DNA of 41,406 bases from contig JAILPJ010000055.1 in the NCBI GenBank assembly GCA_024699605.1, forward strand, positions 1 through 41,406, in the 5' to 3' direction. The notes beneath the pieces were generated by a model that saw only the letters and a program-made list of their open reading frames with translations, made no database searches and was not told the origin of the DNA. Position 1 is the stretch's first letter; each line of letters opens with the position of its first letter. Below, piece after piece: positions 1 through 41,406 of the stretch. Both the position numbers and the translations under genes were made by a program. This DNA is from Desulfovibrio sp. (GTDB lineage Bacteria > Desulfobacterota > Desulfovibrionia > Desulfovibrionales > Desulfovibrionaceae).

Positions 1-79
1 TACCAGAATGGGTAAGTTCATTCAGTTGATTTCGTTCTTCATTGGTAAGAGTAACTCTGTATTTTGTGGGACGTCCCAT
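1..79 (-). CDS. IS630-type transposase, N-terminal fragment (runs off the window)
   Basis: Read on the minus strand from an ATG at 77-79, the frame stays open to the window edge and gives 26 residues beginning MGRPTKYRVTL and continuing with TNEERNQLNEL. This opening (a GRPxKYRVTL strand followed by a helix rich in E, R, Q and L) is the usual start of IS630-family transposases, whose N-terminus is a helix-turn-helix DNA-binding region. The catalytic DDE part would lie outside the window. The element end should fall between 80 and about 150, just before the cyclophilin-like gene, but I could not define its terminal repeat or the TA target. Only the N-terminus is visible, so other helix-turn-helix proteins are possible. 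Confidence 0.6.
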   Translation of the reverse strand, partial: MGRPTKYRVTLTNEERNQLNELTHSG

Positions 80-150
80 ATCGACCTCCGCCAGTTAGGG
101 TAACTCCCGTGAGATCCCTTGTAGACTAGCGGAAGTTTGTAAATTTTCAA

Positions 151-501
151 GTGTTACAAGGTAATAGTACTGTCAATGGAACGAGCTTCACCGCGAAACT
201 TGAGAACAACGCTTCGGCCCGCGCTTTTGCAGCCTTATTGCCGCTCACGCTGCAGATGAAAGATCTGCACGGCAACGAAAAGTACCACTATCTGAAAACG
301 TCTCTGCCGTCCCGGCCGGAAGCAGTGGGTCATGTCCGGGCCGGAGATGTCATGCTTTTCGGCGATGACTGCATCGTCATATTTTACAAGACGTTCGCCA
401 CATCCTACCGCTACACGCCTCTGGGCCGCTTCACCGATGCCGTGGCCCTTGAGCGAGCATGCCGTGGCGGGACCGTTAGCGTAATATTTAGCAAACCGTA
501 A
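151..501 (+). CDS. Cyclophilin-like fold protein (start uncertain, possibly trimmed by an insertion)
   Basis: A 116-residue product carries the conserved pattern of the bacterial cyclophilin-like family (Cyclophil_like): NGTSFTAKL, then NASARAFAALLPLTL, then a NEKYHYL segment, an AGDVMLFGDDC strand and FYKTFATSYRYTPLG. Such proteins have a cyclophilin-type beta barrel; no reaction is firmly assigned. The family domain is about 110 residues, so the core is essentially complete. The GTG at 151 is the only start-like codon after an in-frame stop at 127-129, and no ribosome binding site precedes it. With the IS630 fragment ending close by, the natural N-terminus or leader may be lost. It is followed after 21 bases by the flavodoxin-type gene, and homologues often sit beside such oxidoreductases. 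Confidence 0.6.
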   Translation: MLQGNSTVNGTSFTAKLENNASARAFAALLPLTLQMKDLHGNEKYHYLKTSLPSRPEAVGHVRAGDVMLFGDDCIVIFYKTFATSYRYTPLGRFTDAVALERACRGGTVSVIFSKP

Positions 502-522
502 CTGCCTTAGGGAGAAATCGCT

Positions 523-1065
523 ATGTCCAAAAAAGTACTTGTCATTTCTTCGAGTCCCCGCAAGAACAGCAATTCTGACGCCTTGGCTGACGCCTTTGTG
601 GAAGGCGCTAAGGCGGCCGGCCATTCCGTGGAGAAAATCAGCCTGCGGGACAAGACCATCAACTTCTGCAAGGGCTGTCTGGCCTGTCAGAAAACCAAGC
701 GCTGCGTGCAGCATGATGACGCTGATCTCATCGCGCAGAAAATGCTGCATGCCGACGTGCTCTGCTTTGCCACGCCCATCTATTACTATGCCGTGTCCGG
801 CCAGCTGAAGACCATGCTGGACAGGGCCAATCCGTTGTTTCCGGCGGATTATGCCTTCCGAGACGTCTACCTTCTGGCAGCCGCCGCAGAAGATAATCCC
901 GCAGCCATGGACGGCGCAGTCAAGGATCTGGAAGGCTGGGTGGCATGCTTTCCGAAATGCCGTCTAGCCGGCGTCGTTCGCGGCACGGGCGTGACAGAGG
1001 CAGGCGACATAGGAAAACGCCCGGAAATCCTCAAGGAAAGCCGCGAGCTTGGTCAAGGATGCTAA
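523..1065 (+). CDS. Flavodoxin-family NAD(P)H-dependent oxidoreductase
   Basis: The 180-residue protein begins MSKKVLVISSSPRKNSNSD, the FMN phosphate-binding loop of the flavodoxin/NADPH-dependent FMN reductase family. It continues with the cysteine-rich stretch FCKGCLACQKTKRC (about residues 49-62) and the PIYYYAVSGQLKTMLDR segment that lines the flavin in WrbA/iron-sulfur-flavoprotein-like members. It probably reduces small quinone, nitro or similar substrates with a flavin cofactor in the cytoplasm; the substrate cannot be read from sequence. The ATG at 523 follows an AGGGAG ribosome binding site. The length fits the family. Neighbours (cyclophilin-like before, metallo-beta-lactamase-fold hydrolase 39 bases after, same strand) suggest one operon. 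Confidence 0.8.
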   Translation: MSKKVLVISSSPRKNSNSDALADAFVEGAKAAGHSVEKISLRDKTINFCKGCLACQKTKRCVQHDDADLIAQKMLHADVLCFATPIYYYAVSGQLKTMLDRANPLFPADYAFRDVYLLAAAAEDNPAAMDGAVKDLEGWVACFPKCRLAGVVRGTGVTEAGDIGKRPEILKESRELGQGC

Positions 1066-1104
1066 GAATTCTCCCTAGAGGCGATAGATTTTGGGACTGT
1101 CCGT

Positions 1105-2220
1105 ATGAAAAAGTGGACGCGACGCACATTCCTCGGCGCCATTGCTGGTGCCGGAGCCGGAGGTTTGATGTTCCTGAAGAGCGAGCGGTTCGGCGCGCTG
1201 CCGGAAGGTGATGACCTGAAAAGAATCATGAAGTCGCAGCACTATGTGAACGGGTTTTTCCAAAATGAACTGCCCACTCCTGTACTGGTCGAAGGTCAGA
1301 GCAAACTCGGAGCATGGCTGGATTTCTTGCTTTCAAAAAAGGATCGGCTCGTTCCGGAACATCCATTGCCTGCCGTAAAGACGGCCCTTGGGGAGCTGAA
1401 TCGGCAGGCTGACCTTGTCCTTTGGCTAGGTCATTCCTCTTTTTACCTGCATCTGGCAGGCAAGCGCATCCTCATCGACCCGGTGCTGAGCAAATATGCA
1501 GCACCGCTGCCGGTTGCCGTTCGCGCCTTTGACGGAACGGACATCTACGAATCATCAGACATACCCAACATCGATTTACTTGTGCTTTCACATGACCATT
1601 GGGACCACATGGATTATCCAACGCTCACCGCTCTAGAGCCGCGCATCTCCCATGTCGTTTGCGGTCTTGGGATGGGCTCTCATCTTGCCCGCTTTGGATT
1701 CTCCAGAGAGAACATTCATGAAGGGGACTGGGGCGACAGCTTCAGCTTCGATGACGTGAGAGTCCATGTAACGCCCGCGCGGCATTTTTCAGGGCGTCTG
1801 TTTTCCAGCAACCGCACGTTGTGGGCTGGATTTGTCCTTCAGTCTTTCAAATGGCAAATATTTTTCAGCGGCGACAGCGGGTACGGGCCGCATTTTTCAG
1901 AGATTGGAAAGCGATTCGGAAAGATTGATCTCGCATTGATTGACATGGGACAGTACAATGATCGATGGAAATATATCCACATGCAGCCTGAGGAGTCTGC
2001 ACGAGCGGCGTCCGATGTCCATGCCCGGCGTTTAATGCCGACACATGTGGGCAAATTCAGCATATCGCGGCATCCATGGGACGAGCCATTCGAGCGCATT
2101 GCCAACGCCTCGGCGGGGAAAGAATGGGCCTTGCTTACGCCTCGCATCGGCGAGCCAGTGTTGTTCGAAGATGAAAGACTGTATTCGGAATGGTGGAGAG
2201 ATGTGGATGGCAGGTCGTGA
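1105..2220 (+). CDS. Tat-exported metallo-beta-lactamase-fold hydrolase (NAPE-PLD/RomA-like)
   Basis: The 371-residue protein starts with a twin-arginine signal (RRTFLGAIAGAGAGG, residues 6-20), which predicts folded export. The mature part has the lactamase-fold metal motif LSHDHWDHMDY (about residues 159-169), an earlier GHSSFYL strand, FFSGDSGYG and a late PTHVGKFS, as in the NAPE-PLD/RomA branch (lactamase_B_2). These enzymes are zinc-dependent hydrolases, in some members acting on phosphodiester lipids; the substrate here is unknown. The ATG at 1105 is chosen because it directly precedes the Tat signal. It lies 39 bases after the flavodoxin-type gene and is probably the last gene of that operon. 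Confidence 0.8.
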   Translation: MKKWTRRTFLGAIAGAGAGGLMFLKSERFGALPEGDDLKRIMKSQHYVNGFFQNELPTPVLVEGQSKLGAWLDFLLSKKDRLVPEHPLPAVKTALGELNRQADLVLWLGHSSFYLHLAGKRILIDPVLSKYAAPLPVAVRAFDGTDIYESSDIPNIDLLVLSHDHWDHMDYPTLTALEPRISHVVCGLGMGSHLARFGFSRENIHEGDWGDSFSFDDVRVHVTPARHFSGRLFSSNRTLWAGFVLQSFKWQIFFSGDSGYGPHFSEIGKRFGKIDLALIDMGQYNDRWKYIHMQPEESARAASDVHARRLMPTHVGKFSISRHPWDEPFERIANASAGKEWALLTPRIGEPVLFEDERLYSEWWRDVDGRS

Positions 2221-2697
2221 AACAGTGCGCCGCGACGAACCTCAACAATCAGTGTGACAATGCCAGAAGCTCTTGACTTCCTGGCGCGCTGCCATTAACA
2301 GAAAATAAAGAGGCCCCGGTTGTGATCCCACCACTACCGGGGCCGAGTCTTTACAAGGGGCGACTAGCCCCAAAATCGGAAGCAGAGGACTGAGGCGAGA
2401 CACACCACTTTGGCCGTAATTTCCACGGACAGGCCGATTCTCGTTTCCACGCCCTTTTTTTTGAAGAATACCGGTCAACTTTTGCAACTCTGTAGCGCTC
2501 CATGCCCAAGGACTGTTCGATTGACGAGATCGTTCTTCATCAGGCGCTCGCTAGCAGCAGCTTATATAATTACATGTTGCGATATTCTTTTCTTCAATAT
2601 ACACTGATATCTTACAGATAAAAAGAAAGAGCATCATAAAACACTTTACTCTATTACTAATTAAGACTCTTCGCCATCTGCCGGCATGGAGAAAACT
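2221..2697. other. Gene-poor gap with two hairpins
   Basis: I see no convincing gene in these 477 bases. It holds a strong hairpin at 2312-2344 that reads as a minus-strand terminator, and a small one at 2357-2371 (ggggc/gcccc). An AT-rich stretch lies at about 2560-2665, plausibly the promoter region of the gene at 2698. On the minus strand a 28-codon frame (2450 down to 2364) ends just before the hairpins, but it lacks a good ribosome binding site. Confidence 0.5.
2300..2344 (-). terminator. Rho-independent terminator, minus-strand orientation
   Basis: Nine-base arms ggccccggt (2312-2320) and accggggcc (2336-2344) form a GC-rich stem with a 15-base loop. On the minus strand the stem is followed by a T-rich stretch (tctttattttc), whereas the plus-strand side has only a weak T run. 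No recognised minus-strand gene feeds into it, so it may end a small RNA or a vanished gene. Confidence 0.6.
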
Positions 2698-3126
2698 ATG
2701 GGCAAAAAGCCTAACAACAAAACACGTGTTGCCCATCGCGGTGACTGGAAAACAGAGCCAATGCCTGAACAGCATGAGACGTTCGTTCTTAAAAGGTCTT
2801 TCAGCGCTGAGGAAATGGACGCGCTCCGGCGCGGCAATATTCCGCAGGCTATGGAAGATAAGTGGTTTTGGTATATGGAGCGATCAACGCTTTTTGCCCA
2901 CCGCAGCTGGACAGGATTCTGCATTTATCAAATTGACTTTACAGAAGACAATAATCATATCGTGACGGTCAACCGCGATCCCAAACAGTACAGGTGCACC
3001 AGCATCGAAGAGGACATCGATTCATTAAACAAGCTTTTAACCTGGTGGACCAAGACCCCCTATGATCACTATCATGAGTGGCTTTCGGAAACAGGCGACA
3101 TCTTGAAGAAAGCAGGCAAGGTGTAG
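2698..3126 (+). CDS. Conserved hypothetical protein
   Basis: The start is taken at the ATG at 2698, because GGAGA at 2688-2692 sits at the correct distance; the in-frame ATG at 2686 has no such site. The product is about 142 residues, soluble, rich in aromatic and charged residues, with no signal peptide or membrane segment. Its recognisable core runs SFSAEEMDALRRGNIP, KWFWYMERSTLFAHRSW and a tail with TSIEEDIDSLNKLLTWW. I recall similar segments in bacterial proteins annotated only as hypothetical, sometimes next to or fused to macro (ADP-ribose-binding) domains, but that link is weak memory and I assign no function. It stands alone between the metallo-hydrolase operon and the convergent DUF1848 gene. 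Confidence 0.65.
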   Translation: MGKKPNNKTRVAHRGDWKTEPMPEQHETFVLKRSFSAEEMDALRRGNIPQAMEDKWFWYMERSTLFAHRSWTGFCIYQIDFTEDNNHIVTVNRDPKQYRCTSIEEDIDSLNKLLTWWTKTPYDHYHEWLSETGDILKKAGKV

Positions 3127-3267
3127 TGTGGAAGACAACTTCGCGTTGGCAGGCTGACAGCCAATGGGAATCAGCGAAGGAAAGCACAAGCTCCCTGCCA
3201 AAAGCCTGGCACCATTGCAATCGAGTTTCTGGCAAACAAGGTGGGATCCTTTGCGTCAAAAAAGCGC

Positions 3268-4248
3268 TCAGGCTTTTTTTTCCAGGTTTCCCTCCTTCCC
3301 AGACGAGCAAAGGTCAAGCAAGGAATTCTGCCGTGGCAAAAGCAACGATGGCATTCGTCCCTGACAGACCTGATCATTGGCTCCAAGCTGATCACAGAGC
3401 ATGGGCGAAAGTGGATCGTGTGCCTGCCAGCGTTTTCTGGCCAGAGCGTGATTGCTATTCGCATAGCAGTAGAGACAACCATGGGGGCAGGTATCGTAGG
3501 CGCCCATATCGCGCCAGTCCATGCAGCGGCAACCTTTCCGCTCCCCGCCTTTGCGCCCGTTGGGCTTTATGACACAGCCAGTGGCCTCTCCGAGCCGTTC
3601 GGCGCTGGCACAACCTGATGCCCGAACACCCAGATGACTGAAACTTTGCGTTGTGCCGCAGCTTTGCAGCAGTATTTCTCTTTTTTGGGCAATCTTCGCT
3701 AGCCCACTGACCAGGGCTTCACGTTCCCAAGCCTCAAGCGGACGTGCCTGGGGAAAATTACGCCTGACCTTGCGATACATCTCCAGAAAAGAAAAAATGC
3801 ACAGATCAACCTTGCCCTGCAGTTTCGCCGCAAGGTGGTCAAAGATGGCCAAATGCTCTTTCAGGCCATAGGCCTCTGTGAAAAGAAGAGGATCATAGCG
3901 CCAGACGACTCGTCGTTTTCCAGCCAGAGAGGCTACTTCCAAAAGATACTCGCAGGCCTCATCCACTGGTGGCACCAGAGGTTCAAGATCGCTGCCATAG
4001 GCAGTGATGGTGGCATGCAGAACCAGCCGAAAGCGTCGCAAAAGGGTTGGGAGATAGGCGAGCATCGGGCCCCAGTTTTTGGAACAGAGCAACAGCACGT
4101 CAATATGGGCAGGATCAAAATCATAGCGCAAAACCTGAGTGGGATAACGGGGATTGCGTGAGTAAAACCAGCCGGCTTCCATGCGGTTCATCAACCACTC
4201 AGCATAAAAAGCGGGAATATCCGTCCGACCTGAAGCATTTACGATCAT
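3268..4248 (-). CDS. DUF1848 family protein with clustered cysteines
   Basis: The 326-residue protein begins MIVNASGRTDIPAFYAEW and contains RNPRYPTQVLRYDFDP and WRYDPLLF, hallmarks of the DUF1848 family. Its most telling feature is a cysteine cluster at residues 240, 242, 254, 258 and 261 (GCRCMDWRDMG, then CPHGCLYCYAN). The CxxxCxxC arrangement resembles that of radical SAM enzymes and suggests an iron-sulfur cluster; no reaction is established for the family. The last ~50 residues are poorly conserved in character. The gene is transcribed away from the receptor gene at 4613 and converges on the hypothetical gene at 2698. An A/T hairpin overlapping its stop (3258-3281) is at best a weak terminator. 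Confidence 0.8.
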   Translation of the reverse strand: MIVNASGRTDIPAFYAEWLMNRMEAGWFYSRNPRYPTQVLRYDFDPAHIDVLLLCSKNWGPMLAYLPTLLRRFRLVLHATITAYGSDLEPLVPPVDEACEYLLEVASLAGKRRVVWRYDPLLFTEAYGLKEHLAIFDHLAAKLQGKVDLCIFSFLEMYRKVRRNFPQARPLEAWEREALVSGLAKIAQKREILLQSCGTTQSFSHLGVRASGCASAERLGEATGCVIKPNGRKGGERKGCRCMDWRDMGAYDTCPHGCLYCYANSNHALARKRWQAHDPLSPMLCDQLGANDQVCQGRMPSLLLPRQNSLLDLCSSGKEGNLEKKA

Positions 4249-4612
4249 TGCTCATCCCAAAAAGCCCCTGGCGCAACTTGCCTCCAAGGCTATGCAGATC
4301 TTCTGATCAGCTGAAGCGTGCGCCAGGCTCTGCTGCCAAGGTGTAGGCCGTGTGATAAGGATGCGGCGCTTTTGTGGTAGCAGAGAAAAAATTCAAGGCC
4401 TTGGCGCAAAAGGAGCGTGACTCGGAAAACCTCCAAGAACAGCCATGGCTTCCTCTCCCTGAAAGACACTCTGCCACACGCTCTGGCTGATCAAATGGGT
4501 GCTTGGAACGGGGAAGCCCTGAACAGGAAGCCTTCCCAAAGCAAACAAAATAGGATAGGGAAGCCAAAAAATCTTCTCAGCTTCCAACCGCTTTTTTTGT
4601 TAGGAGTTGCTC
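4249..4612. other. Divergent intergenic region between DUF1848 and the HD-GYP receptor
   Basis: These 364 bases separate two divergent genes and must carry both promoters. I find no open frame with a ribosome binding site, no RNA gene and no clear palindromic operator. Near the end TAGGAG at 4601-4606 is the ribosome binding site for the ATG at 4613. Confidence 0.4.
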
Positions 4613-6286
4613 ATGGATGCCGAGTCGGAAAAAAGTACGTCTCTTCAGCAAACATCCAAAGCCAAGACAAACGAAGGCTATCAAAGCAAAAAGTCCTTTG
4701 ACAACATTTATATTGCCTTGGCCGCTATTCTGATCGTAGCGGTCGTCGTTTATCTCGCCTATTTTTATTACAACAACCACCGCGAGCCCAAAGTCCGTAT
4801 TCAGCCAAAAAACTGCTTTGCCGAAACCCTCACCGTGGTCACCGACATTGATTACAATCCCTTCTCCTATGTCAATGCTGAAGGCCAATACGCCGGTTTT
4901 GACGTTGAACTGATCAATGAGGTGGCTAACAGACTGGAAATGAATCTTGATCTCAAGCTCATGAACTGGTCTGATGCGCAAAAAGCGGTCTTTTCCCAGG
5001 AAGCGCAGGTTATCCTGAATATGGAAACCGACTATGTGGCCCAGGATCAGAGCATTATTTCTACCCTGCCCACAGTTGAAAAACAATACGTGATCTATGG
5101 CCGCGAAATCGTCTCTTCCATCACCCAGCTCTATGGTCGCCGTGTGGCCTCTCTGCACTCCTTGCCGGCTCTTGGGCTGAACCGTGAAATCACCTACCTG
5201 CCTTCGTATAAAGAGATCTTTGACGGCCTGAAAAATGGCGATTTTGATTTTGCGGTCTGCCCCATCCAGGTGGGCAATTATTTTCTGGGAAAGCTCAAGC
5301 TCACCGATGTCCACCCCAGCTATGCCGTCAGCCATGTCTACGGCGCCATGGTGCTTTTGGAAAGTAACAGAGAATTGCGCGACAGGATCAATCCCATTCT
5401 CAGAGATCTCTGGCGTGAAGGCTTCTTCGCCTATCTCACGGAAAAATGGGTGCATCACTACTACGTCAATACCACCTTCAAAGATTACATCACCCGCCAC
5501 CCATGGATCTGGCCTTCGGCCTTTCTGATTATCTTAACCGCCGCTCTGGCCATTATGTATTTACGCAGCAAGGCCAGAGAAAGAACAGCGCGTGAAGAAT
5601 ACGCCCGACAGGCCAAATACATTGAGACCATTGAATTTCAAAGACAAAAACTGATCGAAGCCAATCGCGCCAGTGAACAGCGTACCCTGGAAATCTCCGA
5701 AGCCCTGATCAGCATTCTCGGTGCCCGTGATCCCAACCTCAATGGACACAGTCAGCATGTGCAGAACCTGACGCTTCTGCTCTATGAGCATCTTCCGCAA
5801 ACCCTGCGTTCAGGTATCAACCGTTCGGATTTAAGCTATGCGGCACTCTTCCACGACGTGGGCAAGATGGGCATTCCTGAAAGCATCTTGAATAAACCAA
5901 GCAAACTCGACGACGACGAATGGGCGATCATGAAAAAACACCCGCAGATCTCAACGGAAATCCTCTCCTCAGTCTCGTCGTTTAAAACCATTGAAAAATG
6001 GGTGCTCTACCACCATGAACGCATCGATGGGCACGGCTATTACAATGTGCCCGGCGAGCTCATTCCCTTTGCTGCCAAGATGATCGCCATAGCCGACACC
6101 TATTCAGCCATCACCATGCGCCGCTCGTATAAGGATCCCAAAAGCCATGAACAGGCTGTGACCGTGCTGCAAGAGATCAAAGGCAAACAGCTGGACAGCG
6201 AGCTCGTCGATATCTTCTGTGCCATTGACCAGGACGAACTTTTGCGCTGCGCTCCGGCCAATCTGGGAGCGTTCCGCAAATGGTGA
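4613..6286 (+). CDS. Membrane receptor: periplasmic solute-binding (SBP_bac_3) domain plus HD-GYP phosphodiesterase domain
   Basis: The 557-residue protein has a charged cytoplasmic start and a first membrane helix at about 32-53. A type-3 solute-binding domain follows at about 70-285 (TVVTDIDYNPFSYVNAEGQYAGFDVEL is typical of amino-acid-binding proteins; quoted in part as DYNPFSYVN and GFDVELINEV). A second helix lies at about 298-317, then a coiled linker and an HD-GYP domain from about 360. The HD pair is at 414-415 (FHDVGKMG) and the HHER motif at 467-470, but the GYP signature reads GYY at 475-477. HD-GYP domains hydrolyse cyclic-di-GMP; a periplasmic amino acid or similar ligand presumably controls it. 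ATG 4613 is preferred over the TTG at 4607, which overlaps the spacer of the TAGGAG site. Confidence 0.85.
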   Translation: MDAESEKSTSLQQTSKAKTNEGYQSKKSFDNIYIALAAILIVAVVVYLAYFYYNNHREPKVRIQPKNCFAETLTVVTDIDYNPFSYVNAEGQYAGFDVELINEVANRLEMNLDLKLMNWSDAQKAVFSQEAQVILNMETDYVAQDQSIISTLPTVEKQYVIYGREIVSSITQLYGRRVASLHSLPALGLNREITYLPSYKEIFDGLKNGDFDFAVCPIQVGNYFLGKLKLTDVHPSYAVSHVYGAMVLLESNRELRDRINPILRDLWREGFFAYLTEKWVHHYYVNTTFKDYITRHPWIWPSAFLIILTAALAIMYLRSKARERTAREEYARQAKYIETIEFQRQKLIEANRASEQRTLEISEALISILGARDPNLNGHSQHVQNLTLLLYEHLPQTLRSGINRSDLSYAALFHDVGKMGIPESILNKPSKLDDDEWAIMKKHPQISTEILSSVSSFKTIEKWVLYHHERIDGHGYYNVPGELIPFAAKMIAIADTYSAITMRRSYKDPKSHEQAVTVLQEIKGKQLDSELVDIFCAIDQDELLRCAPANLGAFRKW

Positions 6287-6321
6287 CGGAAACCATGCGC
6301 AATCACTCTTCCCCAAAAAAT

Positions 6322-6357
6322 AAGGCTGCCCATTGCGTATGCGCAAACGGCAGCCTT
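6322..6357. terminator. Bidirectional terminator between convergent genes
   Basis: Arms aaggctgcc (6322-6330) and ggcagcctt (6349-6357) form a stem whose loop contains a second small inverted repeat. Plus-strand reading ends in tttt and minus-strand reading in a T run from the A stretch at 6315-6320. It suits both the HD-GYP receptor gene and the convergent small gene at 6378. Confidence 0.8.
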
Positions 6358-6377
6358 TTGCAATGATCCGCAAAGCT

Positions 6378-6632
6378 CTAGCGTCTTGGACAACTTGCCC
6401 CGATACCGCCGAGCTGCTTGGCGAATTTCTCCGCGTCGATTCTGTGGCTAAAAGAAGACATCATATAGGTGCCTGAGCCCCGTGCCGACTTCATCTGCTG
6501 GGGATTGCGAGTATCCACTTCGATTTTGCCGTTAGCGCAGTACACATAGTACTGATCAGCCTGACTGAGCTGGACGCTCAGCACGAGAAAGCAGAGGACC
6601 GCCAAAATACCTGTCAGTTTTTTCATCACCAT
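6378..6632 (-). CDS. Small secreted protein of unknown function
   Basis: The 84-residue product has a classical signal peptide (MVMKKLTGILAVLCFLVLS followed by QLSQA, cleavage probably before DQYY). The mature part is about 58 residues with two cysteines that could form one disulfide (YYVYCANGK and GASCPRR), so a small periplasmic or exported protein is likely. I do not recognise a family. The start could be the first ATG or the second, six bases later; a GAGG lies rather far upstream of the first. It converges with the receptor gene, sharing the terminator at 6322-6357. Confidence 0.55.
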   Translation of the reverse strand: MVMKKLTGILAVLCFLVLSVQLSQADQYYVYCANGKIEVDTRNPQQMKSARGSGTYMMSSFSHRIDAEKFAKQLGGIGASCPRR

Positions 6633-6884
6633 TTCAGCGCAAAAACCTCGGTCGGAGCCGAGGCGGAAACGCTGCCTCCATTGTTTTTCCTGTGGTAAAA
6701 AATCCGTCAGATCTGCTGATCAGACGAAAAAACTCCCTGACATACGAAATGATAATCTCGCGAGTACGGATTGCAACGCTTTTTTGGCTCAAACCTTGAG
6801 CGCAGAGCAAGTGAGACCAAACGCCCAAAAAGCCCTGTGCTGTGACTTCGCACGTTCCCAAAGCAGGCGCAAGCCAGGCCATGG

Positions 6885-7334
6885 CTATTGACCGTGTCCT
6901 TCGACAAAGAATGGAGCAAGCTCAAGAGATCCGTCTCGACCACTTTCGGCAGGACACCATTGTGCCGTGCGATTGGGCGCACGCACCACCACACAAAGTT
7001 CAGGCAGAGATTCCGTCAAAAGACAGCGAAAACGCATGCTTTCCCCTTTGTGCAAACTGTGCGTTTCCCGCGCGTTCCCCAGTTGCAGCTCTCCTTTTTC
7101 GTTCAGCCCGCTCACCGCATGCAACGACACAGTGAGATCAGAAGCTGCCCTGAGCGTAAACCAGGTTCGGCTTCCATCAAACGCTCCCCGCTCGACAAAA
7201 ATCAGCGTCGAATCCGCAGCACAGACAGAGGAAGAGCCAGCCAAAAACACCAAAAAACAGAAAGCACAGAGAGCAAACGTCAGGCAAACTCGGCACAAAC
7301 TCCGCTTTTGGGTCCAAAAGCCAGAAAAAATCAT
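6885..7334 (-). CDS. Secreted hypothetical protein
   Basis: The 149-residue product begins with a positively charged start and a long hydrophobic signal segment (VCLTFALCAFCFLVFLAG), with likely cleavage after SVCAA. The mature ~107 residues contain a beta-rich stretch (STLIFVERGAF, TWFTLRAASDLTVSLHAV, KGESMRFRCLL) and no motif I recognise. A strong ribosome binding site, AAGGAGG, sits at the right distance before the ATG at 7334, which is why I accept it over the overlapping plus-strand frames. It is divergent from the MFS gene at 7576. Confidence 0.55.
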   Translation of the reverse strand: MIFSGFWTQKRSLCRVCLTFALCAFCFLVFLAGSSSVCAADSTLIFVERGAFDGSRTWFTLRAASDLTVSLHAVSGLNEKGELQLGNARETHSLHKGESMRFRCLLTESLPELCVVVRAPNRTAQWCPAESGRDGSLELAPFFVEGHGQ

Positions 7335-7575
7335 CCTTGCCTCCTTCGCCTGTGATCTGCGTGACCCAGCACAAAAACGCCTTTCTGCTCCATAGCGGAA
7401 AATTGCCTAGCAAACAAGCAAGGTCTCCTCGCTCAAGGCTGATTTCTCTGCCTCTACTTACGTCTTCAATCTACACAGTCTTAGGCGCCAAAGACAGCTT
7501 CTTTTGGACTCTTGACGGCCTGTTGAGAAGCCAAGCAATGCAAGAGCCATGCTCTTTGCCAAAGAAAGGTATGTC

Positions 7576-8775
7576 ATGAAGCATCCGCACGTGCACAGCA
7601 CAACGGTTTTCCGGACCTACACCTGTCTCCTTCTGCTCACGGCCTGCTCCTATGCCCTGATGTACGGACCGCAGCCGATGTTCAACATCATCTGCCAGGA
7701 TCTCTCGGTGGACCGGGGCCATATCGGGCTTCTGGTCAGCGTCTTTATGCTTTCCCTGAGCATTTCCCCATTATGCGTCGGCCTGCTCCTGGGTCGGCTT
7801 GGCATACGCAAAGCCGTCTACCTGACTTCGACGCTGCTCGCCGTAAGCGGCGGTCTCATCTACTGTTCCGCAAATTTCAGTCAGTTGCTTTGTGTACGCA
7901 TCCTGCAGGGAATTCTGACGCCTATCCTGCTGACCAGCGCCATGGCGGGGATTGCCGAGGTTTTCCGCCATTTTGACATGAACCGGGCCTTGGCTGGCTT
8001 TGTGACCTGTTCGTTACTGGGGGCTCTTTTGGGGCGAATCCTTGGCGGCTATGCCGCAGAACTCTTTGGCTGGCGCAACGCTCTGGCCGGTATCTGCTGC
8101 TTTTTCTTTCTCTGCCTTTTGCTGGCCCGAGGCATTCCCCAAAAGATCGGCGGATCGGCCAAAGTCCACAAGCTCCGCGACTATTTGCTGGTTTTGCGAC
8201 AAAAGGGGGTCGCCATCCTGCTCTTTGTGGAGGCCTGCGGCATCTTCACCTTTGCCGCCATCGGCAATTTGATTCCGCTGCGTATGGAAGAGCTGGGCAA
8301 GGGCCATTCCGAAGGGCTGATCGGTTTTATGTATCTGGGCTATTCCATCGGCCTTGTGGCCTCCTTGGCCTTCAATCCCTTAAAACGTCTCTTTGGCACA
8401 CGCGGGCGCCTGCTCATCGCCGGAGCCCTGCTCTTTGTGCTGTCTCTGACCACACTCTATCCGGCCTCGCCTTGGTGGGTTTTTGGCGGCTTATGGCTCA
8501 TTGCCCTTGGGGAATTTGTGGTGCATTCCGTAGCACCAGGCCTGATCAACGAGCTCGCCCTCCAATGCAAAGACTGTAACCGCGGCATGGTCAACGGGCT
8601 TTTTCTCTCCTGCTACTACATGGGCGGCGTTCTTGGTTCATGGCTGCCAGGTTTGCTCTACGCACGTCTGGGCTGGCTCAGCTGCCTTGCCAGTATGATT
8701 TGCGTGCAGATCGCTTCGCTGTGCTGCGTGATATTTTTTGTCAGAACGGTTTTTGCGCCCAAAAACATGCGCTAG
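7576..8775 (+). CDS. Major facilitator superfamily transporter (YnfM-like exporter)
   Basis: The 399-residue protein has about twelve hydrophobic helices in two sets of six. It carries MFS signatures: PMFNIICQDL in helix 1, the loop GLLLGRLGIRKA after helix 2 (family consensus GxLaDRxGRRk), and LLGRILGGYAAELFGWR after helix 4. The overall pattern resembles the drug/proton exporters of the YnfM/AraJ group; the substrate is unknown. The ATG at 7576 is chosen because AAAGG lies six bases before it; the ORF opens slightly earlier. The next gene, a GTPase, starts 113 bases downstream on the same strand and could be co-transcribed. Confidence 0.8.
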   Translation: MKHPHVHSTTVFRTYTCLLLLTACSYALMYGPQPMFNIICQDLSVDRGHIGLLVSVFMLSLSISPLCVGLLLGRLGIRKAVYLTSTLLAVSGGLIYCSANFSQLLCVRILQGILTPILLTSAMAGIAEVFRHFDMNRALAGFVTCSLLGALLGRILGGYAAELFGWRNALAGICCFFFLCLLLARGIPQKIGGSAKVHKLRDYLLVLRQKGVAILLFVEACGIFTFAAIGNLIPLRMEELGKGHSEGLIGFMYLGYSIGLVASLAFNPLKRLFGTRGRLLIAGALLFVLSLTTLYPASPWWVFGGLWLIALGEFVVHSVAPGLINELALQCKDCNRGMVNGLFLSCYYMGGVLGSWLPGLLYARLGWLSCLASMICVQIASLCCVIFFVRTVFAPKNMR

Positions 8776-8888
8776 AGCAAACACGCAGGCTGAGAAAGAC
8801 CAAAAACCTGCGCCAAAGGCTAGGCCGCAAAACCATTACGACTCTGGCGCTGGCTTCCCTCCCACACTTTCCTCAAGAGAGGTCAAAC

Positions 8889-10058
8889 ATGCCTTCGGAA
8901 CGCGATGAACAGGATCAGATCATTGCCGAAGCGGAAAAATATCTGGGGGAAACGCCTCGCATTGTGGTCCTGGGCAAAACCGGAGCCGGCAAATCCAGTC
9001 TGATCAATGCCCTGCTTGGACGCCAGGTCAATCGTGTGGGCCATTCAGAGCCCACGACACAGGCGGAACAGGAAGAGGCCTGGACCATGGGAGAGAGACA
9101 GCTGCGCATTCTCGATGTGCCGGGCTTTGGCGAAGCCAACAAACATCAGGATCGTCTTGACTTTATCTTCAGACAGGTGCCGCTCTGCCACATCGGTCTT
9201 CTGGTTGTGGGCGCACCAGACAGAGCCTGGGAGTATGAGCGGCAGTTTGTGCAGGCGGTGCGTGAAGCTGACGCGCTGTTTCCCCTGCTTGTTGTGGGCA
9301 ACCGCATCGACATGTTCAATCCCGTGCGCGATTGGAAACCGGCCAGCCTCAATCTCACGCAGCCTTCCACGCCCAAAGAGCAGGCCATCTGCCAATGGGG
9401 CCAGGCTCTGGCAAAGACCTTGGGGCTTACGCCGGATCAGCTGCTTTTGACCTCAGCCGGAGAATGTTTTGAGGATAGCGAAGGGCGTTTCGGACTTGCA
9501 GCCTTGGCCTACGCCATCGTCAACAAGCTTCCGGCCGCCGTGCAAAATGCGGCAGCCAGAGCTCTGCAGGTGGACGTGGATAAGCGCGACCTCGCCGACA
9601 AGCTGATCTGGGGCGCATCGGTGACCGCCGCCGCTATCGCCTTAACCCCCATTCCCCTGGCCGACTGCATTCCCTTAGCTGCCCTGCAGATTGGCCTGAT
9701 CGTCAAGATTGCCGATATCTACGGCAAAGTCTTAACCAAACAAACGGCCTGCCATCTGCTCTCACCGGTTGCGGCCTCCTTTGCCGGCCGCATGGCGTTG
9801 GCCAGCCTTCTCGATTTTTTCCCTGGTCTCGGCACGCTGGCCGGTGGACTGATCGGCGCAGGCATTGCCGGCCCCATGACCTATGCCATTGGCAAGACCT
9901 ACCTGGAATTTTTTGCCAGCAACAATTTCACACCAAGTGTGGAAGAAGTGCGCGAGCTCCTTAAGGAGAACTACCAAAAAGCCAGGGAAAAACGCCAGCA
10001 AATGGAACAGGAAGCCCGTAGCAACCGCAACGCCAAACGTAACAAAAAAGCTCCGTAA
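8889..10058 (+). CDS. GTPase with C-terminal DUF697-like membrane-associating region
   Basis: The 389-residue protein has a clear Ras-like GTPase core: P-loop GKTGAGKSS at 29-37, switch motif DVPGFGE from 76, and NRID at 138-141 for the NKxD guanine-specificity motif (Lys replaced by Arg). The second half (about 220-350) holds hydrophobic helices (GASVTAAAIALTPIPLADC, SLLDFFPGLGTLAGGLIGAG), as in DUF697/YcjF-type GTPases that associate with membranes. A lysine- and arginine-rich tail follows. The open frame extends far upstream inside the MFS gene, but ATG 8889 is preferred: it follows GAGAGG and begins the recognisable domain. The function is probably membrane or stress related; no substrate process can be named. 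It ends 20 bases from the convergent GGDEF gene. Confidence 0.8.
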   Translation: MPSERDEQDQIIAEAEKYLGETPRIVVLGKTGAGKSSLINALLGRQVNRVGHSEPTTQAEQEEAWTMGERQLRILDVPGFGEANKHQDRLDFIFRQVPLCHIGLLVVGAPDRAWEYERQFVQAVREADALFPLLVVGNRIDMFNPVRDWKPASLNLTQPSTPKEQAICQWGQALAKTLGLTPDQLLLTSAGECFEDSEGRFGLAALAYAIVNKLPAAVQNAAARALQVDVDKRDLADKLIWGASVTAAAIALTPIPLADCIPLAALQIGLIVKIADIYGKVLTKQTACHLLSPVAASFAGRMALASLLDFFPGLGTLAGGLIGAGIAGPMTYAIGKTYLEFFASNNFTPSVEEVRELLKENYQKAREKRQQMEQEARSNRNAKRNKKAP

Positions 10059-10078
10059 GAGCGTGCTCTGCCGAGGAG

Positions 10079-11797
10079 TTAGCGCAGATCAAAGCCTCTT
10101 CGGCGTGAGGCCCGAGAAGCGGGACGATCTTCCATCCCTGCTTGATACCAGGTAAAGTCGGTAACCTGAGCACGGGCTTTTTCGTAGTCGTGCTTCAGGG
10201 CATCCAGCTCTTCCCGCTCCACACCGTCCTCTCTGGCCTGATCCAGACGCAGTTCGTATTCTTCAAGATCCGCCCGATTGCGTTTATTGGCATACATGGC
10301 ACTGTCAGCTCGGTGAACGAGCTCATCCATGTTTTCCGGAACACCCTGGCTCAAGGCAAGGCCAATGCTCAGGCTAATCACATTGAGATGGCCCCGCAGC
10401 TGGGCACTTGTCTCCCGCTTGATCTGTGCCGCTATCTTTTCCAGATCCTCTGCGCTGGCCTTGGGCAGATAGATGGCAAATTCATCACCGCCCATGCGCA
10501 CGGCATCACGGCTGATGGCGTGCAGCACCTTGCCGACAATCTGCAGGCATTCATCGCCGCTTTGATGGCCCCATTGGTCATTGAGGAACTTGAACTTATC
10601 AAGGTCCAGATACAAAAGGCCTCCCTGATCAAACTCCTTGGCGATCTTTTCGTAGAAATAACGGCGGTTGAAGAGCCCGGTCAATTCATCCTGATAGGCG
10701 TGCTTTTCGAGCAGGATCTTCTTATTGTGTTCATCGGTGACATCACGGAAAATGACGATGAAACCGACCCGATTCTGCAAGCGGTCCAGGATCTCCTTGC
10801 GCTGAATATCGATGTAAAGCTGCGAAGGCTGCCCGTCCGCTGCCGTGTCCGCAAGGTCACGCAATTCCGTCGTCAAAATCGACGGCAAGTCGGCGCGTCT
10901 GTCCTTGCCGGGATAGTAGCGCGTCTCACCCGCCACGATCTTCTTGGCCCCAGCAAAAAATTCACGAAAACGATTGTTGACTTTGATGATGCGGTCATTT
11001 TCATCGGCAATGAGCACGGCAAAAGGCAGGCTGCTCAAAAGCAGTTCAAATTCTGCCGACAAGATGTTCATATCGGTCACATCGTGTGCCACGCCGGCTG
11101 TGCCGATAATGGCTCCGTCATCGTCTCTGAGGGCCCCCTTCCAGGTGGAAAACGTCCTGATCCCCCGCTGACTCTGCACCAGTTCATCGGTCACATCGAT
11201 CTTGCCTGAGCTGAGGACCCGGGCATCACTTTCTTTGCAGGCCAGTGGACTATTTTCGTATTCCTTCTCATCCATCCCCCAGATATAGGCATGCCCCTTC
11301 CCTTCCACATCCTCACGCGACTTTTTCACTGTCCTGGAAAAGGTGGCACTGACGCTGAAATGCAGACCGTCCACATTCTTAAACCAGGACAGAGCCGGCG
11401 TGAGAGCCAGCATCGTCTCAAAATAGATTTCTTTGAGGTGCAGATTTCGATATTGCTCAAGCTGGTCGAGATAGCGGTTGGCGGAAAAGAGAAAACACTC
11501 TTTCCCGCTGCTACACCAGATCGCCAAAAAGCGCTCAAGCACGTCGGCCGGGACAGGCTGCGCTGTGCGCTTGACCAGCACAGCCGCCTGCGACGGCAGT
11601 TTTTCGGGCTGAGCCAGAGCCTTTTCCCCCACCAAAACGAGGTCGCGAGCTCTGAGGGTCTGTACGGGCAGGCTTTGCCCGCAGCCTTCGGAAATTTCGT
11701 GAATAAAGCCCTCTCGGGGTTTGAGTTCTCGCAAAGCATCCGTGAAGTCTTGGTCTAGATCGAGAGTATGGATGCGCAGTAGAGTAACAAGATGCAT
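10079..11797 (-). CDS. PAS-PAS-GGDEF diguanylate cyclase
   Basis: The 572-residue soluble protein has a poorly conserved N-terminal ~115 residues, two PAS-like segments (about 120-255, with GIIGTAGVAHDVTDMN-type ending, and about 260-390, ending FIVIFRDVTDEH) and a GGDEF domain. The catalytic motif RMGGDEFA is intact at about 436-440, and the metal/substrate residues in YLDLDKFKFLNDQWGH are present, so it should make cyclic-di-GMP. No RxxD inhibitory site is seen at the expected distance before GGDEF, so product inhibition may be absent. ATG 11797 is chosen because GAGG stands a few bases before it; the frame opens 27 bases earlier. A basic, helical ~75-residue tail follows the cyclase domain. 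Confidence 0.85.
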   Translation of the reverse strand: MHLVTLLRIHTLDLDQDFTDALRELKPREGFIHEISEGCGQSLPVQTLRARDLVLVGEKALAQPEKLPSQAAVLVKRTAQPVPADVLERFLAIWCSSGKECFLFSANRYLDQLEQYRNLHLKEIYFETMLALTPALSWFKNVDGLHFSVSATFSRTVKKSREDVEGKGHAYIWGMDEKEYENSPLACKESDARVLSSGKIDVTDELVQSQRGIRTFSTWKGALRDDDGAIIGTAGVAHDVTDMNILSAEFELLLSSLPFAVLIADENDRIIKVNNRFREFFAGAKKIVAGETRYYPGKDRRADLPSILTTELRDLADTAADGQPSQLYIDIQRKEILDRLQNRVGFIVIFRDVTDEHNKKILLEKHAYQDELTGLFNRRYFYEKIAKEFDQGGLLYLDLDKFKFLNDQWGHQSGDECLQIVGKVLHAISRDAVRMGGDEFAIYLPKASAEDLEKIAAQIKRETSAQLRGHLNVISLSIGLALSQGVPENMDELVHRADSAMYANKRNRADLEEYELRLDQAREDGVEREELDALKHDYEKARAQVTDFTWYQAGMEDRPASRASRRRGFDLR

Positions 11798-12139
11798 GGT
11801 GACCTCACTTGACGAAATTCTCAATACGACAGGCGACAGGGGCTTGCAGTGACAAAGAGATCATATTGTAAAAAATTGGCAAAAAGACAAAAAAGCCTAA
11901 AGTATGTCGCACAAATTGTGGCCTTTCTAGCAGAAAAATCAAGGCGATTCAACGAAGACCGCAGAAAAAATCGAGGGGAATGACCATGAAGATCATGGAG
12001 GCTTTGAGCATTTACCGCTTCACACATCTCTTGTCACTGGTTCAGAGACGCCTGGTAAGAACTGAGCCAAAACCTCTTGCAAAATGGCGAAAGCACAAGC
12101 TATAAGGAACAGCTCACGCAATCGATAGAAGGAGGCCGT
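11798..12139. other. Divergent intergenic region
   Basis: These 342 bases lie between the divergent GGDEF gene and the RdgC-like gene. AT-rich stretches near 11860-11900 could hold the promoters. I see no RNA gene and no strong palindrome. GGAGG just before 12140 serves the RdgC start. Confidence 0.4.
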
Positions 12140-13099
12140 ATGCCAGGTTTTTTCAGTTCCACCATGGCCATGAGCATTTTCCGCATCCAAGGCAAAGCCG
12201 AAAATCTTGATCAGGTCCTAGAGACGGCGGCTTTTTCCGCGCAACCGCAAAATCCTGGTCCCGATGAAAAAATCGTCGGTTTTGTCGGACTTGGCAATGC
12301 GCTGGATACGGACTTCACCTTTGCGCCTGAGCAGGGACAATTTCTTGCCCTTTCGCTGCGCGTAGACGAGCGCAAACCCTCTCAGGCCACCATCAAAATG
12401 CGCCTGGCTCAGGCTCTGAAGCAGGAAGAGGACTCCCACGCCGGCAAGATCTCTCGTGCCAGGAAAAAGGAACTCAAAGAAGAAATCACAGCCCAAGTCA
12501 AAGCCCAATCCGAGCCTGTCCCGACCCTGGCCGATCTTGTCTGGGATCAAAAGCGCGGGCTTTTGCTCATTGCCAGCACAGCCGATCCCCTCGTGGAACT
12601 GGCCTGTGAGCTCCTAAGCCGTGTCTTTTCCGTTGAAATCACAGCCCTGCCCTGCTGCCCGGCTCTTCCCAAGCTCTTCGAAGCGATCTATGCCGGCGAC
12701 CAGCCCATGAGACTTTCGCTGCCAGAAGAGCGCAGGGCTCTTTTGGGAAGCTATGACTATCTCGTCACCCTCACCACGCCTGAAAACGCCGCAGAAAAAG
12801 CCACTGTCACGGCACGCGGCAGCCAAGAGCCCGGATTGAAAGCCCTGGAAGAAGGACTGAAGATCAAGCGCCTGGGCATCCTCGCTCAGCTCTACGAGCA
12901 AACCACACGTGATGAGCAGGAACCAGACGAGGAATGTCTCTTTTTGCTCGACGACAGCCTCAAGGTCAGCCAGCTGAAAATGCCGAAACTTGAAGACAAA
13001 CGTGACCACAAGGACCGCGAAGACCGTTTTCTGATCAATGCCGAGCACGCCGTGGCTGTCGCGCATGTCGTCTTAGCCCTGGCCAGTTCCGAAGCCTAA
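12140..13099 (+). CDS. rdgC: RdgC-like recombination-associated protein
   Basis: The 319-residue soluble protein matches the RdgC pattern: ALSLRVDERKPSQATIKMRL, followed by SRARKKELKEEITAQVK and a DLVWDQKRGLLLIAS strand. These correspond to the RdgC motif of RVDERKIP, KRELKEEV and a following WID-type strand. E. coli RdgC is about 303 residues. It forms a ring around DNA and modulates RecA; some annotations call it an exonuclease, without strong proof. The N-terminus (FFSSTMAMSIFRIQG) differs from the enteric WFKNLxxYR start, so this is a divergent member. ATG 12140 follows GGAGG; the frame opens 63 bases earlier. It is divergent from the GGDEF gene. Confidence 0.7.
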   Translation: MPGFFSSTMAMSIFRIQGKAENLDQVLETAAFSAQPQNPGPDEKIVGFVGLGNALDTDFTFAPEQGQFLALSLRVDERKPSQATIKMRLAQALKQEEDSHAGKISRARKKELKEEITAQVKAQSEPVPTLADLVWDQKRGLLLIASTADPLVELACELLSRVFSVEITALPCCPALPKLFEAIYAGDQPMRLSLPEERRALLGSYDYLVTLTTPENAAEKATVTARGSQEPGLKALEEGLKIKRLGILAQLYEQTTRDEQEPDEECLFLLDDSLKVSQLKMPKLEDKRDHKDREDRFLINAEHAVAVAHVVLALASSEA

Positions 13100-13195
13100 G
13101 CGCGCTTTGCCGTTTTGAACAAATGCCCGCCGCATTCAAGACAGCTCTGAGAGAGTAGACAGTAGACCTGTGAGGCTCCACAAGGAAGGGTAAGC

Positions 13196-13747
13196 GTGAG
13201 CGATATTCTCTATCCCGAAGCAATCAGGGAAGCCTGGCTTTTTGCCGGTATTGCCCATCAGCTGCAGGTCTACACAGCAGATTTTGGGCAAATATCCTAT
13301 TTGGCGCATTTGGGCATTGTGGCCTCCTATGCCCGCACGGCGGCAGCCACGGATGGCACAGGCGACCCTCAGCTTTCCGAAATCATTGGCATTTTGCACG
13401 ACAGCGTCGAAGATTGCGGCGTAAACCCAAGTACCATTGAAGAGCGTTTTGGCCAGCATGTGGCCGTATGCGTCAAGGCGCTGAGCAAAAAACCCGGCCT
13501 TCGCGGCCGGGCCGCTTCAGAAGAAGCCGTATCCCGCATTGTCCAGGCCCCAAAAGAAGCCGCCATTGTCAAACTCGCTGACCGCCTCTGCAATATCGGC
13601 GGCAATCCCAATCCCCGCTGGACAGCCTGGAAAATCGCCGACTACACCGAGGAATCCAAGCATATTCTCCATGTGCTGCATGCGGCCTCCCCCTTTCTGG
13701 CCCAAAAACTTCAAGAACGCATCACCGTCTGGGAAGGCTTTGCCTAA
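13196..13747 (+). CDS. Small HD-domain hydrolase resembling (p)ppGpp hydrolases (MESH1/SpoT-like)
   Basis: The 183-residue protein is a free-standing HD domain. An opening helix (FAGIAHQLQVY) and His38 (YLAHLG) lead to the core ILHDSVED (His68-Asp69, Glu72-Asp73) and KLADRLCN (126-133). This spacing, including the HDxxED and KxADRxxN boxes, is that of the RelA/SpoT hydrolase domain and of small alarmone hydrolases, which use Mn2+ to remove the 3'-pyrophosphate from (p)ppGpp. There is no synthetase domain, so it could act as a single-domain alarmone hydrolase. The TGTGAGG-containing site at 13169-13182 lies just upstream. GTG 13196 is supported by AAGG/GGAAGGG before it. The family is fairly sure, the substrate is not. 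Confidence 0.7.
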   Translation: MSDILYPEAIREAWLFAGIAHQLQVYTADFGQISYLAHLGIVASYARTAAATDGTGDPQLSEIIGILHDSVEDCGVNPSTIEERFGQHVAVCVKALSKKPGLRGRAASEEAVSRIVQAPKEAAIVKLADRLCNIGGNPNPRWTAWKIADYTEESKHILHVLHAASPFLAQKLQERITVWEGFA

Positions 13748-13860
13748 ACGGCCGTTGCCGCTCTTTGCACGAGCGGTCACGTTTTTGGGCGCCAGAGCAA
13801 GCGAAGACGCTTCCCCAAGACTGCTCTCCGGCACGCGCATCCTTGAAATCGCCAAAGCGT

Positions 13861-15192
13861 ATGGCCATCCATCTCTCCGACCATTTCAGCTATTCCCGCC
13901 TTCTGGCCTTTACCCTGCCTTCCGTGGTGATGATGCTCTTCACCTCGATCTACGTTGTGGTCGACGGTTTCTTTGTCGCCAATTACACGGGCAAAAACGG
14001 CTTAGCGGCCATCACCCTGATCTTTCCCCTGCTCGGAGTGCTCGGTGCGGCAGGGTTCATGCTGGGCAGCGGGGGCGCGGCCATTGTCGGCAAAATGCTG
14101 GGGGAAAAACAGAAGGCCCTAGCCCAAAGCACCTTTTCCTTCTTTGTGGCAGTAACCGCGGTTTCGGGACTGCTCCTCTCGCTCCTGGGCCAGTGCTTGC
14201 TTGAGCCTGTGGCCAAGCTCCTCGGTGCGCGGGACGAGATTTTGTCCGCAAGCCTGCTCTACGGACGCATCACATTGCTCAGTCTGCCAGCCTTTATGCT
14301 GCAGTTTTTCTTTCAGCCCTTTTTTGTGACAAGCGAGAAGCCCAAACTGGGCCTTTGGGTCACAGTGATTGCCGGCCTCAGCAATATGCTGCTCGACGCC
14401 CTGCTTGTGGCCGTTCTGGATTTTGGCCTGGTCGGCGCAGCGCTGGCAACGGCTGTCAGCGAATTGCTCGGGGGGCTTTTACCCATCGGCTATTTTCTCC
14501 GCAAAAACACCAGCCTTCTGGCCCTCTGCCGTTTTCAAGTCCATCTGCCGAGACTGCTTGCCGCCTGCGGCAATGGCCTGTCAGAGTTCTTGATCAATGT
14601 GGCCTATCCCCTGCTCATGGCCGTCTACAATGCGCAGCTCTTGCGCATTTCCGATGAAAACGGCGTGGCCGCCTTTGGCGTATTGCTCTATATTTCCTAT
14701 GTCTTTATCGCGCTCTTTTTAGGCTACGCCATAGGCTGCGCCCCTCTGGTGAGCTATAATCTGGGAGCCGGAAGACCCAAGGAACTGCACAATCTCCTGC
14801 GCAAAAGCCTCTGCATCAATGCCGTAACGGGCCTCATACTGACACTGCTGGCTTTCTTTGCGGCCAGGCCTTTGGCTGAAATCTTCACAGGCTATGACAG
14901 AGAACTTACGGATCTTTCAAGCCGCGCGCTGATGCTCTATGCGCCGGTTTTTCTGCTGGCCTGGGTCAATATCTACGGCTCCTCCTTCTTCACAGCCCTA
15001 AACAACGGCCTGGCCTCGGCCCTGATTGCCTGCCTGCGCACCCTCGTCTTTGGCCTGGCCGCCATCCTCATTCTGCCGATTTTTCTGGGCCTTGACGGCG
15101 TCTGGATCTCATGGAGCTGTGGGGAACTGGCCACCCTGCTGGTCACCGTCTGGCTCTTCCGAAGGCAGCTCCGCTGCCAAGACTGGCACTGA
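13861..15192 (+). CDS. MATE-family multidrug exporter
   Basis: The 443-residue membrane protein has about twelve helices and MATE features: SIYVVVDGFFVANYTGKNGLAAI at the first helices (quoted in part as VVVDGFFVANYTG), GSGGAAIVGKMLGEKQ after helix 2, and GYAIGCAPLVSYNLGAGRPKE in the second half (core PLVSYNLGAGR). This resembles the MepA/NorM branch, which exports cationic compounds in exchange for Na+ or H+. The ATG at 13861 gives the normal short cytoplasmic start; the frame opens at a TTG at 13765 with no family resemblance in between. It starts 113 bases after the HD hydrolase gene. Confidence 0.85.
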   Translation: MAIHLSDHFSYSRLLAFTLPSVVMMLFTSIYVVVDGFFVANYTGKNGLAAITLIFPLLGVLGAAGFMLGSGGAAIVGKMLGEKQKALAQSTFSFFVAVTAVSGLLLSLLGQCLLEPVAKLLGARDEILSASLLYGRITLLSLPAFMLQFFFQPFFVTSEKPKLGLWVTVIAGLSNMLLDALLVAVLDFGLVGAALATAVSELLGGLLPIGYFLRKNTSLLALCRFQVHLPRLLAACGNGLSEFLINVAYPLLMAVYNAQLLRISDENGVAAFGVLLYISYVFIALFLGYAIGCAPLVSYNLGAGRPKELHNLLRKSLCINAVTGLILTLLAFFAARPLAEIFTGYDRELTDLSSRALMLYAPVFLLAWVNIYGSSFFTALNNGLASALIACLRTLVFGLAAILILPIFLGLDGVWISWSCGELATLLVTVWLFRRQLRCQDWH

Positions 15193-15437
15193 TTACGCTT
15201 CTTAGCTCCGTAAGCCTACTTGCTCTTTGTCCAATTCCGCTATAGAGTAGGCAAGTTCAGTACCACCCTCTGAGGGAACGTGTTTTTTTTGTACCTCTTT
15301 TTTGTGTCCCTGTTTGACGAAAAAGAAAGGCATATTAGATTTCAGTTTATCCAGTCAAAGCCGCCTTTGTCTGCATAAGCCAAGACCACCTGGGCCTGCG
15401 CTTGGCAGCGGCTTTACACTAGCCTAAGGAGAGAAGC

Positions 15438-15644
15438 ATGCAGAAAGTCGTCAGCATTGAAGGCATGAAATGCCCCCATTGTGCCCAAGCTGTGGAAAAA
15501 GCTCTCGGCGCCCTTGCCGGCGTGGAAAGCGTGAGCGTCAAGCTCGAGGCGAAAGAAGCGCTTGTCACAGGCGACAACCTTGACGAGCAGACCCTCACAG
15601 AGACCGTGACCAAGGCAGGCTACACCGTGCTCGCCGTCAAATAA
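15438..15644 (+). CDS. CopZ-like heavy-metal-associated (HMA) protein
   Basis: This 68-residue protein is a single HMA domain with the metal-binding loop GMKCPHCA at residues 9-16, the usual MxCxxC that holds Cu(I) between two cysteines. The remainder fits the beta-alpha-beta-beta-alpha-beta fold (VSVKLEAKEALV, TVTKAGYTVLAVK). It probably shuttles copper in the cytoplasm to an exporting P-type ATPase, but no such ATPase is in the window. ATG 15438 follows AAGGAGAG. The following terminator makes it a one-gene transcript. Confidence 0.85.
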   Translation: MQKVVSIEGMKCPHCAQAVEKALGALAGVESVSVKLEAKEALVTGDNLDEQTLTETVTKAGYTVLAVK

Positions 15645-15667
15645 GAGCAGACTGCAAACAATGACTG

Positions 15668-15698
15668 AAATCCTCCGAGCCCTCGGAGGATTTTTTTT
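15668..15698 (+). terminator. Rho-independent terminator after the HMA gene
   Basis: aaatcctccga (from 15668) pairs with tcggaggattt around a four-base loop (gccc) and is followed by a run of eight T residues. Clear intrinsic terminator for the gene ending at 15644. Confidence 0.9.
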
Positions 15699-15935
15699 GC
15701 CCAAACCTTGCATGCTCTGGCTCTTGGCAAAACAGCGAGAGCATTGTATTTCTGCCAGGAAAGCGTAGTCTGAGCGGACTTGGGATCTTGCCGTTGCAAG
15801 GCGCGAAAGCTTCTGCTGAGACTGTGTGCAGAAGACCTCACTCCCTCGTTGTTTTTTAGAGACCTTGCTCCACAGCCTTTGTGGCAAGGTCAAGCTTTGC
15901 CAACACAGGATAATCGCTTCACCTTGGTTGCTTCC

Positions 15936-16874
15936 ATGCCTATCATCCTTTTTTTCTGCCTCGTCTTTTCGGCCCAGGTCGGCCTCTGCGCCGAAGAATA
16001 CGAACTGAGCAACCGCCATGAGATTTTGCCGGCTCAGCCACTACCAGACGGCAGGATCTGGCTAATTCACGATCAAGGAAGGCCTCTGCCCCATAAGGAG
16101 GCCCTGCCGTATGGCTACGTGCTGACAGCCACGGGAGATCTTGTAACGCCTGACGGGGTCACGTTTTTTGCCGACGGCAGCATCGGCACGCCGCAAGGAC
16201 GCCTCAAAAGCGGAGAACTGCCCAAAAATTTCCGGCGTCTGCCCGATGGCAGCATTCTCACCCCCGAGGGCTTACGCCTCAAACTCGCCGTTCCACACCC
16301 CCAGGAAGCGGTGAAGGATCAGACGAGCGCAGCAAAGCCAAAGGCATTGCAACAATCCGCCAATCCGCCAAAGCAGACGGCTCTTTGGGAAATGTTGCCG
16401 TTATCCGCAAGCCGTGAAGAAAAAAAGCCCGCACAAGACGAAAAAAAGGCGCAGGAAAAACCTGCGCAAAGCCCAAGCCCCTACCTTGCCATTCCTCCCA
16501 AAGCTCTTGCCGCCAAAGATCTCAGTTTTTTAGACGGTTGCTGGCAAAGCAATGATTTGCCCGCCTATCTGAACATCTGGCGCGATCTCAAAAATCCGGG
16601 CAGACTCACCAAAGCGCAGGTCTGCTTTAACGCCAAAGGCCAGGGCACCATCCGCTATTTCGACCACGGCACCTGTACGAGCAAGATTGCGGCAAGCATC
16701 CGCGGCAAGACGCTGACCTTTCAAAGCCGTGAGGCCTTTTGCCCTGATGGCACAAAATTCGCCGTGAGGAACTTTGAGTGCCAGGGCAATGGCGCTCAGA
16801 CCCAATGTGCCGTGCTGGCGAAGTCAAAAGGCGTGACACGGCGAAGTCTTGTCCATTTCAAAAAGACCCGCTAA
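15936..16874 (+). CDS. Secreted protein with SrfA-like C-terminal domain
   Basis: From the ATG at 15936 the product (312 residues) opens with a signal peptide (MPIILFFCLVFSAQVGLCA). Then comes a repetitive region of short D-G-turn units (LPDGRIWLI, TPDGVTFFADGSIGTP, LPDGSILTPEGL), and a lysine-, proline- and glutamine-rich linker at about 130-205. A compact C-terminal domain begins LSFLDGCWQSNDLPAYLN and continues QVCFNAKGQGTIRYFDHGTC. That domain resembles the C-terminus of SrfA-like proteins of enterobacteria (a beta-barrel with paired cysteines); its role is unknown. The frame opens 156 bases earlier, but only the signal-peptide start makes sense; no clear ribosome binding site precedes it. 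Confidence 0.6.
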   Translation: MPIILFFCLVFSAQVGLCAEEYELSNRHEILPAQPLPDGRIWLIHDQGRPLPHKEALPYGYVLTATGDLVTPDGVTFFADGSIGTPQGRLKSGELPKNFRRLPDGSILTPEGLRLKLAVPHPQEAVKDQTSAAKPKALQQSANPPKQTALWEMLPLSASREEKKPAQDEKKAQEKPAQSPSPYLAIPPKALAAKDLSFLDGCWQSNDLPAYLNIWRDLKNPGRLTKAQVCFNAKGQGTIRYFDHGTCTSKIAASIRGKTLTFQSREAFCPDGTKFAVRNFECQGNGAQTQCAVLAKSKGVTRRSLVHFKKTR

Positions 16875-16928
16875 GTCCTCAAAGCGACTTCAGAACAACG
16901 CCTTGACCTCAAAAGCGGAGAGCAACTT

Positions 16929-17113
16929 CTTGAAAAAATGGCCGCCGCATTCTCGTGACGTAAGTCCTACGTTCGGCAGTCAAAAAGGTTGATTCCCAGT
17001 ATCACATATGGTACCATCTTTTAACGGATAATTTCGGCGACATAAGAAAGCGAAGCGCTCTTGCGTATGGTCTCGGCTACATCTCATACAGCCGGTATCA
17101 TATCGTTTGCTGT
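16929..17113 (+). mobile_element. Decayed left end of an IS200/IS605-type element
   Basis: These 185 bases align without gaps to 23228-23412, the left end of the intact IS200-type element. Shared blocks include cttgaaaaaatg (16929-16940), ttctcgtgac (16950-16959), cagtcaaa plus ggttgattcccagtatcaca (about 16977-17006) and the tnpA start region. Similarity stops abruptly at about 17113. The left-end hairpin has changed: the intact copy has cgtgac/gtcacg, this copy instead can form acgta/tacgt at 16958-16972. It lies 60 bases before metN. Confidence 0.85.
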
Positions 17114-17116
17114 TAG
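17024..17116 (+). pseudogene. Remnant of IS200-type tnpA (first ~30 codons)
   Basis: In the frame of the intact transposase the remnant reads DNFGDIRKRSALAYGLGY then ISYSRYHIVCC and stops at TAG (17114-17116). The start codon ATG of the intact copy is ACG here (17024-17026). Residues match the first 30 of the transposase at 23323 except for scattered changes. The rest of the gene, with the HUH motif and tyrosine, is gone. Confidence 0.85.
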
Positions 17117-17172
17117 TCACCTACCCTTACGAGGTCCTGCTGCGTGCGCTTGTGTGTAACAAAGGAAGTGGC

Positions 17173-18156
17173 ATGATACATATTGAACACCTGCACAAAT
17201 GGTACGGAAGCCGTGAAGTGCTCCACGATATCAATCTGCATGTGCGCGAAGGTGAAATCTTCGGGGTTGTGGGACATTCCGGAGCCGGCAAATCGACGCT
17301 TTTGCGCTGCATGAATGGCCTGGAAAGCTATCAGCAGGGTTCGGTGACAGCCATGGGCGTGGACGTCGCCACTCTTACCGGCAATAAGCTGCGCAAACTG
17401 CAAAGCAGCATGGGCATGATCTTTCAGAATTTCAATCTCATGGCGCGCAAAAACGTTTTTGAGAATGTGGCCTTTCCCTTGCGACTCTGGGGGGCCGAAA
17501 AGATCAAAGAACGTGTGGGAGAGCTGCTTGAGCTGGTGGGCCTGGCCAAAAGAGCGAAACAGCGTGTACAGAACCTCTCGGGCGGCCAGAAACAGCGTGT
17601 GGGCATCGCCCGTGCCCTTGCCCTGAACCCCCGTGTGCTGCTCTGCGATGAGGCGACCTCCGCTCTTGACCCGAAGACCACCATGTCCATTCTCGATCTG
17701 CTCGAGGACATCAACCGCGATCTCAAGCTGACCATTGTGATGGTCACCCATCAAATGGAAGTGGTCAAACGCCTCTGCCACAGCCTGCTGATGCTTGACC
17801 GGGGCAAAACCGTGGCCCAGGGGGTCACCGAATCGCTCTTTCTTTCTCCCACCAAAGAAATGAGCAAAATGGTCACGGATGAATTCACCCTCCTTGAGGG
17901 CGGCACCAATATCCGAATGATGTTTCCACGCGACATTTCCCAGCAGAGCATCATCACGCGCATGGCCAGAAGTCTGGATATCGACTTTGCCATTGTCGGT
18001 GGCAAACTGGAGCGGTATCTGGACGACGTCTTTGGCTTTCTGATCATCAATGTGCCGGATGAACACAAGGACGCGGTCCTCGGCTACCTCGAGGACCATC
18101 ATCTCTACTGGCAGGTTCTGGATAACGAGGGAGGAGCGGCATGCAAGAGACTATAA
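17173..18156 (+). CDS. metN: Methionine ABC importer ATPase MetN
   Basis: The 327-residue protein has a full ABC ATPase domain: Walker A GHSGAGKST at 34-42, Q-loop FQNFNLM, signature LSGGQKQR, Walker B VLLCDEATSALD and H-loop VTHQM. The extra C-terminal ~95 residues (starting GGTNIRMMFPRD) form the NIL/ACT-like regulatory domain that in MetN binds methionine and inhibits transport. With MetI and MetQ it imports methionine using ATP. ATG 17173 follows AAAGGA; the open frame begins earlier inside the IS remnant. It overlaps metI by 16 bases. No SAM riboswitch is recognisable upstream, where the IS200 remnant sits instead. Confidence 0.92.
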   Translation: MIHIEHLHKWYGSREVLHDINLHVREGEIFGVVGHSGAGKSTLLRCMNGLESYQQGSVTAMGVDVATLTGNKLRKLQSSMGMIFQNFNLMARKNVFENVAFPLRLWGAEKIKERVGELLELVGLAKRAKQRVQNLSGGQKQRVGIARALALNPRVLLCDEATSALDPKTTMSILDLLEDINRDLKLTIVMVTHQMEVVKRLCHSLLMLDRGKTVAQGVTESLFLSPTKEMSKMVTDEFTLLEGGTNIRMMFPRDISQQSIITRMARSLDIDFAIVGGKLERYLDDVFGFLIINVPDEHKDAVLGYLEDHHLYWQVLDNEGGAACKRL

Positions 18157-18839
18157 CGTATCTCGGAGCCTGGGTTGATCCGCTCTGGACGCGCTTTCTC
18201 GACAAACTTCCCGAAATTCTGCAAGCCACCTGGGAAACCGTGGACATGGTCGTTCTTTCCACGCTCTTTTCCATGTTCTTTGGCTTTCTCCTCGCCATCT
18301 GGATGATTGTCACCAACCCCCTTGGGCTTCGACCTCAGCAAGGGGTCTACCGGGTGCTGGATTTTGTCGTCAATCTGTTGCGTTCCTTTCCCTTTATCAT
18401 TCTGCTCATAGCCATCATCCCCATCACCCGCTTCATCGTGGGGACAACCATCGGCAGCACGGCAGCCATTGTGCCGTTGACTGTTGCGGCCGCGCCCTTT
18501 GTGGCTCGGCTCATTGAAAGCTGTTTCCTCGAAGTGGACAGCGGTGTCATCGAGGCCGCCAGATCCTTTGGCGCCAGCAACACGCAGATTATTTTCCGCG
18601 TGCTGATTCCTGAGGCGCTCCCCTCCATCGTACTCAATGTGGCGGTTGTGGCCATCACGCTTTTGGGCTATTCCGCCATGGCCGGCACTGTTGGTGGCGG
18701 AGGTTTGGGAGATCTGGCCGTACGCTACGGGTATAACCGCTTTCAGGTTGATATCATGGTCTATGCCGTGATCATTCTCTGCGTGCTGGTACTGTTCATT
18801 CAAGGTGTCTGTAATCTGCTCTACAAGGTCCTGCGCTGA
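18141..18839 (+). CDS. metI: Methionine ABC importer permease MetI
   Basis: The 232-residue membrane protein has five or six helices and the binding-protein-dependent permease motif EAARSFGASNTQIIFRVLIP (the EAA loop that docks on MetN). The late GYSAMAGTVGGGGLGDLA segment is typical of MetI. Its start, ATG 18141 preceded by GAGGAG, overlaps the end of metN, which implies translational coupling. Length and helix pattern fit MetI (about 217 residues in E. coli). Confidence 0.92.
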   Translation: MQETITYLGAWVDPLWTRFLDKLPEILQATWETVDMVVLSTLFSMFFGFLLAIWMIVTNPLGLRPQQGVYRVLDFVVNLLRSFPFIILLIAIIPITRFIVGTTIGSTAAIVPLTVAAAPFVARLIESCFLEVDSGVIEAARSFGASNTQIIFRVLIPEALPSIVLNVAVVAITLLGYSAMAGTVGGGGLGDLAVRYGYNRFQVDIMVYAVIILCVLVLFIQGVCNLLYKVLR

Positions 18840-18871
18840 ACGGGCCAAACTTTTTTCTCGCCGGAGTCGTT

Positions 18872-19648
18872 ATGCATCGTCTTCTCCTCACCCTGCTGCT
18901 TCTGCTGACTTTTGTTCTCCCGGCCTGGGCTGCCGAGGAAATTGTGGTTGGGGTCACCCCCTTCCCGCACAAAGACATTCTGCTCAAAGCCAAACCATTG
19001 CTGGCCAAGGAAGGCTATACCCTGGTGCTCAAGGAATTCACCGACTATGTGCAGCCCAATCTCGCTTTGGCCAGCAAACTGCTTTTTGCCAATTTCTTCC
19101 AGCACGAGCCCTATCTGGAAAATATGAATCAAGAAAAGCATCTCAAGCTGGTTTCCATCGGCAAGGTGCACATTGAGCCGCTTGGCGTCTATTCCAGAAA
19201 AATCAACAAGCTTGCCGACCTTAAAAAAGGCGACAGCATTTCCTTACCCAATGACCCCACCAATGAAGCCAGAGCCTTGCGCCTGCTTGAAGCCCACGGC
19301 ATCATCGCTATCAAGCCAGGAGCCCTGGTCACGGTAGCGGACATAGTCAACAATCCCCTGAAGCTGAAATTCCATGAACTCGAAGCCGCGCAGTTGCCCA
19401 GAGCGCTGGAAGATGTGACGTGCGCTGTGATCAATACCAATTTTGCCAACGAGGCAGGACTCATCCCGACCCGTGACGCTTTGGTCATGGAAGGCAGTGA
19501 TTCTCCCTACGCCAATATCCTCGTGGTGCGTGAAGAGGACGAAAATAGCCCCAAGGCCAAGGCCTTGCTCAAGGCCGTACAGTCGCTGGAAGTGCGGAAC
19601 TATATCGAAAAGGAATTGACAGCCAAGGGCATTGTGCCGGCCTTTTAA
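18872..19648 (+). CDS. metQ: Methionine-binding protein MetQ (NlpA family)
   Basis: The 258-residue protein has a signal peptide (MHRLLLTLLLLLTFVLPAWA) and the NlpA-family pattern: VVGVTPFPHKDIL, KEFTDYVQPNLALA, NFFQHEPYLENMN and SISLPNDPTNEARAL. It is the periplasmic methionine-binding component that feeds MetI/MetN. Unlike E. coli MetQ there is no lipobox cysteine: the signal ends AWAAEE, suggesting a soluble periplasmic protein cut by signal peptidase I. GGAG precedes the ATG. It starts 32 bases after metI and is followed by a strong terminator, closing the operon. Confidence 0.92.
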   Translation: MHRLLLTLLLLLTFVLPAWAAEEIVVGVTPFPHKDILLKAKPLLAKEGYTLVLKEFTDYVQPNLALASKLLFANFFQHEPYLENMNQEKHLKLVSIGKVHIEPLGVYSRKINKLADLKKGDSISLPNDPTNEARALRLLEAHGIIAIKPGALVTVADIVNNPLKLKFHELEAAQLPRALEDVTCAVINTNFANEAGLIPTRDALVMEGSDSPYANILVVREEDENSPKAKALLKAVQSLEVRNYIEKELTAKGIVPAF

Positions 19649-19679
19649 GGCGTTCGATCTCGCAGCCGCCTTTTTTACC

Positions 19680-19714
19680 GCCCGCTTGAAGTCTCTTTCA
19701 GCGGGCTTTTTTTT
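19680..19714 (+). terminator. Rho-independent terminator of metNIQ
   Basis: gcccgct (19680-19686) pairs with agcgggc (19700-19706), extended by tgaa/ttca with a small loop, and is followed by eight T residues. It ends the metNIQ transcript. Confidence 0.9.
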
Positions 19715-19880
19715 CAGGCTGTGCGCATTGCCAAAGGGAACGGAACAAGAGAGCAGAGCGTCTGATGAGCGAAAAAACACCTAGCCAAGCGGGCTTCCTA
19801 GATCCTGGTCTTTCAGACAGCAACACTTCTCTTCAAGGCTTAACACGGTCATTCTGACATTGTAACAGCATTGCGGTGCG

Positions 19881-21143
19881 ATGATGAAAACTCTTTTCGT
19901 ATTGGCGGCAAGTCCAGAAAGTGCTTTGTCCATGCGTCAATGCTTGGAACATGACTTCCAAATCCTGTCTGTTGACTCTGAGCAAAAGATCCTTGCGCTT
20001 CTTCTTTCTTCAACTGCCTATGCCATCGTAGAAGAATTGAGCGTGGCCAAGGACAACCATTTCAATCTGGCCAAAGCGCTCGCCAAGGACGATAGACACC
20101 GCTCCTTGCCCGTGCTTGTTTTCTCCTGGCAGGCCGAAGACATTGCCAAAGCAGAGGCTTGCCTGGAAGCCGGCTTTTGTGACGTCCTTTTACCACCGTT
20201 GGCGCCGAGTCTGCTCGCCAAACGCATCCACAATGCGGCACGTTCCAGGGAATCTTTTACCTTTTCGGAAATTGAAGCCATCTTGCGCGAGCTGCCCTCC
20301 AACATTTATCTGAAAGATCGGGAGGGAAAATACGTTTTTTGTACGCAGTATTGGCACCATCTCAAGGCACAAGTGTCTGCTCACTGGACCATACGCGGCA
20401 AAACGGATTTAGAGGTTCGCAAAGACAAAGCCAATGCCCTCAAAGCGATGGCGTCTGATCAAAGAATCCTGACAAGCGGTGAAGGGGAGACGTATCTCAT
20501 TGAAGAAACGCAAAATGGCCTGCATGAGTATCTTGAACTGATTAAACGTCCCACACACGATGAGAACGGAAAGGTCAACGGGATTGTCGCCCTCATCAAC
20601 AATGTCACCGAAAGACAACTTTTGAAAATCGAAATGGAGCGGCGCCTAACGCTTGACCCGCTGACTGGTCTTTTGAACAAAACCGCCACTGAAGAGCTGA
20701 TCGGCCTGGCACTGGAAAAATACTCCCGTTCCCATCAGGCAGGCCATGGAGCCCTTCTGATGATTGATGTCGACGATTTCAAACAGGTCAACGACACCTT
20801 TGGGCATCGCATGGGCGACAAAGTCCTGATAAGCGTGGCCAGTATTCTCCACAGTAGCTTTCATGGCGTGGACGTCAAAGGCCGTGTGGGCGGCGACGAA
20901 TTCATGGTCTTTGCCTGCGATGTCAGCGATGCCGCTTCAGCGGCAAGACTGGCTTGTGACATAGGACAAAAGGCCAAGCATCTCTATGACGGCAGTTCCC
21001 TTGCAGGCAAGCTCTCCTTGTCCATTGGCATTTCTCTCTATCCCCAACATGGCCTATCATTCAAAGACTTGTACAAAAATGCGGATAAAGCCCTCTATGA
21101 CGTCAAAAAGCAGGGGAAAGGCAGCTATGCTTTGGCGCAGTAG
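19881..21143 (+). CDS. Degenerate receiver-PAS-GGDEF diguanylate cyclase
   Basis: The 420-residue protein begins with a receiver-like domain (about 1-120) that has lost its chemistry. The acidic pair is replaced (VLAASPE), the phospho-acceptor position reads IVEEL with Glu, and the conserved lysine is missing (LLPPLAP). A PAS domain follows (about 130-250, ELPSNIYLKDREGKYVF to INNVTERQ). The GGDEF domain is intact: DVDDFKQVNDTFGH and RVGGDEFM (337-341), so it should make cyclic-di-GMP. The inhibitory RxxD position reads HGVD, so feedback inhibition may be lost. The two adjacent ATGs leave the start ambiguous by one codon. It is a single-gene unit with a terminator at 21154. Confidence 0.85.
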   Translation: MMKTLFVLAASPESALSMRQCLEHDFQILSVDSEQKILALLLSSTAYAIVEELSVAKDNHFNLAKALAKDDRHRSLPVLVFSWQAEDIAKAEACLEAGFCDVLLPPLAPSLLAKRIHNAARSRESFTFSEIEAILRELPSNIYLKDREGKYVFCTQYWHHLKAQVSAHWTIRGKTDLEVRKDKANALKAMASDQRILTSGEGETYLIEETQNGLHEYLELIKRPTHDENGKVNGIVALINNVTERQLLKIEMERRLTLDPLTGLLNKTATEELIGLALEKYSRSHQAGHGALLMIDVDDFKQVNDTFGHRMGDKVLISVASILHSSFHGVDVKGRVGGDEFMVFACDVSDAASAARLACDIGQKAKHLYDGSSLAGKLSLSIGISLYPQHGLSFKDLYKNADKALYDVKKQGKGSYALAQ

Positions 21144-21153
21144 CGCATTGGGC

Positions 21154-21189
21154 AAAGAGCCGTTCAGACTAATCTCTGAGCGGCTCTTT
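21154..21189. terminator. Bidirectional terminator
   Basis: aaagagccgttcag (21154-21167) pairs with ctgagcggctcttt (21176-21189), 14 pairs including one wobble, eight-base loop. It lies 10 bases after the stop of the GGDEF gene. Confidence 0.85.
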
Positions 21190-21604
21190 CCGATAAAACG
21201 TGTTGACCTCGTGACGTCTTTGCACGCTTCGTGGGGCCTTGTCATACCCAGGCAAAGACGCTTCCTGGCTGATCTGCTTGGACTTGGCGCCAAAAGCCAT
21301 AGGAGAAAATATTTCTGCTCTGAAAAATCCGCTCAGCGTGGCTCTCTCTGAATAAATTGTGCAATTTTGCACCTAAAAGACTTGATCAAAGTGTTCATTC
21401 TGTGTACTTTGCGGCTAAGTAGACCATTGCCATCGTTTTCTTTGCAAACCTTGTCTTGAAGAACGTTGCGCAACAGAGAAGCGATTCCACTAGCCAAATA
21501 CGGAAGCTCTTGAGTTTCCTTGCAAAACATGCTCTTCTGGGCGGACAAAAAGCAAGCCGAAACGGCGGCAAGAATCTGGCTGAGCGCTTGGGAGAAGAAG
21601 CTGA
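21190..21604. other. Intergenic region with inverted repeats upstream of the GGDEF-EAL gene
   Basis: No gene is supported in these 415 bases. There is a nine-base inverted repeat cgtctttgc (21215-21223) / gcaaagacg (21252-21260) with a 28-base spacer, and a perfect palindrome gtgcaattttgcac at 21359-21372 in an AT-rich setting, which could be an operator for the gene at 21605. The short minus-strand frames here have no ribosome binding site. Confidence 0.4.
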
Positions 21605-23257
21605 ATGAGCGGAAAAACGCCCTGTGAAAATGCGATTGGCACAAAAATTCTGGTCTTTGGTTTTAGCCGTAGTGAACTGCACTTCTGCTCACAGGAACTC
21701 TTGGCACTGTTTGGTCCCGTTGATCAGAGCAATCCCCTGCGTGCCTGGCAGGCGGGGGGCCTGGTGCATCCACGCGATGCGCAACTTGTGGCCGACTGCT
21801 TAGAAAGGCTCGACAGACATTCTGACTATTGCGAAGGCAGTTTCCGACTCAAAAGCCTGCACGGCAACTATCTGTTCTGTCACTGCACCTTTTCACGTGT
21901 GCTGGAGAAAGGAGAGGAGCGCGTCATTGCGACCCTTTCAACCAGCGCCCTCTCAGACCGCCAAAGGCGCAAACAAGGCCGTTATCACGATCCTCTGACA
22001 GGGGCACTTACCAGCCGCGGTTTTTTTGCGGCCGCTGACACCCTGTTTTCTGCCAATCCCACAAGCCCTTACTGTATTTTACGCTTCACGATTCTCGGTT
22101 TGCGCAAGATCAACCAGACGCAGGGCTTTACGGCCGGCGACCGGCTGCTCAAGGTGATTGCCCGCATGGTGCGCAATCACCTCCTCTGCGACAAAGAGGC
22201 CTTAGCCCGGGTGGATGGTGACGGCTTTGCCGTCTGTCTCTTGGGGAGCGCCAAACGGGCCATTTCCTTTGCCCAGAATCTGACACGTCTCTGCGACAAT
22301 GCAGCCAAACATCGGCAATATGGCCTCTATTTCGGTATCTGCGTCGTCAATCATCAAACCCAGGCCCATCTGCTCTACGACTGTGCCTGCCACGCGCTGA
22401 AGACCGTCAGGGGCAATAATGAACGCAATGTGGCTTTTTACGATGAACCCCTGCGCAAACGCCACGCTGACGAACGCTATATCACGGAACAGATGGAGGA
22501 AGCACTCCAGCAGTATCAGTTTAAACTCTTTCTCCAGCCCAAGGTGGAGATCTCCACAGGGCGGATTATTGGGGCTGAAGCCTTGGCGCGTTGGCTGCAC
22601 CCCGAAGACGGCATGATCATGCCCGATCGTTTTGTGCCTCTCTTTGAGACCAATGGCTTTGTGCTCAAACTCGACACCTTTATCTGGGAAGAGGCCTGCA
22701 AGATACTGCGCAAATGGCTGGATGCGGGCTACAAGGCCGTCCCCATCTCGGTCAATGTCTCTCGCCTGCATTTTAAAAGCGAAGATCTGACGCAACAGCT
22801 GCTGCAGCTTTTGGCAAAATACCATCTGCCCACCAATCTGCTGGAACTGGAAATTACAGAAACGACCTTTCTGCCCAATGAACACAATCTACATGGCAAA
22901 ATGCTCGACCTGCGCAAGGCCGGCTTTGCCATTTCCATGGACGACTTCGGCATTGGCTATTCTTCACTGAATTCGCTGCGGGCGCTGCCCTTCACCACCA
23001 TGAAGATCGACCGCATCTTCGTCCAGGACGTGGCCAACGACAAAAGCCGCGGACGGATTGTGGCACGAAACACCATCGCCCTGGCCAGGGAACTGGGCAT
23101 GCGCATCGTCGCTGAAGGCGTGGAAACGGAAGATCAGGCCAATTTTCTTCTGGAAAACGGCTGTAATTGCGCCCAAGGCTTCCACTACGCCCACCCCTTG
23201 GAAGCGGAAAATTTTGCGGCCCGTTACCTTGAAAAAATGCCCACGGCCTTCTCGTGA
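21605..23257 (+). CDS. Degenerate GGDEF-EAL cyclic-di-GMP phosphodiesterase
   Basis: The 550-residue soluble protein has a PAS-like N-terminus (about 10-115), a GGDEF domain whose motif is broken (RVDGDGFAV, 204-208), so it cannot be a normal cyclase, and an EAL domain from about 285. The EAL domain keeps its catalytic set: EAL at 325-327, SVNVSR, EITET, SMDDFGIGYSSLNS, MKIDR and EGVE. It should therefore hydrolyse cyclic-di-GMP, with the dead GGDEF perhaps acting as a GTP sensor. The last ten codons and the stop (LEKMPTAFS) lie inside sequence shared with the IS200 remnant at 16929, so the C-terminus was probably supplied by the inserted element. GAAGAAG stands before the ATG. Confidence 0.85.
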   Translation: MSGKTPCENAIGTKILVFGFSRSELHFCSQELLALFGPVDQSNPLRAWQAGGLVHPRDAQLVADCLERLDRHSDYCEGSFRLKSLHGNYLFCHCTFSRVLEKGEERVIATLSTSALSDRQRRKQGRYHDPLTGALTSRGFFAAADTLFSANPTSPYCILRFTILGLRKINQTQGFTAGDRLLKVIARMVRNHLLCDKEALARVDGDGFAVCLLGSAKRAISFAQNLTRLCDNAAKHRQYGLYFGICVVNHQTQAHLLYDCACHALKTVRGNNERNVAFYDEPLRKRHADERYITEQMEEALQQYQFKLFLQPKVEISTGRIIGAEALARWLHPEDGMIMPDRFVPLFETNGFVLKLDTFIWEEACKILRKWLDAGYKAVPISVNVSRLHFKSEDLTQQLLQLLAKYHLPTNLLELEITETTFLPNEHNLHGKMLDLRKAGFAISMDDFGIGYSSLNSLRALPFTTMKIDRIFVQDVANDKSRGRIVARNTIALARELGMRIVAEGVETEDQANFLLENGCNCAQGFHYAHPLEAENFAARYLEKMPTAFS

Positions 23258-23883
23258 CTTTGGTCACGGGCTAAGCAGTCAAACAGGTTGATTCCCAGTA
23301 TCACACATGGTATTTTCTTTTCATGGATAATTTCGGTGACATAAGGAAACGAAGCGATCTGACGTATGGTCGCGGCTACGTCTATTCCATCCAGTATCAT
23401 ATCGTTTGGTGTACGAAATATCGGAAAAAAGTTTTCGTCGAAACTGTCAAGGATAGCGTGGAGCAGCATCTGAGAAAGCTGGCCTGCGATTATGACTTTA
23501 CGATCGACAGCATGGAAGTAATGCCGGACCATGTGCATCTGCTTGTCGACTGTAGTCCGCAGTTCGAGATACCCAGGATGATCAAGATCCTGAAGGGAAA
23601 TATAGCGAGATGGGTCTTTCTGGAATTTCCGCATCTGAAAGCAGAGCTCTGTGGAGGACATCTGTGGAACCCGTCGTACTGCGTAGTCACCGTCAGTGAC
23701 AGAAGCCTCGAGCAGGTCAGGCATTACATCGCGACACAGGAAGAACGGCCATAACGATCTTGACGAGCGACAAGCTGAAAATCAGGTCTTACAGCCGGCT
23801 ATTCGGGCAGACCGCAAGCCACTCAAGGGCAACCGAAACAGACTTAGGTCCATTTGCAACATAAGCAAGCCCATGACCTAGTC
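23228..23883 (+). mobile_element. IS200/IS605-type insertion sequence (tnpA only)
   Basis: The left end is set by the start of similarity to the remnant at 16929. It includes a perfect hairpin cgtgac/gtcacg (23253-23268), as expected for single-strand transposons. The right end is tentative: an imperfect inverted repeat gacttaggtc (23841-23850) / gacctagtc (23875-23883) could be the right-end hairpin. There are no terminal inverted repeats, as normal for this group. Only tnpA is present. A faint frame after tnpA (KIRSYSRLFGQT) could be a decayed tnpB start, but I do not trust it. Confidence 0.7.
23323..23754 (+). CDS. tnpA: IS200/IS605-family transposase TnpA (Y1 HUH)
   Basis: The 143-residue protein is a complete Y1-type transposase: an opening SIQYHIVWCTKYRKKVF, the HUH metal motif DHVHLLVDC (His70 and His72) and the catalytic tyrosine in QVRHYIATQ (about Tyr135). 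The segment LWNPSYCVVTV between them is also typical. It cuts and joins single-stranded DNA at hairpin-marked ends. All key residues are present, so it may be active. The ATG lies about 65 bases inside the left hairpin. It has no obvious ribosome binding site, common in this family, where translation is kept low. Confidence 0.93.
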   Translation: MDNFGDIRKRSDLTYGRGYVYSIQYHIVWCTKYRKKVFVETVKDSVEQHLRKLACDYDFTIDSMEVMPDHVHLLVDCSPQFEIPRMIKILKGNIARWVFLEFPHLKAELCGGHLWNPSYCVVTVSDRSLEQVRHYIATQEERP

Positions 23884-23884
23884 C

Positions 23885-23898
23885 TGTGAGGCCTCACA
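23885..23898. repeat. Perfect 14-base palindrome
   Basis: tgtgaggcctcaca is self-complementary. It lies between the IS200 right end and the PilZ gene, 57 bases before the PilZ start, where an operator could be. A near copy (tgtgaggctccaca) stands at 13169-13182 before the HD hydrolase gene. Confidence 0.5.
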
Positions 23899-23954
23899 CT
23901 ATCAGCCCCTCGCGTTCAGAACTCTCTATCTTGCCGTCCTCAATTAGGTAAGCC

Positions 23955-24821
23955 ATGGAAGCAATCAACTGCCTCTGGAATGTCAACCAAAACAACGCCT
24001 TCGTCGAGGCTAGCAAACAAAAAAGCCTCGTCCGTCTGCGAGGCTGCTTTCCCCATGAGGGTGAAATCTGCGATATGCTCTATTCGGGGCACATTGTCAC
24101 CCGTGACGGGCGTACAGGCATCTTTAAGGTGAAAGAACACGCCAAAATGCCTGGTAAGGCCTATCACCAGGATGACCAGTGTTCCTTCTATTTCAGCCTG
24201 ACCGAGACTGATCAGCTGACGCGGACCAAGCAAAGCCACGGCGTCAATGCCTCGGCGCGTATCATGTCTGTGGTGCAGGACCCCAAGGGCAGGCTTTCTT
24301 CCCTGGTGTTACGCTTCAATCGCAATTATCTCACTCGCCCTTTGCGCAAGAATAAACGCTATCGCTGGAACGAGGCCTTTACCCGTCTTTTGCGCATAAA
24401 CCTACCCATCAACATTCCCGAAACCAAGGAAGAGCTGGCTGAGCTGCTGCGTTCGGATGCTTCGCAGAACAAGCACTTCACCCCGCCCTCTCTGGTCGAC
24501 ATCTCAGCTGGCGGCTGCTGCGCCTTTATGCCACGCGAGCTCTCGCAGACAACCTTTGCCACAGAAAAGCTCTATCTCGTGTTCTTCATGAGCATGCGCA
24601 GCGAAAAGACCGATCCCCCCTTCATTTTTTTGGCCAAGCGTCTGGGCTACGGCGATGTGGACGAGAAGAAAAACAGCATCGCTGTACGCATGCGTTTTCT
24701 GGCTGAGCTTGACTGGTCAAGCCGTCAGAAAATCCAGTGGTTTGATATCCGTGAAGACGGATCCTCCCGCCTCTCCAAGCATCTGGAGCTCTTTGAGTCC
24801 CTCACTCCGGGCCAGGGTTAG
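23955..24821 (+). CDS. PilZ-domain cyclic-di-GMP receptor
   Basis: The 288-residue soluble protein has an N-terminal YcgR-like half (about 1-110) and a PilZ domain. The two cyclic-di-GMP-binding motifs are present: RKNKR (the RxxxR box, in the PLRKNKRYRW segment near 131-135) and VDISAGG (DxSxxG box, near 180). The rest of the barrel (IAVRMRFLAELDW) fits. Such proteins bind cyclic-di-GMP and act on motility, secretion or polysaccharide export. The partner cannot be told here. It is the only obvious effector among the nine turnover proteins in the window. A weak TAGGT site precedes the ATG. Confidence 0.8.
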   Translation: MEAINCLWNVNQNNAFVEASKQKSLVRLRGCFPHEGEICDMLYSGHIVTRDGRTGIFKVKEHAKMPGKAYHQDDQCSFYFSLTETDQLTRTKQSHGVNASARIMSVVQDPKGRLSSLVLRFNRNYLTRPLRKNKRYRWNEAFTRLLRINLPINIPETKEELAELLRSDASQNKHFTPPSLVDISAGGCCAFMPRELSQTTFATEKLYLVFFMSMRSEKTDPPFIFLAKRLGYGDVDEKKNSIAVRMRFLAELDWSSRQKIQWFDIREDGSSRLSKHLELFESLTPGQG

Positions 24822-24859
24822 CCAAATCCGCCCTCCATCTCCCTCCACATAGCCTTCTT

Positions 24860-25324
24860 TTAGCCTTCTTCCTGGGAACAGGCGTGACAAATGCCCTGCA
24901 TTTCGATTGAGCCGTTTTCCAGCGCCATCCCCAATTCCCCAAAGCGTTTTTTGAGCGCCACATAGAGCTCAGGATCGTCCATTTCCTGCGCTTTTTTGCA
25001 GCGTGAGCAGACAAAGAGCAAGAGCGAATTGTCGTGATGTTCACAGGTACAGGGAAGATAGCTGTTGAGTGAAGCGATTTTGTGCACAAGACCGCAGTCC
25101 ACCAGAAAATCAAGGATGCGGTAGATGGTGGCTGGCGTCAGACGTCTTTTGGCGTGGCTCAGACTCTCAAGCAAATCGTAGGCCTTGACCGGCTTCTGGG
25201 CTTCAAGCAAATGCACCAGCACCTGACGCCTGAGCGGTGTCAGGCGCATCTTGCGCTGCTGACAAATACGTTCGGCAAGTTGCAAACCCAAACGGACACA
25301 GTCTTCAGATGCCGCTTTTGCCAT
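24860..25324 (-). CDS. zur: Zur-like zinc uptake regulator (Fur family)
   Basis: The 154-residue protein is a Fur-family repressor: a winged helix (LTPLRRQVLVHLLEAQKPVKAYDLLESL, quoted in part as LTPLRRQVL and KAYDLLESL), TPATIYRILDFLVDCGLVHKI, and two CxxC pairs (FVCSRC and GICHAC) for a structural zinc, with CTCEHHDNS as part of the sensing site. The IYRILDFLVDCGLVHKIASLN wording is closer to Zur than to Fur or PerR. With zinc bound it should repress zinc-uptake genes. It lies 33 bases after the DUF3299-ZIP gene, same strand, as last gene of the zinc operon, so it may be auto-regulated. ATG 25324 follows GGGAG; the TTG six bases earlier is less suitable. Confidence 0.8.
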   Translation of the reverse strand: MAKAASEDCVRLGLQLAERICQQRKMRLTPLRRQVLVHLLEAQKPVKAYDLLESLSHAKRRLTPATIYRILDFLVDCGLVHKIASLNSYLPCTCEHHDNSLLLFVCSRCKKAQEMDDPELYVALKKRFGELGMALENGSIEMQGICHACSQEEG

Positions 25325-25357
25325 GACCAACTCTCCCGCTGATGGTTGCCTTGGCCG

Positions 25358-26512
25358 TTAAAAAAGACCCAAATAGAGCGTAAGCATAATCACAAAAAGC
25401 AGCAGAAAGCCGAAAGCAATCCCCCAGACCACGCGCTTGGGCTTGCCCAAAGCCAGTGCCGTGGGCAAGAGTTCGGCGCAGGCCAGGGCAAAGAGCACAC
25501 CGCCGGCAGCGGCCATCAAAAGCCGCATCCCTTCCGGCGTGACATAGGCGCGAACAAAGGCGTGGGCGGCAATGGCGAGCAGTGGCGGCAGAATACCGGC
25601 GAGCAAAGAGCAGGTATAGGCACGCGAACTTTTTGTGAACCCCATGGCCAGAGAGATGCCCACAGGGATATTGTGCGCAAGCATGGCCAGAGCCAGAGCA
25701 AAACCCATGGGTCCGTTGGAGAGTGTGAGGGTCAGCACAAAAAAACACTCAGGGAAATTGTGCAGACCAAGTCCCGCGGCCACGGCCAGTTCATTCTGCG
25801 CTTTGCCACCATGACGGTGGCGTCGCATAAGCCAAACGATCAGCAGCAAAAGCGAGCCAAAAGCGATACACGACGCCAGGGCAAAATTGGCCACAAGGGC
25901 TGCAATCCCAAGCCCCATGAGCATGCCGCAAGCCACACTCATACCCAGACAGCTCAGATCGGCCGACAGTCTGCGACCGGCAAAAGGCCCGATCCAGCCA
26001 AGACAGACTGAAATGCCACATAACAAGGTCAAGAACCAGGCTTTGACTTCGCGGCCGCTCTCGGCCTTTTCCCGCACAAGGTCCGCGTTTTCAAGCTCAT
26101 AGCCGGCCTGACCGTCTTCGCTATCCACAGAAAGCCGGCCTGTCACGCTGGCGACATCCATGGTTTCAATGCCCTTGGCCGCCCTGGGAAGGCGCACATG
26201 CACAATCTGATTGGCAGGCGGCGGCGGCACGTGGATGCAGGCACCAAAATAGGGTACGAGCAAGAATTCGCAGAGATTATTGTCAGCGTCGCGCTCAAGG
26301 GGCACCACAAAGCCTTTCAGGACGATTTCCTGTCCCTGAAGCGAGCTGTTCACGGCGCCCTTAAGGGCCAGCGCTTGATCTCTTGGCAAAAGATCTGCCC
26401 AGCTTACGGTCCTTGGCTCGGCCCAAAGCCTTGCCGGCAAGAGCAGAAAACAGCCGACGAGACTCAAAAGCACAAGCCAATGAGGCCAAACTCCAAAAGG
26501 CGTCTTCATCAT
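25358..26512 (-). CDS. Fusion of a periplasmic DUF3299 domain and a ZIP-family metal permease
   Basis: The 384-residue protein has a signal/anchor helix (about 12-31) and a DUF3299 domain at about 35-145 (VSWADLLP, LKGFVVPLE, FLLVPYFGACIHVPPPP). After about 156 it has seven or eight helices of the ZIP type. Helix 4 carries HNFPE (251-255) and helix 5 HNIPV (280-284). In ZupT/GufA relatives these read HNFPEG and HNIPEG, so the Gly after the first motif is Cys and a metal-ligand Glu in helix 5 is Val. DUF3299 is the ZrgE-type component of Zur-regulated zinc loci. The fusion suggests zinc delivered in the periplasm is handed straight to a permease. It overlaps the preceding permease gene by four bases (ATGA). 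Confidence 0.8.
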   Translation of the reverse strand: MMKTPFGVWPHWLVLLSLVGCFLLLPARLWAEPRTVSWADLLPRDQALALKGAVNSSLQGQEIVLKGFVVPLERDADNNLCEFLLVPYFGACIHVPPPPANQIVHVRLPRAAKGIETMDVASVTGRLSVDSEDGQAGYELENADLVREKAESGREVKAWFLTLLCGISVCLGWIGPFAGRRLSADLSCLGMSVACGMLMGLGIAALVANFALASCIAFGSLLLLIVWLMRRHRHGGKAQNELAVAAGLGLHNFPECFFVLTLTLSNGPMGFALALAMLAHNIPVGISLAMGFTKSSRAYTCSLLAGILPPLLAIAAHAFVRAYVTPEGMRLLMAAAGGVLFALACAELLPTALALGKPKRVVWGIAFGFLLLFVIMLTLYLGLF

Positions 26513-27771
26513 ACGGATACCGTCAGCCCGTCCGAAAGACTCATGCGATAGGCTTTACAGGCCGGTAAAAGACTTGCACAAAAACCAGACAGACAGATCG
26601 CCAAAAGCAGCAGCCATTCACCGCTGCTGGGAGCTGTCAGGGCCAGAAAGACGCCATAGTGCTCGGCCAGGAATGGCGCACACAAGGCCAAAAGCGCATA
26701 AATCACCACAAGCCCAAGGCCTGTGCCTGAGAGCACAAGGAGCAAACCTTCCATAGCCATCAGCCAAAGGATGTCAACGGGACTGGCGCCGGCAGAACGC
26801 AGCACAGCCAGCTCGCGCCTGCGTTCACCAAGACCGGCCAAAATGGCTGCGGCCAGACCGGCCAGACCGACCACGGTCACCAGGGCTGAAATCACCAAAA
26901 GGGCCTGTTCCCCCACACTGACCATCTCCCAGATCTGATTCATGGCCACTCCCGGCAAAACCGCCGTCAACGGCTCACCAGGGCCTTCATTGATCTCGCG
27001 TTGCAGGGCAAAGACCTGGGAGCGCTTTTTCAGCCCCACAAGCAGGGCTGTGATGGCGCGGGGTTCAAGCTTGGTCAGATTTTCCGCAACAAGCGGCTGA
27101 TCCTGATGCAGACCGTTTTGCCAATTGAGATGAATGGCTTCCATGGCCTCGAGGCTGATATAGAGCGAGCGGTCAACAGGGGTTCCGGTTGGCGCAAGCA
27201 GGCCTGAAACCGTAAAAGGATTGGCCGAATGCTCAGCTTGTGCATTGCCGCTCTGACCGTGGCTTAAGACAATTTTGCTTCCCAGCTGATAGCCCAGGCT
27301 ACGCGCCACTTCCGCTCCAAGCACCACGTCAAACAGGGCCTCTGGTGCATGCCCCTCAGCCATGCGCAGAGCAAGGCCGTGACGGTAGCGGAACTTTTCG
27401 TAAAAGACAGCGTTGGTCGCCACCACGGGAAAATCGCGGTGCGTATCCCCCAGGGAAATGGGAATGGTAAAGGCCACCTGAGGCTTTTGGGCAAGGGCTT
27501 TGGCTGTGTCATAGCCCATATTATTGGTGGCACTGCCGAGATGAAAAACCGCGTAGAGCACAAGCTGCAGGCTGCTTCCTCGCGCCCCGATCACCAGGTC
27601 AAGACCTGAGACGGCCTGCACAAAATTGTCCCGCACCTGAGCGCGCAGCTTTTCAATCCCCAAAAGCAGCGTTGTGGAAAGCGCAATGGAAAGGACAATC
27701 AAAAGCAGTGTGCCCCGCCTGTTCCAGGCGCTTTTGCAGGCTAATTGCCAGAGATAGGTAAAGTGCCCCAT
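26509..27771 (-). CDS. ABC transporter permease (FtsX/MacB type), ZrgC-like
   Basis: The 420-residue protein has one N-terminal helix (LLLIVLSIALSTTLLLG), a large periplasmic domain (about 45-275, MacB_PCD type), and three C-terminal helices with GERRRELAVLRSAGASPVDIL between them. This is the FtsX-family signature loop that contacts the ATPase. The layout is that of the LolC/MacB/FtsX group, which works by mechanical transmission rather than by classical import. In Zur-regulated loci such a permease accompanies DUF2796 and DUF3299 proteins (V. cholerae zrg, P. aeruginosa PA4063-4066), and the same partners are here. It overlaps the ATPase gene by one base (TAATG) and the ZIP fusion by four. 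Confidence 0.8.
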   Translation of the reverse strand: MGHFTYLWQLACKSAWNRRGTLLLIVLSIALSTTLLLGIEKLRAQVRDNFVQAVSGLDLVIGARGSSLQLVLYAVFHLGSATNNMGYDTAKALAQKPQVAFTIPISLGDTHRDFPVVATNAVFYEKFRYRHGLALRMAEGHAPEALFDVVLGAEVARSLGYQLGSKIVLSHGQSGNAQAEHSANPFTVSGLLAPTGTPVDRSLYISLEAMEAIHLNWQNGLHQDQPLVAENLTKLEPRAITALLVGLKKRSQVFALQREINEGPGEPLTAVLPGVAMNQIWEMVSVGEQALLVISALVTVVGLAGLAAAILAGLGERRRELAVLRSAGASPVDILWLMAMEGLLLVLSGTGLGLVVIYALLALCAPFLAEHYGVFLALTAPSSGEWLLLLAICLSGFCASLLPACKAYRMSLSDGLTVSV

Positions 27772-28505
27772 TAGCCTTCCTCCACGCTGGCTCGATTGAT
27801 GTCTTGCATACGCACCATTCGGGGAAAAGCCTCAGCCAGGAGCTCATCGTGACTGACAAAGAGCAGGGCCGTGCCCTGACTGGTACATTCTTCAAGTAAT
27901 AGATGAAGAAACGCCACACGCCGGTCAGCGTCAAGGGCAGACGTTGGTTCATCGGCAATAATCAGCTCCGGCAGACCGATCAGCGCCCGTGCACAGGCCA
28001 CCCGCTGCTGCTGACCAATGGACAGTGTCCGTACGGGCTTGCTCCAAAGCGTCTTTTCAAGATCTAAACGCTGTAAAAGCATAGCCGCCACCTCATCAAG
28101 ATTGGCCCCCTGCTTTTCGGCACGTTTGCGTCGAAAAGGCGAAAAATGGCAAGGGATCAGCACGTTTTCCACAACGGAGAGATAGGGAACCAGATTGAAC
28201 TGTTGAAAAATAAAGCCGATATGTTCACCCCGAAAGCGATCGCGTCCGGCACTGCCAAGCTCATCAAGATCAGTCCCCTGAACGAGGATCTGACCGCTCG
28301 TAGGCGATAAGATTCCCGCAATAAGCCCCAAGAGCGTGCTTTTGCCGCAACCACTGGGGCCAGAAACAAAAACGCGTTCCCCACGGCTCATGGAAAAATG
28401 CGGAATGTCCAATGTGTCACGGGGAGAGCCTGGCCAGCGAAAACGCACATTTTCTAGCGCTATGGCCAACGTCTCGTGCTCTTGACCTTCACTTGCTTGC
28501 TGCAT
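27771..28505 (-). CDS. ABC transporter ATPase (LolD/MacB type), ZrgB-like
   Basis: The 244-residue ATPase has Walker A GPSGCGKST at about 49-57, Q-loop FIFQQFNLVPYL, signature LSIGQQQR, Walker B LIIADEPTSALD and the H-loop FVSHDE. The signature has Ile in place of the usual Gly (LSGGQ), a mild deviation seen in this branch. The NLVPYLSVVENVLIP wording is that of the LolD/MacB group, matching the FtsX-type permease that follows with a one-base overlap. Start: ATG 28505 with GAGGG just before it; the frame opens 21 bases earlier. It is the first gene of the operon ATPase-permease-DUF3299/ZIP-zur. Confidence 0.85.
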   Translation of the reverse strand: MQQASEGQEHETLAIALENVRFRWPGSPRDTLDIPHFSMSRGERVFVSGPSGCGKSTLLGLIAGILSPTSGQILVQGTDLDELGSAGRDRFRGEHIGFIFQQFNLVPYLSVVENVLIPCHFSPFRRKRAEKQGANLDEVAAMLLQRLDLEKTLWSKPVRTLSIGQQQRVACARALIGLPELIIADEPTSALDADRRVAFLHLLLEECTSQGTALLFVSHDELLAEAFPRMVRMQDINRASVEEG

Positions 28506-28639
28506 TCTGCCCTCAAATTCCATCATCAGATTCTTGGCAAAGGACCCAGGCCTTGAGGCCGAGCCTCAAGACCGCCTTCCTTTGGTTATTGCTCTTAGGC
28601 TTGTCTGAAGACAAGCTGTCCACCCGCAGAGAAAGTGCC

Positions 28640-29560
28640 AAAAACATTATAAAAACGTATAATACGACTAGTTCTTTTGCCCTTCTCTCTCTTTGGCAGT
28701 CTTTGTCAAAAGCTTCTCGCTAAAGACTTATTTCCCCTTTTAGCTCTTCCAACACAGCTCTTAGCTTATTTGCACGCTGCCTGTCTAACTGCTGGCTTAC
28801 GATAGTTAGCGTTTGAAGCATATCTTCAAACACTTCCTGTTCATCAGTTTTTTCTTCACTCTTAATGATTTCAATTTTTACATTATGTAAATCAGCAAAA
28901 TTTTTGATTAAGTCAAAACCTAAGCGTACAAGTCGATCCTGATGAAGAAGAACGATCTTTGCTATTTTTTCTGAATCTATTAACGCGAAAAGTTCTTTCA
29001 AACCTTCCTTATTATAATCAATTCCAGAGCCAACGTCTTCAATAATTTTAAATTCTCTTGCTTCTTTTTGCAAATACTCTTTTACAACTTCAACTTGTTG
29101 AGCTAAGTCCGTCTTCTGGCTTTCAGTTGCGACACGACAATATCCTACAGAGATACGATTATCTTTTTCAGTATTATTGGTAATTTTTTGGAGTTGTTGT
29201 TCCGAATAATATCTATTACCATTTGGATCCGTGTGATGCGGTTTTAATTTTCCTGAAACATCCCAATTTCTTAAGGTCTGCGCCGAAACACCTAAAATCT
29301 TACGAAATGTACGCAAAGAGTAAAATTTTTGTTCCATATAGTCTTCCAGAGAAACGCTAACGCTGTTAAAAAAAATAGCATGATAAGCAAAGGTATCGTA
29401 TTTGGCTTTAAATAGCATGCTTAAGTAATAGATTACAAAGACAAAAAGAAAGCAAGGTATAAGTTTTTAGAGATTTTTGAAGACGCTAACAAGCAAGACC
29501 ACGTTTTCCATAGCTTGCAAGCCATACACAAGCCGTCTTGGGACAACGAAAAGGAAAAAA
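28640..29560 (-). mobile_element. IS607-type element (approximate limits, tnpA only)
   Basis: The limits are estimated from the abrupt change to AT-rich DNA on both sides of the recombinase gene. IS607 elements have no terminal inverted repeats or target duplications, so sequence alone does not set the ends. No tnpB follows tnpA. It sits between the Zur-like box at 29570 and the ATPase gene at 28505. The right part contains a TATAAT on the minus strand (28646-28651) and an 11-base palindrome cgtataatacg (28656-28666), which may drive the zinc operon now. Confidence 0.5.
28720..29337 (-). CDS. tnpA: IS607-family serine recombinase TnpA with missing catalytic serine
   Basis: The 205-residue protein has a MerR-like DNA-binding start (YSLRTFRKILGVSAQTLRNWD, in part SAQTLRNWDVSGKLKPH) and a serine-recombinase domain (GYCRVATESQKTDLAQQ, LLHQDRLVRLGFDLI). 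This small MerR-plus-resolvase plan is specific to IS607. In active members the motif reads YxRVS, the Ser being the nucleophile. Here codon 70 is GCA (29128-29130), giving RVA, one base from TCA. The recombinase is therefore expected to be unable to cleave DNA but able to bind it. GGAAG precedes ATG 29337. Codon use is clearly more AT-rich than in neighbours, a sign of transfer. Confidence 0.85.
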   Translation of the reverse strand: MEQKFYSLRTFRKILGVSAQTLRNWDVSGKLKPHHTDPNGNRYYSEQQLQKITNNTEKDNRISVGYCRVATESQKTDLAQQVEVVKEYLQKEAREFKIIEDVGSGIDYNKEGLKELFALIDSEKIAKIVLLHQDRLVRLGFDLIKNFADLHNVKIEIIKSEEKTDEQEVFEDMLQTLTIVSQQLDRQRANKLRAVLEELKGEISL

Positions 29561-29569
29561 AGCCGGGCG

Positions 29570-29591
29570 AAAAAATGATATATCGTAGCAT
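29570..29591 (-). promoter_or_regulatory. Putative Zur operator B
   Basis: The core aatgatatatcgtagcat (29574-29591) matches 17 of 18 bases of the box at 32332-32349 upstream of the ZrgA-type gene, in the same orientation. It is partly palindromic around gatata/tatatc and AT-rich, like Fur-family sites. It lies upstream of the zinc operon but on the far side of the IS607 element. Confidence 0.5.
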
Positions 29592-30017
29592 TTTTGTCAA
29601 TGCCTAAGACAGCAATCCGCCCAGGCAAATGAAGGTGGTAGGCGCAAGGCCCAGCGCAGACAGATTCAGAAAGGCTGCCTCCAAAGGCCCAAACGGAAAA
29701 ATAGTTACGCCGAGCGTGACAGGCCTTTCAAAATCAAAGAGCTACTTGCCATCCCATTTAGAATAGACTACTCTTTTTGTACAGGTAAAGGTGTAACAGG
29801 CTGGCTCCTTTTTGGTACCTTAAAGCGGTTCCCAAAATTGAGCCTATTTTTTACCATCCCTGCAAAGACTCTTCCTCTCAGTCTCTTACGTTGCCAGCAA
29901 GAGACCTCAGTTTTTTCTTGCAGAATCGAAGTTTGCGACCTTTCCCCATATGCCTTCCCAACCATCAACTGACAAAGACCACTACTGGTGTCAGCTGCTC
30001 AGCAGGAGCTACCTATT
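29592..30017. other. Intergenic leader of the GGDEF-EAL gene at 30018
   Basis: These 426 bases contain no convincing gene. The main structure is a terminator-like hairpin at 29803-29852 on the plus strand. AGGAG at 30004-30008 is the ribosome binding site for the GTG at 30018. A minus-strand frame (29968 down to 29768) lacks family resemblance and I do not call it. Confidence 0.4.
29803..29852 (+). terminator. Terminator-like hairpin in the leader of the GGDEF-EAL gene
   Basis: ggctc (29803-29807) pairs with gagcc (29840-29844) and ttttgg (29810-29815) with ccaaaa (29832-29837) inside it; a run of six T (29847-29852) follows. No plus-strand gene ends before it, so it would end a short RNA or act as an attenuator 165 bases before the start codon at 30018. 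Confidence 0.5.
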
Positions 30018-31628
30018 GTGAACGCTGCAGAAAAAGCCATCCTGACGAAACTCTTGGAAGGTCGCTACAATGAGGCAATACTGGACCTCAAGAATATTGA
30101 CGATCAGGCCAGTGAGGAGCTTTTGCGCGCTGTTGTTCTTGGCCTTTCCGAAGCCTCAGGCTTCGCCCAGGCTCTCTGTGAAGGTCGCTTGGCTGCCGTT
30201 CCCCCGTCTGCGAGTAATCCCTTCTGCAAGAGCTTAACCAGCCTGCAAAAGCTTCTGGGCCAAAAGCAAAAAAGGGCCAAGGAGAAACCACCGCGCTCTG
30301 ACCGGGTTTTTGACAAGGATGTGGAAACAGGCCTGCTCAGCCGCAGAGCCTTTCTCTGGGAAGTCCGTGATCTTCTGGAAAACGATGCCAAGGCAACGGG
30401 CGTGATGTTCTCCGTGGGACTCGACAATCTCCGCTATGTCAACGACAGGCACGGCTACGAAAGCGGTGATCTCTACATTGCCAAGGTTGTGGAAATCCTC
30501 AAGATGTGCCAAGCGCCCAATGTGCGCCTGTCACGACCGGCCGGTGATGAATTTGCTGTCTACGCGCACGGTTTTGACAGCGAGACTGAAGCCCTTGAAT
30601 TTGCCCAGCAGACCCGCAAACGCCTATTGAACACCATTCTCGAACTGCCCGGGGAAACCGTGCGGCTCAGAACCTCACAAGGGGCTGCCCTCTATCCCGC
30701 TGACGCCATGACCAGTGACGTGCTCTTGAACTATGCGACCCACGCCATGTTCAGTGTGCAGAATTTCAACCGCGGCACGTTCATGCGCTTTAATCCTGAG
30801 GTCTACCGCGCCAAGGCCTCCATGCTCAGCCGGCAGGAGCGCCTGGACGAACTGCTTGAGGAACGCCGCATCCACTTCGCCTTTCAGCCTGTTGTCAACC
30901 TCCACGACGCCACAATTTACGGTTATGAAGCCCTGATGCGCTCCACCCGCTCAGATTTCCCCTCTCCCCTGGACATTCTGCAGCTGGCCGAAGTGCAGTA
31001 CAAACTGCCCCAACTTGAGTATGTGACCTTTCTCGTGATCTTTGACTGGGTGGCTGAAAACCTCAATCGTCTTGGCTCCAAAAAAGTCTTCTTCAACGTC
31101 ATCACGGCCAATTATCTCAATGACCGAGATCTCAGCAGACTGAACACAAACTTCATGGATATCCTGCGCCATATGGTCATTGAGATCACCGAGACCTCGT
31201 CCATTGAAGGGGAAATGACCAGGCGCATCAATCAATTCCGCAAGGACTTCTCCACGCTGATCGCCATTGACGACTATGGCTGCGCCTATTCCAATATCTA
31301 CCGTTTGCTCAATCTCTTGCCCGAGATCGTCAAGCTTGACCGTTTCTTTATCAGCGATATCCACAAGGCCTCACCTGACCGCAAAAGGCTCATCGGCGGC
31401 TTTTTAAACTACTGCCACAGCAAGAATATCCTCACCGTGGCCGAAGGCGTTGAAACTGTTGAGGAACTGGAAGCTGTCATTAAAATGGGCTTTGACCTCT
31501 GCCAAGGCTATTACCTGGGGCGGCCTGAATTTGAACTGCGCGAGATTGCCCCGCAGCAAACCGAAGAAATTCTCCGTTTTGCCGCCGAGACAAAAGATCT
31601 GCCACAACATCAAGATCTGATCATCTAG
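30018..31628 (+). CDS. GGDEF-EAL dual-domain cyclic-di-GMP protein
   Basis: From the GTG at 30018 (AGGAG nine bases before it) the protein is 536 residues, with no membrane helix. An N-terminal helical ~90 residues lead to a GGDEF domain with AGDEF (175-179) in place of GGDEF, and ASP-containing GLDNLRYVNDRHGY. A variant first glycine can still be active, so cyclase function is open. The EAL domain has EAL at 304-306 (YGYEALMRS), FFNVIT, EITET, AIDDYG, VKLDR and EGVE, so phosphodiesterase activity is likely. It is divergent from the IS607 element and convergent with the ZrgA-type gene, i.e. it interrupts the zinc locus. Strong terminator at 31651. Confidence 0.85.
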   Translation: MNAAEKAILTKLLEGRYNEAILDLKNIDDQASEELLRAVVLGLSEASGFAQALCEGRLAAVPPSASNPFCKSLTSLQKLLGQKQKRAKEKPPRSDRVFDKDVETGLLSRRAFLWEVRDLLENDAKATGVMFSVGLDNLRYVNDRHGYESGDLYIAKVVEILKMCQAPNVRLSRPAGDEFAVYAHGFDSETEALEFAQQTRKRLLNTILELPGETVRLRTSQGAALYPADAMTSDVLLNYATHAMFSVQNFNRGTFMRFNPEVYRAKASMLSRQERLDELLEERRIHFAFQPVVNLHDATIYGYEALMRSTRSDFPSPLDILQLAEVQYKLPQLEYVTFLVIFDWVAENLNRLGSKKVFFNVITANYLNDRDLSRLNTNFMDILRHMVIEITETSSIEGEMTRRINQFRKDFSTLIAIDDYGCAYSNIYRLLNLLPEIVKLDRFFISDIHKASPDRKRLIGGFLNYCHSKNILTVAEGVETVEELEAVIKMGFDLCQGYYLGRPEFELREIAPQQTEEILRFAAETKDLPQHQDLII

Positions 31629-31650
31629 CCTTAGGCCATCCGTATTTTAT

Positions 31651-31687
31651 GCCAGAGCCCCGCAAAAGGGCTCTGGCCTTTTTTTTT
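31651..31687 (+). terminator. Rho-independent terminator
   Basis: gccagagccc (31651-31660) pairs perfectly with gggctctggc (31668-31677) across a seven-base loop, then c and nine T residues. Ends the GGDEF-EAL gene. Confidence 0.92.
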
Positions 31688-31769
31688 CACGGCTTGCGGC
31701 AAAGTGCTTTGCCCGCAACACGCGTTTTTTTGTCCATTGTTCAGTCGTTTTCAGCGTGGCAACCAGGCT

Positions 31770-32300
31770 CTACCAGCGAAAAACCCGTTCGGCCGGCCGC
31801 AAATGGGCCCCGCTTTGCCGGTCTGGTCCGACACAAGCAAGCTCCACCTCATGCAGAGCGGGAAATTGAGCAAAAAGCGCAAGCTCGAGACTGTGCAATT
31901 TTTCTGGCTGCTGGCAGGTGAAGGCTACGACCAGGTGAATATTGGCGTGTTCATGCCCGGCCACGTGTTCATGCCCTGCCTCATGCGCATGCCCGGCCTC
32001 GAGCAGCTCGGCTGAAAGCGATGTGACCTGCAGACGGCACTGCGCTTCAGGGCTTAGCAGAAACAGGGTTTCCGGTTTGCCTAACGCGCCAAGCAAGGCT
32101 TGGGCCGCTTGTTTTTCCTCTGCTGTTTGCGGCGCATGCTCAAAGGGCAAAAAATTGGCCTGCGCTGAATGCAGTTCCAGCTCCCCGCCAGCGCCTTCCA
32201 GAGCCATGTTCAAGTGGGCCAGCCCATGCACATGGGCTTCATGAGCGGAAACAGGCAGAGAACAGAGCAAAAGGAACAGAAAAAGAAGGCTTTTGAGCAT
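31770..32300 (-). CDS. zrgA: Histidine-rich periplasmic zinc-binding protein (DUF2796, ZrgA-like)
   Basis: The 176-residue protein has a signal peptide (MLKSLLFLFLLLCSLPVSA) directly followed by HEAHVHGLAHLNMAL, the hallmark start of DUF2796. A histidine-rich loop (AGHAHEAGHEHVAGHEHAN, about 115-135) can bind several zinc ions. The protein keeps the paired cysteines of the family (CRLQVTS and FTCQQP). In V. cholerae (ZrgA) and P. aeruginosa (PA4063) relatives are Zur-repressed and act with an FtsX-type ABC transporter. Here the partners are about 3.3 kb away. ATG 32300 follows AGGAG; the frame opens upstream without meaning. The Zur-like box A lies 28-49 bases upstream. Confidence 0.85.
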   Translation of the reverse strand: MLKSLLFLFLLLCSLPVSAHEAHVHGLAHLNMALEGAGGELELHSAQANFLPFEHAPQTAEEKQAAQALLGALGKPETLFLLSPEAQCRLQVTSLSAELLEAGHAHEAGHEHVAGHEHANIHLVVAFTCQQPEKLHSLELALFAQFPALHEVELACVGPDRQSGAHLRPAERVFRW

Positions 32301-32327
32301 ACGAGCTCCTTGTTTGTTAAGAAATGA

Positions 32328-32349
32328 ATACAATGATATATCGTTGCAT
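32328..32349 (-). promoter_or_regulatory. Putative Zur operator A upstream of the ZrgA-like gene
   Basis: A 22-base palindrome with two mismatched pairs, whose right part is aatgatatatcgttgcat (32332-32349). It lies 28-49 bases before the ATG of the zinc-binding protein gene. Length, AT-rich centre and the TGCAA/TTGTA-like half sites resemble Fur-family operators such as Zur boxes. The same core recurs at 29574. Confidence 0.6.
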
Positions 32350-32426
32350 TTTTCAACACTGACAAAACTGCCAGAGCCTTTGGAACGCACGCTGCACCCC
32401 AAAGACAGCCTTGCCGCAAAAAGGCC

Positions 32427-35078
32427 TTAGGCCTGAAATTGCCCAAGGACAAGTTCTTTGGCTTTCTTCACGAAATTCTCACCGAGTGCCATGGCTTTGG
32501 CGTGATTGTCCTGAAGGAAGCGCAGATCTTCCGCATGATCTGTGGCCTCCGTTTGACAGAGCGCCTTGGCAGCCATTTCCAGCTGCTTGGCCAGGTCAGA
32601 AAGCCGTTCTCCACCCACAGCAAGTGCAGACGACTTGAGAGCATGCATCAGGATGGCGTAGTTTGTCCAGTCCTTACGGCTAAAGGCCGCCTCAAGATCT
32701 TCCTGCTTCTTGGGCCAGAGCTGACAGAACATATTGAACAGATCGATGTAGAGACTTTGATCTCCCCCGCTGTAGCGTAAGCCAAGCGCGGCATTGAGTT
32801 CCAAGGGTTGATCATCGGCCTCTGCTGGGGCCTTGGAAGGATTTTGTTCAGCAGCAACTGCCTTCTCAGTCTCTGCCTTTGGCGCAGCGCAAGCCGCATC
32901 TGTCTCGTCTGGGCGCTTTTGCTGTGACGTGTCAGAAACTGGCTCTTTGACGCTCTTTTCGGCTCCGTCACTTGGCTCAGTGAAAAAGACTTTGTCCTTG
33001 GGCAGGAAATGAGCCAGTAAGCGTTCCAGCTTGTCGCCCTGCACGGGTTTGCTCAAATATTCGACAAAGCCTTCTGCCAGCAGGCTTTCACGGGCCCCAG
33101 AAGTGGCGTTGGCGGTAAAGACAATGAAGGGCAGATCCGCACAGGCTGCGAATTTTTTGGCTTTATGCAGGGTCTGCACACCGTCCATTTCCGGCATCAT
33201 CTGATCGAGAAGGACCAGATCATAGGAATTGTTCAGCAAACGGCTTAGGCATTCCTGACCACTGCGGCAGGTATCAATAGTGATGCCCGTTTCTCTGAGC
33301 AGATTGACCACCACAAAGAGATTGATCTCATTATCGTCGACCACGAGAATGCGTGCTGTGGGCGCACGAAAGAGAACCTGATGCTCTTTTTGCTCCTGAT
33401 GCAGCATATCCATGACAAAATTGCCGATGGGCTTGTTGTCAGAGACTGCTTGCGGCAAAAGCACCGTGAAGGTGCTGCCCACTCCGTATTCACTTTCAAA
33501 GGAGATGGAGCCATTCATGCGTTTGACAAGATCGTAGGTGATGGCCAGGCCAAGCCCAGTGCCTTCAATATTGCGGTTGCGTTCCGTGTCAAAGCGTTCA
33601 AAACCGTGGAAAAGCTTGGCCCTATCGGCTTCATGAATCCCAATGCCTGTGTCGGCAATGACCAGCCAGAGCACAATCTCCTTATTGCCATGCGACTCAT
33701 GGCTCACACTGAGCCGCACTGAGCCCTCGCGCGTGTATTTCACGGCATTGGTCAGAAGATTCATGATAATCTGTTGAATGCGGACCTTGTCCCCGCACAG
33801 TCCGTCAGGCAGCAAAGGATCCACGCGCACATTGAAGTAGAGATGCTTTTGCTTGGCCCGCTGGGTGATCATCATGACCACGTCATTGAGCAGACTGCTC
33901 AGCTTGTAGGGGGCGGGCACGATTTCCAGCTTACCGCTTTCAATGCGCGAAAAGTCGAGAATATCATTAATGATGGCCAGAAGCGTATCACTGGCCTGTT
34001 TGATTTTGGAGGCGTAGTCGGTCAGCTTTGGATTGTCCGACTCACGGAGAATCATCTCATTCATGCCCATGATGGCATTGACAGGCGTGCGGATTTCATG
34101 ACTCATATTGGCCAAAAACGTGGTTTTGGCCTTATTGGCCTGGTCCGCGAGCTCCTTTTCATGCGTTAAGAGCTCACTTTCTTCGGTTCTGGACTGCGTC
34201 ACAAGGAAGGCTATGGAAAGCAGAGCAAAAACCAAAAGGATGAGGATCAGTACACCCACCAGTTGATCGTAGATACGGGCAATGTTGCCGACAATGGTTG
34301 TCCAGGGCACAAAACCGATCAAGGAACAGTTGGTACGAGGTAGATCCGCGCCGAAGAGAAAATACTTGCTCTTATCAACTTCCACTAAAACGGCGGCCGA
34401 GCGTTTTAAAAAGAGCTTACGCCGCACTTCGGCAAAACCTTCAGCGACTTCGTCTTTGCGAAAAAATTCGCGGTCCTTGGTTCGGAAATTTTTGTAGGGC
34501 ACAATGGTCAGTCCGCTGCGTTCCTGGATCAGCAGGCGACTGTCTTCATTGTAATCGGCAAGGCCAAAGAGATCGATCAAAAGCGAGTTTTCGTAGAGAC
34601 GGTAGAGCAGACTTGCAACATTGCCGTTATGATAGACCGGGACAATGAAAACAAGTCCCAGTGAAGGGTGATAATCAATGACATCTTTGCCGCGAAAGGC
34701 CATGTAAATGCGTGGAAAATCCGTGGCCGAAAGCGATGTGCCGTAAATCGCCTGACCGTCCAGACGCATCATTCCGATGTGTACGCCCTTGCGCAGACTC
34801 TTTTCACGGATCTCAAAAAAGCGTTTGCGCTGTTCAATGCCATAGGGCTCCAGATATTCAGAGGCCAAACGCAGGCTGACAAGCTCACGTTCAAATCGCT
34901 CTTCAGCCATGACAGACAAATCAGCCGTTTGACGGGCCACATTCTGTTCCATGCTGACGACAAAAAGCCTGCCCACTTTGGCCTGCAACAACACGCCAAT
35001 GACGACCAATCCCAGCACAATGGCGAGCACCAGGAGAATTCTCCTCTCGAGACGCGAAGCACGCTGTGACCTATTCAA
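32427..35078 (-). CDS. Hybrid histidine kinase with receiver and Hpt domains (RpfC-like plan)
   Basis: About 883 residues: first membrane helix near 15-35, a ~230-residue periplasmic sensor domain of the Cache type, second helix near 275-293, then a kinase core. The core has HisKA (ANMSHEIRTPVNAIMG, His near 327) and HATPase (NLLTNAVKYT, ADTGIGI, GTGLGL). A receiver follows (ILVVDDNE, phospho-acceptor LLDQMMP near Asp625), then a variable Ala/Glu-rich linker and an Hpt domain (LMHALKSSALAVGG, His near 812). So the phosphorelay can run to an outside regulator, most simply the REC-HD-GYP protein of the same operon. A TTG at 35078 is preferred because GGGGG lies eight bases before it; the first possible TTG (35087) would touch that site. 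It overlaps the BMP gene. Confidence 0.88.
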   Translation of the reverse strand: MNRSQRASRLERRILLVLAIVLGLVVIGVLLQAKVGRLFVVSMEQNVARQTADLSVMAEERFERELVSLRLASEYLEPYGIEQRKRFFEIREKSLRKGVHIGMMRLDGQAIYGTSLSATDFPRIYMAFRGKDVIDYHPSLGLVFIVPVYHNGNVASLLYRLYENSLLIDLFGLADYNEDSRLLIQERSGLTIVPYKNFRTKDREFFRKDEVAEGFAEVRRKLFLKRSAAVLVEVDKSKYFLFGADLPRTNCSLIGFVPWTTIVGNIARIYDQLVGVLILILLVFALLSIAFLVTQSRTEESELLTHEKELADQANKAKTTFLANMSHEIRTPVNAIMGMNEMILRESDNPKLTDYASKIKQASDTLLAIINDILDFSRIESGKLEIVPAPYKLSSLLNDVVMMITQRAKQKHLYFNVRVDPLLPDGLCGDKVRIQQIIMNLLTNAVKYTREGSVRLSVSHESHGNKEIVLWLVIADTGIGIHEADRAKLFHGFERFDTERNRNIEGTGLGLAITYDLVKRMNGSISFESEYGVGSTFTVLLPQAVSDNKPIGNFVMDMLHQEQKEHQVLFRAPTARILVVDDNEINLFVVVNLLRETGITIDTCRSGQECLSRLLNNSYDLVLLDQMMPEMDGVQTLHKAKKFAACADLPFIVFTANATSGARESLLAEGFVEYLSKPVQGDKLERLLAHFLPKDKVFFTEPSDGAEKSVKEPVSDTSQQKRPDETDAACAAPKAETEKAVAAEQNPSKAPAEADDQPLELNAALGLRYSGGDQSLYIDLFNMFCQLWPKKQEDLEAAFSRKDWTNYAILMHALKSSALAVGGERLSDLAKQLEMAAKALCQTEATDHAEDLRFLQDNHAKAMALGENFVKKAKELVLGQFQA

Positions 35079-36192
35079 AGATCTCAACCCCCTTCACTTG
35101 CCAGTCGAGGCGCTCCAGTAAGACATCTTCGCTGACGATTTCCCCTTCCTCACAGCGCAGATTGCCTTCCCGGTCATAGATCGGTCCGCGGAAAATCAGT
35201 TTCGAATTGTGCTCCAGTTGATTTTTGACTTGCTTGAGGTGAGCGCGGATCTCCGGGCTGACGCGCCGGGAAAAACCGGAAAAGCCCACAGCCCCCTGAT
35301 CCATGCCTAACCAGTTGTTGCGAAAGGCATTGAACTCCCCTTTCATGAAACGACGAATAATATCAAAGTAAAAGGTGTTCCACTGACAGACAATGCTCGT
35401 CAGAAGATGATCGTTTGCATCGTCAAAGCGGGTATTGAAGCCAACGACGTCGATGCCCTCAGACAGCGCCACCTTGGCCACAGTAGAATCGTCCTGATGA
35501 TAACTGAAGATATCGCAGCCGCACTCAAGCACCATACGCCTGACAAACGTCTCTTCTTTTTTGCTGTCATTCCAGGAGCCCATAAAAGCCGCAATCACAC
35601 GCACATTGGGATCAACGGACTGCGCGCCCAGAGCAAAGGCGTTCAGACTGCGATTGACTTCGGCATTGGGCATGGCCGTAATATAGCCTAAGACATGATT
35701 TTTGCTGCTCATGGCAGCTAAAATGCCTTCAAGATAGCGCGCTTGATAGATTCGTAAAAAATACGAGGCCATGTTGTGGGCATGGACTTCAGAGGAAATG
35801 GCGGCAAAAGCGATATGCGGGAAGGCTTCGACGGTTTCAATGGCTTCGGCGGCGTAAGCGTAGCTGCAGAGAAAAATCATGGAGCAGCCCTCAGACACAA
35901 GCTCACGAATGCGCTCCGGGCATTGCCCGCTCCATTCAGGAACCTTGTCGCGCACCAGTAACTCGAGCTTGAGGGTATCGCAGGCCTCGCGCAGTCCCTG
36001 ATAGTGGGAGGCATTCCAACCGGGCTGGTTGATATCGCCCAGGATGATCAGACCGATCTTTGGCCGAGACTCTTCAGGATCAGGCTCAAAAAGTAAAATG
36101 GATCCGATCAGCGAAGCGAGAAGGATCACGCCAATGCCAAAAAGCACAGGCAGCTGCCAGCGTTTGAAGCCTTTGCCAAATCGTGTACGCAA
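35071..36192 (-). CDS. Membrane-anchored BMP-family binding protein (PnrA-like)
   Basis: The 373-residue protein has one N-terminal helix (LPVLFGIGVILLASLIGSILL) without a lipobox, so it is probably anchored and faces the periplasm. The remainder fits the BMP family (PF02608): a start IGLIILGDINQPGWNASHYQGL, the SMIFLCSYAYAAEAIETV region, GYITAMPNAEVNRSLNAFALGA and GIDVVGFNTRFDDAN, LLTSIV. Family members bind purine nucleosides or related ligands. No ABC transporter is beside it. It starts three bases after the regulator gene and overlaps the kinase gene, so its likely job is to present a ligand to that kinase. Start TTG 36192 with AGGAGG in the last codons of the gene before it. Confidence 0.8.
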   Translation of the reverse strand: MRTRFGKGFKRWQLPVLFGIGVILLASLIGSILLFEPDPEESRPKIGLIILGDINQPGWNASHYQGLREACDTLKLELLVRDKVPEWSGQCPERIRELVSEGCSMIFLCSYAYAAEAIETVEAFPHIAFAAISSEVHAHNMASYFLRIYQARYLEGILAAMSSKNHVLGYITAMPNAEVNRSLNAFALGAQSVDPNVRVIAAFMGSWNDSKKEETFVRRMVLECGCDIFSYHQDDSTVAKVALSEGIDVVGFNTRFDDANDHLLTSIVCQWNTFYFDIIRRFMKGEFNAFRNNWLGMDQGAVGFSGFSRRVSPEIRAHLKQVKNQLEHNSKLIFRGPIYDREGNLRCEEGEIVSEDVLLERLDWQVKGVEIFE

Positions 36193-36194
36193 GC

Positions 36195-37289
36195 CTACAC
36201 CTCCTGCTCCTTGCCAGGTACATGCTGTGGCATCTCGCGCATGGTGTAGTTGACGTCCTCGTCAATCAGGCCAAGCATGATATCGGCAAATTCTGGATCA
36301 AACTGCGTACCTCGTCCCTGAAGAATCTCTTTGCGTACCTGGGCCTGAGGCAGGATACGCCGGTAGCTGCGATTGCTGGTCATGGCATCATAGGCGTCAG
36401 CCACAGCCAGAATTCTGGCAAAACGGGGAATATCTTGCCCTTTGAGATGCTCAGGATAGCCTTTGCCGTCATAGCGCTCGTGATGGCAACGGGCCGCCAT
36501 AGCTAAATCGGGGAAAACATCGATGCTCTGGAGAATCTGAAAACCAATGACCGTATGTGTCTGAATACTGGCGTATTCCTCAGGCGTGAGCGAGGCCTGC
36601 TTATTGATGATGGATTTGGCCACACCGATCTTGCCTATGTCATGCAACATGCCCATGTAGTAGATCTTTTCCTGGTTTTCCTCACTCTCTCCGGCCAGCT
36701 TGGCAATACGACAGGCATAGTTGGCCACACGTTCAGAATGTCCGCTGGTGTACTTATCCTTGGCATCCACTGTTCTGGCCAGGGCAACGACCATTTCCCG
36801 AAAGAGCAAGCGGCTTTCAGAAAGACGACTTTCTGCCAGCAGGGTTTTGCGCCCTACTTCCTGCTCCAGATGCTTTTTCAAATACTCATAGCGGACGAGC
36901 CTGCGCACCCTGTGTCGTACCACATCAGGGACAAAGGGCTTGCGGATGAAATCCGTGGCTCCCAGGGCAAAACCCTCTGTTTCGAGGCCGTTTTCTGTAT
37001 CACCGGTGAGCAGAATCACCGGCAGATCATCGTGCTGGGAATGCCTGCGCAAAATACGTAAGACTTCGAAGCCGTCCATATCCGGCATGCGGTAATCAAG
37101 CAGCATCAGATCACAGACATTATCCTCAAGCCAGGCCAGAGCCGCACGGCCACTATCAAGACTGATGACCTCGGCCTCCTGCGCAAAAATCCGCTTGAGG
37201 ATCAGCACGATCATGGGGTCATCGTCTACAGCCAGGAGTCGCATTTTATCAGACGACGAAAAAATCGGCTTTGCGCTGTCTTGACTCAT
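36195..37289 (-). CDS. REC-HD-GYP response regulator (RpfG-like)
   Basis: The 364-residue protein starts with an intact receiver: LLAVDDDPM (22-24 acidic set), phospho-acceptor LLDYRMPDMDG (Asp65), Thr in LLTGD and Lys in RKPF (117). After a coiled linker it has a full HD-GYP domain: KYTSGHSERVANY, HDIGKIG (216-217), THTVIG and HHERYDGKGYPE (GYP 277-279). It should degrade cyclic-di-GMP when phosphorylated, with the hybrid kinase two genes downstream as its partner. This is the RpfG plan. The start at ATG 37289 is uncertain by a few codons, since no strong ribosome binding site is seen; the frame opens 144 bases earlier. First gene of the operon. Confidence 0.88.
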   Translation of the reverse strand: MSQDSAKPIFSSSDKMRLLAVDDDPMIVLILKRIFAQEAEVISLDSGRAALAWLEDNVCDLMLLDYRMPDMDGFEVLRILRRHSQHDDLPVILLTGDTENGLETEGFALGATDFIRKPFVPDVVRHRVRRLVRYEYLKKHLEQEVGRKTLLAESRLSESRLLFREMVVALARTVDAKDKYTSGHSERVANYACRIAKLAGESEENQEKIYYMGMLHDIGKIGVAKSIINKQASLTPEEYASIQTHTVIGFQILQSIDVFPDLAMAARCHHERYDGKGYPEHLKGQDIPRFARILAVADAYDAMTSNRSYRRILPQAQVRKEILQGRGTQFDPEFADIMLGLIDEDVNYTMREMPQHVPGKEQEV

Positions 37290-37814
37290 CAGCTTTTCAG
37301 CGTGCTTACCTCGGCCATAAGGCCGAGAAGGGAACGCTGCCTCCGTAATTTTGGTTTCTTGCAAACATGGCATATCCGCAGACAGGTCTTGCAGAATACT
37401 GCCCTTCGAAGCCTTGCCAAGAAAAACTCGCACCGATCATCAAACTGTTGGGCTGTCGGAAGACGCCAGTCAAGCTGCGAGGGATCTGACTGGCCTTGCT
37501 TTGAGCCGCACACGTAAGGAAAAAGCGCGCGCCGAGAAATAGCTGCTTTTGGGACGATGAGAAAAATCTCTGGCTCACAACGCCAAGAGGACACTCTCAA
37601 AGGCAAACCAATCCGACTTCAGGCGATACTGCTGGCAGGAACGTGAGGAGAAAAAGCAAAGGCATTTGCTTCTTAAGGTAAGCCGCCACAGGCTGACTCT
37701 TGCCTTTCCCAAGCTTTCCCCCCAAAAATACTTGGCCATTGCGCAGTTGCAAGCCGTATCGCGCTTTGAAAGTGCCCTAGCCAGGCGAAAGCCACGTCGC
37801 AAGCAAGAGCAAAC
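37290..37814. other. Intergenic region between two HD-GYP genes
   Basis: The 525 bases between the end of the HD-GYP gene at 37815 and the regulator start hold no convincing gene: several overlapping short frames exist on both strands, none with a ribosome binding site plus recognisable features. The promoter of the minus-strand operon should lie in 37290-37450. A change from AT-rich to ordinary composition happens near 37810. Confidence 0.4.
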
Positions 37815-38930
37815 TTATAAATTCATTTCCAAATAATCTTCACGTGTTAATTGGAGAGAGGCTTCCTTGACTAAAGGAGAAACCGTTTGTTCTCGCATTT
37901 GGAAAGAAGTATCTTCGTCAATCATTTGCAGTATTATATCAGCATATTTTGGGTCAAATTGCAGGCCTCTTTCCCTCACGATCTCTGCTCGCACGACTTC
38001 CTGAGCTAATGAGTCACGATAACTGCGTTTGGATGTCATGGCATCATAGGCATCGGCTACTGTGATGATGCGCGCGATTTTAGGAATTTCATCGCCTTTC
38101 AAGCCTTGTGGATAGCCTTTTCCATCATATCGTTCATGATGATAATGTGCGCCGATAGCAAATTCTGGAATTACATCAACGCTCTTTAAGATGCCTGAGC
38201 CAATAACTGGATGTTGTTTAATTTTATTATATTCTTCTTCAGAGAGCTTTGAGGGTTTATTGATTATATATCTTGGTATGCCAATCTTACCAACATCATG
38301 CAACAAGCCAATAAAGTAAATTTTTTCCTGAATAATCTCAGATTCACCAGCACGTCTGGCAATTTCACGGGAATAATTGGCAACCCGTTCCGAATGTCCT
38401 GACGTATATTTATCCTTTGCATCAATCGCCTTGGCCAGGGCCAAAGACATTTCCTTAAAAAGTTTTCTACTTGCATTTAACCGTTCTTCCGCCAGACGAA
38501 CCTGTCGCGTGACCTCTTTAGTCAGATTATCTTGCAAATATTTATTACGCAAAGCTTCTAAGACGCGATTACGAAGTATTTCTTTATTAATTGGCAAAGG
38601 AATGATACCGGTTACATGCTCTAGATAGAGTCGAGATAAAATATCTGAATCAATATCAGAGATGAGCACAAAAATCGGAATTTTAGCATAATAATCAATA
38701 CTTCTAATAGTTTTTAAGGTCGAAAAAGCATCAATAATGGGCGAAAAATGTTCTATCAGGATGACATCTACATCATTTTTGGATAAAAAATCAAGCAAAT
38801 CCGTAGAAAACTGATGACATATAACTCTAGCGCTATCAGCAAACGTACTTTGTATTTCTGCTATATTATCGGAATTCTCACCGAGCACAACAAAGTGTGG
38901 AAGCTGACTGACACAAAGAAAACTGGACAT
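37815..38930 (-). CDS. HD-GYP phosphodiesterase with degenerate receiver domain
   Basis: The 371-residue protein has a receiver-like N-terminus that has lost its active site. The acidic pair reads VVLGENS, the phospho-acceptor position is Glu (VILIEHFSP, residue 60), and the conserved Lys is missing (IIPLPIN). Glu at that position can mimic phosphorylation, so the output may be always on or controlled by binding. The HD-GYP half is complete: KYTSGHSERVANYSR, LHDVGKIGIP, KQHPVIG and HHERYDGKGYPQG, and it closely resembles the one at 36195. Codon use is visibly more AT-rich than in the neighbouring genes, suggesting separate origin. AGGAAG precedes the ATG. Confidence 0.87.
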   Translation of the reverse strand: MSSFLCVSQLPHFVVLGENSDNIAEIQSTFADSARVICHQFSTDLLDFLSKNDVDVILIEHFSPIIDAFSTLKTIRSIDYYAKIPIFVLISDIDSDILSRLYLEHVTGIIPLPINKEILRNRVLEALRNKYLQDNLTKEVTRQVRLAEERLNASRKLFKEMSLALAKAIDAKDKYTSGHSERVANYSREIARRAGESEIIQEKIYFIGLLHDVGKIGIPRYIINKPSKLSEEEYNKIKQHPVIGSGILKSVDVIPEFAIGAHYHHERYDGKGYPQGLKGDEIPKIARIITVADAYDAMTSKRSYRDSLAQEVVRAEIVRERGLQFDPKYADIILQMIDEDTSFQMREQTVSPLVKEASLQLTREDYLEMNL

Positions 38931-39031
38931 TCTTCCTACTCTCTTTCAGCATGCCTGGTCAGACAATGCTGTTCCTAGATGTCATATTTTACCTATACGA
39001 AAAAAAGAGAAACTTGGGAAACGACTAAAGA

Positions 39032-39997
39032 TTACAAGCTACAGCAACGGGCCATCTTATTCATTCTACAGGTATCACGACCTGATTTTTTCGCTTCATA
39101 GAGAGAGGCGTCAGAAAGGCGAATCAATTCTGAAGGCGGATTGGCAAGACTACGTGCTTCCTCAGCGGTAATTTCAGCAATACCTGCGCTAATGGTGACT
39201 ATACCCTGCGGCCCCTCTTCATGAGGAATGCCAATACCACGTACGGCCAGACGAATCTCCTCAGCAACGAGAGCGGCCTCTTTCAGCGCCGTATCAGGGA
39301 GAAGCACCGCAAACTCTTCTCCACCGTAACGATACAAGTTAAAATTCTTATTCGTAATAGCTTTTCTCATGACAGCAGCAACCTGCGTCAGACATCGATC
39401 CCCTACCAAGTGACCATATAAATCGTTAAAATTCTTGAACTTATCTATATCAATCATGATCATGCAGAGACGGCCACCCTTATTGACTATATTGGTAATC
39501 ATTTTCAGCAGTTCACCGTCAAAATGCCGACGATTGTAAAGCGTCGTAAGATAATCCGTATCGGTCAGCGATTCACGCAAGTTGTGTAGCTCCGTAATAT
39601 CCCTGATGAGCACATAGAAAACATCACCGAACTCCTCGGTGTGGTCCAGACGCCCGTAATCGTCTACCCAGCGAATTTCGCTATCCTTGCGGCGAATACG
39701 GTATTCGACATAATCGAGCTTTTTGAAGTGTTCTTGAACCTGTTCCGTAATGGATTTTTCTATACGTTCTAAGTCCTCACCATACACCATGCCGGGGAAG
39801 GTAAAACCGGTCAGCTCTTTGAATTCATCGGCATTGTCGCAACCAAAGATGTCGTGAACAACGTCATTGGCATAGAGGAGCTTCTCGTCTCCATACGCCT
39901 TGTAGACAAAAAATCCGCCAGGCATGCGTTCGCCCAGCTTTTCAAGCATCAAAAGAGAAATATCCTTAGAATTGATTTTTAGCTCATCAAGTGTCAT
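39032..39997 (-). CDS. PAS-GGDEF diguanylate cyclase (GGEEF)
   Basis: The 321-residue soluble protein has a PAS domain at about 15-140 (LGERMPGGFFVYKAYGDEK to VFYVLIRDITELHN; PAS 3-type with RIRRKDSEIRWVDDYG). A GGDEF domain follows with the active variant GGEEF (RYGGEEFA, 225-229) and DIDKFKNFNDLYGH. It should make cyclic-di-GMP. No RxxD inhibitory site precedes the motif (NKNFNLYRYGG). ATG 39997 is chosen since AAAGGGA stands before it and it starts the conserved region; the frame opens 57 bases earlier. It is 101 bases upstream of the degenerate-receiver HD-GYP gene, same strand, perhaps co-transcribed, pairing a cyclase with a phosphodiesterase. Confidence 0.87.
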   Translation of the reverse strand: MTLDELKINSKDISLLMLEKLGERMPGGFFVYKAYGDEKLLYANDVVHDIFGCDNADEFKELTGFTFPGMVYGEDLERIEKSITEQVQEHFKKLDYVEYRIRRKDSEIRWVDDYGRLDHTEEFGDVFYVLIRDITELHNLRESLTDTDYLTTLYNRRHFDGELLKMITNIVNKGGRLCMIMIDIDKFKNFNDLYGHLVGDRCLTQVAAVMRKAITNKNFNLYRYGGEEFAVLLPDTALKEAALVAEEIRLAVRGIGIPHEEGPQGIVTISAGIAEITAEEARSLANPPSELIRLSDASLYEAKKSGRDTCRMNKMARCCSL

Positions 39998-40303
39998 CAA
40001 TAATCCCTTTCTGAGTACTGAGTTGTCTTTGCCGCCATGATGTACGTGATGCACTCAAGCTGACTGAAAAAAATGAAGTATTCTTCCCTGCTCACAGGTT
40101 AGCCGAGAAGAAGTAAGGAGGCAAGAGATCTATCTTGCCAAACTTTTCCAGGAGAAACTGTCAGAGTCCGCCTCAAACTTTGCTCATGGAAAAAGAGCCT
40201 AGACAACATTTTTCAAAACGTCTGCCTGCAGAGCCAGATCATTTGCTCTGATTTGCGGAAAGCTTGTCTCGGCAAAAAAAGGTTTTTTTGCATCAAAACA
40301 CAA
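39998..40303. other. Intergenic region with an A/T palindrome
   Basis: These 306 bases hold no gene I can support. The one structure is gcaaaaaaaggtttttttgc at 40272-40291, a perfect inverted repeat around gg, just after the stop of the HD-GYP gene at 40304; it could be a weak terminator on either strand. The promoter of the GGEEF gene should be near 40020-40080. Confidence 0.4.
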
Positions 40304-41406
40304 TCAGGCAGGAGTATATCCTTCTTGAAATTCATGCATGGTCCGCACGATTTTATCCTGAGCCGCAAAAAAGGCAGTGACAATCTTGGGGTCAAAATGT
40401 GTGCCGCTTTCTTCACGAATGATTTGAAAGGCTTTTTCCAGAGGAAATCCCTTTTTATAGGCACGATTGGAAACAAGCGCATCAAAGACGTCAGCGACGG
40501 CCATGATGCGAGCAGACAGAGGAATGGCTTCGCCAGCCAGGCCTTCGGGATAGCCGCCGCCACTCCAGCGTTCATGGTGGTAGGTAGTCAGATTCTTGGC
40601 TTCAGAAAGGTATTCCGAGTCAGGCGTGATTTCTATGATGTGCTGAATGATCTTGCCACCCACAGCCGCATGCGTCTTCATGATGTTGAATTCTTCGTCC
40701 GTGAGCTTGCCTGTTTTGTTGAGAATAGCGTCAGGCACATTGATTTTACCAATATCGTGGAGCGGGGCCGAATGAACCACACTCTCTATGAATTCGTCAG
40801 TGATTGTTCCGCCCAGGCAGCCCTCTCGCTTCAGCTCTTCCATGATGATGCGAACATAGGCTGCGGTCTTACGGATATGCTGGCCGGTATTCTTATCCCG
40901 GCTTTCAACAAGATCAGCAAGGGTCAGCATCATGCCATCGCGCATGGCGGTAAGATTGCGACGCCGTTCTTCGGTAAGCTCAATTTCCCGTTGCACCATT
41001 CTTTTGAGGGACTCGACCATCTTGCGAATGGCGTCGCCAAGGGATCCGAGTTCGTCATCGCGTCGTACGTCTAATGTGCTATCGAGTTTGCCTGCGGCAA
41101 TGGACTGGGCATAGAGATTGGTCTTTAAAAGGTCAATGGTCACAGAACGAGCCACAATAATCAAAATAATGCCAACCAGCACAGCGCTGCCGATGGTCAA
41201 AGCCAGAATAAGATTGCGGGCATACGCCTCTTGTGCTTCAATTTCTTCCGCAGCAATACACGAAACGTAACCGCTCACGTCTGTGTGGAAGAAGTGCAAA
41301 AAAGGAGGGGCTCCGTTAGTCCCCCTCCTCAAATTGGATGCCATTTCGTATTCAGGGAAAAGGTCAGACTCAGTCGATGTCGTATATCCAAGCATGAAAC
41401 TGACGC
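40304..41406 (-). CDS. Membrane HAMP-HD-GYP receptor, 5' end outside the window
   Basis: The visible ~365 residues stay open to the window edge. They contain the end of a periplasmic sensor domain (PPFLHFFHTDVSGYV, Cache-like), a membrane helix (LILALTIGSAVLVGIILIIVA), a HAMP segment ending in a DELGSLGDAIRKMVESL coil, and a complete HD-GYP domain. The latter has DKNTGQHIRKTAAYV, APLHDIGKINVP, KTHAAVGG and HHERWSGGGYPEG. It should be a receptor-controlled cyclic-di-GMP phosphodiesterase. The true start lies beyond 41406. Same strand as the other signalling genes downstream, but separated by about 300 bases. Confidence 0.85.
   Translation of the reverse strand, partial: VSFMLGYTTSTESDLFPEYEMASNLRRGTNGAPPFLHFFHTDVSGYVSCIAAEEIEAQEAYARNLILALTIGSAVLVGIILIIVARSVTIDLLKTNLYAQSIAAGKLDSTLDVRRDDELGSLGDAIRKMVESLKRMVQREIELTEERRRNLTAMRDGMMLTLADLVESRDKNTGQHIRKTAAYVRIIMEELKREGCLGGTITDEFIESVVHSAPLHDIGKINVPDAILNKTGKLTDEEFNIMKTHAAVGGKIIQHIIEITPDSEYLSEAKNLTTYHHERWSGGGYPEGLAGEAIPLSARIMAVADVFDALVSNRAYKKGFPLEKAFQIIREESGTHFDPKIVTAFFAAQDKIVRTMHEFQEGYTPA

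What the first reader, a model, noticed from the sequence alone, without database searches (positions are those of the whole stretch)
29570..32349. Two near-identical palindromic boxes: likely Zur operators, one cut off from its operon by an IS607 element
Cores at 29574-29591 and 32332-32349 match at 17 of 18 bases in the same orientation. Box A stands 28-49 bases before the zinc-binding protein gene. Box B points towards the ATPase-permease-DUF3299/ZIP-zur operon, but about 0.9 kb of AT-rich IS607 DNA lies between them. If the element is removed, box B would fall within about 200 bases of the ATPase start. The simplest reading is that the element landed between operator/promoter and operon, so half of the zinc system may have lost Zur control or gained a new promoter.
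Basis: partly seen in the sequence, partly recalled or inferred. Interest (0 to 1): 0.75.

Follow-up and report, generated by a model that had tools for sequence, protein, structure and literature searches.

The report
Transposon inside a zinc operon's leader
In a Desulfovibrio-related genome, a small, probably dead transposon has landed between a conserved zinc-sensing switch and the zinc-uptake genes it controls, most likely putting the transposon's own gene under zinc control; this is an ordinary kind of event, seen here unusually clearly.

Summary
The boxes match at 17 of 18 bases and are the only such sites in the 2.76-Mb assembly. They are very probably Zur operators: among 79 genomes of the genus, a box with at most 2 mismatches occurs in 13 of 16 that carry the zrg zinc operon and 3 of 63 others; 2 of those 3 lie before zur-znu genes. 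One half-site of the zrgA box equals the published Desulfovibrio Zur half-site (PMC545781); TTGACA abuts 17 of 20 sites. The nearest relatives, G081 and G083, have the same gene order without the IS607 gene: box 66-67 nt before the ATPase start, against 1,068 nt here. So the element landed between operator and operon. Lost Zur control is not shown. TTGACA and box are intact, tnpA points the operon's way, only one weak terminator-like site intervenes, and no ZnuA-type importer was found here; read-through with tnpA as first, zinc-controlled cistron is most likely, but untested. TnpA has Ala at the catalytic Ser; no tnpB was found. The zrgA/ATPase split is older, due to a GGDEF-EAL gene shared by three genomes.

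The parts
29574..29592 (-). Zur-type operator facing the ATPase operon (AATGCTACGATATATCATT on the - strand), now about 1.07 kb from that gene
   Evidence: two relatives have such a box 66-67 nt before the ATPase
29595..29600 (-). TTGACA hexamer two bases from the operator: -35 candidate; no consensus -10 was found for it
   Evidence: exact in 17 of 20 aligned sites at the same offset; the promoter scans do not list it
32332..32350 (-). Zur-type operator of zrgA (AATGCAACGATATATCATT on the - strand)
   Evidence: lacks the TTGACA
31770..32300 (-). zrgA, ZrgA-family zinc uptake protein
   Evidence: PF10986 E 5e-42; NF047873 E 1.5e-26, below its curated cut-off
28632..29500 (-). IS607-like element without tnpB; ends are my estimates from a sub-terminal inverted repeat (28641-28661 / 29458-29478, 76% complementary) and from the left ends of related copies
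   Evidence: ends inferred
28720..29337 (-). tnpA, IS607-family serine transposase, intact 205-aa frame, catalytic Ser replaced by Ala (YCRVATESQ)
   Evidence: NF033518 above cut-off; alignments to PDB 3lhk, 3ilx, 3lhf and genus copies
27771..28505 (-). zrgC-like ABC ATPase; start placed at 28505
26509..27771 (-). zrgB-like FtsX/MacB-type permease
25358..26512 (-). zrgE-like DUF3299 domain fused to a ZIP transporter domain
   Evidence: ZIP part below Pfam's cut-off; ZupT E 1.9e-20, below its cut-off
24860..25330 (-). zur, Fur-family regulator, last gene of the operon
   Evidence: PF01475; best NCBIfam match Zur E 9e-31, below its cut-off
29988..31628 (+). GGDEF-EAL gene separating zrgA from the ATPase operon in this clade (start perhaps 30018)

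Best explanation
Both boxes are Zur operators at promoters of a ZrgABC(E)-type zinc-uptake system. Zinc-loaded Zur should repress at both; under zinc shortage both promoters open (inferred from Zur biology and from Vibrio zrg). In this lineage an IS607-like element of about 0.9 kb, tnpA only, inserted just downstream of the intact TTGACA-plus-operator unit of the ATPase-permease-DUF3299/ZIP-zur operon (supported by two relatives with the empty arrangement). The operon is most likely still transcribed from that promoter by read-through of tnpA, which has become its first, zinc-controlled cistron (inferred, about 0.6). TnpA has lost its catalytic serine, so the element is probably no longer mobile by itself (sequence shown, inactivity inferred).
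For: Box distribution: 13 of 16 zrg-operon genomes against 3 of 63 others, Fisher p 1e-9. 18 of the 19 sites found at up to 2 mismatches lie upstream of zrg or zur-znu genes; the other is inside a coding gene. The three zrg genomes without such a box have 3-mismatch forms. 31 of 48 further loci have a strong best matrix hit within 900 bp upstream of the operon. Half-site ATGCAAC (7 of 7 in the zrgA box, 6 of 7 in the other) and 7-3-7 layout as in the predicted Desulfovibrio ZUR signal (PMC545781). TTGACA in 17 of 20 sites. Empty arrangement in G081 and G083. tnpA is co-oriented; one weak terminator-like site only on the sense strand. Changes unique to window / G083: ATPase 10/9, permease 23/23, Zur 11/15. 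No ZnuA-family importer found in this 94.7% complete assembly. Ala at the catalytic Ser.
Against: No binding or transcript data exist. The second half of the box matches the published half-site at 4 of 7. No consensus -10 was found for the TTGACA in the window or in G083, and the window's zrgA box lacks the TTGACA. Read-through is only inferred: the weak terminator-like site (29547-29532) lies between box and tnpA, and the count of such sites on both strands, 4, exceeds the 1.7 +/- 1.2 of shuffles; about 235 nt of untranslated leader before tnpA and 215 nt after it could allow Rho-dependent termination; hairpins lie just upstream of the ATPase (z -1.76). Two zinc proteins have more unique changes in the window than in G083: DUF3299-ZIP 39 against 29, ZrgA 12 against 6 (a neighbouring kinase outside the system has 84 against 58). 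The insertion is known from one draft contig, its exact ends are not proven, and if it is recent, open frames say little about expression.
Confidence: 0.7

Rival explanations
1. The element uncouples the operon from Zur: transcription from the old promoter ends in or after the leader or tnpA, and the ATPase operon, with zur itself, is driven by a new promoter inside or next to the element.
For: Minus-strand promoter-like sites inside tnpA (29073-29045, 29001-28974) and a weak terminator-like site before tnpA; about 1 kb of added leader, AT-rich.
Against: Promoter-like sites on both strands number 4 against 2.2 +/- 1.6 in shuffles and none of them lies in 28505-28720 on the minus strand; no strong sense-strand terminator.
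Confidence: 0.25
2. The insertion is a polar knock-out: the operon and zur are hardly expressed and zrgA is constitutively derepressed.
For: Insertion in a leader often reduces expression (general knowledge); leader hairpins exist; DUF3299-ZIP has more unique changes than in G083 (39 against 29).
Against: The downstream frames are open, and ATPase, permease and Zur show no excess of changes. No ZnuA-family importer was found in the assembly, so the cell would lack a recognised high-affinity zinc importer.
Confidence: 0.1
3. The boxes are sites of another regulator (another Fur-family protein such as Fur or PerR) or a structural promoter element, not Zur.
For: No binding test; the box is only part-palindromic.
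Against: The box precedes two different zinc operons (zrg and zur-znu), both with a zur-like gene, and one half equals the published Desulfovibrio ZUR half-site.
Confidence: 0.06
4. Assembly artefact: the tnpA stretch was joined into the contig by mistake.
For: Single fragmented draft genome (114 contigs).
Against: Two false joins would be needed; tnpA relatives at 51-57% identity occur in the same assembly (C45) and in G083, so the gene type belongs to these bacteria.
Confidence: 0.04

Closest known systems
Predicted ZUR site of Desulfovibrio, ATGCAACnnnGTTGCAT, upstream of znuABC-zur_D (PMC545781, passages seen)
   Same: Half-site ATGCAAC and 7-3-7 layout; regulator gene in the same operon
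   Different: Second half is ATATCAT (4 of 7); the target here is the zrg system
Zur-repressed zrgABCDE operon of Vibrio (PMC9817125, passages seen)
   Same: ZrgA, ATPase, permease and DUF3299 protein; a putative Zur site upstream; repression by Zur reported there
   Different: Here DUF3299 is fused to a ZIP domain, zur is in the operon, zrgA is split off by a GGDEF-EAL gene, and an IS sits in the leader
IS607 family (PMC6188088, abstract and passages seen)
   Same: N-terminal DNA-binding domain (MerR-type by Pfam) followed by a serine-recombinase domain; a sub-terminal repeat between the ends
   Different: No tnpB, and the catalytic serine is Ala; GG termini not proven

Membership tests
Zur operator | Conserved palindromic site upstream of zinc-uptake genes in relatives | tested here: met
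   13 of 16 zrg genomes against 3 of 63 others; 31 of 48 other loci
Zur operator | Match to the published Zur signal of the group | tested here: inconclusive
   Half-sites 7 of 7 (box 32332) or 6 of 7 (box 29574), and 4 of 7, against ATGCAACnnnGTTGCAT
Zur operator | Zinc-dependent binding by Zur | not testable with these tools
   Needs protein-DNA binding tests
ZrgABCDE zinc-uptake system | ZrgA (DUF2796), ATPase, permease and DUF3299 genes together | tested here: met
   gene order in relatives; names from PMC9817125
ZrgABCDE zinc-uptake system | ZrgD (DUF2607) gene | not tested
   No search made for it
IS607 family | TnpA of the family | tested here: met
   NF033518 165.7 bits, cut-off 110
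IS607 family | Catalytic serine (RVS motif) | tested here: not met
   Ala in its place: a derived, probably inactive relative, so not filed as an active member
IS607 family | GG at both termini and at the target | tested here: inconclusive
   Candidate GG on both sides by eye, ends not proven
IS607 family | Accompanying tnpB (not required for transposition, PMC6188088) | tested here: not met
   PF01385 finds none in the assembly

The most novel reading that the evidence does not exclude
The catalytically dead TnpA has been kept as a zinc-starvation-induced DNA-binding protein: its MerR-like domain binds the old element ends in the operon's leader and adds a second, transposon-derived layer of control to the zinc operon.
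Probability: 0.05. Interest if true: 0.6.

Novelty: new member of a known kind. Interest (0 to 1): 0.3.

Why it matters
It extends the predicted Desulfovibrio Zur signal to the little-studied Zrg zinc system and gives a clean before-and-after case of a transposon landing in a regulated leader without destroying the switch. It also makes two simple predictions: tnpA mRNA should rise when zinc is scarce, and the operon should still be read through it.

Tried and rejected
TnpA relatives in genome contigs: none confirmed. Plasmid search: 189 records, all below 60% identity, so no sister copy to fix the ends. Near-identical copy in the genus: none seen in 79 genomes, where at most 5 candidates a genome were scored; the other matches were 68% (own C45), 66% (G081) and 77% over 115 bases (G078) (the own genome was scored in full). 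Rfam: no match in the window. Exact empty site by alignment: the non-coding leaders are too diverged; only spacing is used, counted by me. Left-end alignment of related copies is suggestive, not proof. Considered and rejected: that the IS split zrgA from the ATPase operon. A GGDEF-EAL gene does this in G081 and G083 too; of 57 loci with both genes (some genomes counted twice), 53 have a gap of at most 219 bp and 4, which are those two genomes twice, have 1.8-2.4 kb. Paper searches listed none whose title or abstract start tells of an IS in a Zur-controlled zrg leader; the library holds open-licence papers only. PMC7029138 (passages) was not a precedent.

Of these, 31 had a strong hit within 900 bp upstream, 1 had one at 1,192 bp (L149), and 16 had no hit above 4 bits (one of them, L118, has no upstream DNA). 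The 11-bit line between strong and weak was drawn after seeing the scores; the matrix included the window's two sites, that did not. The G015 site was dropped from the 20 aligned sites because it lies in a coding gene. Of 13 IS607 matches over the cut-off, 10 were aligned; G081:C17 (frameshifted), G014:C7 and G014:C45 were left out.

Full report
What was checked. The 22-base form has no chance match in 100 shuffles of the window, and the 19-base form at up to 3 mismatches occurs nowhere else in the 2.76-Mb assembly except as a mirror overlapping the second box. A matrix built without the window's own sites scores them 32.8 and 26.6; the best window position not overlapping a box scores 1.5.

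What the boxes are. Among 79 genomes of the genus, 16 contain a box with at most 2 mismatches, 19 sites in all; the reversed pattern gives 2 matches. 16 of the 19 sites lie upstream of the zrgA or ATPase gene of the zrg operon, 2 lie upstream of zur-znu genes in G025 and G068 and 1, in G015, lies inside a coding gene. The zrg permease occurs in 16 of 79 genomes at E up to 1e-30; 13 of those 16 have the box, against 3 of the other 63 (Fisher p 1e-9). The three misses are G010 and G031, with a 3-mismatch form, and G079, with a TTGACA and a 3-mismatch box about 1 kb before zrgA. In 48 further loci the best matrix hit is strong (11 bits or more, a line drawn after seeing the scores) and within 900 bp upstream of the operon in 31, strong but 1,192 bp away in 1, and absent in 16; no locus had a strong best hit anywhere else. 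The boxes read ATGCAAC-nnn-ATATCAT (zrgA) and ATGCTAC-nnn-ATATCAT (ATPase side); the ZUR signal predicted for Desulfovibrio in 2004 is ATGCAACnnnGTTGCAT (PMC545781, passages). A TTGACA hexamer stands two bases before the box in 17 of 20 aligned sites; the three exceptions are the zrgA boxes of the window, G081 and G010. The promoter scans found no consensus -10 to go with it, so the promoter itself is inferred. A repressor site overlapping a promoter is the natural reading. Binding was not tested.

What the system is. zrgA, an ABC ATPase, an FtsX/MacB-type permease, a DUF3299-ZIP fusion and a Fur-family regulator closest to Zur correspond to the Zur-repressed ZrgABCDE zinc system of Vibrio (PMC9817125, passages). 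No ZnuA-family protein was found in this assembly (94.7% complete); 70 of 79 genomes of the genus have one. G081 also has none, and G083 has one low-scoring member (63 bits). Zrg may thus be this organism's main high-affinity importer.

The insertion. G081 and G083, the two nearest relatives by the permease (81% and 84% identity; the next is 65%), have the order ATPase operon / box / GGDEF-EAL / zrgA / box, as in the window, but no tnpA between box and ATPase. Box-to-ATG distance is 66 nt in G083 and 67 nt in G081, against 1,068 nt in the window (counted). The window's organism is therefore probably a rumen Desulfovibrio; this is inferred. The insert contains tnpA (IS607 family) at 35% GC. An inverted repeat, 28641-28661 with 29458-29478, 76% complementary and one of 16 pairs found, may mark its ends; a similar AT-rich motif precedes the own-genome copy at C45 (by eye). 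From this I place the element at about 28632-29500. The ends are estimates.

State of the element. TnpA is an open 205-aa frame but has Ala where 3lhk, 3ilx and 3lhf have Ser in the RVS motif. Among 10 of the 13 genus copies over the cut-off, the window, G079 and G014:C48 have Ala there and the G083:C141 copy has a gap; the other 6 have Ser. No tnpB was found in the assembly. No near-identical copy was seen in the 79 genomes, with at most 5 candidates a genome scored. The insertion therefore looks old or decayed rather than fresh.

What follows for control. TTGACA and operator are intact and tnpA runs in the operon's direction. The sense-strand scan finds one weak terminator-like site, between box and tnpA; on both strands 4 such sites were found against 1.7 +/- 1.2 expected, and 4 promoter-like sites against 2.2 +/- 1.6. 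Hairpins lie before the ATPase gene (z -1.76; 11 of 200 shuffles fold as well). Changes unique to the window against G083 are ATPase 10/9, permease 23/23, Zur 11/15, DUF3299-ZIP 39/29, ZrgA 12/6, and for neighbours GGDEF-EAL 27/29 and the kinase 84/58. I favour read-through, with tnpA as a zinc-controlled first cistron, at about 0.6. Loss of Zur control remains possible at about 0.25.

An older event. The split of zrgA from the ATPase operon is due to a GGDEF-EAL gene found there in the window, G081 and G083; in 53 of 57 loci with both genes they are at most 219 bp apart, and the other 4 are those two relatives, each counted twice. Each half carries its own box, so a second operator arose with that split, by duplication or anew; by eye only about 28 bases around the boxes are alike.

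Verdict. It is a clear example of a known kind of event, hence modest interest.

Noticed in passing
window 29988-31628: A GGDEF-EAL gene separates zrgA from its ATPase operon in the window, G081 and G083 and in none of the other loci examined, and each half then has its own Zur box: an operon split with operator gain.
   Followed up: partly
L183 4793-5842 (G079): In G079 a TTGACA plus 3-mismatch box lies about 1 kb before zrgA, with no obvious gene between and a weaker box-like site at 5139: a possible independent case of a stretched Zur leader.
   Followed up: partly
L109 2621-3782: In Wohlfahrtiimonas the same box precedes a longer ZrgA protein (373 aa) with an extra N-terminal part, perhaps ZinT-like (recalled, not tested); L116 and L130 have the box at a similar distance. 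Box and operon also occur in records labelled beta-proteobacteria and Campylobacterota, which suggests transfer of operon, regulator and operator together, if those labels are right.
   Followed up: partly
genus set: Six of the nine genomes without a ZnuA-family match carry the zrg permease (some of the nine are incomplete), so Zrg may replace Znu.
   Followed up: partly
L073 3114-3734 (G000:C45): A second tnpA relative in the same assembly keeps the catalytic Ser but has lost both arginines of the DRLxR motif; it lies near a gene resembling a secretion-system export protein (by eye).
   Followed up: partly
L074 (G081:C17) about 2400-5031: An IS607 element with broken tnpA and tnpB frames (tnpB by eye) interrupts a gene whose two parts lie on either side of it.
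   Followed up: no
window 23323-23754: IS200-type tyrosine transposase gene (PF01797), another mobile gene close to the zinc cluster.
   Followed up: no
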